Under the pieces are notes generated by a model. That model was not told where the DNA came from and did no database searches. It worked only from the letters and a program-made list of their open reading frames with translations. A DNA stretch of 64,000 nt from assembly GCA_030446485.1 (NCBI GenBank), contig JAUJNF010000010.1:29693-93692 (forward strand). The letters run 5' to 3'. This DNA comes from Thermoleophilaceae bacterium (GTDB lineage: Bacteria > Actinomycetota > Thermoleophilia > Solirubrobacterales > Thermoleophilaceae). The position numbers and the translations under genes are program-made. Within the stretch, counting starts at the first letter, position 1. Each line of letters opens with the position of its first letter. Below are positions 1 through 64,000 of the stretch, one piece after another.

Positions 1-578
1 GCGTAGCGGTGAGCGGCGAGAGCCGCGGCAGCCGATTCGATCTCCTCGATGCGGCGGTACCAGAGCTCGCCGCCCTCGTCGACGATGTGGTCCTCCACGA
101 GCTCCTCGATGCGCCTGGCCACCCCCAGGGGGTGGCGGCGGGCCGGGAGACGGCGCCCCTGCAGCGCGCAGAACACGCCCTCGATGTTGGTCTCGAACAC
201 CGGCGCCGTCCGGTAGGCGCCCTCCGGAGTGGCGCCCTCACCGGCTCCGGCCTCCGGGGCCGGGGCGAACACGCTGCGCCCGGCGAGGGCCGTGAGCAGC
301 CCGAGCGCCTCCCCCGCCGCAGGCTCCGGTGCGACGCCCCGCCGGCGCAGCTCCTCGTCGCACAGGCGCTCCGCGTGCCCGACGGCCGGCCGGGTCAGCG
401 GAGCGCCGACCGCCACCACCACCTCCTCCATGCCGTCGAGAGCGCCGGCCACCGCGGTGGCCGTCCCCGGCTCGTAGAAGGTCGCGGGCAGCCGAATCGG
501 AGGCTGGGACACCCGCTCCTCGGCCAGGACGCACATCTGGAGGAGCCCCCGAGCAACCGAGATGCCGCAGTAGCGCAC
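1..578 (-). CDS. DUF429 family protein (predicted RNase H-fold nuclease), C-terminus cut by window edge
   Basis: The reading frame is open from a GTG at 578 to the window edge, giving about 192 visible residues; it is missing from the ORF track because it runs off the end. The N-terminus GISVARGLL resembles the G-hD-x-A-x-G-h strand that opens DUF429 proteins, VVVAVGAPL resembles the following acidic strand (here without its Asp), and VFETNIEGVFCALQGR followed by an R-x-x-EEL helix matches the family core. A purine-rich GGCGGGGGCC lies just before the GTG. The gene starts 43 bases downstream of dapL and is probably co-transcribed with it. DUF429 proteins are predicted nucleases of the RNase H fold with no firm role. 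The replaced first Asp (GID to GIS) makes catalysis doubtful. Family assignment is by motif only. Confidence 0.6.
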   Translation of the reverse strand, partial: MRYCGISVARGLLQMCVLAEERVSQPPIRLPATFYEPGTATAVAGALDGMEEVVVAVGAPLTRPAVGHAERLCDEELRRRGVAPEPAAGEALGLLTALAGRSVFAPAPEAGAGEGATPEGAYRTAPVFETNIEGVFCALQGRRLPARRHPLGVARRIEELVEDHIVDEGGELWYRRIEEIESAAAALAAHRY

Positions 579-621
579 TAGTGGCCCCCGCCGAAACCGG
601 CCGTGGTTGAGGCGGTGGCCA

Positions 622-1785
622 CTAACCCCCCAGGCTCGAGCGAAGCCGCTCCACGGCCTCGCCGAGACGCTCGTCGGGAACCGTCAGGGAGATCCGAAAG
701 AAGCCCTCGCCGCTCGCCCCGTAGGCCGAGCCCGGCGAGAGCACGACCGCCGATTCCTCGAGCACCAGCTCGCAGTACGAGGCCGAGGAGTGGCCCGCGG
801 GCACCGGCGCCCAGACGTAGATCGTGGCCTTTGGAGGGTTCACTTCGACGCCGATGTCGCGCAGCGCGTCGCACACGAGGTCACGGCGCCCACGGTAGAC
901 CTCGCTCATCGTCGCTGCCGCGTCGCCCCCGCGCTCGAGCGCCGCGACGGCGGCCACCTGCACCGCCTCGAACATGCCCGAGTCGATGTTGGTCTTCAGG
1001 CGCCAGTACGAGTCGATGGCCTCGGCCCGGCCGACGATCGCCGCCGTGCGCCAGCCGGTCATGTTGTAGCCCTTGGAGAGGGAGAACACCTCCACGCCCA
1101 CCTCCTTGGCCCCGGGGGTGGCCAGGAAGCTCGGGGCGACGTAGCCGTCGAAGGTCGTCTCGGTGTAGGAGGCATCGTGCACGGCGAGGATGTCGTGAGC
1201 GCGCGCGAACGCGACGGTCTGCTCGAACAGCCCGTCGGGCACGACGGCGCCGGTCGGGTTGTTCGGGTAGTTGAGGAAGAGCAGGCGGGCGCGCTCCCGG
1301 TCGGCGGCGGGCACGGCGTCGAGATCCGGCGCGAAGCCCCGCTCGGGAAGCAGCGGCAGCGCCACGCTGTCGGCACCCGCCAGGACCGGACCGCCGGTGT
1401 ACACCGGGTAGCCGGGATCGGCGGCCAGGGCGGCGTCGCCGGCGTCGAGGAACGCGAGGTTGAGGTTGAAGATGCACTCCTTGGCGCCCAGCGCCGGGAT
1501 GATCTCGGTGTCGGGGTCGAGCTCGACGCCGAAGCGGCGGGCGTAGAAGTCGGCCACCGCGCGCCGGAACTCGGGCCGCCCGCGGTTCGACGGGTACTGG
1601 TGCGTGCCGGGGTCCGTCGCGGCGGCCGACAGCGCGTCCACCACCAGTCCCGGAGTGGGCGTGTCGGGATCGCCGATCCCGAGGCTGATCACGTCGATGC
1701 CCTCGGCCTTCTTGGCGGCGATCTTGCGCTCGAGCTCCGCGAAGAGGTACGGCGGGATGCGCTCGAGCCTGCTACTCGGTTTCAT
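622..1785 (-). CDS. dapL: LL-diaminopimelate aminotransferase
   Basis: A 387-residue class I/II PLP aminotransferase. DapL converts tetrahydrodipicolinate and glutamate directly to LL-diaminopimelate, bypassing the succinyl or acetyl branch of lysine and peptidoglycan precursor synthesis. The N-terminal RIPPYLFAEL, the YPSNRGRPEFR substrate loop, NYPNNPTGA (about residues 172-180) and the PLP lysine in SLSKGYNMTGWR (K238) are all visible and typical of the DapL group. The ATG at 1785 overlaps the end of dapF by 14 bases, so the two are translationally coupled. dapA and dapB lie 23 kb away in the same window, which supports DapL over a generic aminotransferase. Length is normal. Confidence 0.88.
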   Translation of the reverse strand: MKPSSRLERIPPYLFAELERKIAAKKAEGIDVISLGIGDPDTPTPGLVVDALSAAATDPGTHQYPSNRGRPEFRRAVADFYARRFGVELDPDTEIIPALGAKECIFNLNLAFLDAGDAALAADPGYPVYTGGPVLAGADSVALPLLPERGFAPDLDAVPAADRERARLLFLNYPNNPTGAVVPDGLFEQTVAFARAHDILAVHDASYTETTFDGYVAPSFLATPGAKEVGVEVFSLSKGYNMTGWRTAAIVGRAEAIDSYWRLKTNIDSGMFEAVQVAAVAALERGGDAAATMSEVYRGRRDLVCDALRDIGVEVNPPKATIYVWAPVPAGHSSASYCELVLEESAVVLSPGSAYGASGEGFFRISLTVPDERLGEAVERLRSSLGG

Positions 1786-2617
1786 GCAGCTCCTCCAGGA
1801 AGTCTTCGCTCAAGGCGCCGCTGTATACCGGAACCGCCCACCCGGTCAGGTCCACATGCAGGTCCTCGCCCACCGCGACCTCCATCTCCCCACCGTCGAG
1901 GCGCACGGTCACCGGGCTGTCAGCGCCGCGCATCACCGCCGCCACGGCGGCCCCGGTGGCGCCGGTGCCCGACGAGAGCGTCTCCCCGACGCCCCGCTCG
2001 AAGATGCGGGCCCGGATCTCCGCGTCGCCGGTGCGGCGCCAGAACGAGACGTTGGTTCGGTTCGGGAAGAGCTCGTGGCCCTCGATCGGGGGACCGAGTT
2101 CGACGAGCTTCAGCTCCTCGAGCTCCTCCCCCACCTCGATCGCGCACTGGGGGTTGCCAACCGATACGTGCTGGAACCGCCACTCGTGACCGGCCGTGGT
2201 GAGCGTTCCCGCGCCGTCGTCCGGGCCCGAGGGAAAGTCCTTCGAGCGCAGCCGCGCTCGGCCCATGTCCACGGTGCACGTGGTCGGCCCCGTGATCCGC
2301 GGGCGGATCTCGCCGGCGGCCGTCTCGATCGAGAAGCTGTCGTGCTCGGTCCACCCGCTGCGGCGCAGGTAGAGGATGGCCTCGCGCGCCCCGTTGCCGG
2401 ACAGCTCGGCCTCGGAGCCGTCCGGGTTGAAGATCCGCAGCCGAGCCACGAAACCCGCCGACGTCGCCTCGGACAGCAGAAGCAGGCCGTCGGAGCCGAC
2501 GCCCGTGTGCGGCCGGCAGATCTTCTCGATGCGCGTGGCGGTCAGCGCGAAGGGAAGCTCCCTCTCTTCGACGACTAGGTAGTCGTTACCGAGCGCCTGC
2601 CACTTCTCGAACCTCAA
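1772..2617 (-). CDS. dapF: Diaminopimelate epimerase family protein with both catalytic Cys replaced by Ser
   Basis: 281 residues, the normal DapF length. The ORF track extends to 2944, but similarity begins at a TTG at 2617 giving (M)RFEKWQALGNDYLVVEE, the classic DapF start. DapF interconverts LL- and meso-diaminopimelate using two cysteines as acid and base. Here the first site reads ELSGNGARE (Ser at residue 73) and the second GETLSSGTGA (Ser at about residue 216), where the family has CGNG and CGTG. Both codons (TCC and TCG) are clear in the sequence. The rest of the fold, including HTGVGSDGLLLL and VSVGNPQCAI, is conserved. It sits directly upstream of dapL. It may be a divergent epimerase or a changed enzyme. 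Confidence 0.85.
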   Translation of the reverse strand: MRFEKWQALGNDYLVVEERELPFALTATRIEKICRPHTGVGSDGLLLLSEATSAGFVARLRIFNPDGSEAELSGNGAREAILYLRRSGWTEHDSFSIETAAGEIRPRITGPTTCTVDMGRARLRSKDFPSGPDDGAGTLTTAGHEWRFQHVSVGNPQCAIEVGEELEELKLVELGPPIEGHELFPNRTNVSFWRRTGDAEIRARIFERGVGETLSSGTGATGAAVAAVMRGADSPVTVRLDGGEMEVAVGEDLHVDLTGWAVPVYSGALSEDFLEELHETE

Positions 2618-2657
2618 GGCCGCGGCACTATACGGCCCCGGAGCGCCGGCGCTGCTG

Positions 2658-4727
2658 CTACCTGGCCACCCCGATGCGCTTGCAGCGCTGGCGGTCGCGC
2701 TCCGAGCGGAACTGGCTGTTCCGCTGGTCCTCGCAGCCGGAGCGGCCCCTCGGGCCGCGACCGTTCTGGCCGCCACCGCCCCCGCGCTTGCGCCGAACGG
2801 CCCGGACCGCGGTGCTGCCGGGGTCGAGGCCGCTCTTGGTGGCGCGGGCCGTGAACCGGCCGACCCGTCGCAGCTTGGCCGTGATCGTGACGCGGCCCTG
2901 GGAATCGGTGCGCGCCGTGCGGCCGGCGAAGCGCACCCTGGCACCGCTCACCGGCGTGGCACCGGCCTGCGATCTGCAGGCTCGCGCGCTGCAGTCGATC
3001 CGCGGCGGCAGCTCGCTGCCCTCCCCGGCGGTGGTCGCCGTGAAGCGGAAGCGGGTACGCCGGCCGACGGTGGCGCGCGTGGGGCTCACGGTGAGGCGAA
3101 TCGCACGGCTGACCGGGTCTCCGCCCGGATCCTGGCTGACAAAGGCCTCACTCAGCATCCGGCTCGCGGGGTCGCGGTTGGCCGGAGCGGCGCGTCCGAG
3201 CAGCTCCATCACCGTCGCTGAGACGTCGACGTTCTCGGCCTGTCCGGGATTCTGGGCGGTGTCGTCGCACGAGCCGGCCTGGGCGTCGGTGCACCCGGGT
3301 CCCGGCTGGCCATTCAAGGTCTGCTGGCGCACGAGGTCGCCGCCGATGACGGCGAAAAAGTTGTCCCGGGTCTGCGGCCCGCCGTGGTTGCCGGCGAGCG
3401 GATTGATCGGATCGGAGAAGGCGCTGGCCGTATCGGCGCTCACCAGGAGATCGCCCGTTCGGTCGCCGGCGATGCGCCATTCGGGGTGCACGCCACCGAT
3501 TGTGTTGGTGGCGCCCCCGTCGGCCGGGTTGTCCTCCCGGTATAGGGCTTCCATCACTCCCGGCAGCCGCATGACGCCGCTCGGCCCTATGGCCGCCTCT
3601 CGGAGGCGCTTGAGCAACGTGAACCGATCGGGGCTCGCCCGGTCGGTCAGGTAGACCAGTGCCGCGCTGCCGTTCTGGACGATCCGGTAGCTGCTGGAGG
3701 AGATGCCTGCAGCCCGGAAGCGCTGGTCCAGCGAGAACTTCTCCGGGGTGGTGTCCATCGAGTGGTCCGACAGAGCCACCATGACCGTCCGCTGCCACAG
3801 CCCGAGCTGCTTCTGCTGGTCGACGAAGCGCCGGAGCTGGGCGTCGGCCATGGCGATGGCCTGGTCGTACGCCGGTCCGGCGCCGAAGCCGTGGCCGACC
3901 TGGTCGATCGTCGGGAAGTTGACGAAGGTGAGGTTCGGCCGCTTGGTCTGCCCGTCGGCCGGCACGCCCTCGCGTACCGTGCGGAGCACCTCGTCCATGA
4001 CCACCGCGTCGTCGCGTGCGGTGCCGGTGGCGGGGTTGGTCGGTATCGGACGGCAGTACGACGGGTTGCCCGAGCCGCCGCCGCTGCTCGAATCGCCGGA
4101 CTCCGGGCCGGGTCCGCCCGAGCCCTCACAGGGCGCGAACAGGAAGTCGGCGTCGAAGCTCTTGTTCCCATCCACCGTCCGGCTCGCGAAGATCCGGCCC
4201 AGCTTGGGCTTGCCGAAGATGCCGGCGGTGGTGATCTCCTGCGGGTTCGGCTGGCTCTCCGCCGCCTGAAAGACGGTCTCGGCGTTCACGCAGTTGGCGT
4301 TCTCGCCGCTGACCACCGTGGGCGCCGTGCTCAGGTTGATCGGGCCGGTGGGCGCGCAGCTGTCCCTGTTGGCGGTAGGCGAGTAGACGGCGAAGGAGTT
4401 GCCGGGGATGCCCGAGCTGTTGCCGTACGCGCCAGTGGCCATGGCCGTGTGGTTCGGGTTGGTCTCGGCGACCATGAGGGCGCGCGACTCGCGGTAGTAG
4501 GTGGAGCGCGCGCCGTTCTCGCCGGCCAGCAGCGAGCTCAGGAACGGTGCCCGGCCCTGATCGACCCGGTCGCCGTCGAGGCCGTCGAAGACGAAGACGT
4601 ACACGAGCGGCTTGCTCGTGACGTCGACCGGCGCGGTCTGCGCCGCAGCCGCCGCGGGCAGCACGGCGAGCAGCGCCAGGCAGGTGAGTAGACGAACCAG
4701 CACGGCGCGGAAGTGTGGCAGCTTCAC
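2658..4727 (-). CDS. Secreted alkaline phosphatase superfamily protein (type I phosphodiesterase-like)
   Basis: 689 residues starting with a Sec signal peptide (VRLLTCLALLAVLPAAAAAQ). The catalytic domain carries metal-site motifs of the alkaline phosphatase/nucleotide pyrophosphatase superfamily: VFDGLDGDR near the N-terminus, a Thr nucleophile region AETNPNHTAMATG, TIDQVGHGFG, ALSDHSMD and AGNHGG. After about residue 540 an Ig-like or carboxypeptidase-regulatory-like domain follows (VSPTRATVGRRTRF to FTARATKSGLDPG) and then a basic Gly/Arg tail. It probably hydrolyses phosphodiesters or phosphomonoesters outside the membrane. The substrate cannot be read. It is divergent from the PhoD gene, so the 89-base gap between them should hold both promoters. 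Confidence 0.75.
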   Translation of the reverse strand: MKLPHFRAVLVRLLTCLALLAVLPAAAAAQTAPVDVTSKPLVYVFVFDGLDGDRVDQGRAPFLSSLLAGENGARSTYYRESRALMVAETNPNHTAMATGAYGNSSGIPGNSFAVYSPTANRDSCAPTGPINLSTAPTVVSGENANCVNAETVFQAAESQPNPQEITTAGIFGKPKLGRIFASRTVDGNKSFDADFLFAPCEGSGGPGPESGDSSSGGGSGNPSYCRPIPTNPATGTARDDAVVMDEVLRTVREGVPADGQTKRPNLTFVNFPTIDQVGHGFGAGPAYDQAIAMADAQLRRFVDQQKQLGLWQRTVMVALSDHSMDTTPEKFSLDQRFRAAGISSSSYRIVQNGSAALVYLTDRASPDRFTLLKRLREAAIGPSGVMRLPGVMEALYREDNPADGGATNTIGGVHPEWRIAGDRTGDLLVSADTASAFSDPINPLAGNHGGPQTRDNFFAVIGGDLVRQQTLNGQPGPGCTDAQAGSCDDTAQNPGQAENVDVSATVMELLGRAAPANRDPASRMLSEAFVSQDPGGDPVSRAIRLTVSPTRATVGRRTRFRFTATTAGEGSELPPRIDCSARACRSQAGATPVSGARVRFAGRTARTDSQGRVTITAKLRRVGRFTARATKSGLDPGSTAVRAVRRKRGGGGGQNGRGPRGRSGCEDQRNSQFRSERDRQRCKRIGVAR

Positions 4728-4816
4728 CGGGGGTCGTGCGTAACCAACCTGTGAAGCGGCGCGCGCCGCCCCGAAAATCCCTACGCTTCACGACTCGGTA
4801 ACCCCTTCGGCGCCAC

Positions 4817-6491
4817 GTGCGTCACACTTTCGCCCTCATGCCGCCCCGAGTCGACCTTCCCCTCAGCCGCCGCACGCTCTTGAGCGGCGCGGCCGTGGGC
4901 GCCGGCGGGCTGGTGATCGCCGGGGATGCGACCGCGTTGGCCCGGGCACGCCGCCGCACCCGCTACGCGCGCACCCCTCGCCAAGGGCGTGAAGTACGGG
5001 CAGGGAGTTGCCTCCGGGCAGCCGGGTACCAGGGGGATCACGCTGTGGACGCGGGTCGAGGGCCTCGACCGGACGTCGCGGCTGCAGGTCGAGGTCTCGC
5101 CCGACGAGGACTTCAGGCGGATCGTGGCCCGCAACGACGTGATGGCCGAGCAAGCGCGCGACTTCACGATCCACACGCGGGTCACCCGCGGCCTCAGGCC
5201 CGGCGAGCAGTACTTCTACCGCTTCTACACCTGCATGGACGAGAACAGCCAGGTCGGCCGCTTCCGCACGGCCCGCCCCGCCGACTCCCGCGAGCCGGTG
5301 CGCATCGGCTTCTTCTCGTGCCAGGAGTACGGGTCGGGCTTCTACACCGCCCACGCCGCCCTGGCCCGAGAGGCGGATCTCGACCTGGTGATCGGCCTCG
5401 GCGACTACATCTACGAGCGCGTCTTCGAGCGTAACCCGATCCGGTCCGACACCACCGGCGCCAACCGCGACGGCGAGGTCCAGACCCTTCCCGAGTACCA
5501 CGAGAAGTACAACCTCTACAACGCGGACCCGGAGCTGATCCGGATGCGGGCCAGCCATCCGATGATGGCCATCTGGGACGACCACGAGGTCGAGGACAAC
5601 TACGCCCGGGAGAAGCCCGGCGAAGCCACGAGGCAGGTGCGGATCCCGTTCCTGCAGCGTCAGCGCAACGGGTACGACGCGTTCTTCGACCACATGCCGC
5701 GCATTCGCGTCAGGAAGGATCCGGACCAGATCTTCGGTCGCATCGGCCTGGGAGGCAGCGCCGACGTGTTCCTGCTGGATCAGCGGCGCTTCCGCGACGA
5801 CCAGGCCTGCGGCGACGAGTTCGCCGTGCCCTGCGGTGAGCAGGACGATCCGGGGCGGACCCTTCTCGGCCAGGATCAGAAGCGCTGGCTGCTCGACGGT
5901 CTCGCCGCCTCACGCGCCACCTGGAAGATCGTGGGCAACCAGGTGATGATCATGGCGCTCGACGTGCCGCGCGGGAACGCGCTGAACCCGGACCAGTGGG
6001 ACGGCTACGCGGCCGAGCGCGCGGAGCTCCTGAACTTCATCCGCGACCGGGGGATCGAGGACGTGTCCTTCGTGACCGGCGACATCCACACCTTCTTCGC
6101 CGGCAACGTGTCCCCCACCGGCCGCCAGAACGAGGTTCGTCTGCCAGAGGCGGTGGCCACCGAGTTCGTCGGCGGCTCGATCAGCTCGAAGGGGATCTTC
6201 GACCAAGCGGGGGGCGAGGGGGGTCGCGACGTCACGGCGTTCCCGAGCGACCAAGGCGTCTTCATCAACAACCCGCACATCCGCTTCAGCAATCAGAGCT
6301 TCAAGGGCTACGGCGTGCTCGAGGCCGGGCCCGAGGAGCTGCGCGTGGCGTACCGGGCGGTACGCACCACGCAGGCTCGAGAGAGCGAGCCGTTCACGCT
6401 GGCCGAGTTCCGGGTGGCCCGCGGGCGCCCCGAGGTCGAGGTGGTGCGGGCGCCTACCACCGGCCCGCAGCCGCTGCCGCTCGTGCCCTGA
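4817..6491 (+). CDS. phoD: Alkaline phosphatase D (PhoD family), Tat-exported; frameshifted near the signal peptide
   Basis: The Tat signal (LSRRTLLSGAAVGAGGLVIAG, ATG at 4817 or 4838) lies in one frame and the mature enzyme in another, beginning GVKYGQGVASGQPGTRG. The two join near 4968-4985 in a GC-rich run if one base is restored. PhoD enzymes are extracytoplasmic Ca/Fe phosphodiesterase-phosphomonoesterases. An N-terminal PhoD_N Fn3-like domain and the metallophosphatase core are visible, with GLGDYIYE, WDDHEVEDNY and FVTGDIHTFF as metal ligands. The joined length of about 557 residues is normal. Because the downstream frame is intact for 500 codons, a sequencing indel is more likely than a pseudogene. 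Confidence 0.82.
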
Positions 6492-6513
6492 AAGGGTGCT
6501 TGTGCCCTGACGC

Positions 6514-9060
6514 CTACTCGTAGGCCAGCGCGTCCAGCACGTCGAGCTGCGACGCCCGGCGTGCGGGCAGCACCGCCGCGAGCACGCCCGCGAGGGCGGC
6601 CAGCACCATGAAGGCCAGGATCGAGAGCACGGGGATGGACAGCTCGAAGCCCTCGTCGCGCAGCGGCTGCATGATCACGGCCGCGAGCAGCACGCCCAGC
6701 ACGCATCCGAGCGCCGCACCCATGATCGAGGTGATCACCGACTCGTACCGCACGATCTGCCGCAGCTGGCGCCGAGACATGCCAATCGCGCGCAACATGC
6801 CGAACTCGCGCGTGCGCTCGTAGATCGACAGCGCAAGGGTGTTCACGATCCCGAACAGCGAGATGAGCACCGACAGCATCAGCAGCACGTAGACGAGCGC
6901 GAGCAGCTGGTTCACCTGGTCGCCCTGCGCCTCCTTGTAGGCCGCGCGATCGAGCGCCTCGGCGGTCGGGAAGCCGGAGTCCAGCACCTTCGTGACCCCC
7001 GCCTCGACGGTGTCCACGTCGGCCCCCTCCGCCACGTCGATGAGCACCACGCCGTCCTCGCGCTCGTCGAAGTCCACCTCCAGCGCCTCGTTCGGCACGT
7101 AGTAGGTGCCGGACAGGGCGCTGGGCCCGACGATCACGCCCCGGACGGCGTATGCCTTGCGCGCCCCCGTCGGCGTCGTGACCCTCAGGGTGTCCCCCAC
7201 TCCGCGCCCGTTCTCCTTCGCCCAGTCCTCCTCGACCAGGGCGTCGCCGGTCGCCAGTCCGGTGAGCGTCGCCTCCGAGCCCTCGATGAAGCTGAGGTTC
7301 GACACGTTCGCGAACGTGCGCGGGTCGATCCCCGTGACCGAGACCTGGTCGGGAACGCCCTCGACCCGGCTCTCACTGAAGCGCAGAGGCGACACCGCAG
7401 CGACGCCATCGACGCCGGCCACCGCTTCACTGGCGGCCGACGGCAGCGGGGAGAAGCCGTCGACGTGCTGCAGGATCAGATCGCCGGCGAAGTCCTCGTC
7501 CACGGTCCGGTCGATCGAGGCCCGCAGGCCGCCGGCGAAGACGGTGGCGAACGTGACGAGCGCCAGGCCCACCATCAGCGCCGCCGCGGTCACCGCGGTG
7601 CGGCCGGGGCTGCGCATGGTGTTCTCACGGGCCAGGCGGCCCGCGAGGCCCCGCAGCCGCTCGACCGGCCGGCCGATCGCGCTGGCCACCGGGCGCACGA
7701 GCTGCGGGCTGAGCAGGGCGACGCCCAGGAAGATGCCGGCCGCCCCGGCGCCCAGGAGGGCAAGGGCCGTGTTGTCGTCCTCGATCCCTGCGAAGAGGCC
7801 GACGCACAGGACGGCGACCGCCAGCACCACGAGCGCCGCGCCGGCCGGCGCCCGCAACCGGGCCCCGCGCCCCGCGGGCAACGTCGCGCCCTCCCGCAGC
7901 GCGCTGACCGGCGGGACGCGAGTGGCCCGGAGGGCGGGCACGAGGCTCGCCACCACGGTCACGATCGTGCCGATCAGCAGTGAGACGACGATCGTGCGCG
8001 GGGCCAGCACGGTGCCGGTATTCGGAAGGTCGGCGCCCACCGCCTTGAAGAGCGCGTTCAGGGCGCGGGCGATCAGGAGCCCGAAGAGCACGCCCAGCAC
8101 CGACGCGCTCGCGCCGATCAGGAGCGCCTCGGTCACGACGCTCGTCACGATCTGGCGCCGGCTTGCGCCGATGGTGCGCAGCAGCGCGAACTCGCGCGTG
8201 CGCTGGGCGACGGTGATCGAGAAGGTGTTGAAGATCGTGAAGCCGCCCACGAAGAGGGCGACCCCCGCGAACACGAGCAGGGCCGTCTTGAGGAAGCCGA
8301 GGTCCTCGGCGATGTCGGTCGACAGCACCTCCGCCTGCTCCTGGCCGGTGCGCACGTCCACCACCGCGGGCAGCACGGCGTCGATCCGCCGCTTGAGCTC
8401 CGCAGGCGAGGTGCCGGCCTCGGCGGCCACCACGATCTCGTCGAACCTGCCCTCCTTGCCGGTGATCGACTGCGCCTCCTCCGGAGTGAGCACTGCCACG
8501 CTCGCCCCGCCGAAGGACTCGACCTCGCCGAAGGTGGCCACGCCGCTGATGCGGTAGTCGCGCGCCGGCCCTTCGCCGGCGATCGTCAGCCGGTCCCCCA
8601 CGGCCAGGCCCTCGCGGTCGGAGGTGAGCTTGTCGAGCGCCACCTCCTCCGCGTTCTCGGGCGGGCGGCCGTCGACGAACTCGAAGGCCTCGAAGCGGTC
8701 GGGGCGCGCCGCGGCCGCGAAGTTGGGAGCGCCGCCGGTCTGCAGCGGCTCGCCGTCCTCGCCGATGAGCGAAACGAGTCCGAAGATCGTGCCGACGGCC
8801 TCCTCGACGCCGTCGACGCCCTGTACCTGCTCGAGGAGCGCGGCATCGAAGGGCGGCGGCTCGTCCTCGAGCTCGACCTCCTCGTGCGGGACGATCGATA
8901 CGTCGGTGCCCTTGTTGCCGGCCTCGAAGATGTCCTCGAAGGAGCGGTTGATCGTGTCGGTGAGCACGTAGGTGCCCGCCACGAGCCCGACGCCGAGGAC
9001 CACCGCCAGGGCGGTCAGAGCGGTGCGGAGCTTGCGCGCGGCGAGGCCCCGGAGGGCCAG
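6514..9060 (-). CDS. FtsX-like ABC transporter permease (MacB/LolC type)
   Basis: About 830-848 residues with two FtsX-type permease halves. An N-terminal TM segment (LTALAVVLGVGLVAGTYVLT) is followed by a large periplasmic MacB_PCD-like domain, a three-helix FtsX block (VFAGVALFVGGFTIFNTFSI), a second external domain, and a C-terminal FtsX block (YVLLMLSVLISLFGIVNTLAL with RTREFGMLRAIG). The frame opens after the TAG that ends the ATPase gene and has no ATG, GTG or TTG before 9003. The conserved LRGLAARKLRTALTAL helix implies a start near a CTG at 9060; a missing base is also possible. It forms an exporter or lipoprotein-releasing complex with the adjacent ATPase. Cargo is unknown. Confidence 0.85.
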   Translation of the reverse strand: MALRGLAARKLRTALTALAVVLGVGLVAGTYVLTDTINRSFEDIFEAGNKGTDVSIVPHEEVELEDEPPPFDAALLEQVQGVDGVEEAVGTIFGLVSLIGEDGEPLQTGGAPNFAAAARPDRFEAFEFVDGRPPENAEEVALDKLTSDREGLAVGDRLTIAGEGPARDYRISGVATFGEVESFGGASVAVLTPEEAQSITGKEGRFDEIVVAAEAGTSPAELKRRIDAVLPAVVDVRTGQEQAEVLSTDIAEDLGFLKTALLVFAGVALFVGGFTIFNTFSITVAQRTREFALLRTIGASRRQIVTSVVTEALLIGASASVLGVLFGLLIARALNALFKAVGADLPNTGTVLAPRTIVVSLLIGTIVTVVASLVPALRATRVPPVSALREGATLPAGRGARLRAPAGAALVVLAVAVLCVGLFAGIEDDNTALALLGAGAAGIFLGVALLSPQLVRPVASAIGRPVERLRGLAGRLARENTMRSPGRTAVTAAALMVGLALVTFATVFAGGLRASIDRTVDEDFAGDLILQHVDGFSPLPSAASEAVAGVDGVAAVSPLRFSESRVEGVPDQVSVTGIDPRTFANVSNLSFIEGSEATLTGLATGDALVEEDWAKENGRGVGDTLRVTTPTGARKAYAVRGVIVGPSALSGTYYVPNEALEVDFDEREDGVVLIDVAEGADVDTVEAGVTKVLDSGFPTAEALDRAAYKEAQGDQVNQLLALVYVLLMLSVLISLFGIVNTLALSIYERTREFGMLRAIGMSRRQLRQIVRYESVITSIMGAALGCVLGVLLAAVIMQPLRDEGFELSIPVLSILAFMVLAALAGVLAAVLPARRASQLDVLDALAYE

Positions 9061-9069
9061 CCCGGCCGT

Positions 9070-9783
9070 CTACACCACCTCCTTCATCAGGTCCAGCACC
9101 CGCTCGGCGGAGGGCGCCTCGCCGTCGTGCACGACGCGGCCGTCGGCCAGCACCACGATCCGGTCGGCCACCGCGGCGGCCTGAGCGTCGTGGGTGACCA
9201 TCACGACCGTCTGTCCGAAGTCGTCCACCGCGTGCCGCAGCAGCCCCAGCACCTCCTCACTGGCGCGCGAATCCAGGTTGCCGGTGGGCTCGTCGGCGAA
9301 CACCACGGCCGGCTTGGAGATCAACGCCCGCGCCACCGCTACCCGCTGCTGCTGGCCTCCGGAGAGCTCGGACGGCCGGTGCCTGCGCCGCTCGGCGAGG
9401 CCCACCGTCGTGATCAGCTGGTCGAGCCACTGGGGATCGGGCTTGCGACCGGCGATCGAGAGCGGAAGCACCACGTTCTCCTCGGCCGAGAGCACGGGCA
9501 CGAGGTTGAAGAACTGGAAGATGAAGCCGAGCTTGTCGCGCCGAAGCTCGGTGAGGTGCCTGTCGTCGAGCTCCGTGATCTCGGCGCCGTCGATCGTGAC
9601 CGTGCCGCCGGTCGGGCGGTCGAGGCCCGCGAGGATGTGCATGAGCGTCGACTTGCCGGAGCCCGACGGCCCCATCACGGCGGCGAAGCGGCCGTCCGGG
9701 AAGTCGAGCGAGACGCCGTCGAGCGCGTCGACGGCCGCATCGCCCTCCCCGTAGCGGCGCCGTATGTCCCGGGCCTCGACCAT
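9070..9783 (-). CDS. ABC transporter ATP-binding protein (LolD/MacB-type)
   Basis: 237 residues. Walker A GPSGSGKST (38-46), Q-loop FIFQFFNLVP, signature LSGGQQQR, Walker B VVFADEPTGNLD and the H-loop in VMVTHDAQ are all intact. The LolD/MacB subfamily hallmark DEPTGNLDS is clear. It lies immediately upstream of the FtsX permease gene, with the stop codon abutting the permease frame, so the two form one operon and one exporter that uses ATP to drive mechanotransmission or substrate extrusion across the membrane. Confidence 0.92.
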   Translation of the reverse strand: MVEARDIRRRYGEGDAAVDALDGVSLDFPDGRFAAVMGPSGSGKSTLMHILAGLDRPTGGTVTIDGAEITELDDRHLTELRRDKLGFIFQFFNLVPVLSAEENVVLPLSIAGRKPDPQWLDQLITTVGLAERRRHRPSELSGGQQQRVAVARALISKPAVVFADEPTGNLDSRASEEVLGLLRHAVDDFGQTVVMVTHDAQAAAVADRIVVLADGRVVHDGEAPSAERVLDLMKEVV

Positions 9784-9831
9784 GGGCCGCGAAAATACCG
9801 CCTGGCCCGGTCCCCCGCTGTGAAGGAGCGG

Positions 9832-10770
9832 TTACCCCTCGGCCGCCCCTCGGAGGAGCCCGTCGATCTCCGCGGCCACCGCCGCGGGGGTGCTCGCGGT
9901 CACGTCGATCTCGGTCACGTTCGGCAGCTTGCGCATCCAGGTGAGCTGGCGCTTGGCGAGGTTGCGCGTGCGCCGCTTCATGGCGTCCGGGTCGCCCGCC
10001 AGCAGCTCCGAGAAGCCGAGGGCCTTGCGGGCGGTCGGCGAGGCGCCCGCTGCGGCGGCGCGGCGGACCTCCTCGACCGCCCCCGCGGCGATCATCGCCT
10101 CGACCCGCCGGTCGATCGCCTCGTAGAGAGCGGCGCGGGCCATGGTCAGGCCCACGAGGACCGTGGGGTGCCGAGTGGCCTGGCTCCAGAGCTGGGACCG
10201 TTCGCCGCTACCGGGCCCGGTGAGCGCGCCCATCTCGAGCAGCTCCAGCGCGCGGCCGACCCGCGTGCGGTCAGCGGGGTCGATCCCCGCGGCCGCCTCC
10301 GGCGCGCGCGCGGCCCGGGTCGCGTGCAGCTCCCGCGGGCCGCGGGCGGCGATCTGGGCGCCGATCCGCTCCCGCAGCCCGGGCGGGGGTGGCGCCGCGA
10401 GGTCGAGGTGGCTGAGCGCCGCCCTCAGGTAGAGGCCGGTGCCGCCGAGCACGATCGGGCGCCGCCCGGCCCGGAGCGCCGCATCGATCTCGCCGTGGGC
10501 GAGCGGCATGTACTCGCCGGCCGAGAACGACCGCGTGACGGGCACGATGCCCACCAGCCGGTGCTCGAGCCGCTCCTGCTCCGCGGGCGAGGGAGCGCCG
10601 GTGAGAATCTCGAGGCCCGCGTACACCTGGAGGGCGTCGGCGGAGATTGCCACCGGACCCTCACCCGCTCTTCGCATGCGCTCCGCGAGCTCGAGGGCAA
10701 CCGCCGTCTTGCCGACGCCGGTGGGGCCGAATATTGCGACGACGCGCGGGTCCCGGCCGGCAGGCATCAC
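9832..10770 (-). CDS. miaA: tRNA dimethylallyltransferase
   Basis: 312 residues. MiaA transfers a dimethylallyl group to N6 of A37 in tRNAs reading UNN codons. The P-loop IFGPTGVGKTAVAL (15-22), SADALQVY with the DxxQxY motif, GGTGLYLRA and the C-terminal RRTRNLAKRQLTWMRKL are visible. It is downstream of miaB with a 28-base gap, which places the two consecutive steps of ms2i6A37 modification in one transcript. The ATG at 10770 and the internal ATG two codons on are both possible starts. The usual xGTAKP segment is altered to LTGAPSP. Confidence 0.92.
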   Translation of the reverse strand: MMPAGRDPRVVAIFGPTGVGKTAVALELAERMRRAGEGPVAISADALQVYAGLEILTGAPSPAEQERLEHRLVGIVPVTRSFSAGEYMPLAHGEIDAALRAGRRPIVLGGTGLYLRAALSHLDLAAPPPPGLRERIGAQIAARGPRELHATRAARAPEAAAGIDPADRTRVGRALELLEMGALTGPGSGERSQLWSQATRHPTVLVGLTMARAALYEAIDRRVEAMIAAGAVEEVRRAAAAGASPTARKALGFSELLAGDPDAMKRRTRNLAKRQLTWMRKLPNVTEIDVTASTPAAVAAEIDGLLRGAAEG

Positions 10771-10798
10771 CGCCGCCTTCGCGGTTGCCGCGGCGCGC

Positions 10799-12118
10799 TC
10801 AGCCGACCGGCGTGGCCACGCGCGCGCTGCCGGCGAGGGTTTGGCTCGTGGCCGACTCGATCTCGACGTGCGTGAACTCCCCGGGCGCAGCCGAGCCCAC
10901 GAAGTTCACCGCCTTGTTGTGGCGTGTGCGGCCACGCACGCGCGCGGGATCGGTGCGTGACGGGCCCTCCACCAGCACCTCCATCGTGCGCCCGACGAAC
11001 CGCTGCGCCCGTTCGGCCGCGATGCGCTGCACCGCCTCCACGAGGCGCTCCATCCGCTCGCGCTTCACCGCGTGCGGCAGCTGGTCCGGGTAGTCGGCCG
11101 CGGCGGTCCCGCGCCGCGGGGAGAAGATGAACGTGAACGCCGAGTCGTAGCGCACCTGCTCGACCACCTCGAGCGTCTCCGCGAACTCCGCCTCGGTCTC
11201 GCCCGGGAAGCCGACGATGATGTCGGTGGTGAGCGAGCAGTCGGGCACCAGCTCGCGGATCAGCGCCACCCGGTCGAGGTAGCGCCCGCGGTCGTAGGTG
11301 CGCTTCATGGCCTTGAGGATGCGGCTCGAGCCGGCCTGCAGCGGCAGGTGGATGTGCTCGCAGAGCGAGGGCAGCTGGGCGTGGGCGCGCACGACGTCCT
11401 CGCGCATGTCCTTCGGGTGGGGGCTCGTGTAGCGGATCCGGTCGATGCCCTCGACGGCGTCGACCATCGCGAGCAGCTCGGCGAACGTGCACTTCGAGCC
11501 GCGCGGCAGGTCGCGTCCGTAGGAGTTCACGTTCTGCCCGAGCAGCGTCACCTCGCGCACGCCGTCGGCGGCCACGCGCTCGATCTCCGCGATCACGTCC
11601 TCGGCGCCGCGGCTCACCTCCCGCCCGCGCGTCGAGGGCACGATGCAGTAGGCGCAGCGGCAGTTGCACCCCACCGAGACCTGGACCCAGGCCTGGAACT
11701 CCCGCGCGCGCTTCATCGGCAGGTGGCCGGGGAAGCTCTCGAACTCGAAGTAGCCCTGCGCGCTGAGGCTGTCGCTGGTCAAGAACTCGGCCAGCCGCGG
11801 GATCTGCCCGGGACCGAAGGCCACGTCGACGAACGGGAACTGCTCGAACACCCGCTCCTTCATCGACTGGGACCAGCAGCCACCCACCCCCACGATGCGG
11901 CTCGGGTCCTCCGTCTTCAAGCGCTTGGCCTCGCCGAGGTGCCCGATGAAGCGGTTGTCGGCCGACTCGCGGATCGAGCACGTGTTGAAGAGGATGAGGT
12001 CGGCCTGTTCGCGGCTCGGGGTCTCGCGGTACCCGAGCGAGTCGAGCATCCCCTTCATGCGCTCCGAGTCGTGCTCGTTCATCTGGCACCCGAAGGTGGT
12101 CAGGTTGTAGGTCTTCAC
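10799..12118 (-). CDS. miaB: tRNA-2-methylthio-N6-dimethylallyladenosine synthase
   Basis: 439 residues, a radical-SAM methylthiotransferase that adds a methylthio group to i6A37 of tRNA. The N-terminal UPF0004 domain holds three cluster cysteines (FGCQMNEHDSE, NTCSIRE, GGCWSQ). The radical SAM motif CNCRCAYCIVP follows, then VTLLGQNVNSYG, and a C-terminal TRAM domain begins near VGRTMEVLVEG. All six cluster cysteines are present. It is followed by miaA. Confidence 0.95.
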   Translation of the reverse strand: MKTYNLTTFGCQMNEHDSERMKGMLDSLGYRETPSREQADLILFNTCSIRESADNRFIGHLGEAKRLKTEDPSRIVGVGGCWSQSMKERVFEQFPFVDVAFGPGQIPRLAEFLTSDSLSAQGYFEFESFPGHLPMKRAREFQAWVQVSVGCNCRCAYCIVPSTRGREVSRGAEDVIAEIERVAADGVREVTLLGQNVNSYGRDLPRGSKCTFAELLAMVDAVEGIDRIRYTSPHPKDMREDVVRAHAQLPSLCEHIHLPLQAGSSRILKAMKRTYDRGRYLDRVALIRELVPDCSLTTDIIVGFPGETEAEFAETLEVVEQVRYDSAFTFIFSPRRGTAAADYPDQLPHAVKRERMERLVEAVQRIAAERAQRFVGRTMEVLVEGPSRTDPARVRGRTRHNKAVNFVGSAAPGEFTHVEIESATSQTLAGSARVATPVG

Positions 12119-12168
12119 GGGCTCGACGATACCTACGCGGACGGCGCTGGCGCTCGGCGCCCGGGTGG

Positions 12169-13869
12169 CTACTTGGCGTAGTCGACGGCGCGGCTCTCGC
12201 GGATCACCGTCACCTTGATCTGGCCGGCGTACTCCAGCTCCTGCTCCAGATCTCGCGCGATCTGGTGGGAGAGCACGGTGGCCGTATCGTCGTCAACCAC
12301 CTCGGGCCGCACGATCACCCGCACCTCGCGGCCGGCCTGCATCGCGTAAACCTTCTCGACGCCGGCGTGACGGGTGGCGATGTCCTCGAGATCGTGGAGG
12401 CGCTTGACGTAGGCCTCGAGCGACTCGCCACGCGCGCCGGGGCGCGCTCCCGAGAGGGAGTCGGAGATCTGCACGACCACCGCCTCGATCGTGCGCATGT
12501 GGACCTCGTTGTGGTGGGCCTCCATCGCGTGGGCGACGGCGTCCGACTCGCCGAAGCGGCGCGCGAGCTTGCCGCCCACGAGCGCGTGTGGGCCCTCGAC
12601 CTCGTGGGTCACCGCCTTGCCCACGTCGTGCAGGAGCGCTGCCCGCCGCGCGGTCTTCGATCCCGCTCCAAGCTCGTCGGCGATCATCGCCGCGAGCCTG
12701 GCGCACTCGACCGAGTGCGCCAGCACGTTCTGCCCGTAGCTCGTACGGAAGTGAAGGCGGCCGAGCAGCTTGATCAGCTCCTCGTGCAGGCCCCCGACCC
12801 CGGCGTCCAGGGCCGCCTGCTCGCCGATCTCGGGGATGCGGCGCTCCATGTCGGCATGGGCCTGCCCGTAGGCGTCCTCGATGCTCGCGGGATGGATGCG
12901 CCCGTCCTGCAGCAGCTTCTCGAGTGTCAGCCGCGCGACCTCCCGCCGGACCCCGTCGAAGCCCGACAGGACCACCGCCGAGGGCGTGTCGTCGATGATG
13001 AAGTCGATGCCGGTGAGGGTCTCGAGGGCGCGGATGTTGCGTCCCTCGCGGCCGATGATGCGGCCCTTCAGCTCGTCCGAGCGGAGCTGCACGACCGACA
13101 CGGTGGTCTCGGCGGCGTGACCTCCGGCCAGGCGCTGCATGGCGCTCGCGAGAATGCTTCGCGCCCGGCGGTCGGCATCGCGCCGCGCCTCCTCCTCCAC
13201 CTGACGGATCAGCCGGGCGCTGTCGTGCTTGAGCCCGTCCTCGAGCTCGCGCATCATGATCTGGCGCGCCTGGCCGGCGCTCAGCCCCGCGACCCGCTCG
13301 AGCTCGCGCCGCTGCTCGTCCTTGGCGGTATCGAGCCGCCTGGCGCTGTTGTCGAGGTTGCGGGCTCGGTCGTCGGCCGAGCGAGTGGTGCGCTCGAGCT
13401 CGGCGGCCCGGGCCTCGAGCGCCTTGTCGCGGGCCAGGAGGCGCTCCTCCATGCGGGCCAGCTCGGCGCGCCGTTCGCGCAGCTCGGCCTCGATCTCGGC
13501 GCGGTCGGCGGGCGGCGACCCGTTGCTCGCAGCGGCCGGGGCGCTCACGGCCGGGGCGCTCACGGCGGGAGCCCTCGGTGCGGTAGCCGGCGGTGACGAA
13601 GCTGCCGGCCCTGGGGGCGGGGGCGACTCGGTGTCAGGAGCCGCCGGCTCCGGCGCCGGGGCGGCAGCGCCCGGGCCACCGCCACTGGGTGACGCGGAAG
13701 GGCTCGTCGGTGACGAGGCGGCGTGCGCCGCCGCGTCGCGCGCCCGGGAACCCTCTGCGGCGGAGGCACTCGAAGGCGGGGACGCTGGGGACGACGGGCG
13801 TCGCGCGAAGATGGCCGCCGCCCCTATGAGGCCCGCCGCGGCGATCAGTGCCGCAAGAACGATCTCCAT
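12169..13869 (-). CDS. rny: Ribonuclease Y
   Basis: About 566 residues. I place the start at the ATG at 13869 ([16 protein letters not shown]), because GGGAG lies about 8 bases before it and the protein then opens with the single TM anchor expected of RNase Y; the ORF-track start at 13932 adds 21 unlikely residues. A long Pro/Ala/Ser-rich linker is followed by a coiled coil (about 110-240), a KH domain ([22 protein letters not shown]) and an HD domain ([12 protein letters not shown]). It is a membrane-bound endoribonuclease that starts mRNA decay. RNase J and PNPase are in the same window. The linker is unusually long and low in complexity. Confidence 0.92.
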
Positions 13870-14250
13870 GTTCGTGTCTCCCCACTCCAGCGCCCGGCGC
13901 TGGATCGCAAGCCAACGAGCGGTGCAAGGCACCGCGAGACACCGGGACGTGTTCTAGGCGGGGTGGCGCGCGCGCATAACGCGCGGTCGGCAGGGTGAGG
14001 ACGCCCTCGTGCTCTCCTCTCGGGTCGGTCCTCGGTTGGGTTGGTGGGTAACGGTCTTGATCAGGGCTTCGCGCCTCAGCGGCGCGCTGCTCCTTCGGTC
14101 GACGGATTTGCCTTGTGCCAGTTCACGTTCAGTCAGGTCTCGCGGCGGCCACGCGGGCCGCTCTCGAGTGCCCAAAGATAGCCGTGTGCGAACCGCCGCG
14201 CAACCTCTTCCGGGCGCCGTAATGACTTTCGTCAGGCGGCCCGGCCGGCC
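13870..14250. other. Intergenic region between rny and recA
   Basis: 381 bases with no convincing gene. recX, often found after recA in actinobacteria, is not here. On the minus strand it contains the rny leader, including a perfect 7-bp hairpin GCGGTGC/GCACCGC with a 3-base loop at 13919-13935, about 50 bases before the rny start. I saw no clear U-tract terminator after recA. Confidence 0.6.
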
Positions 14251-15399
14251 TCAGGCTGCCTGCTCCTCTGGGGTTTCGGGGACCGGCGCCACCGGCATCG
14301 AAGCCTCGCCCTCCACGGGCCTCACCGGCTCCATCGGCTCGCCCTCCACCGCCGCGACCACCTCTACGGGCGGCGCCTGGGGCCCCGCCTCCATGCCCAC
14401 CGCGACGTAGACCTTCTCCTCGATCGACCGCGCGACCACGGGGTTCTCCCGCAGGTACGCCTTGGCGTTGCCGCGGCCCTGGCCCAGCCGCTCGTCCTCG
14501 TACGAGAAGAACGAGCCGGACTTCTGGACGATGTTGTGCTCGATCCCCAGGTCGAGGATGCAGCCCTCGGAGGAGATCCCCTGGCCGTACTCGATGTCGA
14601 ACTCGGCCTGGCGGAAGGGAGCGGCGACCTTGTTCTTGACGACCTTGACCCGCACGCGGTTGCCCACGGCCTCGGTGCCGTCCTTGAGCGTCTCGATCCG
14701 ACGGATGTCGAGCCGCTGGGACGAATAGAACTTGAGCGCCCGGCCTCCGGGCTGGGTCTCGGGAGAACCAAACATGACCCCCACCTTCTCCCGAATCTGG
14801 TTCGTGAAGATGCAGAGCGTGTTGGCCCGGTTCAGGTTGCCGGCCAGCTTGCGCATCGCCTGGCTCATCATCCGGGCCTGCAGGCCGACCGTCTGATCGC
14901 CCATCTGCCCCTCGAGCTCGGCGCGCGGCGTGAGGGCGGCGACCGAGTCGATGGCCACGACGTCGATGGCCCCGGAGCGGATGAGCAGGTCGGCGATCTC
15001 GAGCGCCTGCTCGCCGTGGTCGGGCTGGGAGACGAGCAGCTCGTCGACGTCGACCCCGATGCGCTTGGCGTAGAGGGGGTCCATGGCGTGCTCGGCGTCG
15101 ATGAAGGCACAGATGCCTCCCTGCTTCTGGGCCTGGGCGAGCACGTGGTAGAGCAGCGTCGTCTTGCCCGACGACTCGGGACCGAAGACCTCGACGATGC
15201 GGCCGCGCGGTATGCCGCCCACGCCGAGCGCCAGGTCGAGCGAGAGGGCGCCCGTTGGTATGGCCGCCACCTTGACGGCGGCCTCCTCGTCCCCCATGCG
15301 CATGATCGAGCCCTTGCCGAACTGCCGCTCGATCTGGGTGAGCGCGCCGTTCAGCGCCGAATCGCGGGCCTTGGCGGCCTTCTCCTGCTCCTTGTCCAT
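14251..15399 (-). CDS. recA: Recombinase RecA
   Basis: 382 residues. RecA forms the ATP-dependent strand-exchange filament and the SOS co-protease. Walker [10 protein letters not shown] (73-81), the [22 protein letters not shown] region with loop L2 ([16 protein letters not shown]) and the C-terminal domain are intact. The acidic, Pro-rich C-terminal tail is typical. No clear actinobacterial SOS box (GAAC-N4-GTTC) was found in the 125 bases upstream. recX is not adjacent; cinA lies upstream. Confidence 0.97.
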
Positions 15400-15524
15400 G
15401 TCTCCGTGCTCCTCGTCGTCTTAGAGCCCGACAAGCTAGAGGCGGGTTCGGACGCCTTGATCACGCGAATGTGACGAAGTCGCGCGGGGCGTGTGACAAG
15501 TCCAGTCGCCCCCTCGGCCGGTGC

Positions 15525-16835
15525 TCACACCGGCAGTTCCTCCCCGCGCAGCAGCCGCCGCAGCATGTGCATCGCCACCGTGGTCGAGCGGTCGCGGATC
15601 TCCCCGCGGTCCCCCGGAAGGGTGGTGTCGCGGGCGAGCACCGAGCCGTCCGCCAGGCGAGCCGACCAGCACACGTAGCCCACCGGCTTGGCCTGGGTGC
15701 CGCCGTCCGGCCCGGCCACGCCGGTGATCGCAAGCGCGGTGTCGGCGCCGAAGCGCGCGAGCGCCCCGTGGGCCATCGCGTCCGCCACCTCCGGTGAGAC
15801 CGCGCCGTGACGGGCGATCAACGCCGGATCCACGTCGAGCAGCCCCGCCTTGGCCTCGTCGGCGTAGCTCACCACCCCACCCGCGAAGTACGCGGAGGCG
15901 CCCGGCCGCTCGGTCAGCCGCGCGGCCATCAGCCCGCCCGTGCAGGACTCGGCCACCGCCATGCGGCGCCCTGCCAGCAGCGCGGCCACCTGGTCGTCCA
16001 CCAGCGAGCCGTCCGTCGAGAACAGCGTGCCTGCGTGACGCGAGGCGATCGCGTCGCGCAGGCCCTCCCATGCGGAGGCGCCCTCCTCGTCGTAGCGCAC
16101 CACCACCTCGACCTCCCCCCGGCGCAGGCAGGTGGTGATCTCGAGCCGCTCGAAGCCGGGAAGCTCCGGCTCGGCCACCCGCAGGGTCTCGGCGATCTCC
16201 GACTCGGGGATCCCGAACAGCCGCAGCATCCGCTGCTCGTAGTGCTCGGCGCCCCGGGAGGCCGCCCCGAACGCGTTGGTGCCCACCGCGACCGGCCACA
16301 TCGCGTGCAGCTCGCGCGGCGGCCCGGGCAGTACCACGACCGTCGGCCCCTCGACGCCATCGGCCGGCGGCACGACCACTCCCGGCGCGGTGCCCACCGG
16401 ATCGATCACCGTCGCGCCCTCGGGAATCGTGGCCTGCTTGCGGTTGGCCACGCGGATCGTCTCCGGGTCGACGTTCGGCCAGCGCTTCATCAGCGGTGCG
16501 AGGATCTCCGCGATACGGGCCTCGAGCCGCTCGTCCAGCACCATCGGCCGGCCGCAGAAGCGCGCCACCACCTCGGTGGTGAGGTCGTCGGCGGTCGGCC
16601 CCAGGCCGCCGCTCGTGATCACGATGTCCATGCCCCGGGCGGCCATGAAGCGCAGTTGGGCCTCCATGTCCTCCGGCCGGTCCCCGCAGATCGTGATGTG
16701 GGCGAGCTCGATGCCCTGCTCCAGCAGGCGGTCGGCAAGCCACGGGCCGTTGCGGTCGCGCACCCTGCCCGTGAGCACCTCGGTGCCGGTCACGACGATG
16801 CCGGCCCGGGCGCTCACCGCCCGATCATGCCGCAC
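15525..16835 (-). CDS. cinA: CinA family protein: nicotinamide-nucleotide amidase with N-terminal MoCF-like domain
   Basis: 436 residues with two domains. The N-terminal half is a MoCF-biosynthesis/ADP-ribose pyrophosphatase-like domain ([32 protein letters not shown]). The C-terminal half is the PncC NMN deamidase domain ([34 protein letters not shown]). It recycles pyridine nucleotides by converting NMN to NaMN. A cinA-recA order is common in bacteria. Translation may start at ATG 16835 or at GTG 16817, the latter giving the more usual short lead. Confidence 0.92.
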
Positions 16836-16862
16836 CGGCCAGCGCGCCTCGGCCGAACGGCC

Positions 16863-17633
16863 TCAGACGCACGGCCGCTCGGCCTCCGGCAGCGGCTGCC
16901 GCCCACGCGGGGTGAACGCAAACCCGACGGAGTCCGCGCCGCCCCCCAGCGGGACCCGCTCGCCGTTCACGCGCACGACGGCCGACGTGCGTCCGAGGTT
17001 CATCCGCAGGCGCCGCTCCCGGAAGGTCCGGGGCTCGGACAGCGTGCCCTGGAAGAGCACCCGGCCCGCGCCGTCGTCGACGCAGAGATAAGTCTCCTCG
17101 CTTGGCTCGATGCGCAGGCGCACGTCGGTGGGTACGGGCTGTGGCCGCGGCCGGTCGGGCGCGCCCGTCCGGCGCCGCCGTGCGTCGGCCCGCCCGCGCG
17201 GCTCGTCCGGCTCCGTGACGCCGGCCCCCGCGGGGTCGCCCTCGTCCTCGCCACCGGTGAGCCCGAGCACGAGCAGGAAGGCGAGCAGCACGCCCACGAG
17301 CCCGATGGCCACGGCCCCCCGCGAGGGCGGCCCCGTGCTCCGCCGCTCCCTTCCGCGCGGCGGCTGGCGGGCGAAGTGCTGCATCTCGCTCTCGCTGCGG
17401 GGCTCGTGCTGGGCGCGGTACTCCTCCACGAGCAGCTGTGAGTCGAGCCCGAGGAACTCCGAGTAGCTGCGGATGAACGTCCTGACGAACGTGCTGCCGG
17501 GGAGCAGCTCGAAATCCTCGTTCTCGAGCGCGCGCAGGTACTTCCCGCGGATCTTGGTCGCGTCCTCGACCTCCTTGATGTCGATCCCCTGACGCATCCG
17601 CGCGTCTCGGAGGGTGCTTCCGATGGGCGGCAC
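16863..17633 (-). CDS. RodZ-like membrane protein with N-terminal helix-turn-helix
   Basis: 256 residues from a GTG at 17633; the longer ORF to 18824 is an ftsK shadow upstream of this point. An N-terminal HTH_25 domain (STLRDARMRQGIDIKEVEDATKIRGKYL) as in RodZ is followed by a basic linker, one TM segment (VAIGLVGVLLAFLLVLGL), a charged low-complexity linker and a C-terminal DUF4115-like beta domain (VRLRIEPSEETYLCVDD). RodZ links MreB to the cell envelope. No mreB is seen here, so the role is inferred. It follows ftsK in the same orientation with a 92-base gap. Confidence 0.8.
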   Translation of the reverse strand: MPPIGSTLRDARMRQGIDIKEVEDATKIRGKYLRALENEDFELLPGSTFVRTFIRSYSEFLGLDSQLLVEEYRAQHEPRSESEMQHFARQPPRGRERRSTGPPSRGAVAIGLVGVLLAFLLVLGLTGGEDEGDPAGAGVTEPDEPRGRADARRRRTGAPDRPRPQPVPTDVRLRIEPSEETYLCVDDGAGRVLFQGTLSEPRTFRERRLRMNLGRTSAVVRVNGERVPLGGGADSVGFAFTPRGRQPLPEAERPCV

Positions 17634-17725
17634 GCGGCCTATTCTGGCGAACGGAGGCCGAACGGGCGGCCGGGCATCGGCAGCCCTCGCGCCGAGGCTG
17701 AAGCGCGCGCTCCCGCGGGATGGGC

Positions 17726-20197
17726 TCAGTCCTGCCGGTCTACGCCGGCCACGGCCGGCTCGTCGAGCGCGGCCAGGACCCGCGCCAGATCTCCCTCGGA
17801 GATCAGCACCTGGCGCGCCTTCGAGCCCTCGTACCCGGAGATCACCCCGCGGCGCTCCATCATGTCGATCAAGCGCCCCGCACGCGTGTAGCCGACGCGC
17901 AGCCGGCGCTGGAGCATCGAGGTCGAGGCCGTGCCCATCTGCACCACGGTGGCGATCGCGTCGGAGAGCAGGTCGTCGGCGTCGGGGTCGTACTCGTCGG
18001 GCTCGCCGTCGTCCTCTCGCTCCACCGCCTCGAGCAGCTCGTCCTGGAGGTCCGGCTCGCCCTGCCGGCGCCAATGATCGGTCAGGCGCTCGATCTCGTC
18101 CTCGCCGATGAACGCGCCCTGGATGCGTGCCGTGCGCGACTCGGACGCTGGCCGAAACAGCATGTCGCCCGCCCCCAGCAGGGATTCCGCGCCGTTCTGG
18201 TCGAGGATCACGCGCGAGTCGGTCTGAGAGGACACCGCGAAGGCGATCCGCGCCGGCACGTTGGCCTTGATCATGCCGGTGATGATGTCGGCGCTCGGGC
18301 GCTGGGTGGCGAGCAGCAGGTGGATGCCCACCGCGCGCGACTTCTGCGCCAGGCGGATGATCGCGTCCTCGACCTCGCCCGGGGCCACCATCATCAGGTC
18401 GGCCAGCTCGTCGATCACGCACAGGATGTAGGGAAGCGGCGCCTGATCGCGCTCGGCGCGGAAGCGGTTCAGCTCGACCAGGCTGCGGGTGCGCGCCATG
18501 CTCATCACGCTGTAGCGCTGCTCCATCTCCCGGATCAGGTTGGAGAGCACGTTGGCGGCGATCCGCGGGCTGGTCACGACCGGGGTGAGCAGGTGTGGGA
18601 TCGACTCGTAGTGGTTGAGCTCGACCTGCTTGGGGTCCACCAGCACGAGCTTCACCTCCTGGGGGGTGGCGCGCAGGAGGATCGACGCGAGCATGGCGTT
18701 CACGCAGCCGGACTTGCCGGAGCCCGTGGTGCCGGCCACCAGCACGTGCGGCTGGCGGGCGAGGTCGGTCCCGATCGCCTTGCCGGCGATGTCCTTGCCG
18801 AGCCACACCGTGAGCGGCGACCACCCAGCCGGCGCCTCCTGGTACACGTCGCCGAGGCGCACCATGCGCTGGGCGTCGTCGGTGTTCGGCACCTCCACGC
18901 CCACCTTCTGCTCACCGGGGATCGGGGCAAGGATCCGCACGTCGGTCGCGGCCAGCGAGTAGGCGAGATCGTCGCGCAGCTGCGCGACCTTCGACATCTT
19001 GATCCCGGGCGCGAGCCGCAGCTCGTAGCGGGTGACGCGCGGGCCGGTGACCGTTCCCACCACCTGCGCGGCCACGCCGAAGTGGCCGAGCGCGTCCACG
19101 AGCTTCGCGCCCATGGCCTGCAGCGCGCGGTGATCGACCTTCGCGGCGCCGCTCGTGCGCTTGAGCAGGCCCGCCCGCGGTAGCGCGTACTCGAAGTCGT
19201 CGGCCTCGGTCACGCTCGCCCGGAGCCGCCCCTGGGGCGTGAGGTCGGAGGCCTCGATCCGGCGGGTGAACGGGACGGTCTCGGCCTCCTCGGGCGCGTC
19301 GTCATCGGTCAGGTCGTCCTCCGCCGACCCGCCCTCCTCCTCTTCCCCGAAGTCCGCCTCCACGTCCTCGGACGCCCCGAAGTCCTGCGCGGGAGCCTCG
19401 ACGTGAGTGGCGCGCACGACCGGCTCGACCTCGGGGGGTCCGTAGCGGCCGTCTGGTGGCTCGTCGAAGTCGAGCTCATCAGCCCCGGGACGCGGTGTGC
19501 CCTGGGTCGGGCCGTCCTCGCCCGCCCTGCCGGCCTCCGAGGCGCGCCCCGTGAGCACCGCGGCGAACTCCGTTGTCGACTCGCGGACCCGCCGGGTGGT
19601 CGAGGCCACCCCCGCGCGCGTGGAACGCAGCACGCTCGCCACCGAGGCGCCCGTGAGGAGCAGCACCCCCGAGACCAGGAGGAACAGGAAGAGGATGTGG
19701 GCGCCGATCTCCTGCACGAGCGTCCGGACGACCCAGAACAGCGCCTCGCCGACCAGGCCCCCGTGCTCTCGGAAGAAGTCGGGGTGGCCGAACGCGCCGT
19801 CGCGCGCGGGCTCGTCGGGGCCGAGGCCGAAGGAGCCCGCGGCGAGCCCCAGCATCAGCGCGGTGAGCAGGCTGGCCGCACCGGTGCCCCAGGGGCGCAC
19901 GGAGGGCACCATCGGGCCGAGCACCATGAGCGCTCCCGCGCCGAAGATCGCCACCGGCAGCAGGTAGGCCACGCCGCCGAACAGGAACACCAGGCCGTAG
20001 GCGAGCCCCTCTCCGACCCGGCCACCGTCCCAGCCGAGGTAGAAGACGAAGGCCAGGAACGCCGCCAGGGCGACGAGCCCCAGCCCGATGATGTCGAGAT
20101 GACGCTGCTCAAGGTGCGGCAAACGCGGTAGGGCCAGCGACGAGCGCCTGGCTCGGCGGCGGGGCGGCGGCTTGCGGGGGGCACGGCGGGAGGCCAT
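17726..20197 (-). CDS. ftsK: DNA translocase FtsK/SpoIIIE
   Basis: 823 residues. Four TM helices occupy roughly residues 30-190, followed by an acidic linker and then the alpha/beta motor (GPRVTRYELRLAPGIKMSKV, Walker A AGTTGSGKSG, Walker B ILCVIDELADLMM). A C-terminal gamma winged-helix domain (TSMLQRRLRVGYTRAGRLIDMMERRGVISG) reads KOPS-like sequences and recruits XerCD. It pumps chromosomal DNA at the septum during division. Length and domain order are normal. Confidence 0.95.
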   Translation of the reverse strand: MASRRAPRKPPPRRRARRSSLALPRLPHLEQRHLDIIGLGLVALAAFLAFVFYLGWDGGRVGEGLAYGLVFLFGGVAYLLPVAIFGAGALMVLGPMVPSVRPWGTGAASLLTALMLGLAAGSFGLGPDEPARDGAFGHPDFFREHGGLVGEALFWVVRTLVQEIGAHILFLFLLVSGVLLLTGASVASVLRSTRAGVASTTRRVRESTTEFAAVLTGRASEAGRAGEDGPTQGTPRPGADELDFDEPPDGRYGPPEVEPVVRATHVEAPAQDFGASEDVEADFGEEEEGGSAEDDLTDDDAPEEAETVPFTRRIEASDLTPQGRLRASVTEADDFEYALPRAGLLKRTSGAAKVDHRALQAMGAKLVDALGHFGVAAQVVGTVTGPRVTRYELRLAPGIKMSKVAQLRDDLAYSLAATDVRILAPIPGEQKVGVEVPNTDDAQRMVRLGDVYQEAPAGWSPLTVWLGKDIAGKAIGTDLARQPHVLVAGTTGSGKSGCVNAMLASILLRATPQEVKLVLVDPKQVELNHYESIPHLLTPVVTSPRIAANVLSNLIREMEQRYSVMSMARTRSLVELNRFRAERDQAPLPYILCVIDELADLMMVAPGEVEDAIIRLAQKSRAVGIHLLLATQRPSADIITGMIKANVPARIAFAVSSQTDSRVILDQNGAESLLGAGDMLFRPASESRTARIQGAFIGEDEIERLTDHWRRQGEPDLQDELLEAVEREDDGEPDEYDPDADDLLSDAIATVVQMGTASTSMLQRRLRVGYTRAGRLIDMMERRGVISGYEGSKARQVLISEGDLARVLAALDEPAVAGVDRQD

Positions 20198-20266
20198 CGT
20201 CTGCGGGCGGTACTTCGACGCCGGGCCGCTCCGCCCCTGCCGGGCACGGCCAACGGTGAACCTGCG

Positions 20267-20288
20267 CCCTAAGCGCTCCCTAAGCGCT
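20267..20288 (+). promoter_or_regulatory. Tandem 11-bp direct repeat, candidate response-regulator operator
   Basis: CCCTAAGCGCT occurs twice with no spacer, 38 bases before the response regulator ATG and within the 128-base divergent gap with ftsK. An 11-bp period is one helical turn, the layout bound head-to-tail by OmpR/PhoB-family dimers. Autoregulation of the two-component operon is inferred. Confidence 0.5.
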
Positions 20289-20325
20289 TCGTGGCTCCCC
20301 TCCGGTCCGCCGTACCATTCAGCAC

Positions 20326-21006
20326 ATGGACCGCAACGCCCGCGTGCTGGTTGTGGAGGACGACCCGGAGATCGCCGGCGCGCTGCGGCGTTCGCTCGGT
20401 CGCGAGAGCTACGACGTCCGCCTGGCGGCCGACGGGGTGGCCGCTCTCGAGGAATCGAGCGTCTTCCACCCGGACGCGGTGGTGCTGGACCTCGGCCTCC
20501 CGCGCCTCGACGGCGTCGAGGTGTGCCGGCGGCTGCGCGAGGACGGGGACGTGCCGATCCTCATGCTCACCGCCCGCGACGCCGTCGAGGACCGGATCGA
20601 GGGCCTGGACTCCGGCGCGGACGACTACCTCGTCAAGCCCTTCGACCGGCAGGAGTTGCTGGCCCGCCTGCGGGCTTTGCTCCGCCGTCGCCCCCCGCGG
20701 GGGAGTGCCTCGCTCACGGTCGCCGATCTGCGGCTCAACCCCGACTCCCGTGAGGTGGCGCGTGGCGAGCGCGCACTCGACCTGACCAGCCGCGAGTTCG
20801 AGCTCCTCGAGTACCTGATGCGCAACGAGCGGCTCGTGGTGTCGCGCGAGACCCTGCTGGAGCAGGTGTGGGGCTACCAACTGTACGTGGAGACCAACAC
20901 GATCGACGTGTTCGTCTCCAACCTGCGCCGCAAGCTCGAGGCCGGCGGAGAGGCGCGCGTGCTGCACACCGTGCGCGGGGCGGGATACGTGCTGCGGGCC
21001 CCATGA
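20326..21006 (+). CDS. OmpR/PhoB-family response regulator
   Basis: 226 residues. The receiver domain shows the acidic pocket (VVEDDPE), the phospho-acceptor Asp55 in VVLDLGLPRLDG, the conserved Thr in MLTARD and the Lys in LVKPFD. The C-terminal winged helix (LTSREFELLEYLMRNERLVVSRETLLEQVWG, ending TVRGAGYVL) is typical of the OmpR/PhoB class. The stop codon overlaps the kinase ATG (ATGA). A perfect tandem repeat just upstream may be its own operator. The signal is unknown. Confidence 0.93.
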   Translation: MDRNARVLVVEDDPEIAGALRRSLGRESYDVRLAADGVAALEESSVFHPDAVVLDLGLPRLDGVEVCRRLREDGDVPILMLTARDAVEDRIEGLDSGADDYLVKPFDRQELLARLRALLRRRPPRGSASLTVADLRLNPDSREVARGERALDLTSREFELLEYLMRNERLVVSRETLLEQVWGYQLYVETNTIDVFVSNLRRKLEAGGEARVLHTVRGAGYVLRAP

Positions 21007-22439
21007 AGCGGATCGGCAGCCTGTCGATCCGGTGGCGGCTGGCGCTGACCTCGGCCGGCCTCACGTTCGCCATCCTGCTGCTGTTCGCGCTGGTGGTGGC
21101 CGCGTTCACGGGACGGCGGCTGGCCTCGGACTTCGACAACGATCTCAGGGCCACCGCGGCAGACCTGCAGCAGAAGATCCCGGTCCGGTCGAACGTGTTC
21201 GGGCCGGTGCTCACCGAGTCCGACGTCGGGAGGGCCGTGGTCGACGTCGTGAACCGCAAGGACGCCGCCGTGCGGCTGATCGATTCCGAGGGCCGCGTGC
21301 TGACTCCCGAGGCCGGACCCGACCTCGGCGCGCCGACCGAGACCCCGGTCGATGTGGGCGAGTACCGGGTGGTGTCGCGTCCGCTGTTCGGGCGCGAGTC
21401 GCTGCGGCCGGTGGCCTACGTCCAGTACGGCAAGCGCCAGGACAGCCTGCAGGCCACGACCGCCCGGCTCAAGCTCTTCCTGGTGCTCGGCGTGATCGGT
21501 GGCACCGGCCTCGCCCTGCTCGCCGGCCTGGCGGTGGCGCGGCGTGCCATGAAGCCGATCGCCGACCTCACGGGCGCGGCGCGCGAGATCGCGCGTACCC
21601 GGAATCCCGCCGAGCGCCTGCCCCGTCCGGCCGTGGAGGACGAGGTGGCGGCGCTCGCCCAGACCCTCGACGAGATGCTCGAGGGGCTCGACATGGCGCG
21701 CCGTAACACCGAGTCCACCCTCGCGCGCGAGCGCGAGTTCGTGGCCGACGCGTCGCACGAGCTGCGCACGCCGCTCACGAGCATCTTCGCCAACCTCGAG
21801 CTGCTCGAGGCCGGGCTCGAGGGCGAGGACCGCGAGACGGCCGCCTCGGCGCTGCGCTCGTCGCGGCGCATGCGGCGGCTGGTGGCCGACCTGCTGCTGC
21901 TCGCCCGCGCCGACGCCGGCCGCCCGGCCGCCCAGGGCCCCGTCGACCTGGGCGCGGTCGTGCGCGCGGCCGCGTCCGAGGCGGTCGCGGCTGCCGACGG
22001 GCACGAGCTCTCGGTGGAGGCGCCCACCGGAATGTGGGTCGAGGGTTGGGAGGACGACCTGCACCGGGTGGCGCTCAACCTGGTCGAGAACGCACTCCAG
22101 CACACGCCGGAGGGCACCACCGTCCGGGCCGCGGTCAGGCGCGAGGGTGCCGAGGCCGTGCTCGAGGTGTGCGACGACGGCCCCGGCCTACCCCCCGAGC
22201 TGCGGGAGCGGGCCTTCGAGCGCTTCGTGCGCGGCGGAGCGGCCGGGGCGAACGGCGGGCCGGCGGGCACCGGCCTTGGCCTGTCGATCGTGCGTGCCGT
22301 GGCCGAGCGCCATGGGGGCCGTGTGGACGTCGGTGACGCGAACCCGGGCGCCCGCTTCAGCGTGCGCCTGCCGGCGGCGGGTACTTCGCGCGAGAGGCCC
22401 GAGCCTTCGGCCGTGGCCCCGGCCGTGGCGCCCTCCTAG
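21003..22439 (+). CDS. Two-component sensor histidine kinase
   Basis: 478 residues, started at the ATG that overlaps the regulator stop; the track's earlier start is in regulator sequence. TM1 (LALTSAGLTFAILLLFALVVAAF), an extracellular region of about 120 residues, TM2 (LFLVLGVIGGTGLALLAGLAV) and a HAMP domain are followed by HisKA with phospho-His in DASHELRTPLTSI and HATPase_c motifs (NLVENALQHT, DDGPGLPPE, GTGLGLSIV). It is an MprB/CseC-like membrane kinase paired with the preceding regulator. Confidence 0.93.
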   Translation: MKRIGSLSIRWRLALTSAGLTFAILLLFALVVAAFTGRRLASDFDNDLRATAADLQQKIPVRSNVFGPVLTESDVGRAVVDVVNRKDAAVRLIDSEGRVLTPEAGPDLGAPTETPVDVGEYRVVSRPLFGRESLRPVAYVQYGKRQDSLQATTARLKLFLVLGVIGGTGLALLAGLAVARRAMKPIADLTGAAREIARTRNPAERLPRPAVEDEVAALAQTLDEMLEGLDMARRNTESTLAREREFVADASHELRTPLTSIFANLELLEAGLEGEDRETAASALRSSRRMRRLVADLLLLARADAGRPAAQGPVDLGAVVRAAASEAVAAADGHELSVEAPTGMWVEGWEDDLHRVALNLVENALQHTPEGTTVRAAVRREGAEAVLEVCDDGPGLPPELRERAFERFVRGGAAGANGGPAGTGLGLSIVRAVAERHGGRVDVGDANPGARFSVRLPAAGTSRERPEPSAVAPAVAPS

Positions 22440-22446
22440 GCCGTCA

Positions 22447-24112
22447 CTAGACCTCCACCACCACCGGGAGCACGAGCGGCCGGCGCTTCAGGCGGTCGTA
22501 CACGAAGCGCGCGATGTCGTCGTGCAGGTGGTCCTGGAGCATCGCTATCTCGCGGATGTGCTCGGCCGCCGAGCGGTCGAGGGAGTCCTCCACCGCCTCC
22601 CGGATGTCCCCGATCAGGCCGTCGGCCTCGTCGAGGAACGGCACGCCCCGGAAGATCAGCTCCGGCGGCACCACCGAGCGGCCGTCCTGCTCGGAGACCG
22701 TGGCCACGACGATGAAGATGCCGTCGGCCGACAGCATCCGCCGGTCGCGCAGGGCGACGTCCTCGATGTCTCCCACGTCCACGCCGTCGACGAAGATCAT
22801 CCCGGCCTGCTCCTTCTTGGCGAAGCGGGCGGTGCGGGCGTCGATCTCCAGCGGCAGGCCGTTCTCGCCGCGGAACACGTCGCCCGGGTGGATGCCCACC
22901 GCCTCGGCGAGCTGGCCATGCAGACGAAGCCGCTTGTGGTCGCCGTGGAACGGGAAGACGTAGCGCGGGTTGGTGAGGTTCAGCATCAGCTTGATCTCCT
23001 CGGCGTAGCCGTGGCCCGAGGCGTGGATGGGCGCATCGCGGGCGGTGATCACGTCTGCATCGAGCTGATAGATGCGGTCGATCGTCTCGTTCACGGCACG
23101 CTCGTTGCCCGGGATCGGCGTGGCCGAGAAGATCACGGTGTCGCCTCGGCGCAGCTTCACCTGCGGGTGGTCGCCATGGGCCATCCGGCGCAGCGCCGAG
23201 AGCGGCTCGCCCTGGCTGCCGGTCGAGATGACCACGAGCTTGTGGTCGGGAAAGTCCTCGACCTCCTTCACCCCCACCAGGAGCCCGTCCGGGACCTCGA
23301 TGTGGCCGAGCTGCCGGCCGATGTTCACGTTCTTGCGCATCGACCGGCCCACGAGCGAGACCTTCCGCCCCAGCGCGGCCGCGGCGTCCATGACCTGCTG
23401 CACGCGGTGGATGTTCGAGGCGAAGGACGTGACGATGATGCGCCCCGGCAGCGCGCGAACACCTGCTCGAGATGGGGGCCGACGCTCGACTCCGACACCG
23501 CGATACCTGGTCGGTCGACGTTCGTCGAGTCCCCGCACAGGACGAGCACGCCCTCGCGTCCAAGCTCGGCGAGACGGGCGACGTCGGCGGGCACCCCGTC
23601 CACCGGGGTCTGATCGAACTTGTAGTCCCCGGTGATCAGCGTGGTGCCGAGCTCGCAGGTGAGGGCTACGGCGGTGGCATCGGGGATCGAGTGCGCCATC
23701 TTGATGGTCTCGATGTCGAACGGCCCGGCGTCGAACTCCTCGCCCGGCGCGACGGCCTGCAGGCGCACGTCCTTGAGCCGGTGCTCGTCGAGCTTCGAGC
23801 GCACCATCTCGATGGTGAGCGGGCCGCCGTAGACCGCCGGTATGGCCTTCTGCCCGAGCTCCCGGAGCAGATAGGGCAGCGAGCCGACGTGGTCCTCGTG
23901 CCCGTGGGTCAGGACCACCGCCTCGATGTCGTTCGCGCGCTCGCGCAGGTAGGCGAAGTCCGGCAGCACCAGGTCGATCCCGAGCTGGTCCGGGGCGGGA
24001 ACATGAGCCCCGAGTCGACGACGACGATGCGCCCGTCGTACTCGACCACGGTCATGTTCTTGCCGATCTCGCCCAGGCCGCCCAGTGGCAGCACGCGCAG
24101 CGTTCCGCTCAT
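22447..24112 (-). CDS. rnj: Ribonuclease J (metallo-beta-lactamase/beta-CASP), two frameshifts in this sequence
   Basis: The N-terminus [20 protein letters not shown] is in one frame to GLMFPP (about 24000). A second frame then carries [13 protein letters not shown], the zinc site [11 protein letters not shown] and [10 protein letters not shown] to about 23455. A third frame carries [47 protein letters not shown] and the C-terminal domain to the TAG at 22447. Restoring one base at each junction gives about 555 residues, the normal length. RNase J is a 5'-3' exo- and endonuclease of mRNA decay and rRNA maturation. It is followed by the histidine kinase operon in convergent orientation. Confidence 0.88.
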
Positions 24113-24160
24113 CGGGCGACCAGGCGGCCCCCGGCCGCCTCGTGCTGCTGGGTCGGAGCT

Positions 24161-25008
24161 TCAAACCGCGGACAGCAGGCCCTGGCGCTCGAGCGCCGCA
24201 CGAACGATCGCCGCCTCGTCCTCGGAGGCATCAACGAGCGGCAACCGGAAGCCGCCGACGTCGTGGCCCAGCATGCCGAGCGCGGTCTTGATCGGGATCG
24301 GGTTGATCGTCGCACCCAGGGCGTTGAACAGCGGGAGGAGCGATTCCTGCAGCTCCGGCCGGTTCTCGGGCTCGTCGATCATCCGTCGCATCTCGGGGCC
24401 CACGATATGCGAGGCCACGCAGATCCCTCCCGGGCCCCCATGTCGAGCACCGAGGCCAGCATGTCGTCGTTGCCGGCCAGCAGATCGAGGCCCTCGACCG
24501 GAGCAAGGTTCTCGTAGCCGGCCTGCTTGACCGCCGTCACGTTCGGGATCTCCGCGAGCTCGCGCAGCAGGTCGTTCGGCATGTCGATCACCACGCGCGA
24601 CGGGATGTTGTAGAGCACCACCGGCAGGTCGCTCGCGCCCGCCACGGCACGGAAGTGCTCGATCAGCCCGCGGCGATTCGGCTTGTTGTAGTAGGGGGCC
24701 ACCACCAGCACCGCGTCGACCCCGATGGCGGCGGCCCGTGCGGTGAGCTCGACCGAGTGTGCCGTGTCGTTCGAGCCGGTGTTGGCTATCACCGGCGCCC
24801 CGCGCGCCTCGGCCACCGCCAGCTCGAACAGCGAGCACTTCTCGTCGTCGGACAGGGTGGAGCCCTCCCCGGTCGATCCTGCCACCACCAGCCCGTCGGA
24901 GCCGTGCTCGAGCAGGTACCTGACCATCGCGGCGGCCGCCTCCTCGTCGAGACGGCCGTCGGGACGGAACGGCGTGACCATCGCCGTGAAGATGCCTCCG
25001 AGCGTCAC
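24161..25008 (-). CDS. dapA: 4-hydroxy-tetrahydrodipicolinate synthase, one frameshift
   Basis: DapA condenses pyruvate and aspartate semialdehyde, the first committed step to lysine and DAP. GIFTAMVTPFRPDG, GSTGEGSTLSDDE, the YYNKPN loop, VLYNIPSRV and the region of the Schiff-base lysine (NVTAVKQAGYEN) are present. After LASVLDMGA (about 24435, in a run of C and G) the frame shifts and continues as GGICVASHIVGPEMRRM to LERQGLLSAV. Repaired length is about 282 residues. It is upstream of RNase J in the same orientation, an arrangement (dapA-rnj) seen in actinobacteria. Confidence 0.9.
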
Positions 25009-25036
25009 GCAGGCGAGTCCTGCAGCCGCAAGACGG

Positions 25037-25399
25037 CTAGCCGATCGGCTTGAATGGGTCCGGCGTCTTGTTCACCCCCGGCTTGAGCGCGGGGTCCTCC
25101 GTCGGCTCCGTGGTCTGGACCGGCGCCGGCGGCTCGGCGGTGGCGGTGTCGCCGACCGGCGGGGCGCCGGCGGGGTCGCCGCCGGTGAGCGGCGCGGTCG
25201 GATCGGTGGCCAGGGGGGCCGGACCGCCGGCCGCCGGCGGGGACACCGGCCGTCCGTGCGCGTCGAAGGTCGTGGCGGGCGCCGCACCGGCGCCGGACTG
25301 TGCCTTCTGAGCCTGGCTCTCGTTGAACTGGGCCTGCTTCTCCTCCACCTTCTGCTGCGCCTGCTCGGCCATCTTCTTGGCCTTGTCCATGAAGCCCAT
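25037..25399 (-). CDS. Small hypothetical protein, helical N-terminus and Pro-rich tail
   Basis: 120 residues. An amphipathic, Gln-rich N-terminal helix (MGFMDKAKKMAEQAQQKVEE) is followed by a low-complexity Pro/Ala/Gly/Thr tail. There is no signal peptide or TM segment. AGGAGGA precedes the ATG at a good distance. It lies just upstream of dapA (28-base gap) and is probably co-transcribed. I do not recognise a function. The N-terminus resembles other short actinobacterial proteins starting MGFxDKAKxxAE. Confidence 0.65.
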   Translation of the reverse strand: MGFMDKAKKMAEQAQQKVEEKQAQFNESQAQKAQSGAGAAPATTFDAHGRPVSPPAAGGPAPLATDPTAPLTGGDPAGAPPVGDTATAEPPAPVQTTEPTEDPALKPGVNKTPDPFKPIG

Positions 25400-25484
25400 G
25401 ATCCTCCTCCTGCGGTCGCCGAACTCGCGAGCTTACCGACCGAGGCCGAGAGAGCCGACGGCGCCGCTCGGCATACTTTTCGCA

Positions 25485-25904
25485 GTGACCGACCGGGACT
25501 ACAGCCACCGCAGCGTCGTGCAGAAGCTCGGCGTCAAGCCCGACGAGCGGGTCGAGGTTGCGGGCGACGTCGGAGCGGAGCTGCGCCGCGACCTCAAGGA
25601 GGCGCTCGGGCGTGGGCTCGTACGGTCGGGCGACCTCGACGGCGCGATCGTGCTGGTGGAGTCCCTCGAGGAGGCCGAGGAGGCATTCGAGCGCTACCGC
25701 CCGCGCCTGCGGGACACGGGCTACGTGTGGCTGCTCACCCGCAAGCGCGGCCAGCAGGGCTACGTGAACCAGATGCTCCTCGTGCCCCCGGGCAAGGGCC
25801 GCGGACTGATCGACAACAAGACCTGCTCGGTGGATGAGCTGCGCTCGGCGATCCGGTTCGTGGTGCCCCGGGCGCTGCGCGGCGGGAACGGCCAGCCCGC
25901 CTGA
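25485..25904 (+). CDS. DUF3052-like protein
   Basis: 139 residues from a GTG at 25485 (VTDRDYSHRSVVQKLGVKPDERV). The internal pattern, a Rossmann-like strand order with GYVWLLTRKRG and a C-terminal LIDNKTCSVDELRSAIRFVVP, resembles DUF3052, a small actinobacterial family often found near stress or envelope genes. No catalytic residues are known for the family. It is monocistronic, divergent from the small gene upstream. Confidence 0.6.
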   Translation: MTDRDYSHRSVVQKLGVKPDERVEVAGDVGAELRRDLKEALGRGLVRSGDLDGAIVLVESLEEAEEAFERYRPRLRDTGYVWLLTRKRGQQGYVNQMLLVPPGKGRGLIDNKTCSVDELRSAIRFVVPRALRGGNGQPA

Positions 25905-25998
25905 ACTGGGCGGAACTTTCGCAAACGCAGGGATTCTGCCGCCGCTGGTGTGACCCCACGCACAGACCTCGCGCCGTGGCGTCCCTAGCCTCGGAAGG

Positions 25999-26505
25999 GT
26001 GCTCTTCACCCTGAAAGACGGCAGCGTGGTGCGCATCCGCCCCATCGAGCCCACCGACAAGGACATCCTCGCCGTCGCCCACGGCCGACTGTCCGAGGAG
26101 ACCGTGTACCTACGCTTCCTGTCCGCCAAGCCGCGGCTCTCGGGCTCCGAGCTGCGCTACCTCACCGAGGTGGACGGCGAGAACCACTTCGCGCTGATCG
26201 CGGTGATGGCCGACCGCCCCGATGACGTGGTGGCCGTGGCTCGCTTCGTCCGCTCGAGCGACGATCCAGGGACCGCCGAGGCCGCGGTGGTCGTCGGCGA
26301 CCCCTTTCAGCACCAGGGGCTCGGGCGCCAGCTCGGCCTCATGCTGGCCGACGCCGCCCGCGCGCGCGGGATACGCCGCTTCACGGCCACCACGCTCGGC
26401 ACGAACCTCGCGGCGCACCGCCTCATGACCGCGATCTCGCGCCGCCTGAGCAGCGATTACCCAGCCGGGGCCACGCGCACCCTCGTGGCCGAGCTGGCCG
26501 CCTGA
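25999..26505 (+). CDS. GNAT family N-acetyltransferase
   Basis: 168 residues from a GTG. The GNAT fold is visible as DGSVVRIRPIEPTDKD, ETVYLRFLSAKP, AEAAVVVGDPFQHQGLGRQLGLML (the acetyl-CoA loop QHQGLGRQL) and a last strand. It resembles the acetyltransferase domains attached to acyl-CoA synthetases and PatA-type protein acetyltransferases. The substrate is not readable. It converges on dapB. Confidence 0.82.
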   Translation: MLFTLKDGSVVRIRPIEPTDKDILAVAHGRLSEETVYLRFLSAKPRLSGSELRYLTEVDGENHFALIAVMADRPDDVVAVARFVRSSDDPGTAEAAVVVGDPFQHQGLGRQLGLMLADAARARGIRRFTATTLGTNLAAHRLMTAISRRLSSDYPAGATRTLVAELAA

Positions 26506-26518
26506 GCACCGGGCCGGG

Positions 26519-27178
26519 CTAGAAGAGCAGGTTCTCGAGCCCGACCGTGGGCGAACGCTCGAGCGTGCCCACTCGCCTCACGGCCAGCAGCACCCCCGGC
26601 ATGAACGACTCGCGCGAGATCGAGTCGTGGCGGATCGCCAGCGTCTGCCCGAGGCCGCCGAAGATCACCTCCTGATGGGCTACGAGGCCGGGCAGGCGCA
26701 CCGAATGGATCGGCTCGTGCACGTGCCCGCCGGCCGCGGCGATCAGCTCGGCGGTGCGGACCGCCGTGCCCGACGGGCGATCGAGCTTCCTGTCGTGGTG
26801 CAGCTCGACGATCTCGCACTCGGGCATGTGGGGAGCGGCCAGCTTCGCGGCCTCCATCATCAGCACGGCGCCGATCGCGAAGTTGGGAGCGATGAAGAGG
26901 TTGGCGTCGCCCACCGCCTCGAGCTCGGAGAAGTCGGCCCCGGTCGTGCCCATCACGCAGTGCACCCCGGCCTCGAGGCACATGCGGGCGTTGCGGAGGG
27001 CGGTGTCCGGCCGGCTGAAGTCGACGACCACGTCGGCGTCGCCGATCACCTCCTGCAGGCCGGTGTCGAGCAGCGGGTCCGCACGGCCCACCAGCGCCAT
27101 GTCCTCGGCGCCCTCGACGGCGAGGCAGACGGCCTCGCCCATGCGGCCGGCGGCGCCGGAGACGGCGACGTTGATCAC
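26519..27178 (-). CDS. dapB: 4-hydroxy-tetrahydrodipicolinate reductase
   Basis: 219 residues from a GTG at 27178 that overlaps the M16 protease stop (GTGA); the longer ORF to 27736 is shadow. DapB reduces the DapA product with NAD(P)H. The dinucleotide motif VAVSGAAGRMGEAV, VVVDFSRP, MGTTG, IAPNFAIGAVLMM, the catalytic ELHHDRKLDRPSGTA and a C-terminal VGLENLLF are present. It is shorter than the usual 245-270 residues, mostly by trimming after the N-terminal strand. It completes the lysine set with dapA, dapL and dapF. Confidence 0.92.
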   Translation of the reverse strand: MINVAVSGAAGRMGEAVCLAVEGAEDMALVGRADPLLDTGLQEVIGDADVVVDFSRPDTALRNARMCLEAGVHCVMGTTGADFSELEAVGDANLFIAPNFAIGAVLMMEAAKLAAPHMPECEIVELHHDRKLDRPSGTAVRTAELIAAAGGHVHEPIHSVRLPGLVAHQEVIFGGLGQTLAIRHDSISRESFMPGVLLAVRRVGTLERSPTVGLENLLF

Positions 27179-28458
27179 GCGGCGGCGAGCGCGGGGCTGA
27201 CGGGCTCGAGCGAGGCGCGGAAGGCGTCCTCGTCGGCGCCGACTCCGGCGGCCGACATCCCCTCGGGGGCGAACAGCTCGCGCGCCAGAGCGGTCACGTC
27301 CTCGACGGTCACCGCATCGATCGCCGCCACCAGCTCGTCGAGGGTGAGCAGCGGCACGCCGGTGAGCAGGGAGCCGCCCAGCCGGTTCATGCGCGCCGAC
27401 GTCGACTCCATGCCGAGGACGGTGCGGCCCTTCAGGTTCTCCTTGGCGCGCTCGACCTCCTCCTCGCTCACCGGCTCGTCCTGCAGGCGGTTGAGCTCGC
27501 TGCCGATCACCTCCATGGCTTCGCGCACGTTGTCGGGGCGAGTGCCCACGTACAGCCCCACGTGCCCGCAGTCGACGAACTGGCTCGAGTAGGAGTAGAC
27601 GGCGTAGGCCAGCCCGCGCTTCTCGCGCACCTCCTGGAAGAGCCGCGAGGACGTGGCGCCGCCCAGCAGGGTGTCGAGCACACGCAGCGTGAAGCGGCGG
27701 TCGTCCGACCGCCTTAGGCCCGGACCCCCCAGGCACAGGTGGTACTGCTCGGTCGGCTTGGCGTGGAAGCAGAGGCGCGCGGGCGCCGGCGCGGGCCCGT
27801 CCCCGTCGAGCGGAATGGAGGCCCCGGTCACGTCCGGCGTGGCGGCGGCGACGAGCTCCACCACCCGCTCGTGATCGACGCTGCCGGCGGCGGCCACCAC
27901 GATGTTGCCCGGCACGTAACGGGCGTTGTGGTAGGCGGCGATGTCCGGTACCGGCACCGAGCCGATCACCTCGGCCCGGCCGATGATCGGCCGGCCGAGC
28001 GGATGGTCGGCGAACAGCGCGCGCGCCAGCACGTCGTGCACCTTGTCCGAGGGCTCGTCCTCGTACATTGCGATCTCCTCGATCACCACCTGGCGCTCGG
28101 AGTCGATGTCCGGATAGGCCGGCCGCAGCACCATGTCGGCCATCACGTCGAAGGCGCGCTCGAGGTGCTGGTCGAGGAAGCGGGAGTAGACCGAGGTCGT
28201 CTCCTTGCCGGTGCCGGCGTTGATCTCGGCCCCCATGCCGTCGAAGATCTGGTCGATCTCCGTCGAGCTGAAGCGGTCGGTGCCCTTGAACAGCAGATGC
28301 TCGAGGAAGTGCGACAGGCCTGCCTGCCCCGCGTCCTCGTGACGCGAGCCGGTGCCCACGAAGAACCCGAGGGCCACCGACCGCACCGACGGCAGGACCT
28401 CGGTGACCACGCGGACGCCCGAGTCGAGCTCGGTGATCCTGTGGCCGTCCGAGGCCAA
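27175..28458 (-). CDS. M16 family zinc metalloprotease (pitrilysin/processing peptidase type)
   Basis: 427 residues. The inverted zinc motif HFLEH (H50, E53, H54) and the downstream Glu in VVIEEIAMYEDEPSD mark an active M16 subunit. GATSSRLFQEVREKRGLAY and YSSQFVDCGHVGLYVGT match the C-terminal substrate-clamp half. No signal peptide is seen. It follows pnp closely, as in many Gram-positive genomes, and overlaps dapB by four bases. Confidence 0.9.
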   Translation of the reverse strand: MASDGHRITELDSGVRVVTEVLPSVRSVALGFFVGTGSRHEDAGQAGLSHFLEHLLFKGTDRFSSTEIDQIFDGMGAEINAGTGKETTSVYSRFLDQHLERAFDVMADMVLRPAYPDIDSERQVVIEEIAMYEDEPSDKVHDVLARALFADHPLGRPIIGRAEVIGSVPVPDIAAYHNARYVPGNIVVAAAGSVDHERVVELVAAATPDVTGASIPLDGDGPAPAPARLCFHAKPTEQYHLCLGGPGLRRSDDRRFTLRVLDTLLGGATSSRLFQEVREKRGLAYAVYSYSSQFVDCGHVGLYVGTRPDNVREAMEVIGSELNRLQDEPVSEEEVERAKENLKGRTVLGMESTSARMNRLGGSLLTGVPLLTLDELVAAIDAVTVEDVTALARELFAPEGMSAAGVGADEDAFRASLEPVSPALAAA

Positions 28459-28490
28459 GCCGCTCCGCTCAGTCGCCCCGCCGCGCGGGC

Positions 28491-30740
28491 CTAGCGGCGA
28501 TCGCGGCGATGCTCGCCGCCCCCGCCGCGCGGCCCGCGGTCGCGGCCGCCGCCCCCGTTGCGGTCGCGCCCGCCCCGCGAGCCGCCACCGCCGTCGCCGG
28601 TGCCGACGCCCGACAGCTCGGCGGCGCTCTTGCCGGCCACCTGCGGGTCGTCGGCCAGGCGCAGGCCGATGCGGCCACGCTCCCGGTCGACCTCGACCAC
28701 GCGCACCTCGATCTCGTCACCCTGGTTGATCACGTCCTCGACTGTGTCGGGACGCGTTCCGGGCGCGATGTTCGAGATGTGCAGCAGGCCGTCGGTGCCC
28801 TTCGCGAGCTCGACGAAGGCTCCGAACGTGGTCGTCTTTACGACCTTGCCGGTGAACTCGTCGCCGACCTCGACCTCCTTGGTCATCGAGCGGATGCGCT
28901 CGACCAGCGCGTCGCCCAGCTCGCCGTTCGAGGCGTAGACCCGAATGGTGCCGTCGTCGCTAACGTCGATCTGGGACTCGAACTCGTCGGACAGCGCGCG
29001 GATGGTCTCCCCGCCCTTGCCGATCACCATGCCGATCTTGCTCTCGTCGATCTGGATCGACGAGATGCGCGGCGCGTGTGGCGAGAGATCGGCGCGCGGC
29101 TCCGCGATCTCCTCGGCCATCTTCCCGAGGATGAACGTGCGCCCCTCCTTGGCCTGCGAGAGCGCGTCACGCAGGATGTCGAAGGTGACCCCGGTGATCT
29201 TGATGTCCATCTGCAGAGCGGTGATGCCCCGCTCGGTGCCGGCGACCTTGAAGTCCATGTCGCCCAGGTGGTCCTCCACCCCGGCGATGTCGGACAGCAC
29301 GATGTAGTCGTCGCCCTCCTTGATCAGGCCCATGGCGATGCCCGCCACCGGACGGACGAGCGGCACGCCGGCGTCCATCAGCGACAGGCTCGAGCCGCAT
29401 ACCGAGGCCATCGAGGACGAGCCGTTCGACTCGAGGATGTCCGACACCACGCGGATGGTGTACGGAAAGTCCTCCTGGGACGGGATCATCGGCACGATCG
29501 CCCGCTCGGCGAGCGCGCCGTGGCCGATGTCGCGGCGCTTCGGGCCGCGCATGAAGCCCGCCTCCCCGACCGAGAACGGCGGGAAGTTGTAGTGGTGGAA
29601 GTAGCTCTTGGAGGTCTCGAGGCCGAGGGTGTCGAGCCGCATCTCCTCCCGCGTGGTCCCGAGTGCCGCGACCGAGATCGCCTGCGTCTGCCCACGCGTG
29701 AACAGCGCCGACCCGTGCGCGCGGGGCGACACCTTGGTCTCGATCGAGATCTCCCGGATCTCGTCGGCCGCGCGGCCGTCGGGCCGCTTCTTGTCGATGG
29801 CGATCCGCCGGCGCACGAGCTCCTTCTCGAACTTGTCGAACGCCAACTGCGTCGCGGAGCGGCGCTCCGAGAAGCCCTCGGACTCGGGGTCTCCGGCCAG
29901 CGCCTCCAGCGCTTCCGCCTCCACCTGCTTCGTGGCGTCCTGGCGCTCGAGCTTGTCGGGCACCTGCGTCGCGGCCTCGAGGGCGGCACCGAACTGGTCG
30001 CGCAGCTTCGAGTCGATGTCGGGGTCGACCTGCGGGGGCGTGACCTCGGCCTTCGCCTTGCCGGCCTTCTCCTGTAGCTCCAGCTGCATCGCGCACAGCT
30101 TCTGGATCTCGCCATGGGCGATGTCGAGCGCGTCGAGGATCTCGGCTTCCGACACCTCGTTGGCGCCGGCCTCGACCATCAGAATGGCCTCCGCGGTGCC
30201 GGCGACAACGAGGTCGAGCGAGCCCTCGAGCAGGGACTCCTCGTCGGGGTTCACGACGAAGTTGCCCTCCTCGTCCTGGCCGATGCGCACGGCGCCGACC
30301 GGCACGGGGAAGGGGATGTCGGACACCATCAGCGCGGCGCTCGCGCCGTTCATGGCCAGGATGTCGTAGGGGTGCACGTGGTCCACCGACAGGGGGATCG
30401 ACACGAGCTGGGTCTCGCGCCGCCAGCCCTTGGGGAAGAGGGGCCGCAGGGGACGGTCGATCATGCGGGCGGTGAGGGTGCCCTTCTCGCCGGAGCGGCC
30501 CTCGCGCTTGAAGAAGCTGCCGGGGATCTTGCCCGCCGCGTACATGCGCTCCTCGACGTCCACCGTCAGTGGCAGGAAGTCGACGTCGCGCTCGTTGCCG
30601 GCGGTCGCGGTCGAGAGCACGATCGTGTCTCCCGCGCGGACCACCACCGAGCCGCTGGCCTGCTTGGCGAGCTTTCCGGTCTCAAGACTGATCTCGATCC
30701 CGCCGATCTCGACCGAAACGCGGCTCATTCCATCACTCAT
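28491..30740 (-). CDS. pnp: Polyribonucleotide nucleotidyltransferase (PNPase)
   Basis: 749 residues from the ATG at 30740 (MSDGMSRVSVEIGG), preceded by AGGAGG at 6-7 bases; the track start at 30788 is less likely. Two RNase PH domains (GDTIVLSTAT, HYNFPPFSVGE, GHGALAERA), a KH domain (IGMVIGKGGETIRAL) and an S1 domain (GDEFTGKVVKTTTFGAFVEL) are followed by a Gly/Arg-rich RGG-like tail. It degrades RNA 3'-5' by phosphorolysis and is a degradosome partner of RNase Y and RNase J. Confidence 0.96.
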   Translation of the reverse strand: MSDGMSRVSVEIGGIEISLETGKLAKQASGSVVVRAGDTIVLSTATAGNERDVDFLPLTVDVEERMYAAGKIPGSFFKREGRSGEKGTLTARMIDRPLRPLFPKGWRRETQLVSIPLSVDHVHPYDILAMNGASAALMVSDIPFPVPVGAVRIGQDEEGNFVVNPDEESLLEGSLDLVVAGTAEAILMVEAGANEVSEAEILDALDIAHGEIQKLCAMQLELQEKAGKAKAEVTPPQVDPDIDSKLRDQFGAALEAATQVPDKLERQDATKQVEAEALEALAGDPESEGFSERRSATQLAFDKFEKELVRRRIAIDKKRPDGRAADEIREISIETKVSPRAHGSALFTRGQTQAISVAALGTTREEMRLDTLGLETSKSYFHHYNFPPFSVGEAGFMRGPKRRDIGHGALAERAIVPMIPSQEDFPYTIRVVSDILESNGSSSMASVCGSSLSLMDAGVPLVRPVAGIAMGLIKEGDDYIVLSDIAGVEDHLGDMDFKVAGTERGITALQMDIKITGVTFDILRDALSQAKEGRTFILGKMAEEIAEPRADLSPHAPRISSIQIDESKIGMVIGKGGETIRALSDEFESQIDVSDDGTIRVYASNGELGDALVERIRSMTKEVEVGDEFTGKVVKTTTFGAFVELAKGTDGLLHISNIAPGTRPDTVEDVINQGDEIEVRVVEVDRERGRIGLRLADDPQVAGKSAAELSGVGTGDGGGGSRGGRDRNGGGGRDRGPRGGGGEHRRDRR

Positions 30741-30851
30741 GCTGTTCCTCCTAGCGCCGCCTCCGGTTGAGGCGACATGTGGTTTCACACCCTTCGGAAA
30801 AGAGTTGCGGCGAGCGTAGCAGTGCCACCGGGCCCTCCGGCGTGGCGGCGC

Positions 30852-31355
30852 TCACCCCGCAAGCCGTGCGAGCAGCCCCTCGTCCGGCAGCCCCGGGTGC
30901 GCGCGCCCGTTCACGAACAGCGTCGGAGTCGTGACCACGGCCGCCCTCAGCGCCGCCCGGAAGTCACGCTGCACCCGCTCGGCCACCGCCTCCGACCGCC
31001 GGTCCGCCTCGAAGCGCTCGAGGTCCAGGCCGAGCACCCGCGCCCGCTCCCACAGGTGCGGGTCGTCGAGCCGCCCCTGATCGCCGAACAGGGAGTCGTG
31101 CATCTCCCAGAAGCGGCCCTGCAGCGCCGCCGCCTCGCCCGCGCAGGCCAGCACCCTCGCGCGCGGGTGCTTCGACACCACCGGGAAGTGACGAAAGACG
31201 CGCGTCACCAGCAGGCCCGCGAGCATCGCGTCGGCCTTGGCGCAGTACGGGCACTCGTAGTCGCCGTACTCGATCACCACCGTCGCCCCCCGGCCGCGCA
31301 CGTGGTCCTCCTCCGTCACCGGCGGCAGCTCGGCACTGCCCAGCGAGCCCTCCAC
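30852..31355 (-). CDS. DsbA-like thioredoxin-fold oxidoreductase
   Basis: 167 residues. The active site CPYC in YGDYECPYCAKAD and the cis-Pro loop TTPTLFVNG identify a Thioredoxin_4/DsbA family member, with the helical insert between. There is no obvious signal peptide, so it is probably cytoplasmic or the start is incomplete. It lies 15 bases downstream of a peroxiredoxin, suggesting a redox pair within the rpsO-pnp interval. Confidence 0.85.
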   Translation of the reverse strand: MEGSLGSAELPPVTEEDHVRGRGATVVIEYGDYECPYCAKADAMLAGLLVTRVFRHFPVVSKHPRARVLACAGEAAALQGRFWEMHDSLFGDQGRLDDPHLWERARVLGLDLERFEADRRSEAVAERVQRDFRAALRAAVVTTPTLFVNGRAHPGLPDEGLLARLAG

Positions 31356-31370
31356 GAGGCTCGGACCGCG

Positions 31371-31835
31371 CTACGCGGCGGCCGGCTCCTCGAGCGCGTC
31401 GAAGATCAGGTTCGCTCCCGGAATCTCGAGCGGGCTGGGCGACACGTAGGACCACCTGACCACGCCGTCAGGCCCGATCATCACCAGCGCCCGGCCGGCG
31501 ATCCCGCGCTCTTCGATGTACACGCCGAACTTCTTCGCCACCTCCCCCTTCGGGTGGAAGTCGGCCAGCAGCGGCATGGTGAGGTTGCCCTTGGCCGCGA
31601 ACTCCTTGTGGGCGTAGGCCGAGTCCACCGAGATGCCGTAGAGCTTCGCGCCCCGGGCCTCGATGTCGGCGAGCACCTCCTGATAGACGTTCAGCTGGTC
31701 GGTGCAGACCGGACTGAAGTCGAGCGGGTAGAAGACGAGCACCGTCGTCTGCCCCTTCAGATCCGCGAGGGAGACGGTGTTGCCGTCCTGGTCTGGAAGC
31801 GTGAAGTCCGGGGCCGGCGTGCCCGGCGCGATCAT
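31371..31835 (-). CDS. Peroxiredoxin (AhpE/Bcp-like)
   Basis: 154 residues from the ATG at 31835, which overlaps the rpsO stop (ATGA). The peroxidatic Cys lies in [14 protein letters not shown], and the fold is completed by [15 protein letters not shown] and [10 protein letters not shown]. There is no resolving Cys five residues later as in Bcp, so it is probably a 1-Cys enzyme reduced by an external thiol. It reduces peroxides. Its coupling to rpsO is unusual but consistent within this operon. Confidence 0.87.
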
Positions 31836-32101
31836 CGCCGCAGGCCGAGCTCGGCGATCAGGCCCCGATAGCGGTCGAGGTCCTTGGCCTGGAGGTACTT
31901 GAGCAGGCGCCGGCGCTGGCCGACCAGCATGAGCAGCCCGCGACGCGAGTGATGGTCCTTCTTGTGCTCGCGCAGGTGCTCGGTGAGGTGATTGATGCGC
32001 GCGGTGAGCAGCGCCACCTGTACCTCGGGGGAGCCGGTGTCGGCATCGGACTTGCCGTGTCGGCCGACGATCTCCTTCTTGTCCTCGACGGTCATGGTCA
32101 C
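31832..32101 (-). CDS. rpsO: 30S ribosomal protein S15 (uS15)
   Basis: 89 residues, full length. [50 protein letters not shown] is the S15 signature, binding the 16S rRNA central domain. The start may be Met1 or Met3. A hairpin in the leader sits where S15 autoregulatory structures are usually found. It is upstream of the peroxiredoxin, the DsbA-like gene and pnp; the rpsO-pnp order is common. Confidence 0.96.
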
Positions 32102-32121
32102 GGGTCGGGAACCGTAGCAAA

Positions 32122-32139
32122 GGGCACTTGGTGGTGCCC
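32122..32139 (-). promoter_or_regulatory. Leader hairpin upstream of rpsO
   Basis: On the minus strand GGGCAC-CACCAA-GTGCCC forms a perfect 6-bp stem about 20 bases before the rpsO ATG. It could be part of an S15-binding autoregulatory leader; only the stem itself is seen. The rest of 32140-32299 has no convincing gene, only a second small palindrome (CGATGC/GCATCG, 32203-32218) downstream of ribF that may help termination. Confidence 0.4.
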
Positions 32140-32299
32140 GCCGAAAGTACCGTCGATGATCAGACGAGTCAGAAGTGGGGCTGACAAGGCCGCGGGCGCA
32201 GTCGATGCCTTGGCATCGGCGAGCACGGCGGTCGCAGTCAGGCGCGCTTCTGGCCGTCTGAGCGCGACGGTGATTGAGGCGGGGACCACTTAGGCGCCC

Positions 32300-33181
32300 T
32301 CAGGCCACCGCGATCTCCCGCGCCCGCCCGACGTCCGCCCACATCTGCTCCACGAGGGCCTCGATCGACTCGAAGCGGCGCTCGCCCCGCAGCCGTTCGA
32401 GGAAGGCCACCCGAATCGGCTTTCCGTAGAGGTCGCCCGAGAAATCGATCAGGTGGGCCTCCACCAGCAGCCCCCGGCCGCTCTCGAACATCGGCCTCAC
32501 CCCCACGCTCACCGCGGCGGCGTGACGCGCGCCGTCCACGGTGACCCACGCGGCGTACACGCCGTGTCCGGGGCAGGCGTGCCGGTCGTCGGGCACCAGG
32601 TTGGCGGTGGGCATCCCGAGCTCGCGCCCCCGCCGGTCGCCCGGCTGCACCTCACCCTCCATCAGGAACGGCCGCCCGAGCAGCCGCGCGGCGCGCGCCG
32701 TCTCCCCCGCCGCTATCAGCGCCCTTATCCGGCTCGAGGAGACGGTCTCCCCGTCGATCTCCACCAGGGGCGCCACCCGCGTCTCGAACTCGGTGCGCGA
32801 GCGCAGGTAGCCGGCGTCTCCTCCCGCGCGCCGGCCGAAGCGGAAGTTCTCGCCGACCGAGACCTGGGTCGCTTCCATGCTTCCGATCAGCACCTCATCG
32901 ACGAACGCCTCCGCGGACTTCGCTGCGAAGTCGCGATCGAAGGGGATGGCCACGAGCTCCTGCACGCCCAGCTCGGCGATCAGGTCTGCACGGATCGCGG
33001 GGGTATCGAGCAGCTTGGGCATCGCCTCGGGATGGAGAACCGCGAGGGGGTGCGGCTCGAAGGTGAGCACGGTGTCGCTTCCGCGGATCACCTCCTGGTG
33101 GCCAAGATGCATGCCGTCGAAGGTGCCCACCGCCACCTTCCGCGGGCGCGGCTCGGCGTCCGGCAGCCAGGTGAGCTTCAC
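32300..33181 (-). CDS. ribF: Bifunctional riboflavin kinase/FAD synthetase
   Basis: 293 residues from a GTG at 33181 that overlaps the truB stop. The FAD synthetase nucleotidyl-transferase motif VGTFDGMHLGHQEVI, TFEPHP, VGENFRFGRRAGG and SSSRIRALI are followed by the flavokinase domain (GRPFLMEGEVQPGDRRGRELGMPTANL). Residues between GHQEVI and TFEPHP are about ten fewer than usual. It makes FMN and FAD from riboflavin. The truB-ribF-rpsO order is typical of bacteria. Confidence 0.93.
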   Translation of the reverse strand: MKLTWLPDAEPRPRKVAVGTFDGMHLGHQEVIRGSDTVLTFEPHPLAVLHPEAMPKLLDTPAIRADLIAELGVQELVAIPFDRDFAAKSAEAFVDEVLIGSMEATQVSVGENFRFGRRAGGDAGYLRSRTEFETRVAPLVEIDGETVSSSRIRALIAAGETARAARLLGRPFLMEGEVQPGDRRGRELGMPTANLVPDDRHACPGHGVYAAWVTVDGARHAAAVSVGVRPMFESGRGLLVEAHLIDFSGDLYGKPIRVAFLERLRGERRFESIEALVEQMWADVGRAREIAVA

Positions 33182-33987
33182 GCCTCGAACACCACCACGG
33201 GCTTGAGCTCTCCCTCGCGCGGCTCGGCGATGGCCACGAGGCGGCTCGAGCTCGTCAGGCGAATCCCCGCGGGCGCGTGCGGCCCCGCCGGGCCACTCCA
33301 CGCGACCGGCACGCCGTGGGACGCCGAGCGGGCGTCCGGGCCGTCGAGCTCGTGCCCGGGGAGGAAGGCGAGCGCCTCCTCGAGCGGCACCACGCGCTCC
33401 TCGTCGGCGTCCTCCAGCCGGAACGGCCCGATCGCCGTGCGCTCGAGCTCCTCGCAGTAGGCGTCGCCGAACGCGGCCACGAGCTGGCGCACGTAGGTCC
33501 CGGCCGAGCACTCGACCTCGACGGCCACGCGGTCGCCCTCGCGCCACAGCTGCTCGAAGCGGTGGACGGTCACCTCGCGCGGCTCCCCCTCCACGGCGTC
33601 GCCGCGCCGGGCCCGCGCGTAGAGCCTCTCGCCGCCGACCTTCACCGCCGAGTACGCCGGCGGGCGCTGCAGGAACGTGCCGGTCGGCAGTTCGAGCGCC
33701 TCGGGCACGCGGCCCGTGCGGATGATCGCGCCGTCGCGGTCGCCGGTGTCGGAGGTCGCTCCCAGGCGGGCCACGGCGCGGTAGGTCTTCGGCAGCGCCA
33801 TCAGATAGCGCTGTACCCGAGTGGCGCGGCCGAGGAGCACGAGCAGCAGCCCGGTGGCGAACGGGTCGAGCGTGCCGGCGTGGCCGACCTTGACCCCCCG
33901 CGGCAGGCCGCGGCGTACCCGGGCCACCACGTCGTGGGAGGTGACGCCCTCCGGCTTCGGCCAGAGGAGAACTCCCGAGGATGTCAC
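33178..33987 (-). CDS. truB: tRNA pseudouridine(55) synthase
   Basis: 269 residues. The catalytic Asp41 lies in VGHAGTLDPFATGLL. KTYRAVARLGATSDTGD, QRPPAYSAVKVGGERLYARAR and a short C-terminal PUA-like segment are present. It makes pseudouridine 55 in the tRNA T loop. It sits in a translation-linked run nrnA-truB-ribF on the minus strand. Confidence 0.94.
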   Translation of the reverse strand: MTSSGVLLWPKPEGVTSHDVVARVRRGLPRGVKVGHAGTLDPFATGLLLVLLGRATRVQRYLMALPKTYRAVARLGATSDTGDRDGAIIRTGRVPEALELPTGTFLQRPPAYSAVKVGGERLYARARRGDAVEGEPREVTVHRFEQLWREGDRVAVEVECSAGTYVRQLVAAFGDAYCEELERTAIGPFRLEDADEERVVPLEEALAFLPGHELDGPDARSASHGVPVAWSGPAGPHAPAGIRLTSSSRLVAIAEPREGELKPVVVFEA

Positions 33988-34013
33988 CAGTGCGCCTTTA
34001 GTGGGTCTTCTCG

Positions 34014-35003
34014 CTAGTCGAGCTGGTCACCGATCCCGCGGCGCAGCCGCTCGAGCAGCTCGGGGAGCGGCAGCTCGGTGGAGAAGCCGGCGGCCTGCCG
34101 GTGCCCTCCGCCACCCATCTCGCGGGCGATCCGCGAAACGTCGACCGCCCCGTTGGTGGCACGCAGGCTCACCTTCCGCCGGCCGGCGCGATCCGCGGCG
34201 AGCAACTCGCGCACGAGCACGGCCACGGCGGTGCCCTCGATCGAGCGGATGTGGTCGACGATCCCCTCGGAGTCCTCCTCCTGCGAGCCGGTCTCGGTGA
34301 AGTCCTGAGCGCGCAGATGGGTGACGGTGATCCGTCCGTCGTCGTAGCGGCTGATCCGGTCGAGGGCGCGCGACAGCAGCTGCAGCCGCGCCCAGGGCAG
34401 GTTCTCGTACAGGCGGCGGTACACGTCCTGCACGTTCACGCCGATCTCGATCAGCTCGGCGGCCACGCGGTGCGCCTCCGGTGAAGTGTTCTCGTACATG
34501 AACTTGCCGGTGTCGGTGATCAGGCCGATGTAGAGCGCCTCGGCGATCGGCGGTGTGACCTCGACGCCCAGCTGCTTGGAGAGGCCGTAGACGATCTCCG
34601 CCGTGCAGGACGCGTGCGGGACCACCAGGTTGACGCTGCCAAAGCGCGTGTTGTCGTGGTGGTGGTCGATGTTCAGCACGCGCGCGCCGGAGTCGGCGAT
34701 GAAATCGACCGGCATGCGGTCGGCGTTCCCGCAGTCGAGGAACACGATCAGCCGATCGGCGACGTCGGCCGGCGGCTCGGTGACGACGTCGTCGAAGGGC
34801 ATCTCCTTGTACTCGTGCGGCAACGGGAACTGGTGGGCGGGCATGAACATGAGCGCGTCCTTGCCGAGCAGGCCGAGCACGCCGTGCATGCCGAGTATCG
34901 AGCCGAGGGCGTCGCCGTCGGGGTTCTCGTGCGTGATGAGGAGCAGGCGCTCGGCGCCGCGCAGCTCGTCGACGACCATGTCGAGCTCCGTGCCGACGGT
35001 CAT
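34014..35003 (-). CDS. nrnA: DHH/DHHA1 phosphoesterase (NrnA-type oligoribonuclease/pAp phosphatase)
   Basis: 329 residues. DHH motifs are ITHENPDGDALGS, FLDCGNADRMP and the DHHHDN triad; the C-terminal DHHA1 domain ends GGGGHRQAAGF. NrnA clears 2-5 nt RNA leftovers and dephosphorylates pAp. Its ATG overlaps the rbfA stop, and the rbfA-nrnA-truB order is common in Gram-positive bacteria. Confidence 0.92.
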   Translation of the reverse strand: MTVGTELDMVVDELRGAERLLLITHENPDGDALGSILGMHGVLGLLGKDALMFMPAHQFPLPHEYKEMPFDDVVTEPPADVADRLIVFLDCGNADRMPVDFIADSGARVLNIDHHHDNTRFGSVNLVVPHASCTAEIVYGLSKQLGVEVTPPIAEALYIGLITDTGKFMYENTSPEAHRVAAELIEIGVNVQDVYRRLYENLPWARLQLLSRALDRISRYDDGRITVTHLRAQDFTETGSQEEDSEGIVDHIRSIEGTAVAVLVRELLAADRAGRRKVSLRATNGAVDVSRIAREMGGGGHRQAAGFSTELPLPELLERLRRGIGDQLD

Positions 35004-35353
35004 GATCCGCCCCCCGGCTGCTCCCGCTCGAGCAGCTCGTTGATGCGCATGCCGTGGTCGATCGAGTCGTCGTGGAAGAACTCGAGCGTCGGCGTTCGCT
35101 TCATGTGCAGCTGCTGGCCGATCTGGGCCTGGAGGCGGACGCGTGACGAGCGCAGCCCCTCGAAGGCGAGCTCGCGCTCCTCGGCCGTGCCAAGCACGCT
35201 GACGTACACGCGCGCGTGCCGCAGGTCGGTGCTGGTCTCGACGGAGGTAAGGGTCACGAAGCCGATGCGCGGATCCTCGAGACGCTCGGTCACGTACGCG
35301 GACAGGACCTCCCTCACCGCTTCGTTCACCCGTCGGATCCGGCCGCTCGGCAT
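35000..35353 (-). CDS. rbfA: Ribosome-binding factor A
   Basis: 117 residues from the ATG at 35353 (MPSGRIRRVNEAVREVLS). The KH-like fold is seen in DPRIGFVTLTSVETSTDLRHARVYVSVLG and TPTLEFFHDDSIDHGMRI. It is a 30S maturation factor. It follows the DUF503 gene by one base and is coupled to nrnA (ATGA). Confidence 0.94.
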   Translation of the reverse strand: MPSGRIRRVNEAVREVLSAYVTERLEDPRIGFVTLTSVETSTDLRHARVYVSVLGTAEERELAFEGLRSSRVRLQAQIGQQLHMKRTPTLEFFHDDSIDHGMRINELLEREQPGGGS

Positions 35354-35354
35354 C

Positions 35355-35657
35355 CTAGTGAAGTACCTCGTCGGCAGATAGCAGCGAGCGCTCCACCCGC
35401 ACTCCCTCCGGGAAGCGGCCGAGGAGATAGCGCTCAACGCCGTCGGCCAGCTCAGAGGCGCCGCTCCCGTCACGGGCCACCAGCGCGGCGGTGAGCGTCG
35501 AGCGCTGCCACAGGTCGTGGCCGTCGGTCTCGGCCACCGCGGCGCCGAAGCGCCGGTGCAGCTGCGCCTTGACCGACTGCAGCTCCTTGCGCTTGCCCTT
35601 GAGGCTCGCGTTGTCCGGGAAGTGAAGCTGGATCTCGAGGACGTAGATGAAGGCCAC
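35355..35657 (-). CDS. DUF503 family protein
   Basis: 100 residues from a GTG at 35657 (VAFIYVLEIQLHFPDNASLKGKRKELQSVKAQL). SLKxKR, the RFGAAVAETDGHDLWQRSTL stretch and the overall length match DUF503 (YlxP-like), a small protein almost always encoded between infB and rbfA and thought to be linked to ribosome assembly. No catalytic role is known. Confidence 0.85.
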   Translation of the reverse strand: MAFIYVLEIQLHFPDNASLKGKRKELQSVKAQLHRRFGAAVAETDGHDLWQRSTLTAALVARDGSGASELADGVERYLLGRFPEGVRVERSLLSADEVLH

Positions 35658-35662
35658 GCCAC

Positions 35663-37930
35663 TTAGAGGGCGCGCTCCACCTGGCGCATCTCGTAGGCCT
35701 CGAGCACGTCGCCGGGCTTGACGTCGGCGAAGTTCTCGAGCACCACGCCGCACTCGAAGCCGGTCGCGACCTCGCGTGCGTCCTCCTTGAAGCGCCGCAG
35801 CGAGGCGATGCGGCCCTCGTAGGCCACGGTGCCGTCGCGGACGAGGCGGACGGTGGCGCCGCGCCGCAGGGTGCCGGTGAGCACGAAGCACCCGGCGATC
35901 GTGCCCACCCGCGAGGCGCGGAAGGTGTCGCGCACCTCGACCGTGGCCACGGTCTGCTCGACCTCCTCCGGCTCCAGCAGCCCCTCCATCGCCGAGCGCA
36001 GGTCGTCAATCGCGCGGTAGATGACCGTGTAGGCCCGGATCTCCACCCCCTCGCGCTCGGCGATCGCGCGCGCGTCCTGCACGGGCCGGACGTTGAAGCC
36101 GATGATCACGGCGTCGGAGGCGGAGGCGAGCATCACGTCGGACTCGTTGATCCCGCCCACGCCGTCGTGGATCACGTTGACCGTGACCTGGTCCTGCGGC
36201 AGCTTGGCGATCTCGTCCTCGATGGCCTCCAGCGAGCCGGCGACGTCGGCCTTGACGATCAGGGCAAGCTCGCTGGCCACCCCCTGCTGGGCGCGGGTGA
36301 ACACGTCCTCGAGGGAGACCTTCACCCCCTGGCGGCGCGCGAGCGCCTCGGTCTTCAGCCGGTGAGCGCGGTCGCCGGCCAGCTGCCGCGCGAGCCGCTC
36401 GTTCTCCACCACCCGCACGTGCTCGCCGGCCTCCGGGACCCCGTCGAAGCCGAGCACCTCGACGGGCTCGCCGGGACGCGCGACCTGCACCCGCTCGCCG
36501 CGGTAGTCGTGCATCGCGCGCACACGGCCCCACGCCGCCCCGGCCACCAGGGCGTCGCTGATCTTGAGGGTGCCGCGCTGGATGAGCACCGACACCACCG
36601 GGCCCCGGCCCGGGTCGAGGCGCGACTCGATCACGCTGCCGGAGGCCTCGGTGTTCGGGTTGGCCTTGAGCTCCAGCAGCTCCGAGATGGTGACGATGGT
36701 GTCGAGCATGTTGTCGAGCCCGTCGCGCGTCTTGGCCGAGACGTCGACGAACTCCGTGTCACCACCCCAGTCGGCGGGCGTCAGGCCCTGCTGGGCGAGC
36801 TCGCCGCGCACGCGGTTGGGGTCGGCGCCCTCCTTGTCGATCTTGTTGACGGCGACCATGATCGGGACCTCGGCCGCCTTGGCGTGGTCGATGGCCTCGA
36901 CCGTCTGCGGCATCACGCCGTCGTCGGCGGCCACGACGATCACCGCGACGTCGGTGACCTTGGCGCCGCGCGCCCGCATCGCGGTGAAGGCCTGGTGGCC
37001 CGGCGTGTCCAGGAAGCTGATCGTGTGGTCGGCATGGTGGACCTGGTAGGCGCCGATGTGCTGGGTGATGCCGCCGGCCTCGCCGGCCACGACCTCGGTC
37101 TCGCGCACGGCGTCGAGCAGCGACGTCTTCCCGTGGTCGACGTGGCCCATGATCGTGACGACGGGCGGGCGCGCGATCAGCTCCGACTCGTCATCGTCGT
37201 ACCGAGGCTCGTCCTCCACGACGTCGGCCGCGTGGACGATCTCCACCTTCTTGTCGAACTCCTCGGCGAGGACCTGGATCGCATCGTCGCTCAGGGTCTG
37301 GGTGAGCGTGGCCATCTCACCGAGGGTCATCAGCTTCTTGATCACCTCGGCGGTGGTGAGCCCGAGGGTCTCGGCCACCTCCTTGACGGTCGCGCCCGAG
37401 TTGATCTCGACGGGGCGATTCTCCTCCGCCGCGGCCTCCTGCTCCGCGGCGATCCGCTCGGCCTCGAGGTCGCGCTCGACCCACGGCGTGCGGCGGCGCC
37501 GGCCGCGGCGGCGGGGCGGCTGCTGAGGCGGGGGCGGCCCGCTCGGGCGGCGTCCGGCCTGTGAGCCTTCGATGACCACGCGGCGGCGGCGGCCACCCGA
37601 GCCGGCCTCGCGCGGGCGCGCGCGGGGCGCGCGCCACCGTCCAGCGCGCCACCCTCGGGGCGTGCCGGCGACGGGGGCGGCCTCGCGCGTGCCCTCGGCG
37701 GGACGCTGGGCGGCCGGCACCCCGGCGTCGGAGCGGTTGCTACGGGCGGCCGCTCCGTTGGTCTGGGCGGCCTCCTCGACCGGCGGCGAGAAGGCGCGGC
37801 GAATGTCGTTCTCGTCGACGCTCGAGGCCGCCGCCTTCACGTCGAGACCCGCGCGCTGGAGAACCGCGATGACCTCCTTGCTCGGGATCCCCCGCTCCTT
37901 GGCTATCTCATGGACTCGCTTCTTCGCCAT
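35663..37930 (-). CDS. infB: Translation initiation factor IF-2
   Basis: 755 residues. N-terminal IF2_N (RVHEIAKERGIPSKEVIAVL), a basic Gly/Arg/Pro linker, a second IF2_N motif (TVKEVAETLGLTTAEVIKKL), the G domain (MGHVDHGKTSLLD, DTPGHQAF, NKID, SAKT) and domains II-IV are present. It delivers fMet-tRNA to the 30S subunit. The ATG lies inside the end of the nusA frame as sequenced. No ylxR (rnpM) gene stands between nusA and infB. Confidence 0.97.
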   Translation of the reverse strand: MAKKRVHEIAKERGIPSKEVIAVLQRAGLDVKAAASSVDENDIRRAFSPPVEEAAQTNGAAARSNRSDAGVPAAQRPAEGTREAAPVAGTPRGWRAGRWRAPRARPREAGSGGRRRRVVIEGSQAGRRPSGPPPPQQPPRRRGRRRRTPWVERDLEAERIAAEQEAAAEENRPVEINSGATVKEVAETLGLTTAEVIKKLMTLGEMATLTQTLSDDAIQVLAEEFDKKVEIVHAADVVEDEPRYDDDESELIARPPVVTIMGHVDHGKTSLLDAVRETEVVAGEAGGITQHIGAYQVHHADHTISFLDTPGHQAFTAMRARGAKVTDVAVIVVAADDGVMPQTVEAIDHAKAAEVPIMVAVNKIDKEGADPNRVRGELAQQGLTPADWGGDTEFVDVSAKTRDGLDNMLDTIVTISELLELKANPNTEASGSVIESRLDPGRGPVVSVLIQRGTLKISDALVAGAAWGRVRAMHDYRGERVQVARPGEPVEVLGFDGVPEAGEHVRVVENERLARQLAGDRAHRLKTEALARRQGVKVSLEDVFTRAQQGVASELALIVKADVAGSLEAIEDEIAKLPQDQVTVNVIHDGVGGINESDVMLASASDAVIIGFNVRPVQDARAIAEREGVEIRAYTVIYRAIDDLRSAMEGLLEPEEVEQTVATVEVRDTFRASRVGTIAGCFVLTGTLRRGATVRLVRDGTVAYEGRIASLRRFKEDAREVATGFECGVVLENFADVKPGDVLEAYEMRQVERAL

Positions 37931-39284
37931 TGACGCCTGAGTCTAGGCTTCGGCCGAGGGCTCGGTTGCGACCGGAGCCCCCTGGGCGTCGGGGCGCGGC
38001 GCCCACCGGGGCGGCGGCCGGGTTGGGCTCGTCCTCCTCGACGGCGTCGCCCTCCTTGTCGACGAGCGCCTGGTGGCCGGGCAGGCCGCAGTAGCGCGAG
38101 CCCACCAGGGAGGCGTTCGGACAACGGCGTCCGCTCGTGAGAATCGCGGCGCAGCGGCCCGAGACCTCCTGGTCGTCGTCGTACTCGGTCTCCTCGTCGG
38201 CGAACTCGGTCTCCGAGCGGATGTCGACCCTCCAGCCCGTGAGGCGCGCCGCCAGGCGGGCGTTCTGGCCCTCCTTGCCGATGGCGAGCGAAAGCTGGTC
38301 GTCGGGAACGATCACGGTGGCCTGCCGGTTGTCGTCGTCCACGAGGACCTCCCGCACGCGCGCGGGCGAGAGCGCCTTGGCCACGAACCGGGCCGGCTCC
38401 TCGTTGAACGGGATGATGTCGATCTTCTCGCCGCGCAGCTCGGACACGACCATGCGCACCCGCGACCCGCGGGGGCCCACGCAGGCACCCACCGGATCGA
38501 CTCCTCCCGCGTGCGAGACCACCGCGATCTTCGAGCGGTAGCCGGGCTCGCGAGCCACGTTCTGGATCTCGACGAGCCCGTCGGCGATCTCCGGCACCTC
38601 GAGCTCGAACAGCTTGCGGATCAGCTCGGGCGAGCGCCGCGAGACGATGATGTTCGGGCCCTTGGTCTGGTTCGACACGTCGCTGATCACGGCCTTCACG
38701 CGTGAGCCGTGGTCGTACCGCTCGTTCTCGACCTGCTCCGACTTCGGCAGCAGGGCCTCCACGCGCTCGCGGAGCTGCACGAGCGTGTAGCGGGAGTCGG
38801 ACTGCTGGACGATCCCGGTGATCAGCTCGCCGACGCGGTCCTGGTACTCGTCGAACATCATGTCGCGCTCCGCCTCGCGGATGCGCTGGAAGATCACCTG
38901 CTTGGCGGTCTGGGCGGCGATGCGCCCGAAGTCGTCAGGGGTGACCTCGCGCTCGTCGATCTGATCGCTGTACTCGGCCAGGAGCTCCGGATCGATCTGC
39001 GGCTCCTCGGGCTCGCGCATCTCGCCGGTGTCGGGGTCGATCGTCGGCTCCACGGGCTCGGCCTCGGCCAGGAGCCGGTCCTCGAGCTCCTGCGGGAGGA
39101 GCAGCTCGAAGACGCGGAAGTCGCCCGTCTCGCGGTCCATGTCCACCCGCGCGTAGCGGGCGGCGTCGGGCTGCTTCTTGTATGCCGACAGCAGGGCGTC
39201 TTCGAGGGCCTCCATCAGCCGCTCGGCGGAGATCCCCTTCTCGCGCTCGAGCACGTGGACCGCTTCGACGATCTCGATCGACAT
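37908..39284 (-). CDS. nusA: Transcription termination/antitermination factor NusA with C-terminal Cys-rich module
   Basis: 458 residues as sequenced. The N-terminal RNAP-binding domain (MSIEIVEAVHVLEREKGI) has an acidic insert of about 40 residues. The S1 domain is followed by KH1 and KH2 (GACVGPRGSRVRMVVSEL, LAIGKEGQNARLAARLTG). After residue 375 comes SGRCAAILTSGRRCPNASLV and GSRYCGLPGH, a C378/C388/C399/H404 pattern like a small zinc knuckle, not a usual NusA part. The tail then runs 23 bases into infB. One indel near 38000 would instead end it at PVATEPSAEA with a TAG at 37943, which looks more natural. Confidence 0.93.
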   Translation of the reverse strand: MSIEIVEAVHVLEREKGISAERLMEALEDALLSAYKKQPDAARYARVDMDRETGDFRVFELLLPQELEDRLLAEAEPVEPTIDPDTGEMREPEEPQIDPELLAEYSDQIDEREVTPDDFGRIAAQTAKQVIFQRIREAERDMMFDEYQDRVGELITGIVQQSDSRYTLVQLRERVEALLPKSEQVENERYDHGSRVKAVISDVSNQTKGPNIIVSRRSPELIRKLFELEVPEIADGLVEIQNVAREPGYRSKIAVVSHAGGVDPVGACVGPRGSRVRMVVSELRGEKIDIIPFNEEPARFVAKALSPARVREVLVDDDNRQATVIVPDDQLSLAIGKEGQNARLAARLTGWRVDIRSETEFADEETEYDDDQEVSGRCAAILTSGRRCPNASLVGSRYCGLPGHQALVDKEGDAVEEDEPNPAAAPVGAAPRRPGGSGRNRALGRSLDSGVNGEEASP

Positions 39285-39287
39285 CGC

Positions 39288-39701
39288 TCAGCCCTCGATC
39301 AGGTTGCTGCGGAAGATCTCCGCATAGGGAATGGAGATGACCCCGTGTCGGCGGCGACGGTGACCTCCTCGTCGGAGGCTCCCACGAGCTCGCCGGTGAA
39401 GCTCCTGTGGCCGTTACGAGCCTCGCGCGTGCGCACGCGGGCGCGCCGACCGACGTAGCGCCGGAAGTGGTCCGGCTTGGTGAGCGGGCGGCGCGGGCCC
39501 GGCGAGGAGACCTCCAGCGAGTACTCGGTGAGCAGGTCGCGCAGGTGTCCCGTGACCCGTTCGCAGAGGCCGAGGCTCACGCCCTCGGGGTGGTCGATGA
39601 ACAGGCGCAGCTTGGCGGCCGCCGCCTCTTCGGCGAGCAGCACCTCACGTCGGGCTCGGCGGACGCGAGGCGGCTCTCATGCGCTCTTGGATAGTGCTCA
39701 T
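39288..39701 (-). CDS. rimP: Ribosome maturation factor RimP, three single-base frameshifts
   Basis: The core LLAEEAAAAKLRLFIDHPEG, GVSLGLCERV and EYSLEVSSPGPRRPLTKPDHFRRYVG is unmistakable RimP. The ORF track shows only the middle. Restoring one base each near 39681, 39646 and 39343 gives MSTIQERIESRLASAEPDV at the N-terminus and VISIPYAEIFRSNLIEG at the C-terminus, about 138 residues. RimP assists 30S assembly. It heads the rimP-nusA-infB operon, and the nusA ATG lies 3 bases after the repaired stop. Confidence 0.88.
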
Positions 39702-39728
39702 TTGCGGGATTCTCGGTCGATCGGGGCG

Positions 39729-39753
39729 AAAAAGGTGGGCTGCGAAGCCCACC
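39729..39753 (-). terminator. Rho-independent terminator/attenuator upstream of rimP
   Basis: On the minus strand GGTGGGCT-TCGC-AGCCCACC forms a perfect 8-bp stem followed directly by TTTTT. It lies 125 bases after the dtd stop and about 28 bases before the rimP start. It may end dtd transcription or act as a leader attenuator of the nusA operon. It is one of the few canonical U-tract terminators in this GC-rich window. Confidence 0.75.
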
Positions 39754-39877
39754 TCCAGGTGCGCGCGCGACGGCCGCAGATGAAAGTCCTGACGGCGTTC
39801 AGTATAGCCCTGGTCAGGGGGGCTCGGTCAAGGCGCAGGAGGCTGCGATCCGCCGCCTGGCCACCGCCCCGGGTCGC

Positions 39878-40300
39878 TCAGGTCTCGACGATGACGGTCA
39901 CCGGCCCGTCGTTCACGAGCTCGATGGCCATGAGCGCTCCGAAGCGACCGCCCTCGGCGCCCAGACCCGCGCGCACCCGCTCGTAGAGCGGCTCCGCGCG
40001 CTCCGGACGGGCGGCCTGCGCGTAGCTCGGCCGCGTGCCCTTCCCGGTGTCGCCGTGCACGGTGAAGTTGCTGACGCACAGCACCTCGCCGCCCGTATCG
40101 AGCACCGACCGGTTCATGCGGCCGTTCGCGTCGGGGAAGATCCGCAGGGCGAGCAGCTTGCGGGCGTGGGCGTCGGCGCTCTCGGTCGTGTCGTCGCGGT
40201 GCACGGCCAGCAGGACGAGAAGGCCGGGTCCGATCTGGGCGAGCCGCTCGCCAGCGACCGCGACCGAGGCGGAACCGACCCGTTGCACCACCGAGCGCAC
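39878..40300 (-). CDS. dtd: D-aminoacyl-tRNA deacylase
   Basis: 140 residues from a GTG at 40300 (VRSVVQRVGSASVAVAGE). The active-site signatures SNFTVHGDTGKGTRPSY (family SQFTL) and NDGPVTVIVET (cross-subunit GP motif) are present. It hydrolyses D-aminoacyl-tRNAs and misacylated glycyl-tRNA. The ORF track over-extends its N-terminus. It is divergent from the YbjN-like gene. Confidence 0.92.
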   Translation of the reverse strand: MRSVVQRVGSASVAVAGERLAQIGPGLLVLLAVHRDDTTESADAHARKLLALRIFPDANGRMNRSVLDTGGEVLCVSNFTVHGDTGKGTRPSYAQAARPERAEPLYERVRAGLGAEGGRFGALMAIELVNDGPVTVIVET

Positions 40301-40347
40301 CCGGGAGATTGAACGTCCGGGGCCCTCACGCGCGTACAGTCGGGACA

Positions 40348-40788
40348 ATGGCCGCCGCCGACGTGGTGCAGACCTACCTGGACGAGCTGCCCGGCGACAG
40401 CCGGCGCGTGGCCCCCGGGGAGTGGGGCGTCTCGGTGGCGGCGGAGGCGGCCGCCGGCTGGCCGCTCGACATCGGGCTACGGCTGTCGGACGGGCTGCTG
40501 CGCGCGAAGGCCTTCGCCGCACCCGCCCAGGAGCAGGTCAGCCCCTGGGTACTGCTGAGCTGGAACCGCCAGACCCGTTTCGTGCGGTTCGGTTCGACCC
40601 GGGACGGCGACATCTGGGTGCACGGCGACCTCGCCGCTTCGGAGATCAGCGGCCCGGCGCTAGATCGCCTGCTCGGGCTCGTGGTTCAGGAGCTCTGGCT
40701 GTCCGGCACTACGCGGGCGCCGCCGGAACTCCGCCGGGATAGGCCGCGGCCTCAGGCGGCTCGGATCCGGTCCCGGTACGCGCGGTAG
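40348..40788 (+). CDS. YbjN/type III chaperone-like domain protein
   Basis: The ATG at 40348 opens a frame of 146 residues. DVVQTYLDELPG, WPLDIGLRLSDGLLRAKAFAA, VSPWVLLSWNRQTRFVRFG and IWVHGDLAASEISGPALDRLLGLVV resemble the alpha/beta YbjN-type fold. The last 30 residues are Arg/Pro rich and overlap the convergent TPR gene by 37 bases. A one-base shift after LGLVVQ would end the protein at 40742 and avoid the overlap, so the C-terminus is doubtful. Function is unknown. Confidence 0.6.
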   Translation: MAAADVVQTYLDELPGDSRRVAPGEWGVSVAAEAAAGWPLDIGLRLSDGLLRAKAFAAPAQEQVSPWVLLSWNRQTRFVRFGSTRDGDIWVHGDLAASEISGPALDRLLGLVVQELWLSGTTRAPPELRRDRPRPQAARIRSRYAR

Positions 40789-41142
40789 TCGGCCCGATCG
40801 GGCCGCAGGCATGCCGCGAGCACCAGGTGATGGCGGGCACGCGCGCGGCGGCCGGTGAGCTCGGCGGAGCGGCCGAGGCAGAAGTGGGCGAAGTCGTTGA
40901 CCGGGGCGCGCTCGACCACCGCCGCGAACTCATCACGGGCCTCCCCGAAGCGGCCGGAGCGGAAGTAGGCACGCCCGAGGGCCTCACGAATCGAGGTCTT
41001 GTCGGGCTCGTAGCCGCGCGCCTGCTCGAGCGGGGATCGTGGCCGCGTGGAAGTTGCCGGTCTCGAGCAGCTCGCTCCCCCTCTGGTACAGCGAGTAGAC
41101 CTGTTCCGCGCGGTCGTCGGGTCCGTGAACGGAGTCGCTCAT
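40752..41142 (-). CDS. Tetratricopeptide repeat protein, one frameshift
   Basis: Not in the ORF track as a single frame. ATG at 41142 gives MSDSVHGPDDRAEQVYSLYQ and then RGSELLETGNFHAATI. After one surplus C near 41034 it continues PLEQARGYEPDKTSIREALG, RAYFRSGRFGEARDEFAAVV, DFAHFCLGRSAELTGRRARA and ends RDRIRAA. This is about 129 residues with three TPR units (G-x3-A-x2-F/Y pattern). It is probably a small scaffolding protein. It lies just downstream of coaBC. Confidence 0.75.
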
Positions 41143-41154
41143 GCGGCTCTGATC

Positions 41155-42412
41155 CTAGAGTCTCGCTCCCCGGATCGGTCCGCCGCAGGACCTCCACGGC
41201 GTCGACGATGGCCCGGGCGATCTCCGCCTTCGAGCCGCGCGGCACCGCCTCGGCGCCCGTCGCGGTGATGATCGTGACCTCGTTGTCCGGGACGTCGAAG
41301 CCGACTCCCGGCTGAGAGACGTCGTTCAGCACGATCGCGTCGAGTTCCTTGCGCTCGAGCTTGTCCCGGGCCCGATCGAGCGCCCCTTCCCGTGCTCTGC
41401 GGCAAAGCCCACGAGCGTCTGTCCCGCGCGCCGCTCCGCCGCCAGCGCGGCCAGGACGTCGGTGGTGGCCTCGAGCTCGAGCGTCAGCCGCTCGCGGTCC
41501 CGCTTGGCGAGCTTGACCGCTGGGGCGCGACCGGGCGAAAGTCCGACACCGCCGCCGCCATCATCAGCACCTGCGCCTCGGCGAAGCCCGCGCGCGTCGT
41601 CGCCTCGAGATCCGCTGCGCTCTCCACGTGCACGTACTCGACGCCGTCGCTTGCCGCGGGAGCCCGACGTTGGCGGCCACCACGGTGACCCTCGCCCCAC
41701 GGCGCACCGCCTCGCGCGCGAGCGCGAAGCCCATCCGCCCCGACGAGCGGTTGCCCACGTAGCGGACCGCGTCGATCGGCTCGCGGGTGCCTCCGGCGGT
41801 CACGAGCACGCGCACACCCTCGAGCGAGCGCGCCGCCTGGTGCTGTCCGAGCACGCCCTCGACGGCGGGCGATAGCGCGGCCGGCTCCGCCAGCCGCCCG
41901 GATCCCCATTCCCCCGGGACGCGAGCTCCCCGGTCTCCGGCCCGACCACCACAGCCCCGCGTGCGGCCAGCGTGCGAGCGTTGGCCTGCGTGGCCGGGTG
42001 CTCCCACATCAGCGCGTTCATGGCGGGCGCGAGGACCAGCGGGCTCGTGCACGCGAGCGCCGCGCTCGTGAGCAGGTTGTCGGCCAGCCCGGTGGCCAGT
42101 TTGGCCAGCGTGTTCGCCGAGGCCGGCGCGATCACGAAGGCGTCGCAGCGGCGCACCAGCTCGAGGTGCGAGATCGGATCGTGGTCGGGCGCCGGCTCCC
42201 CGGGAACGCCCCCCGGGCGGGATCGGGCTCCCACTCCTCGACGAGCACGGGCGCCCCGTGATGCCCTCAAACGTGGCCCGGCCGACGAAGTTCAAGCTGG
42301 ACGGCGTCTGCACCGCCCGGACCGAGTGACCCGCCCGACCCAGCAGGCGGACAAGCTCAACCGCCTTGTAGGCGGCGATTCCGCCGCTTACCCCAACGAG
42401 GACGCGAGCCAT
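41155..42412 (-). CDS. coaBC: Bifunctional phosphopantothenoylcysteine decarboxylase/synthase, several frameshifts
   Basis: The ATG at 42412 starts MARVLVGVSGGIAAYKAVEL, the CoaC flavodoxin-like domain, which continues in other frames as VIAPASANTLAKLATGLADN and LVLAPAMNALMWEHPAT. The CoaB half follows with VTAGGTREPIDAVRYVGNRS, LMMAAAVSDFRP, TLVGFAAEH and GVGFDVPDNEVTIITATGAE. At least five frame changes occur between 42270 and 41150, so exact ends are approximate; a TAG at 41155 fits if the last indel is repaired. It makes 4'-phosphopantetheine from phosphopantothenate and cysteine for CoA. Every expected block is present in order, which argues against true decay. Confidence 0.85.
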
Positions 42413-42450
42413 GAGGAAACCCTCGTCTACCGACCAGTCACCGAGGCCAG

Positions 42451-42676
42451 TGGGGGCGCGGGGAGCAAGCCAGACGGGCAAGGACGCAGGGATGAGGGCC
42501 TCGTCACGACGCCGACCCCCGAGCGGGGGCCGGGGGAGCGAGTAGGCACGGACGCAGGGGTGAAGGTGTAGTCACGACGCCGACCCCAAGTGGGGGCGCG
42601 GGGAGCAAGCTAGGCAAGGACGCAGGGGTGAAGGCGTCGGCACTACGCCGAACCCCGAGGACGCCGCATAGCGCCG
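42451..42676 (+). repeat. Three imperfect tandem repeats of about 70 bp between coaBC and rpoZ
   Basis: Units run about 42451-42520, 42521-42587 and 42588-42656 (plus a tail to 42676). Each has a G-run (TGGGGGCGCGGGGAGCAAGC in units 1 and 3), then a core GACGCAGGG, then ACGCCGACCCC. Unit junctions can pair (CCGACCCC against GGGGGCGCGG). Unit 3 and its tail, GAGGACGCCGCATAGCGCC, match the insertion between carA and carB. No gene is supported here; coaBC and rpoZ are both on the opposite strand to the repeat reading given. Confidence 0.7.
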
Positions 42677-42692
42677 CTCATCCGCGCTCCCA

Positions 42693-42922
42693 CTAGCCGC
42701 GGTACTTGTATTTGATCTTACCCGCGGCCACTTCTTCGAGGGCGATCCGCAGGTAGTTCTTCGAGCCGGTCTCGACCATCGGCGGCGGGTACTCGTCGAA
42801 GGTTCCCTCGCCGAGGCTCAGGTAGTACGAGTTGATCTGGCGGGCGCGCTTGCGGCCACGAGCACGCACGCGTAGTTGGAGTCGACACGCTCCAGGAGGG
42901 TGTCGAGGCGGGGCTTGACCAC
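42693..42922 (-). CDS. rpoZ: DNA-directed RNA polymerase omega subunit, one frameshift
   Basis: A GTG at 42922 gives VVKPRLDTLLERVDSNYACV and LVAA. Restoring one base near 42857 continues KRARQINSYYLSLGEGTFDE, YPPPMVETGSKNYLRIALEE and VAAGKIKYKYRG, about 76 residues. The KRARQIN motif and LRIALEEVAAGKI are omega hallmarks. It follows gmk directly (TGA next to GTG) in the conserved gmk-rpoZ-coaBC order. It was too short and broken for the ORF track. Confidence 0.9.
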
Positions 42923-43499
42923 TCAGGTGCTCCTCTGTTGCTGACTTTCAACTCTAGCGACCAGGTCCTCGAGCTCGCCGGTGGCACGCTCGACCTCGTC
43001 GTTCACCACGACGTGGCGGAACTCCTGCTGGGCGGCCAGCTCCTCGTCGGCCTGGGGCCAGGCGGCTCGCTATCTGCTCGGGAGAATCAGATCCCCGCCC
43101 GACCAGGCGAGCCCGGAGCGCCTCGACCGACGGCGGGGCTATGAACACGCGAGTGGCCGAGGGCAGGCTGGCGGCCACCTGGCGCGCGCCCTGAAGCTCG
43201 ATCTCCAGGATCAGCCCCGGCGCGTCGCGCTCCAGCTCCGATCGCAGCGTTCCGTAGCGGTTGCCGGCGTAGGTGGCGTGCTCCAGGAAGTCCCCGCGCG
43301 CGCGGCGATCCTCGAACTCCTCGACGGTCAGGAAGTGGTAGTCGCGCCCGTCCTCCTCTCCCGGCCGCGGTGCCCTGGTGGTGGCCGACACCGACAGCGC
43401 CGAGGTCCGCCCTGCGCGCGCGCAGGGCGGCGATCAACGTGCGGGACCCCGAGGCCCTTCCCGACCCCCCGACGGGCCGGTGATGACCAGGACGAAGAC
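42923..43499 (-). CDS. gmk: Guanylate kinase, several frameshifts
   Basis: FVLVITGPSG at the start, then in shifted frames SVSATTRAPRPGEEDGRDYH, FLTVEEFEDRRARGDFLEHA, TYAGNRYGTLRSELE, ILEIELQGARQV and FIAPPSVEALRARLVGRGSD, ending LEDLVARVESQQQRST with the TGA at 42923. It phosphorylates GMP to GDP. The P-loop region (43430-43490) carries two or more indels, and the exact start codon is not visible; GTC at 43499 is only a marker. Gene order mihF-gmk-rpoZ is conserved in actinobacteria. Confidence 0.85.
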
Positions 43500-43509
43500 G
43501 CGTCCCGCC

Positions 43510-43853
43510 TCAGCGGCGGAGGTAGGACACGAGCTCGTTGCGCTGGCGCTGGGAGAGGCCGCCGATGGTCTTGCTCGGCGAGATGCGGCAGACGTTGAGA
43601 ATGCGGTTGACCTTCACGCGCCCGTACTTCGGCACGGCGAGCAGCAGATCGAAGACCTTGGCAGTCTGAAGGAACTCGGGGGGTCGAGCAGAAGACCGTG
43701 TATCTGGGCTCGGCCGGCCTTAAGGTCGCGCTTCAGCCGCGCCCGCTCGGTGCGGATCTGGTTGGCGCGCTTGAGCGCGTCCATCCGCTGCACCAACGAG
43801 CGCTCGGGTGCCGTCCCGGTGACGGTTCTCGGCGGCGACTCGGTCGGGACCAT
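43510..43853 (-). CDS. mihF: Integration host factor, actinobacterial type (mIHF), one frameshift
   Basis: ATG at 43853: MVPTESPPRTVTGTAPERSL followed by QRMDALKRANQIRTERARLK and RDLKAGRAQIHGLLLDPP. Restoring one G near 43681 continues EFLQTAKVFDLLLAVPKYGR, VKVNRILNVCRISPSKTIGG and LSQRQRNELVSYLRR. The helix-two-turn-helix (H2TH) motif and the C-terminal GL-x-x-RQR-x-L are typical of mIHF, a nucleoid-associated protein. About 114 residues. It sits directly before gmk as in most actinobacteria. Confidence 0.87.
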
Positions 43854-43919
43854 GCGCGGCGAGGCGAGTCTACATGGACGGGCGGCTCGCAAGCGTCAAC
43901 GGACCGAAATCTAAGAGAT

Positions 43920-47096
<3,177 letters not shown>

Positions 47097-47103
<7 letters not shown>

Positions 47104-47200
47104 GCCAGATGCCTGCGCCATACGGCGTCCTCGGGTCTCGACTTGGCCCACCAAGCCTTCGACCCTGCGTCCTTGTCTGGCTTGACCCCTGGCATGCCTA
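47097..47200 (-). repeat. 104-bp palindrome-ended insertion at the carA-carB junction (MITE-like)
   Basis: The segment is bounded by perfect 12-bp inverted repeats, TAGGCATGCCAG and CTGGCATGCCTA. Because GGCATGCC is itself palindromic, the ends could instead be an 8-bp target duplication. Its interior shares two blocks with the tandem repeats near rpoZ: an AAGGACGCAGGG core and CCCGAGGACGCCGTATGGCGC (19 of 21 bases matching). In the minus strand it reads through in frame from carA to carB ([20 protein letters not shown]). A TAG in one terminus and an ATG in the other may serve as the carA stop and carB start. Confidence 0.65.
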
Positions 47201-48357
47201 CGACGATGAGAGCGAGGAAGTCGTCGAAGAGGTGGTTCGCGTCGTTGGGCCCCGGGCCGGCCTCGGGGTGGTACTGCGCCGTCGCGCCCGGCACGTCGCG
47301 CAACACGAGGCCCTCGACGGTGCGGTCGTAGAGGTTGAGCTGCGACAGCTCGGCGATGCCGAAGTCGGTCTCCCAGCGCACCGGCTCGTCGGCCTCGATC
47401 GTGCGCTCGCCGCCGGGGCCGAGCACCGCGAAGCCGTGGTTCTGCGACGTGATCTCGATCCGCCCGCTGTCGAGGTCCTTGACGGGATGGTTCGTCCCGC
47501 GGTGGCCGAAGCGCAGCTTGAAGGTGTCGAGGCCGATCGCTCGGCAGAGGAGCTGGTGGCCGAGGCAGATGCCGAACACCGGCACCTTGCCGACGACGCC
47601 GCGCACCGCCTCGACGACGTAGTCGAGCGCCGCCGGATCGCCTGGTCCGTTGGCGAGGAAGACCGCATCGGAGCGCGTGCGAGCAGCTCCGCAGCGCTCG
47701 TGTGGCAGGGGTGGAGCTCTAGCCGCACCCCGCGCGCGCGCAGGTTCTCGACGATCGCGGCCTTGATCCCGGTGTCGAGCGCGACCACCGTCGGTGCGCC
47801 CGTGGCCGCCTCGAGCTCGTCCGCGGCGGCGATCGTCAGCGATCCGGCGCAGCGCGGATCGAATATCACCGCCTCGTCCGGCGTGACCTCGCGGGCGAGG
47901 TCGCCCTCCATCCGAGGCTCCGCGCGAACGCGCTCGATCGCCTCGCGCTCACGGGATGGGCGGAGAAGACCCCGCCGCGCATGGCGCCCCGGTCCCGGAT
48001 GTGGCGCACGAGCGAGCGCGTGTCAAGCCCCGACAGCGCCGGCGTGCCGCTCGCCTCGAGCCACGCGAGCCAGCCGCCCTCGGCTCCGTACCGCTCGTCT
48101 CGATCGACCCCCTCGCGCATCAGCACGGCTGCGGCCTGCACCGACGGCGACTCCATCGCAGAGGCGTTGACGCCGTAGTTGCCGATCAGCGGGTAGGTGA
48201 AGGCGAGGATCTGCCGGCGATAGCTCGGGTCGGTGACCGCTTCCTGGTAGCCCGACATACCGGTGTTGAATACGACCTCGCCGGTGACCTCCACGGCTGC
48301 GCCCACCGCCTCGCCGTCGAAGCGCTCACCGTCCTCGAGCAGCAGATACCCACTCAT
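47198..48357 (-). CDS. carA: Carbamoyl-phosphate synthase small subunit, frameshifted
   Basis: ATG at 48357 ([20 protein letters not shown]), overlapping the pyrC stop. [19 protein letters not shown] and [11 protein letters not shown] are in the first frame; [20 protein letters not shown] is in the second; the glutaminase domain ([20 protein letters not shown], nucleophile Cys in GICLGHQ) and [20 protein letters not shown] are in the third. Frame changes lie near 47905 and 47680. As sequenced there is no stop before carB: the frame runs through the inserted repeat. It supplies ammonia from glutamine to CarB. Confidence 0.87.
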
Positions 48358-49714
48358 ACGACCCCGAGCGCGAACGTGCGCTCGCGATAGGCGACGCCGA
48401 CGCCTTCGCCGGCGATCGTCATCCGGACGCGACCCGTCAGCTGGCGCCCGGCGAAGCACGAGTTGGCCGAACGGCTCTCGTAGCCCGCCTCGCCGACCAG
48501 CCACTGCCCGTCGAGGTCGATCAGGCACAGATTCGCCGGCGAGCCGGCGGCGGAGCGACGGAGGCCGGAGGCCGAACGGCACGCCGCCCGCGGTCATCCG
48601 CGCGACGAGCAGGTCGAGATCCAGCAGGCCGGGGAGCACGAGCTCGGTGTGCAGCGCGGCGAACGCCGTCTCGAGGCCGGTCACCCCATCGGCGCGATCT
48701 CGAAGGGCTGCTCCTTCTCCTCGCGCGGATGCGGCGCGTGGTCGGTCGCGACGCAATCGATGGTCCCCGAGCGCAGGCCGTCGACGAGCGCGCTGCGATC
48801 GCGCTGCGCGCGCAGCGCGGCGGGTTCATCTTCCGGTTGGTGTCGAGCGAGCGCACGTTCTCGTCGGTCAGGGTCAGGTGGTGCGGCGAGACCTCGGCGC
48901 TGACCGCGATCCCAGCGCCCTTGGCGCGCTCGACCGCCTCGACCGACTCGAGCGCCGAAAGGTGCTGGAAGTGCAGGCGGCCGCCTTCGTAGCCTGCGAT
49001 CGCGGCGTCGCGCGCGATCGTCGTCGACTCGGAGATCGACGGGATGCCGGCCAGCCCGAGCTGCGCCGACACCGCGCCCTCGTGCATGACGCCGGTGCCG
49101 AGAGCGACGGGTCCTCCTCGTGCAGCGCGAGCACGCGGCCGGCCAGGCGCTGGTACTGGAGCGCGAGACGCAGCACGCCCGCGCGGCGCACGCGGCAGCC
49201 CGTCGTCTGAGAAGGCGACGGCGCCCGAGTCGGCCAGCTCGGCCATCTCGGTCAGGGCATCGCCGCGCTGGCCCTGGGTGATCGCGGCGAGGAAGCCGGT
49301 CGGCACGTGGGCGCTCTCGCGCGCGCGCTCGCGCAGCGAGCGCAGCAGCGGCGCGCGGAGTCGACGACGGGCTGCGTGTTCGGCATCGCGAGCACCGCGC
49401 AGAACCCGCCGGCGCGGCGGCGCGCGAGTGCCGGAGTCGACGTCCTCGACGTGCTCGAGCCCCGGCGTGCGCAGGTGCACGTGCGGGTCGACGAACGCCG
49501 GCACGACGACGAGCCCGGTGGCATCGACGAGCTCGGCTTCCGCGGGCGCCTCGAGCGCGCCGGGCTCCCCGAGCTCGGCCACCCGGCCGGCGCGCACGAG
49601 CACGTCTCCGAGGCGGTCGAGCCCGACGCGGGGATCGAGCAGGCGAGCGCCGCTCAGGAGCGCATCGGCCGGGGAGCCGGCCGCGTGGTCGAGCTCGACC
49701 GGCGGCGGGCTCAC
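48354..49714 (-). CDS. pyrC: Dihydroorotase, several frameshifts
   Basis: A GTG at 49714 overlaps the pyrB stop. The class I zinc motif VDPHVHLRTPG is in the first frame, followed by FLAAITQGQRGDALTEMAEL, VAFSDDG, GIPSISESTTIARDAAIAGY, VSAEVSPHHLTLTDENV and, in other frames, VATDHAPHPREEKEQPFEIA, TGLETAFAALHTELV and the C-terminus ERTFALGVV with the TGA at 48354. Frame changes fall near 49410, 49200, 49120, 48820, 48690 and 48560. It closes carbamoyl aspartate to dihydroorotate. All catalytic blocks are present, so the gene is probably intact in the organism. Confidence 0.87.
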
Positions 49715-50673
49715 GCCGGCTGAGGCTCCACCGTCGCGGCCTGCGCCCGGGCAGGGCTCGGCGGAGCGCCGACGCCACCGCCAGCGAGCAGGTCGAACAG
49801 CACGGCCATGCGCACGACGATCCCCGACTCGACCTGGGGGATGATCAGTGCCTGGGGCGAGTCGATCACCTCGGCCGACAGCTCGACGCCCCGGTTGACG
49901 GGACCGGGGTGCATCAGGAGCTGGCGCGGACCGAGCCGTCGCGCGTGGATCTGGAAGCGAGCGGCGTACTCGCGCAAGGACGGCACGAAGCTGCCCTCCA
50001 TCCGCTCGTGCTGCATGCGCAGGACATAGACCACGTCGGCCTCGCCGAGCTCGTCGAGCGAGTGGCGCACCCGGCAGCCGAGCGACTCGACCTCGCGCGG
50101 GATCAGCGTCGGCGGACCGCAGACGGTCACCTGACAGCCCATGCGCCCGAACGCCAGCACGTTCGAGCGTGCGACGCGCGAGTGCAGCACGTCGCCGACG
50201 ATCCAGATCCCCAGCCCGTCGAGCGAGCCCACGCGCTTGCGCAGCGTGTAGACGTCGAGCAGCGCCTGGGTCGGATGCTCGCGCTTGCCGTCGCCGGCAT
50301 TCACGACCGCCGCGCGGCTCCAGCCAGCCACGAGCGCCGCCGCACCGGCGTAGGGCGAGCGGATCACGATCACGGCCGGGTCGTAGGCCGAAAGCGTCTG
50401 GATCGTGTCCTTCAGCGACTCGCCCTTGTCGACCGACGAACCGGCCGACTTGACGCTGACGAGGTCGGCCGACAGGCGCTTGGCGGCGATCTCGAACGAC
50501 GACGCCGTGCGCGTCGATGACTCGTAGAAGAGATTGATGACCGTCCGCCCGCGCAGCGTCGGCACCTTCTTGACCTCGCGTCCGGACACCTCGGCGAAGC
50601 TCTCCGCGCGCCCGAGGATGCGCTCGATGTCCGCCCGCGACAGATCCTCGATCGACAGCAGGCTGCGCGTCAC
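49711..50673 (-). CDS. pyrB: Aspartate carbamoyltransferase catalytic subunit
   Basis: 320 residues, intact. The carbamoyl-phosphate site FYESSTRTASSFE, KGESLKDT, the HPTQALLDVYTL motif, VLRMQHERM (aspartate side) and the HPGPVNRGVEL loop are present. It catalyses the committed step of UMP synthesis. The short Ala/Pro-rich C-terminal tail is variable. The start overlaps the pyrR stop (ATGA), so pyrR-pyrB-pyrC-carA are translationally coupled in series. Confidence 0.95.
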   Translation of the reverse strand: MTRSLLSIEDLSRADIERILGRAESFAEVSGREVKKVPTLRGRTVINLFYESSTRTASSFEIAAKRLSADLVSVKSAGSSVDKGESLKDTIQTLSAYDPAVIVIRSPYAGAAALVAGWSRAAVVNAGDGKREHPTQALLDVYTLRKRVGSLDGLGIWIVGDVLHSRVARSNVLAFGRMGCQVTVCGPPTLIPREVESLGCRVRHSLDELGEADVVYVLRMQHERMEGSFVPSLREYAARFQIHARRLGPRQLLMHPGPVNRGVELSAEVIDSPQALIIPQVESGIVVRMAVLFDLLAGGGVGAPPSPARAQAATVEPQPA

Positions 50674-51215
50674 GCCGGCACCTCCGCGCGCTGGGCGAGC
50701 GCGACCTCGTCGACGCCGTCGATCTCCTCGACCCTCACCTTCACGTGCTCGGAGCGCGCGGTCGGCAGGTTCTTGCCGACGTAGTCGGGCCGGAAGGGAA
50801 GCTCGCGGTGGCCGCGGTCGGCGAGCACGGCGAGCTGCACCCGGCGCGGGCGCCCGTAGTCGAACAGCGCTTCGATCGCCGCCCTGACGGTGCGGCCGGT
50901 GTAGAGGACGTCGTCGACCAGCACGATCGTGTGCGCCTCGACGGGGAAGTCGATCGCCGAGGCGGCGACCAGCGGCTGCGAGGCGCGCATCGACAGGTCG
51001 TCGCGGTAGAACGAGATGTCGAGCTCGCCGAACGGGACCGAGGCGTCCAGCAGCTCGGACACGAGCCCGTGCAGCCGCCGTCCGAGCACGGCGCCGCGGC
51101 GGTGGATGCCGACCAGGGCAACGTCGTGCCCGCCCGTCCGCTCGACGATCTCGTGGGCGATGCGCACGAGCGTGCGCCGCATCTCCTCGAAGTCGAGGAC
51201 GGTCCTGTCTTCCAT
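50670..51215 (-). CDS. pyrR: PyrR: pyrimidine operon RNA-binding regulator/uracil phosphoribosyltransferase
   Basis: 181 residues from the ATG at 51215 (MEDRTVLDFEEMRRTLVRIA), preceded by GGAAGGAA. The PRPP motif VLVDDVLYTGRTVRAAIEAL and a basic RNA-facing region (GRPRRVQLAVLADRGHRELP) are present. PyrR binds a stem-loop in pyr mRNA when UMP or UTP is high. A close match to its RNA target lies just upstream of its own start, so autoregulation of the whole pyr-car operon is likely. Confidence 0.94.
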   Translation of the reverse strand: MEDRTVLDFEEMRRTLVRIAHEIVERTGGHDVALVGIHRRGAVLGRRLHGLVSELLDASVPFGELDISFYRDDLSMRASQPLVAASAIDFPVEAHTIVLVDDVLYTGRTVRAAIEALFDYGRPRRVQLAVLADRGHRELPFRPDYVGKNLPTARSEHVKVRVEEIDGVDEVALAQRAEVPA

Positions 51216-51220
51216 CGATC

Positions 51221-51246
51221 TGTTCCTTCCTGGCCTCACGGGACCG
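51221..51246 (-). promoter_or_regulatory. PyrR-binding RNA loop next to the pyrR Shine-Dalgarno
   Basis: On the minus strand GGTCCCGTGAGGCC matches the PyrR binding-loop consensus ARUCCNGNGAGGYU at 12 of 14 positions (51232-51245). It is followed at once by AGGAAGGAAC, the Shine-Dalgarno region, and then the ATG at 51215. That placement fits PyrR blocking translation rather than a Bacillus-type terminator switch; no U-tract terminator is seen here. Confidence 0.68.
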
Positions 51247-51297
51247 GGTTAAAGGAGCCGTCGGCGAGGCTAGCAGGGGCTCAGGCCGGATCCGGGC

Positions 51298-52242
51298 TCA
51301 GGGTCCATCCTCTCGGCGCCGGTGCACGGGCTCGCCCCGCTCGGGAAACGGCAGCTCGACGCGATCGAAGTCGCGCGGCACGATCGTGCGCTCGAACGTC
51401 GCACGGGCCTCGTCGCGAAGCTCCGACCCCCCGTAGCGCGGCGAGACGTGGGTGAGCGCGAGCAGCGCGACCCCGGCGGCGAGCGCAAGCTCGGCCGCGT
51501 CGCTCGCGGTCGTGTGGCTCGTCTCTCTCGCGCGCGCGGCATCGTGCGAGCTGAAGGTGGCCTCGTGCACGAGCAGATCCGCCCCGTGCGCCATCGCGCG
51601 GGTGACCTCGGCCGGGCGCGTGTCGCCCGTCAGCACGAGCTTGCGGCCGCGGCGCGCGGGCCCGAGCACCTGCTCCGGCCGCACCTCGCCGCGACTGCCG
51701 GCGACGGGCTCGCCGCGCTGCAGGCGACCGAAGTCGGGGCCCGCGACGACGCCGAGGTCGCGCGCACGGACCTCGTCGAAGCGTCCGGGGCGATCCTGCT
51801 CGACGAGCGCGTAGCCGTACGCCGGCACCCTGTGCTCGACCGCGAAGGGCGCGACCAGGTAGCCGTCGCGGGTGACCGGCTCGTTGGGCGCGAGCTCGCG
51901 CAGCCTCAGCTCGTAGGGCGTGCGCCCGATCAGGGGCCTCAGCACCTCGAAGAGCGCCTCGAGCCCGGGCGGCCCGTAGACGGTCAGCGGCACCTCGCGG
52001 CCCCGCAGCGCGAAGGTCTTGACCATCCCGGGCAGCCCGAGCACGTGGTCGGCGTGCATGTGGGTGAGGAAGACGTGCTCTAGGTCGACGAGGCCAGAGG
52101 AGCGCAGGAGCTGGCGCTGCGTCCCCTCGCCGCAGTCGAACAGCAGCGCATCGCCGCCGCGGCGCACGAGCGTGGCCGGCAGTCCGCGGCGCGCGCTCGG
52201 GAGCGAGCCGGCGGTGCCGACGAAGACGACGTCGAGGTCGAT
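51298..52242 (-). CDS. rnz: Ribonuclease Z (tRNase Z)
   Basis: About 314 residues. The metallo-beta-lactamase zinc motif THMHADHVLGLPG, LFDCGEGTQRQLL, PAYGYALVEQDRPGRFD, LVLTGDTRP, LLVHEATFSSHDA and ALTHVSPRYGG are family markers. The track begins at a GTG (52167), but the conserved N-terminal strand DLDVVFVGTAGSLPSARRGL lies upstream in frame. The only start-like codon there is ATC at 52242, preceded by GGGAGCAGG; either a rare start or an ATG with an error. It cuts the 3' trailer of pre-tRNAs. Confidence 0.9.
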   Translation of the reverse strand: MDLDVVFVGTAGSLPSARRGLPATLVRRGGDALLFDCGEGTQRQLLRSSGLVDLEHVFLTHMHADHVLGLPGMVKTFALRGREVPLTVYGPPGLEALFEVLRPLIGRTPYELRLRELAPNEPVTRDGYLVAPFAVEHRVPAYGYALVEQDRPGRFDEVRARDLGVVAGPDFGRLQRGEPVAGSRGEVRPEQVLGPARRGRKLVLTGDTRPAEVTRAMAHGADLLVHEATFSSHDAARARETSHTTASDAAELALAAGVALLALTHVSPRYGGSELRDEARATFERTIVPRDFDRVELPFPERGEPVHRRREDGP

Positions 52243-52263
52243 GGCGCCTGCTCCCTAGACCAT

Positions 52264-52749
52264 CTAGTCGAGCGCGACGTGCTCGAATCGCAGCCGCCCG
52301 GCGCTCACCTCGGCGATTCCCATCGTGTGCCGCGGCGCGCGGCGGCGGTCGGTGGGGCTGCCGGGGTTAAAGATCTGAAAGCCGTCGCGCTGCTCGTGCA
52401 GAGGTAGGTGCGAGTGCCCGAAGACGACCGCGTCGACGTCCGGGAAGCGGGCTCGCAGCCGCTCGAGCCGTCCCGCGGCGCGCCCGGCGTCGTGTACGAG
52501 CGCGATCCGCGCTCCGCCGGCCTCGACCGTTCGCGCGCCCGGCAGCCGTGACGTGAGCGCCGGCTCGTCGACGTTCCCCCAAACCGCGGCGACCGGTGGG
52601 CCGAGCGACTCGATCTCCGCCAGCACGCTGGACGCGACGAAGTCGCCCGCGTGGAGGATCAACTCAGCATCGGCGAGGCGGGCGACGCAGGGCTCGGGCA
52701 GCCGGCGGCGGGCGCGCGGCAGATGGGTGTCGGCGATCACCGCGATCAG
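52264..52749 (-). CDS. YfcE-family metallophosphoesterase
   Basis: About 161 residues. IAVIADTHLPR (D-x-H), LHAGDFV (GD), VWGNVDEP (GN-x-D), FGHSHLPLHEQ (GHSH) and NPGSPTDRRR are the five phosphoesterase motifs of small YfcE/MJ0936-type enzymes, which use two metals to cleave phosphodiesters. The start is unclear: GTG at 52740 would lose the first strand, so CTG at 52749 is more sensible. It lies just upstream of rnz in the same orientation. Confidence 0.82.
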   Translation of the reverse strand: MIAVIADTHLPRARRRLPEPCVARLADAELILHAGDFVASSVLAEIESLGPPVAAVWGNVDEPALTSRLPGARTVEAGGARIALVHDAGRAAGRLERLRARFPDVDAVVFGHSHLPLHEQRDGFQIFNPGSPTDRRRAPRHTMGIAEVSAGRLRFEHVALD

Positions 52750-52802
52750 TATCGGGGCAGCGTAGTGCGCGCCTCCTCGGTGGCCGCAGCGCGTCGCCCG
52801 AC

Positions 52803-52840
52803 GACGACGAGAGCCGCCCGGGGGCGGCTCTCGAGTCGTC
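52803..52840 (-). terminator. Strong GC hairpin downstream of the first ferritin-like gene
   Basis: GAGAGCCGCC-CGGG-GGCGGCTCTC is a perfect 10-bp stem, extended by GACGAC/GTCGTC across a 2-base bulge. It sits about 40 bases after the minus-strand stop at 52881. No U-tract follows, as is usual for GC-rich actinobacterial terminators. Termination is inferred. Confidence 0.6.
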
Positions 52841-52880
52841 GCTGTCTCGGGGCTGGGCGGCGTGCCCCGAGGCTTCAACC

Positions 52881-53768
52881 TCAGCGCGGCGTGAGCGTGC
52901 TCAGCCCGCCGACAGCCGGACCGTTCTCCGCGCGAATCGCGTCGGCGGTCGGCGTCTGGTTGCGCACGGTGTTGAAGTCGAACGCCGTGCCGGGCATCGA
53001 CCCCTGCTTGCCGAAGCCGAAGCCCGCGGCCTGGAGCTGCGCGACCGCCGCGCCGGGCGTGCGGAACCCGATCTGATGTGGGTTGTTGGGAATCGGCGGC
53101 GTGGCGTCCTCGGGCTGCGAGTAGCGCAGGAAGACGCGGTCGTTGCCGAGCTTGCCGAGCGACTGGCGCGCGGCGGCGCGGTGCACGGCCTCGACGCCGC
53201 AGAACTCTGCGGCGGTGCGAGCGAACTGGCCGCGCAGCGTGCCGCCGGTCCGCTTCGGGCCGGCGTTCGCGAAGGCGGTCACGGCGAGCAGGTAGGCGTT
53301 GACGAAGATCTCGTCGCCGATCTCGAGCGCGGTCAGGAAGTTCGTGGCGTTCTGGAGGTAGGCGTTCGGCACGAAGATCGTCGTCGCGAGCGGCTTCGCG
53401 CCGAGGGCCCCGGTGAGCACCTGGTAGTGGATCAGCTCCTCGCGCGCGGCGGCGCGGACGTTGCGCCGCGTGACCGTGCCGTCGCGGTCGCCGGGCAGGT
53501 TGGCGAAGAAGCTCCGGGGCTGGTTGCCGCCGACCGTGTTGACGATCGTCGCGAGCACCTCGGCGGTGGCGGCGACGTTCAAGAGCTCCTGCGTATCGAC
53601 GCTGTGTCGCGACGAGGTCGCGGCCTCGGCCTCCTGCGCGAGCCCGAGCAGGCCCATCCCGCCGAGTGCGGCGCCGGCACCGGCCACGAGCTGGCGGCGG
53701 GTGGCCGCCGGCTTGTCGGCATTCTGCTCGTCGATTGATCCGTAGATCAGGTTGAGCGTCTCGCTCAT
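52881..53768 (-). CDS. Tat-type ferritin-like domain protein (copy 1)
   Basis: 295 residues from the ATG at 53768 (MSETLNLIYGSIDEQ) with AAGGAGA upstream. A 25-residue lead precedes a twin-arginine signal (TRRQLVAGAGAALGGMGLLG). The helical domain carries E-x-x-H metal pairs (REELIHYQVL, GVEAVHRAAAR) of the ferritin-like type. It is probably exported and binds iron or another metal pair; desiccation- or stress-linked roles are known for related proteins but not shown here. A close paralogue lies directly upstream. Confidence 0.75.
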   Translation of the reverse strand: MSETLNLIYGSIDEQNADKPAATRRQLVAGAGAALGGMGLLGLAQEAEAATSSRHSVDTQELLNVAATAEVLATIVNTVGGNQPRSFFANLPGDRDGTVTRRNVRAAAREELIHYQVLTGALGAKPLATTIFVPNAYLQNATNFLTALEIGDEIFVNAYLLAVTAFANAGPKRTGGTLRGQFARTAAEFCGVEAVHRAAARQSLGKLGNDRVFLRYSQPEDATPPIPNNPHQIGFRTPGAAVAQLQAAGFGFGKQGSMPGTAFDFNTVRNQTPTADAIRAENGPAVGGLSTLTPR

Positions 53769-53890
53769 GTCTCTCCTTGGTACGTGGTCGGGCGATTTGG
53801 CCCGCGTATGGAGCCCGGCGCGTTGGCGACAACGGATCACCTCCCGGGCGATCTTCTCGCAAGGCCCTCGTGCTTTCCCCGCACGGGCGT

Positions 53891-53920
53891 CGGCCGGAAG
53901 CCCGGCGAGGCTTCCGGCCG
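53891..53920 (-). terminator. Perfect 12-bp hairpin between the two ferritin-like genes
   Basis: CGGCCGGAAGCC-CGGCGA-GGCTTCCGGCCG, 21 bases after the minus-strand stop of the second ferritin-like gene. There is no U-tract. Like the hairpin after copy 1 it probably ends or stabilises the upstream transcript, so each paralogue may be its own unit. Confidence 0.6.
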
Positions 53921-53941
53921 CCGCCGGGGAACGCGTGGTCG

Positions 53942-54793
53942 CTACCGCGGCCTGCGGGTGCTCAGGTCCGGGTCGTCCGGGGTGTTGCGGCGCACGGTGT
54001 CGAAGTCGAACCGCGTGCCGGGCATGCTGCCCTGCCGGCCGAAGCCGAAGCCGGCTCGCTGGAGCTGGGTCACCGCGCTCGAGATGCGCCGGAAGCCGAC
54101 CCTGTTCGGGTTGCTGGGGATCGCCGGACGGGCGTCCTCTTCCTGCGAGTAGCGCAGGAAGACGCGGTCGTTGCCGAGCTTTCCGAGCGACTGGCGAGCG
54201 ACCGCGCGGTGCACAACCTCGACCCCGCAGAACTCGGACGCGATCCGTGCGAGCCGTCCGCGCTGCCCTGCCCGGACCCTGGTGCGGTTGGCGAACACGG
54301 TGGTCGCCAGCAGGTACGCGTTGACGAAGATCTGATCGCCGATCTCGAGCGCTGTCAGGAAGTTCGTCGAGTTCTGGAGGTAGGCGTTCGGCACGTAGAT
54401 CGTCTTCGTGACGGGCCGCGCGCCGAGGCTGGTCAGCACGTTGTAGTGGATCAGCTCCTCACGAGCGGCCGCGCGCGCGTTGCGCCGCGTGACGGCGCCC
54501 TCGCGGTCTCCCGGCAGGCCGGCGAAGAAGCTCTGCGGCTGGTTCCCGCCAACGGTGTTGACGATCGTCGCTAGCACCTCGGCGGTCGCGGCGACGTTGA
54601 GGATCGTCTCCGGGTCCTCGCGGTGCTCGGCCGCGGTGGCGTCGGCTGCCTCGGCGTCCGACACCAGCCCGAGCAGGCCCATGCTGCCGAAAGTCGCAGC
54701 GGTGCCGGCGACGAGCTGACGGCGCGTCGCGGCCGACTTGTGGCCGTGCTGCTCGTCGACCGAGTCGTAGATCAGGTTGAGCGCTTCGCTCAT
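53942..54793 (-). CDS. Tat-type ferritin-like domain protein (copy 2)
   Basis: 283 residues from the ATG at 54793 (MSEALNLIYDSVDEQHGHKS). It is strongly similar to copy 1 along its whole length: the same TRRQLVAG twin-arginine signal, NVAATAEVLATIVNTVGGNQ, REELIHYNVL and the SLGKLGNDRVFLRYSQEED block. The C-terminus is shorter and more basic. A tandem duplication is clear. It is divergent from the tRNA-Arg gene, 128 bases away. Confidence 0.75.
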   Translation of the reverse strand: MSEALNLIYDSVDEQHGHKSAATRRQLVAGTAATFGSMGLLGLVSDAEAADATAAEHREDPETILNVAATAEVLATIVNTVGGNQPQSFFAGLPGDREGAVTRRNARAAAREELIHYNVLTSLGARPVTKTIYVPNAYLQNSTNFLTALEIGDQIFVNAYLLATTVFANRTRVRAGQRGRLARIASEFCGVEVVHRAVARQSLGKLGNDRVFLRYSQEEDARPAIPSNPNRVGFRRISSAVTQLQRAGFGFGRQGSMPGTRFDFDTVRRNTPDDPDLSTRRPR

Positions 54794-54921
54794 GTAGGTA
54801 AATCCCTCCTGCGTCGAGTGACCGTGCTGGGCCGAAACCCTTTCCCTAGCGTCCTTCTTGCGGCGGCGACGGGCAAACGGATCACTTGCGAAGGCGCCGC
54901 CATTACAGTTCGACCGCGAGA

Positions 54922-54994
54922 GCGCCCGTAGCTCAGTGGATAGAGCGCTGCCCTCCGGAGGCAGAAGTCGCTGGTTCGAATCCAGCCGGGCGCG
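54922..54994 (+). tRNA. tRNA-Arg (anticodon CCG)
   Basis: A full cloverleaf is visible: acceptor GCGCCCG/CGGGCGC (7 bp, perfect), D arm GCTC..GAGC, anticodon stem CTGCC/GGCAG with loop CTCCGGA (CCG), variable AAGTC, T arm GCTGG-TTCGAAT-CCAGC and discriminator G. CCA is not encoded. The 3' half is duplicated 4.9 kb downstream, marking this gene as an integration target. Confidence 0.95.
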
Positions 54995-55228
54995 TGCCTC
55001 AGACCCGGGCAGTAGAGCCAAACATGAGGGTGAGCCAGCGAACCGCATCGGAGCGGCGAACTAACGGGTTTCACCGGAGATCTCGAGGTCGGCAGCGAGA
55101 CGCGCTCCCATGTCACGCACAGCAGCATCTTTGCGCGTCATGGGACGCGTCCACCAGGGCCGGGCCGCTTCGCTTACGCCGGCTGACGCTTGGTCTCGCA
55201 CAAGAGGTCGCGCGGTACTCGCCGGCCG

Positions 55229-55339
55229 TCACGTGAGCAGGTCACCCGGCTTGAGGCCGACCAGTGCGATCCGAGACTGAAGACGGTGCGGGCACTCGCC
55301 GTCGCTTTGACCGCGTGATCCGCAGTCGATCTTCCCCAT
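55229..55339 (-). CDS. Very small ORF in the island, uncertain
   Basis: ATG at 55339 gives 36 residues (MGKIDCGSRGQSDGECPHRL...GLKPGDLLT). Residue use looks more protein-like than the neighbouring frames, but no family is recognised. It may be the end of a broken gene. The rest of 54995-55355 shows no other supportable gene. Confidence 0.2.
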   Translation of the reverse strand: MGKIDCGSRGQSDGECPHRLQSRIALVGLKPGDLLT

Positions 55340-55355
55340 AGGCAGCGAAGCCTCC

Positions 55356-55823
55356 GTGGGTGTGAGGGGGCCGCGAGCGTCGACGGGACTCGATCTCGTC
55401 TTCGGTTTCGCGCACGGGAACGAACCTCAACCGCCCTGGAACCTCTGCACGCGCGTGTTCGCCGGCACCGGTCCGGTCAGCACACAGCGGACGGAAATCG
55501 TCCAGCGACCCGGCGTTCCGCTCGTCTACGACAAGGGTGCACACCGGCCTGCGGGTCGGTGACGGCCTGCTGCTCTCCGTCTGCCAGATCGAGGACACGT
55601 ACCCGACCAGCTCGGTGGAAGACCAGTTCGAGCTATGGCGTGACGAGGCAAGTCGCCGCCCTGGGCTTGGTTGCCGCGCTGCTGGACGAGTGCGGCGCAG
55701 GAGTTCGTCTTCGAGGACGCCATTGTCTTCGACAAGGCGGGCGAGCCACTAGCGACCCTCGACCTGAGGCGGAAGATCCCCAACTTCTACCCATACCCGG
55801 TTCTCTCGGACGAGCCTAGTTGA
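55356..55823 (+). pseudogene. Disrupted hypothetical gene
   Basis: Three frames carry protein-like segments in order: GLDLVFGFAHGNEPQPPWNL and VQRPGVPLVYDKG; VGDGLLLSVCQIEDTYPTSS and VEDQFELWRDEA; QVAALGLVAALLDECGA; and EFVFEDAIVFDKAGEPLATL ending NFYPYPVLSDEPS at a TGA (55823). At least three indels are needed to join them. No family is recognised. It may be a sequence-error casualty or a decayed island gene. Confidence 0.4.
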
Positions 55824-56099
55824 GCGGCTGGGCGATGCCCAGCCTGAGAGGCCGCTGGCATTAGCCGCCAGGTAGTACCTATGTCGGAGTTCGACCCCGA
55901 TGGCAGGCGTCGCGCGGCCGTACGCCGTCACTACGACCCGCTCCTCGATGCCCACGACCCCCCGGCCGGTTCCGACCGGTCTCGTTGATCGCCGGGTGGT
56001 GCCCCCCGTATCCTGGATCGCCGTCGCGCTCCAGGTCGCCCTGGACCATCAGCGGCCGGATCCCGCGCGCGCGGATCTCCGGCCGTTCTTTGCCTTTGG

Positions 56100-56255
56100 A
56101 CTCCGGCGGCGTATCGGCTGGCGACTCGTAGGCGCGACCTCCAGCTCTTCCACGAGCTCCGCGCGCGTGGTGTCGATATCCCCGAGGACGTCGCGGTCTG
56201 CTTGGACTGCTTCCATGTCTTCGAGCCACGGGGCAAGGGCGAAGACACGGTGTAA
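56100..56255 (+). pseudogene. C-terminal fragment of a hypothetical protein
   Basis: The frame ending at the TAA at 56253 reads DLQLFHELRARGVDIPEDVA and VCLDCFHVFEPRGKGEDTV, which looks like genuine protein with a C-x2-C-like pair. The N-terminal part cannot be followed in the same frame, and upstream bases (55850-56100) give nothing convincing. Function is unknown. Confidence 0.3.
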
Positions 56256-56316
56256 GCGCTGTCGTCGCTCGCCGCCACCGGACCGGCGCTAGAGGAGAGC
56301 CGGGGTTCGGGCGCGG

Positions 56317-56802
56317 TCAGGGCAGCAGCGTCAACGTGTCGTCGCTCGGGTCACCGCCGCGCGCCCCGGCGATCCCGGCTGACGAACGTGCCGCGGGCGC
56401 CGGTAGGCGTGGGTGCCGCCGACGATCGATCACGCCGTTGCCCTCGTCGGAGAACCTGGAAGCGGGCCAGCAGGTGGATCTCCTCGGCCAGTGTAGATGG
56501 CCTGGCAAACGGCGCCTCGCGGCGGCCGCCCCGGGTGACCGCACGCGGCGTCGAAGCTCCCCGGCGGCGGCCGGCGCGATTGGTCACGAGCGCGGATACA
56601 CCGAACGCGTCGCCGGCCGATGGCGGGGCGTCGCGGTCGCGCGAGCGCGGGGATTGTCGACGAAACTGGGGCGGAAGTTCTTGGTCACGAGCTCAGATCG
56701 CGCGACCCTGCGGCGACTGCGCCCCGCCGCTGACGGCGAGGACCGCCCCGTTGCGAGCGCCTGACGAGAGGACGCGATGACGATGACGGCGTTGCGCCGC
56801 AT
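56317..56802 (-). pseudogene. Broken secreted AOC-barrel/dirigent-like protein gene
   Basis: ATG at 56802 starts a signal-like MRRNAVIVIA. Across shifted frames follow ELVTKNFRPSFVDNPRA, APPSAGDAFGVSALVTNRAG, VCQAIYTLAEEIHLLARFQV and ARGTFVSRDRRG, ending DPSDDTLTLLP. The order (signal, SAGDxFxxS strand, RxGRxxGxxDAxC, late ARGTF and DTLTLLP) resembles secreted allene-oxide-cyclase/dirigent barrels common in actinobacteria. At least four indels separate the blocks. Family assignment is by pattern only. Confidence 0.45.
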
Positions 56803-57003
56803 GAGGACCCTGGTAGACGCTTGATCGCCGCACCGCGGCGACGGGGCGACCCTAACGCAGAATTGGGCATTCGCGCCAGGTCGCAGATCACCTCCACGGG
56901 CGCGCCACTCGCAGGGCGGGGATTCAGCCCGACGCACGGTCTAGGCAACTGGGTGTTACCCGTCCCAGACGGGCGAACGATCGGGAGCTAGCCTTCCGCG
57001 CCG

Positions 57004-57354
57004 ATGGAGCCGGAGACCATCTACTACATGTGCGCCGTCCGGCTTCCGCGGTGGAGTTCGACCTTCTCGAGCGCGCCTCGCCGGCGCCGACATCGACCCA
57101 TTTCGGCTCCCCGATTCCTACGGCGACGAGGCAGTCGAGATCCTGCTCGAGCTGCACGCCGCGAGCGAAGCCGACGCAAGGTTCGGATCCGCAGCGCGCT
57201 CTCGCCGGCCGGCGTCAGGCTGATGCCCTGGGACATCGGTCCGTGCGGGGCCACCTGCAACGCTCCGCCCGACAGGTTCCGCCGCGACCGCCGCTGCAGG
57301 ACTGACGCAATCGGGCTACGGCCGAGCCCGAGCCGCCCTACGGACAAGCCTTAG
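57004..57354 (+). pseudogene. Frameshifted hypothetical protein
   Basis: MEPETIYYMCAVR begins in one frame, AVEFDLLERAS follows in a second and DPFRLPDSYGDEAVEILLEL with HAASEADARFG in a third. The first frame later carries VRIRSALSPAGVRLMPWDIG. No known family. The protein-like order suggests a gene with two or three indels. The 200 bases before it (56803-57003) hold nothing I can call. Confidence 0.35.
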
Positions 57355-57547
57355 GTGCGTTGCCGAGCGGGCAGCGTCGATGCTACAGAGCGCCTAAACG
57401 CCCCCTATGCGTTCCTCTCGACGGGGGTTGTGACGGATCCGGCGAGCCGGCTTGAAGCCTTCGAGGGTCATCCCGCTGTCGAAAAACGTGAACCGCCTAT
57501 CGCCTCAGAACGTAAGGTCCTCGAGGAACGAACTAGAGGAGGTTGAC

Positions 57548-57987
57548 ATGCCTGTGAGCCGATACGCACAAGTCGTCGGTCTAGTGATCATCTTGATCGG
57601 CGTCGCGGGCCTGCTGCTGGGGGACAGTCGCTCGCCGGCCTGTTGAACATCGACATCGTGGAGGACATCATCCACCTCGGCACGGGCGGTCTGATGGCCT
57701 ACGTCGGCTTCTTCCAGCGGGACAACGACGGACTCCTCCGCAGCAGCGTGGTCGGTGGGCTCGGCGTGGTCTATCTGCTGGTCGGGGTGCTCGGCTTCAT
57801 CGTTCCTAGCCTTTTTGGGCTGCTCCCCAGCGAATACAGCATCGCGGACAACCTGATCCATCTAACGCTCGGCGTGCTCGGCATCGCGGTCGCTTGGCTC
57901 GCAAAGGGCGGTGCAGGTCAGCAGCGGCCTGAGACGGCGTTCTCCGCTCGTCCACCTACCGACCCGGAGTCCCGCTCGCGCCGCTAG
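57548..57987 (+). CDS. DUF4383-like small membrane protein, one frameshift
   Basis: AGAGGAGG precedes the ATG at 57548. MPVSRYAQVVGLVIILIGVA is the first TM helix. After one missing base near 57625 the frame continues LAGLLNIDIVEDIIHLGTGG, LMAYVGFF, VVGGLGVVYLLVGVLGFIVP and NLIHLTLGVLGIAVAWLA, giving four TM helices in about 147 residues with the NxxxxIIHLxxG pattern of DUF4383. Function is unknown. It has the best translation signals in the island. Confidence 0.6.
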
Positions 57988-58384
57988 GGTGGGAGGTGCC
58001 CCCTGCCTTCCTGCCACGGACTCTGCAATACCTCTCTCGCGCAGTGCAGCGCCTCTAAGGCCACGCCGCTGCGAGCTGGGGCAATGATGAGGGGAGAGGG
58101 GGATCTCAAGGGGCTTAGAGCGAGCAGTGGCAACTCATGTCAGGTCCGCACACACGCGCGCACTAAAGCGGCGCGACCGTCCATCAGAGAGGAGGGACTC
58201 GAGCGGCGGCTTGGCGATATATCGGCTCGCCCTTGGGGGTGGCCAGGGAACGAGGGGACGGGGTAGGGCACTGCCGCGGCCGCAGTCCACTTCACCCGTG
58301 CTGTGCGGGAGCGGCGCGGTCCCTTGCCTCGCCCAGCGCGCTGTGAGACGGTTTGGACAACGTCGTCAAGCCAGGAGGGTGCTG
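57988..58384. other. Island intergenic stretch
   Basis: 397 bases with no supportable gene. Short ORFs on both strands have shadow-like composition. The last 15 bases hold an AGGAGGG ribosome-binding site for the GYD gene. Confidence 0.5.
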
Positions 58385-58706
58385 ATGCCCAAGTTCCTAT
58401 TCGAGGCCTGTACACGCAGTGGGACGGCGTCAAGGGCGTGCAAGGTGCCGGCGGCAGCAGCCGGCGCGACGCCGTGGCTCGGGTAGCCGAGAGCGTTGGG
58501 GGACGACTCGAGAGCTTCTACTTCGCCTTCGGCGACCGAGATGCGTACGTGATCGTCGACCTTCCGACAACGAGAGCGCCACCTCCTGCGCCCTCACCGT
58601 CAACGCGGCCGGAGGAGCGACGGTGAGGACTGTGGTGTTACTGACGCCGGATGAGGTCGACGCGGCCGCAAGGCGCTCTGTGGACTACCGGCCGCCCGGA
58701 GCTTGA
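58385..58706 (+). CDS. GYD domain-containing protein, frameshifted
   Basis: ATG at 58385 gives MPKFLFEA; shifted frames continue LYTQWDGVKGVQ, GGSSRRDAVARVAESVGGRL, ESFYFAFGDRDAYVIVDLP, DNESATSCALTVNAAGGATV and RTVVLLTPDEVDAAARRSVD, ending YRPPGA at the TGA at 58706. FYFAFGDxDxYVIVDLPDN and the final DYRPPGA are characteristic of the GYD family of small alpha/beta-barrel-like proteins. About 108 residues with two or three indels. Role unknown. The 345 bases after it show no other gene. Confidence 0.65.
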
Positions 58707-59051
58707 CGAGCGCGGGGCACGGCAGCGCGCGCTCGCCGAGCCTCCGCACTGGACGCCGACCGCTACACCGCAGCCACCCGTCGGCTGGCCCGCTTGTTCG
58801 CGGATGAGCATGCGCCGTTCCGTCGACGAGCGCACCTGAGACATTGAGCTGGGGTCCTTCCAAGCAGCACAACCTGGCTGACCGGGAAGTCATGGATCGC
58901 CGTTTTCGTCGCACCGCCACGCTCAGAGCCAACGACCCGGCCCTCGTGGCGGGAGCGCAGGGATGCACTGCGTCCACCTGCGAAGGCCCCAGAACGCCCC
59001 GCGCCCGTGAGCGGGGTTAGAGTCGCCGCAACCAACCGAGGGGGAGCGGCG

Positions 59052-59353
59052 ATGCGCATGATGATGAAGGCGCAGATGGATACGCGGAGGCGGGCAGTCG
59101 CGCCATCGCCGATGGCTCGCTGCCCCAGGTCTTGCAGGAAACCCTTCGTCAACTCAACCCGGAGGCGGCCTACTTCGGCCCCGAGAACGGCTCCGGGACC
59201 GCTTTCATCGTGTTCGACCTCCGGGACCCCTCCCCAGCTTCCGGCCATTTCCGAGCCGCTGTTCAGCACGATGAAGGCCAACATCCAGATGTTCCCGGTG
59301 ATGGACCGGGAAGATCTGCAGAAGAAACCTGGGGCAGCTCGGCGGCGGCGCGT
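59052..59353 (+). CDS. DUF3303-like small protein, frameshifted
   Basis: GGGGGAG precedes ATG 59052. Blocks MRMMMKAQMDT, LQETLRQLNPEAAYFGPENG, SGTAFIVFDLRDPS, QLPAISEPLFSTMKANIQMF and PVMDREDLQK end at LGQLGGGA with a TAA at 59351. The layout (N-terminal strand, PEAAYF-x-x-ENG-x-x-TA-hIVFD, PAIxEPLF, PVMxxEDL) matches a small ferredoxin-like alpha/beta family often annotated DUF3303 or hypothetical. Three indels are needed. About 100 residues. Confidence 0.55.
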
Positions 59354-59536
59354 AAAGCGACCTCGACGACAGCGCGGTCCGCCGGACCAGGGCGTCGCCC
59401 GAGCCGTTACGAGGAGGGATCGGGCGCGACCAGCTCAGGGGGTACGGACCTGAAGCGCGATGGCGCCATTCGTGCCTAAGGGACCAAACTCAGATCGGCG
59501 GCGGCGTTTCCCAGGCTTACTGGTAGCTTCTGGGCG

Positions 59537-59800
59537 ATGGGGACGTCGGACGCGGCTGGCGGGCGACGACCCGGAAGGTGACCGTCGACCTCGACGCGGA
59601 TCTCCTCGATTATGTGAGGAACGCGGTCGACTACCTGTCGGGGCCGCCGTATCGCCTGACGATCAGCGCGCGGATCGAGCGGGCGGTGGAAGACGAACTC
59701 CGGCGCCTACGCTGCACGAATATACGGCGACGGCCGACCGCTTGCGACCTCTTCGCGACCGAAAAGGTCCGAAGCGGCCGAAACAGGGCCTAAGCGGATA
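59537..59800 (+). CDS. Ribbon-helix-helix type small protein of mobile-element character, frameshifted
   Basis: ATG 59537 gives [13 protein letters not shown]; after one indel the frame reads [40 protein letters not shown] and ELRRLR; after another [20 protein letters not shown]. The pattern of a beta strand followed by two helices with a basic tail (VDLDxxLxxxVRxAVxxL...LxxxxERAVxxEL) is that of ParG/CopG-like DNA-binding partition or regulatory proteins on actinobacterial plasmids and integrative elements. It lies about 60 bases from the att-like repeat. Confidence 0.5.
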
Positions 59801-59860
59801 CAGGGCTCGGGGAGCAGATCCGCTGCAGAGCGGAAATCGGACCCGAGCCTTGTCAACCAG

Positions 59861-59906
59861 GCTGCTCCGGAGGCAGAATCGCTGGTTCGAATCCAGCCGG
59901 GCGCGT
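59861..59906 (+). repeat. Duplicated 3' half of tRNA-Arg (att-like site)
   Basis: GCTG..CTCCGGAGGCAGAA followed by TCGCTGGTTCGAATCCAGCC and GGGCGCGT repeats tRNA-Arg from the anticodon stem to the 3' end, with three small deletions. There is no D arm or 5' acceptor strand, so it is not a functional tRNA. Same orientation as the intact gene. It sits 19 bases beyond the moaD stop. Confidence 0.8.
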
Positions 59907-59924
59907 CGGCTGCCTGCGCCGACC

Positions 59925-60207
59925 TCAGTCGCCTTGGCCGCCGGCGACGGCCGGGAGGATCGTGACCTCGTCGCCGTCGTCGATGCGTCTCGAGGCCGTC
60001 CAGGAAGCGGATGTCCTCGCCGTCCACGTAGACGTTGACGAAGCGACGCAGGTCGCCGTCCTCGGCGATCCGCTCGCGCAGGCCGTCGTAGCGCTCGTAG
60101 AGGCCGTCGAGGACGTCACCGACCGTGCGCGCGTCCTCGACGCTCGCCTCGGAGTCTCCCGCCGTGACGGTTCGCAGCTGCGTGGGGATCTTGACGGTGA
60201 CTGCCAT
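59925..60207 (-). CDS. MoaD/ThiS-family sulfur carrier protein, one frameshift
   Basis: ATG at 60207: [20 protein letters not shown], then [40 protein letters not shown] and [14 protein letters not shown]; after one indel near 59990 [20 protein letters not shown]. The beta-grasp fold with [16 protein letters not shown] and the C-terminal [10 protein letters not shown] is that of MoaD/CysO carriers, which carry sulfur as a thiocarboxylate on the final Gly. Three residues (QGD) follow the GG, so trimming would be needed. It starts 10 bases after the thrC stop; both share the SAM riboswitch leader. Confidence 0.88.
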
Positions 60208-60217
60208 GAAGCCGAGC

Positions 60218-61447
60218 TTATACCGCCTGCGGGGAGGCGAAGGCGTCCGCGAAGGAGCTCACGGTGGGGTCGATCTCGTGCGCCTCGAACGTGCCGCGCA
60301 CGGCGTCGAGCGTCTTCAGGCCCTCGCCGGTGATCACGAGCACGACGCGCTCGTCGCTGTCGATGTCCCCGCGATCGGCGAGCTTCTTCAGCACGGCCGT
60401 GGTCGTGCCCCCGGCGGTCTCCGTGAAGATGCCGGTCGTCTCGGCGAGCAGGCCGATGCCCTCGCGGATCTCCCGGTCGTCGACGGCGTCGATCGCCCCT
60501 CCGGAGCGGCGGGCGAGATCGAGCGCGTAGGGACCATCGGCGGGATTGCCGATCGCCAGCGACTTCGCGATGCCCGTCGGCTTGACCGGCCGGCAGACGT
60601 CGTGGCCGGCCTCGTATGCCTGCGCCACCGGCGAGCACCCCACCGCCTGCGCGCCGTTGAACGCGGGAGCCTCGCCTTCGAGCAGGCCCACGCTGCGCCA
60701 CTCGTCGAAGCCGCGCGCGATCTTCGTGAACAGCGAGCCCGAGGCGATCGGCACGACGACCCGGTCGGGCAGCTCGAAGCCGAGCTGCTCGGCGACCTCG
60801 TAGGCGAGCGTCTTCGACCCCTCGGCGTAGTAGGGGCGCAGGTTGACGTTGACGAAAGCCCATTCGCGCTCGTCCGCGAGCTGGGTGCAGAGAAGGTTGA
60901 CGTCGTCATAGGACCCGCGCACGGAGACGAGGTTCGTGCCGTAGACGCCGGTCGCCAGGATCTTCTGCTCCTCGAGGTCCGAGGGAACGAAGACGTAGGA
61001 CTCGAGACCGTTGGCGGCGGCGTGGGCGGCGACCGCGTTCGCGAGGTTCCCGGTCGAGGCGCAGGCGAGCACGCCGTAGCCGAGCTCGCGTGCCTTCGGC
61101 AGCGCGACCGACACGACCCGGTCCTTGAACGAGTGCGTCGGGTTGGCGGCGTCGTTCTTGACCCAGACCTCGCGCAGGCCGAGCCGCTGCGCGAGCCGAT
61201 CGGCGCACACGAGCGGCGTCATGCCGGCGGGAAGCGCGGTCCGCGGCGGGGACTCGAACGGCAGGAAGTCCGCGTAGCGCCACAGCGAGTGCGGGCCTGC
61301 CTGGATGCGCCGGCGGGCGCTCTCCGGGTCGAGCGACGAGAAGTCGTATGCGACCTCGAGCGGGCCCCAACAGGCCTCGCACGCGTAGCGGGCGTCGAGC
61401 GGGTAGCGGCTACCGCACTCCTTGCACTTCAGGGCTTCGACTGACAT
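60218..61447 (-). CDS. thrC: Threonine synthase family PLP enzyme (possible sulfur-carrier partner)
   Basis: 409 residues from the ATG at 61447, with GAGG 5 bases before; the track start at 61615 lies inside the riboswitch. An N-terminal zinc ribbon (C8, C11, C23, C26 in [13 protein letters not shown]) precedes a fold-type II PLP domain with the Schiff-base Lys108 in NPTHSFKDR, the [15 protein letters not shown] phosphate loop and [13 protein letters not shown]. Threonine synthase converts O-phosphohomoserine to threonine. SAM control and the adjoining sulfur carrier make O-phosphohomoserine sulfhydrylation to homocysteine a real alternative. Family is certain, reaction is not. Confidence 0.85.
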
Positions 61448-61449
61448 AG

Positions 61450-61505
61450 GCACCTCGTCCCGGACTCCGTCGGCTTGTATTCGTGACGGAGAGCTTGCGA
61501 GGCGC
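61450..61505 (-). promoter_or_regulatory. Candidate Shine-Dalgarno sequestering helix of the thrC leader
   Basis: GCGCCTCG (61498-61505), just 3' of the riboswitch P1 helix, can pair with CGAGGTGC (61450-61457), which contains the thrC Shine-Dalgarno: 8 bp with one G-U. This would hide the ribosome site when SAM holds P1 closed. Pairing is seen on paper only. Confidence 0.5.
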
Positions 61506-61510
61506 TTCGT

Positions 61511-61628
61511 CACATCTCCCAGGCTCTTTTCTTGCCTGCATGGAATTGGCACCGTTCCGATCGACCTACGTCGAGCAGATGGTTGCCGGGGCTTCGTAGG
61601 GCCAAGTCCCTCCACCCCTCTGGATGCG
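61511..61628 (-). ncRNA. SAM-I (S-box) riboswitch
   Basis: On the minus strand the leader contains AGAGGGGTGGAGGGACTTGG, then CCCTACGAAGCCCCGGCAAC, then CGGTGCCAATTCC and GGGAGATGTG, the ordered invariant blocks of the S-box aptamer. CGCATC and GATGTG close P1 (6 bp with one G-U). It lies 63 bases before the thrC ATG. S-box RNAs bind S-adenosylmethionine and usually switch off methionine or cysteine genes. Confidence 0.9.
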
Positions 61629-61729
61629 TGCTGCTATACGGCGCAAACAATAGCGCGCCCGACCGGCGTGATCGGCACAAGTAGGATGCCCTTGAGTGAC
61701 GACGATGCTCGACGACCCGCTCAGACCCG

Positions 61730-62725
61730 ATGGCGAACTTCCCAAAGCCACGCCTCCCGCGCCTCGCGCGCAGCCGGGTCGACGGTCACTCGACTCCCCC
61801 GAGCACTGAGCCGAACGTAGAGCTCGTCGAGTACGGCGGGCTGCGCTGGATCAACGTCGAGCGCCCCGGTCCGCTCGACCAGGCCTGGCTCGAGGAGCAT
61901 TTCGAGTTCCATCCGCTGGCCTACGAGGACATCCGCTCCCGCAACCAGCGTCCGAAGATCGACGAGTACCCCGACTACCTGTTCATCGTCCTGCACTTCC
62001 CGGTGTTCGACAAGGCGCTGGGTCGCCTGAACGCCGGCGAGCTCGACATCTTCGTCGGGCCCGACTTCCTCGTCACGCTGCCGAACGAGTCGCTGCAGCC
62101 GGTCGAGTACCTGTTCGAGCGCTGCCGCACCTCCGACGAGGCGCGCGAGCAGCTCTTCTCGAAGGGGTCGGGCTTCCTGCTCTACAAGATCGTCGACGAC
62201 GCCTTCGACTACTGCTTCCCGATGCTGCGCAAGATCGGCAACAAGCTCGACCGCCTCGAGGACGACATCTTCCAGGGGCGCTCGGAGGAGGTCGTGCGCG
62301 ACATCTCGAACGCCAAGCAGGAGATCATCAACTTCCGCAAGATCATCCGTCCCCAGCGCCCGGTCCTGCGCGACCTCGAGCGCACCAAGCAGCGTTACCT
62401 GCGCGAGGACATGGAGCTCTACTTCGACGACGTCCAGGACGCGTCGGAGCGCATCTGGGACATGCTCGAGAACTACAAGGAGGTCATCGAGGCGCTCGAG
62501 GGCACCAACGAGTCGGTCATCTCGCACCGCCAGAACGACTCCCTACGCCTGCTCGCCGCCGTGACGATGGTGATCACCCCGCTGACGCTCGTCGCCTCGA
62601 TCTGGGGCATGAACGTCGGCGTGCCCGGCGAGGGCTCGCAGAGCGCCTTTTGGGTGATCATCGGGGGCCTCCTCGTGCTGCTCGTGGGGCTCGTCTACCA
62701 CTTCCGCCGCCGCGGCTGGCTGTAG
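61730..62725 (+). CDS. corA: CorA family magnesium/cobalt transporter
   Basis: 331 residues. A cytoplasmic N-terminal alpha/beta domain (INVERPGPLDQAWLEEHFEF, YLFIVLHFPVF) and a long stalk helix precede two C-terminal TM helices with the signature loop WGMNV (family YGMN with Tyr to Trp) and a basic tail FRRRGWL. It forms pentameric Mg2+ channels. It is divergent from the riboswitch-thrC unit. The start could be this ATG or slightly later, since the first 25 residues are not conserved in type. Confidence 0.92.
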   Translation: MANFPKPRLPRLARSRVDGHSTPPSTEPNVELVEYGGLRWINVERPGPLDQAWLEEHFEFHPLAYEDIRSRNQRPKIDEYPDYLFIVLHFPVFDKALGRLNAGELDIFVGPDFLVTLPNESLQPVEYLFERCRTSDEAREQLFSKGSGFLLYKIVDDAFDYCFPMLRKIGNKLDRLEDDIFQGRSEEVVRDISNAKQEIINFRKIIRPQRPVLRDLERTKQRYLREDMELYFDDVQDASERIWDMLENYKEVIEALEGTNESVISHRQNDSLRLLAAVTMVITPLTLVASIWGMNVGVPGEGSQSAFWVIIGGLLVLLVGLVYHFRRRGWL

Positions 62726-62741
62726 CGGACCGGCGGTCGGC

Positions 62742-63239
62742 GTGAGCGACCAGAGGCTCTGGGCCCCGTGGCGGCTCGACTTCATCCGCGGCGCGAAGCC
62801 CGACGGCTGCGTCTTCTGTGCGAAGCCCGCGCTCGCAGACGACGAGCGCGCGCTGATCGTCCACCGTGGCGAGCGCTGCTTCGTGATCCTGAACGCGTAC
62901 CCGTACAACAACGGGCACCTGATGGTGTCGCCGTTCAAGCACGTCCCCTCGATCGAGCAGCTCGACGAGGGCGAGCTGCTCGAGCTGATGACCCTGGCGC
63001 AGCGGGGAATCGGCGTGCTGCGCGAGGTCTACGCGCCCGAGGGCTTCAACATCGGCGTCAACCAGGGAGCGGCAGCCGGCGCCGGGATCGCCGACCACAT
63101 GCACCTCCACGTCGTCCCGCGCTGGGTGGGGGACACGAACTTCATGCCCGTGATCGGCTCGACGCGCGTGCTGCCCCAGGCGCTCGCCGACTCGTGGCGC
63201 GAGCTGTCGCCGCGGTTCGCGCAAGCAGCTCCCGGCTAG
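62742..63239 (+). CDS. HIT family hydrolase (Ap4A hydrolase/phosphorylase-like)
   Basis: 165 residues from a GTG. CVFCAKP is the zinc-type N-terminal CxxC motif; FVILNAYPYNNGHLMVSPFKH, NIGVNQGAAAGAGIADHMHL and the histidine triad HMHLHVVPRW are conserved. W-APWR near the start is typical of the actinobacterial and archaeal group acting on dinucleoside polyphosphates. It lies 16 bases after corA and 10 before the mutase gene, in one operon. Confidence 0.9.
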   Translation: MSDQRLWAPWRLDFIRGAKPDGCVFCAKPALADDERALIVHRGERCFVILNAYPYNNGHLMVSPFKHVPSIEQLDEGELLELMTLAQRGIGVLREVYAPEGFNIGVNQGAAAGAGIADHMHLHVVPRWVGDTNFMPVIGSTRVLPQALADSWRELSPRFAQAAPG

Positions 63240-63249
63240 GCTCCAGCCC

Positions 63250-64000
63250 GTGCTCGACGCGAAGACCTTCAAGGCCTACGACATCCGTGGCCTGCACGGC
63301 GAGCAGCTCGACGAGGACGGCGCCTACCTGGTGGGGCGCGCGTTCGCGCGCGTGCTCGCCGAGGAGGAGGGCAAGCGCACCGACGAGCTGCGCGTCGGGC
63401 TGGGGCGCGACATGCGCCTCGAGGCCCCCGCGATGGCGGCGCGCTACGCCGACGGGCTGCGCGACGAGGGCGCGGACGTGCTCGACATCGGCCAGGTCGG
63501 CACCGAGATGCTCTACTTCGCCGTCGGCTCGCGCGACCTGGACGGCGGGCTGATGTGCACGGCCTCGCACAACCCGCGCTCCTACACCGGCGCGAAGCTC
63601 GTCAAGCGCGGTGCGATCGCGCTGTCGGGCGATGCCGGGATCGCCGAGGTCAAGAGGATCGCCACCGGCGACGAGCTCGGGGAGCCCGCCGGTGAGCGCG
63701 GCGCCTACGCCGAGGAGGACATCGCGGCCGACTTCAGGGCCGAGGCGCTCAAGTTCATCGAGCCCGGCAACGTGCGCCAGACGAAGGTCGTGCTCGACGG
63801 CGGCAACGGGATGGCCGGCCCGATGGTCGGCGAGATCCTCGACGGGCTGCCGCTCGAGCAGGTGCAGATGTACTGGACGCCCGACGGCACCTTCCCGGAC
63901 CACGATCCCAACCCGCTGCTCGAGGAGAATCGGCGCCTGATCATCGACAAGGTTCGCGAACAGGGCGCCGACCTCGGCATCGCCTGGGACGGAGACGCCG
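63250..64000 (+). CDS. manB: Phosphomannomutase/phosphoglucomutase, C-terminus cut by window end
   Basis: A GTG at 63250 opens a frame running off the window with 250 visible residues; it is absent from the ORF track. FKAYDIRGLHGEQLDEDGAY at the N-terminus, GLGRDMRL, the phosphoserine loop TASHNPRSYTGAKLV and the metal-binding start GIAWDGDA are the markers of the alpha-D-phosphohexomutase superfamily. It interconverts mannose- or glucose-6- and -1-phosphate for nucleotide-sugar synthesis. The PMM/PGM choice cannot be made from the visible part. Confidence 0.9.
   Translation, partial: MLDAKTFKAYDIRGLHGEQLDEDGAYLVGRAFARVLAEEEGKRTDELRVGLGRDMRLEAPAMAARYADGLRDEGADVLDIGQVGTEMLYFAVGSRDLDGGLMCTASHNPRSYTGAKLVKRGAIALSGDAGIAEVKRIATGDELGEPAGERGAYAEEDIAADFRAEALKFIEPGNVRQTKVVLDGGNGMAGPMVGEILDGLPLEQVQMYWTPDGTFPDHDPNPLLEENRRLIIDKVREQGADLGIAWDGDA

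What the first reader, a model, noticed from the sequence alone, without database searches (positions are those of the whole stretch)
1772..2617. DapF with both catalytic cysteines replaced by serine
Residue 73 (SGNG) and about residue 216 (SGTG) are Ser where diaminopimelate epimerases have the Cys acid/base pair. The codons are unambiguous and the rest of the fold is conserved, and the gene is coupled to dapL in a window with dapA and dapB. Two matched losses look selected rather than random. Serine is a poor thiol substitute, so the mechanism, or the reaction, must differ.
Basis: partly seen in the sequence, partly recalled or inferred. Interest (0 to 1): 0.75.

Follow-up and report, generated by a model that had tools for sequence, protein, structure and literature searches.

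The report
Serine-pair, cysteine-free DAP epimerase
A whole order of soil bacteria, and some unrelated actinobacteria, make an essential cell-wall and lysine enzyme with serines where the textbook catalytic cysteines should be, although the same swap made in the laboratory almost kills enzymes of this kind, so nature seems to have solved the same reaction without thiols.

Summary
In detail: dapF (1772-2617, minus strand) encodes Ser73 (TCC) and Ser216 (TCG) at the two catalytic Cys positions of an otherwise intact DapF. It is no quirk of one genome. All DapFs read from the window's family and order are Ser/Ser, including three cultured type strains with this single dapF. Of 293 actinobacterial DapFs (sample partly chosen by similarity or by the Ser motif), 187 are Ser/Ser, 81 Cys/Cys, 15 Ser/Cys, 7 Cys/Ser, 3 truncated; no other residue occurs at either site. 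Ser/Ser arose at least twice (one origin rejected, p-AU 1e-5). Substrate-contact residues are kept, dN/dS is low, dapL adjoins dapF. Genomes of Ser/Ser lineages lack DAP dehydrogenase and keep LysA, and Solirubrobacterales walls are reported to hold meso-DAP. Best reading: a working LL-DAP to meso-DAP epimerase with a Ser/Ser acid-base pair (activity inferred, not shown). 'The reaction must differ' is not supported; a retuned mechanism is plausible. Nearest characterised precedent: a Ser/Cys hydroxyproline epimerase. I found no description of Ser/Ser DapF in the held literature.

The parts
1772..2617 (-). dapF, Ser/Ser diaminopimelate epimerase, 281 aa, TTG start
   Evidence: translation; TIGR00652 202.6 bits; PF01678; AlphaFold2 mean pLDDT 97.3 and top Foldseek hits DapF
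2399..2401 (-). codon TCC, Ser73 in place of catalytic Cys73; just before helix 74-86 of the model
   Evidence: alignment to solved DapFs
1970..1972 (-). codon TCG, Ser216 in place of catalytic Cys217; just before helix 217-229 of the model
   Evidence: alignment to solved DapFs
2147..2149 (-). codon of Gln157 in place of catalytic His159 (VGNPQC against GNPH); Gln in 145/145 Ser/Ser proteins of this order, His in the other 146 proteins compared
   Evidence: His159 listed as catalytic in PMC3581254
622..1785 (-). dapL, LL-diaminopimelate aminotransferase; start overlaps the dapF stop; supplies LL-DAP
   Evidence: NF006756 528 bits over its cut-off of 507; adjacency conserved in relatives

Best explanation
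This is the cell's working diaminopimelate epimerase. It turns LL-DAP, made by the adjacent dapL product, into meso-DAP for LysA and the cell wall. [quoted passage not shown] Shown here: the substitution, its conservation, the repeated Cys-Ser exchange, the intact substrate pocket, the sole-copy status in three isolates and the absence of a DAP dehydrogenase. Inferred: that the enzyme is active, that the serines themselves move the proton, and that compensating changes (Gln157 in this order, perhaps Ser215) lower the cost of losing the thiols. A possible advantage, untested, is immunity to the disulfide that inactivates Cys/Cys DapF under oxidation.
For: Both positions hold only Cys or Ser in all actinobacterial DapFs read (290 with both sites); in the 190 not chosen by the catalytic motif: SS 97, CC 78, CS 7, SC 6, 2 truncated. 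Ser/Ser as one clade over the phylum is rejected (p-AU 1.2e-5); a single origin inside Thermoleophilia is not rejected. N11, N64, G74, N75, N155, N189, E207, R208, G217 and T/S218 are kept with only isolated exceptions; these match the DAP contacts of CgDapF (PMC5296763). dN/dS 0.09-0.31. Both TCN and AGY serine codons occur at both sites. Single PF01678 gene in Conexibacter arvalis, Patulibacter minatonensis and Solirubrobacter taibaiensis, each Ser/Ser. LysA in 16/16 and DAP-DH over cut-off in 0/16 genomes of Ser/Ser lineages. Meso-DAP in Solirubrobacterales. dapF-dapL adjacency is conserved. Characterised superfamily precedent: 4-hydroxyproline epimerase with catalytic Ser93/Cys236 (PMC4113996).
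Against: No activity measured. Cys-to-Ser mutants of PddB keep less than 0.1% activity, with faint activity likewise reported for Mt-DapF mutants (PMC8225329), and are greatly reduced in HisR (PMC11602996). The known precedent keeps one Cys. The window's genome is 76% complete. meso-DAP is reported for the order, not for this uncultured organism, and the wall chemistry of the three isolates was not checked one by one. An unknown epimerase family would escape these searches.
Confidence: 0.68

Rival explanations
1. The protein is a DAP epimerase, but the serines are not the bases: another group (Glu207, a bound ion or water, or a cofactor) moves the proton and Ser only orders the site.
For: Ser is a poor base. 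Gln157 replaces a third catalytic residue in this order, so the machinery is altered beyond the two Cys.
Against: The positions never become Ala, Gly or Thr in the proteins read, which argues that the hydroxyl is needed. Mixed Ser/Cys and Cys/Ser enzymes exist. No new conserved acid or base was seen among the active-site columns inspected.
Confidence: 0.14
2. The protein has changed reaction or substrate, and an unrecognised epimerase or dehydrogenase makes meso-DAP.
For: Loss of both thiols, and of His159 in this order. DapF-fold proteins with other substrates exist (HisR, PddB, O-ureidoserine racemase).
Against: DAP-contact residues are kept, dapF stays beside dapL, single copy in the isolates, LysA kept and no DAP dehydrogenase. 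It would have to happen more than once.
Confidence: 0.1
3. The protein is catalytically dead and kept for a non-enzymatic role, such as the RppH partnership known for E. coli DapF.
For: Cys-to-Ser forms of such racemases are almost dead. E. coli RppH-DapF complexes are solved.
Against: The whole substrate pocket is under purifying selection, and then no source of meso-DAP remains in three isolates.
Confidence: 0.05
4. The cause is redox: replacing the pair avoids the reversible disulfide that shuts Cys/Cys DapF in oxidising conditions. This explains why it evolved and is compatible with the best explanation.
For: CgDapF is inactivated by a Cys83-Cys221 disulfide (PMC5296763). Ser/Ser proteins carry somewhat fewer other Cys (mean 3.1 against 4.3).
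Against: One change would suffice to stop the disulfide, yet both changed and stayed changed. Many actinobacteria keep Cys/Cys. The Cys count is not corrected for relatedness.
Confidence: 0.3
5. Sequencing or assembly artefact.
For: dapA and RNase J in this window are split between frames, so this MAG may contain indel errors.
Against: The same serines occur in many independent genomes, isolates included.
Confidence: 0.01

Closest known systems
Canonical DapF (H. influenzae, E. coli, C. glutamicum, Arabidopsis)
   Same: Fold (TM-score 0.74-0.91), TIGR00652/PF01678 profile, DAP-contact residues, pathway position
   Different: Catalytic Cys73 and Cys217 are Ser; His159 is Gln in this order; no disulfide switch possible
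C73S and C217S mutants of H. influenzae DapF (PDB 2q9h, 2q9j)
   Same: Same residues at the same sites; both are among the top structural hits
   Different: Single engineered mutants against a natural, conserved double state
Ser/Cys 4-hydroxyproline 2-epimerase and Ser/Thr trans-3-hydroxyproline dehydratase of the proline racemase superfamily (PMC4113996)
   Same: Related fold; serine used as catalytic acid/base at the first Cys position
   Different: Other substrates; the epimerase keeps one Cys, and the described enzyme with no Cys is a dehydratase, not an epimerase
PLP-independent racemases HisR and PddB
   Same: Same fold family and two-base mechanism
   Different: They depend on Cys; Cys-to-Ser forms are nearly inactive or greatly reduced

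Membership tests
Diaminopimelate epimerase (DapF, TIGR00652 / PF01678) | Sequence profile above curated cut-off | tested here: met
   202.6 bits against 114.65; PF01678 143.5 against 34.7
Diaminopimelate epimerase (DapF, TIGR00652 / PF01678) | DapF fold | tested here: met
   pLDDT 97.3; Foldseek top hits are DapF, best E 4.8e-33
Diaminopimelate epimerase (DapF, TIGR00652 / PF01678) | Two catalytic cysteines | tested here: not met
   Both are Ser; filed therefore as a variant, not as a canonical member
Diaminopimelate epimerase (DapF, TIGR00652 / PF01678) | Catalytic His159 and Glu208 | tested here: inconclusive
   Glu207 kept; the His159 position is Gln157 in this order, His in the other Ser/Ser lineages
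Diaminopimelate epimerase (DapF, TIGR00652 / PF01678) | DAP-binding residues | tested here: met
   N11, N64, N75, N155, N189, E207, R208, T218 present and conserved, matched to CgDapF contacts
Diaminopimelate epimerase (DapF, TIGR00652 / PF01678) | Pathway need: LL-DAP source, meso-DAP user, no bypass | tested here: met
   dapL adjacent; LysA present, DAP-DH absent
Diaminopimelate epimerase (DapF, TIGR00652 / PF01678) | LL-DAP to meso-DAP activity | not testable with these tools
   needs an enzyme assay
Proline racemase superfamily Ser/Cys epimerases | Family profile and close structural match | tested here: not met
   Only DAP_epimerase is matched in Pfam; proline racemase and hydroxyproline epimerase structures are distant hits at 13-18% identity

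The most novel reading that the evidence does not exclude
A naturally evolved cofactor-independent amino acid epimerase without catalytic cysteines that runs two-base proton transfer on a Ser/Ser pair at a physiologically sufficient rate, reached at least twice, with one-Cys (Ser/Cys and Cys/Ser) enzymes still existing as possible intermediates.
Probability: 0.6. Interest if true: 0.85.

Novelty: new variant of a known kind. Interest (0 to 1): 0.74.

Why it matters
How a weak base such as a thiolate removes a very weakly acidic alpha proton is a long-standing puzzle, and in this family the thiol has been taken as essential because Cys-to-Ser forms are almost dead. A natural series Cys/Cys, Ser/Cys, Cys/Ser, Ser/Ser in one enzyme with, it seems, one substrate lets that be tested directly: which further residues make serine sufficient. 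It also bears on inhibitor design, because thiol-directed DapF inhibitors should fail on these enzymes, and it shows that annotation by catalytic motif could wrongly doubt an essential gene.

Tried and rejected
Second dapF or DAP dehydrogenase as a bypass: not found in the own genome, three isolates or the Ser/Ser lineages tested; the only DAP-DH over cut-off among 119 class members is in G086, of a family whose sampled DapFs are Cys/Cys. Single origin of all Ser/Ser: rejected. Separate origins inside Thermoleophilia: suggested by the quick tree, but the tree with them held together scored better, so not claimed. Covariation of Ser216 with Ser215 or with loss of Cys221: direction consistent but too few independent pairs for significance. 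Eleven of the loci brought in by the motif scan had no DapF hit and were discarded. Literature searches for a description of Ser/Ser DapF found none in the held library; that library lacks most subscription papers.

Full report
What is there. The minus-strand gene at 1772-2617 encodes a 281-residue protein from a TTG start. It is DapF by profile (TIGR00652 202.6 bits, cut-off 114.65; PF01678), by PDB sequence comparison and by predicted structure: mean pLDDT 97.3, and the top Foldseek hits are DapFs, including the engineered C73S and C217S mutants of the H. influenzae enzyme. Residue 73 is Ser (TCC) in ELSGNG and residue 216 is Ser (TCG) in ETLSSGTG; the aligned residues in solved DapFs are the catalytic Cys pair. 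In the model the helices begin at residues 74 and 217, so both Ser sit at helix N-termini, as the catalytic Cys do in this fold (PMC11602996).

It is a clade-wide state. Of 61 genomes of the window's family and order, 60 have a DapF match. All 64 loci read from the window's family and order have Ser at 73, and Ser at 216 wherever the sequence reaches it. Among 80 loci fetched from named genomes, 76 are Ser/Ser, 3 Cys/Cys and 1 truncated. The Ser/Ser ones include the isolates Conexibacter arvalis DSM 23288, Patulibacter minatonensis DSM 18081 and Solirubrobacter taibaiensis KCTC 29222. Elsewhere in the class, families f7 and f11 are Ser/Ser, f5, f6 and f8 are Cys/Cys, and f9 is Cys/Cys with one Ser/Cys member.

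The phylum shows an exchange series. A motif scan and a family scan of Actinomycetota, with sequences read out, give 293 proteins in all: 187 Ser/Ser, 81 Cys/Cys, 15 Ser/Cys, 7 Cys/Ser, 3 truncated. Some loci were chosen by the Ser73 motif and many by closeness to the window, so the proportions are not frequencies. In the 190 from the own, class and phylum searches that did not use that motif: 97, 78, 6, 7, and 2 truncated. No other residue was seen at either site. On a quick tree built without the two columns, at least 13 changes of state are needed. Holding all Ser/Ser proteins together is rejected (p-AU 1.2e-5); holding only those of Thermoleophilia together is not (p-AU 0.886, and the held tree scored better). 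So there are at least two origins: Thermoleophilia, and families f46/f49, the latter with a Ser/Cys member inside the group. A paralogue (L283), in a genome that also has a Cys/Cys copy, may be a third. Serine codons of both sets, TCN and AGY, occur at both sites; these do not interconvert by a single base change.

A third catalytic residue changed. H. influenzae DapF has four listed catalytic residues, Cys73, His159, Glu208 and Cys217 (PMC3581254). In all 145 Ser/Ser proteins of the window's order, His159 is Gln (Gln157 here). In every other group compared, the other Ser/Ser lineages included, it is His. So three of the four are replaced in this order, and the Gln change is specific to it. 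The residues that contact DAP in the C. glutamicum complex (PMC5296763) are kept, with only isolated exceptions.

The gene is needed. Pairwise dN/dS among relatives is 0.09-0.31. dapF lies beside dapL (NF006756), overlapping or close, in most relatives where the neighbouring sequence was available. The three isolates each have one PF01678 gene. Sixteen genomes from Ser/Ser lineages (own, three isolates, twelve others) all have LysA over cut-off and none has a DAP dehydrogenase over cut-off. Solirubrobacterales are reported to have meso-DAP in their peptidoglycan (PMC3035278), and a Solirubrobacter in whole-cell hydrolysates (PMC10722151). By the known pathway (DapL makes LL-DAP; LysA uses meso-DAP) an LL-to-meso epimerase is required, and this protein is the only candidate found.

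How it most likely works. Inference: the usual two-base proton transfer, with Ser73 on one face and Ser216 on the other. The difficulty is real: Cys-to-Ser PddB keeps less than 0.1% activity, with faint activity noted likewise for Mt-DapF mutants (PMC8225329), and HisR mutants are greatly reduced (PMC11602996). The closest characterised precedent is a 4-hydroxyproline epimerase with catalytic Ser93 and Cys236 (PMC4113996); in that superfamily the described enzyme lacking both Cys (Ser90/Thr256) is a dehydratase. So something else must compensate. Candidates are Gln157 in this order and Ser215, which accompanies Ser216 in several lineages but without statistical support. The selective reason is open; escape from the inactivating Cys-Cys disulfide of C. 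glutamicum DapF (PMC5296763) is attractive but untested.

'Selected, not random' is supported. 'The reaction must differ' is not; the evidence favours the same reaction with a retuned catalytic pair. Novelty: a new variant of a known enzyme. The held literature gave no description of a Ser/Ser DapF, but most subscription papers are not held.

Limits. No activity data. The window's genome is 76% complete. Other phyla were not sampled. The tree is a quick one with many open forks. Side-chain geometry of the model was not available to measure.

Noticed in passing
window 24161-25008, minus: dapA is split between two overlapping frames (TIGR00674 positions 2-197 in ORF 24379-25008, 194-284 in ORF 24161-24838): an indel error of this assembly or a real frameshift.
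   Followed up: no
window 22447-24164, minus: RNase J is likewise split between two frames (profile positions 32-217 and 213-548).
   Followed up: no
window 2147-2149, minus: Gln157 replaces catalytic His159 in all Ser/Ser DapFs of this order and nowhere else in the set.
   Followed up: yes
L283 (G347), with L282: One genome outside the class carries a Cys/Cys DapF and a second, Ser/Ser DapF-like paralogue with an altered motif (SSATG); its role is unknown.
   Followed up: no
L294, L298, L301, L302, L309, L310, L312: Seven DapFs from other actinobacterial families have Cys at 73 but Ser at the second site, the reverse hybrid.
   Followed up: partly
G086 (class member, family f5); L203: The only genome of 119 in the class with a DAP dehydrogenase over cut-off (422 bits), alongside a dapF.
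   Followed up: no
window 2658-4727 minus and 4926-6491 plus: Next to dapF lie a type I phosphodiesterase-like protein and a PhoD-like alkaline phosphatase.
   Followed up: no
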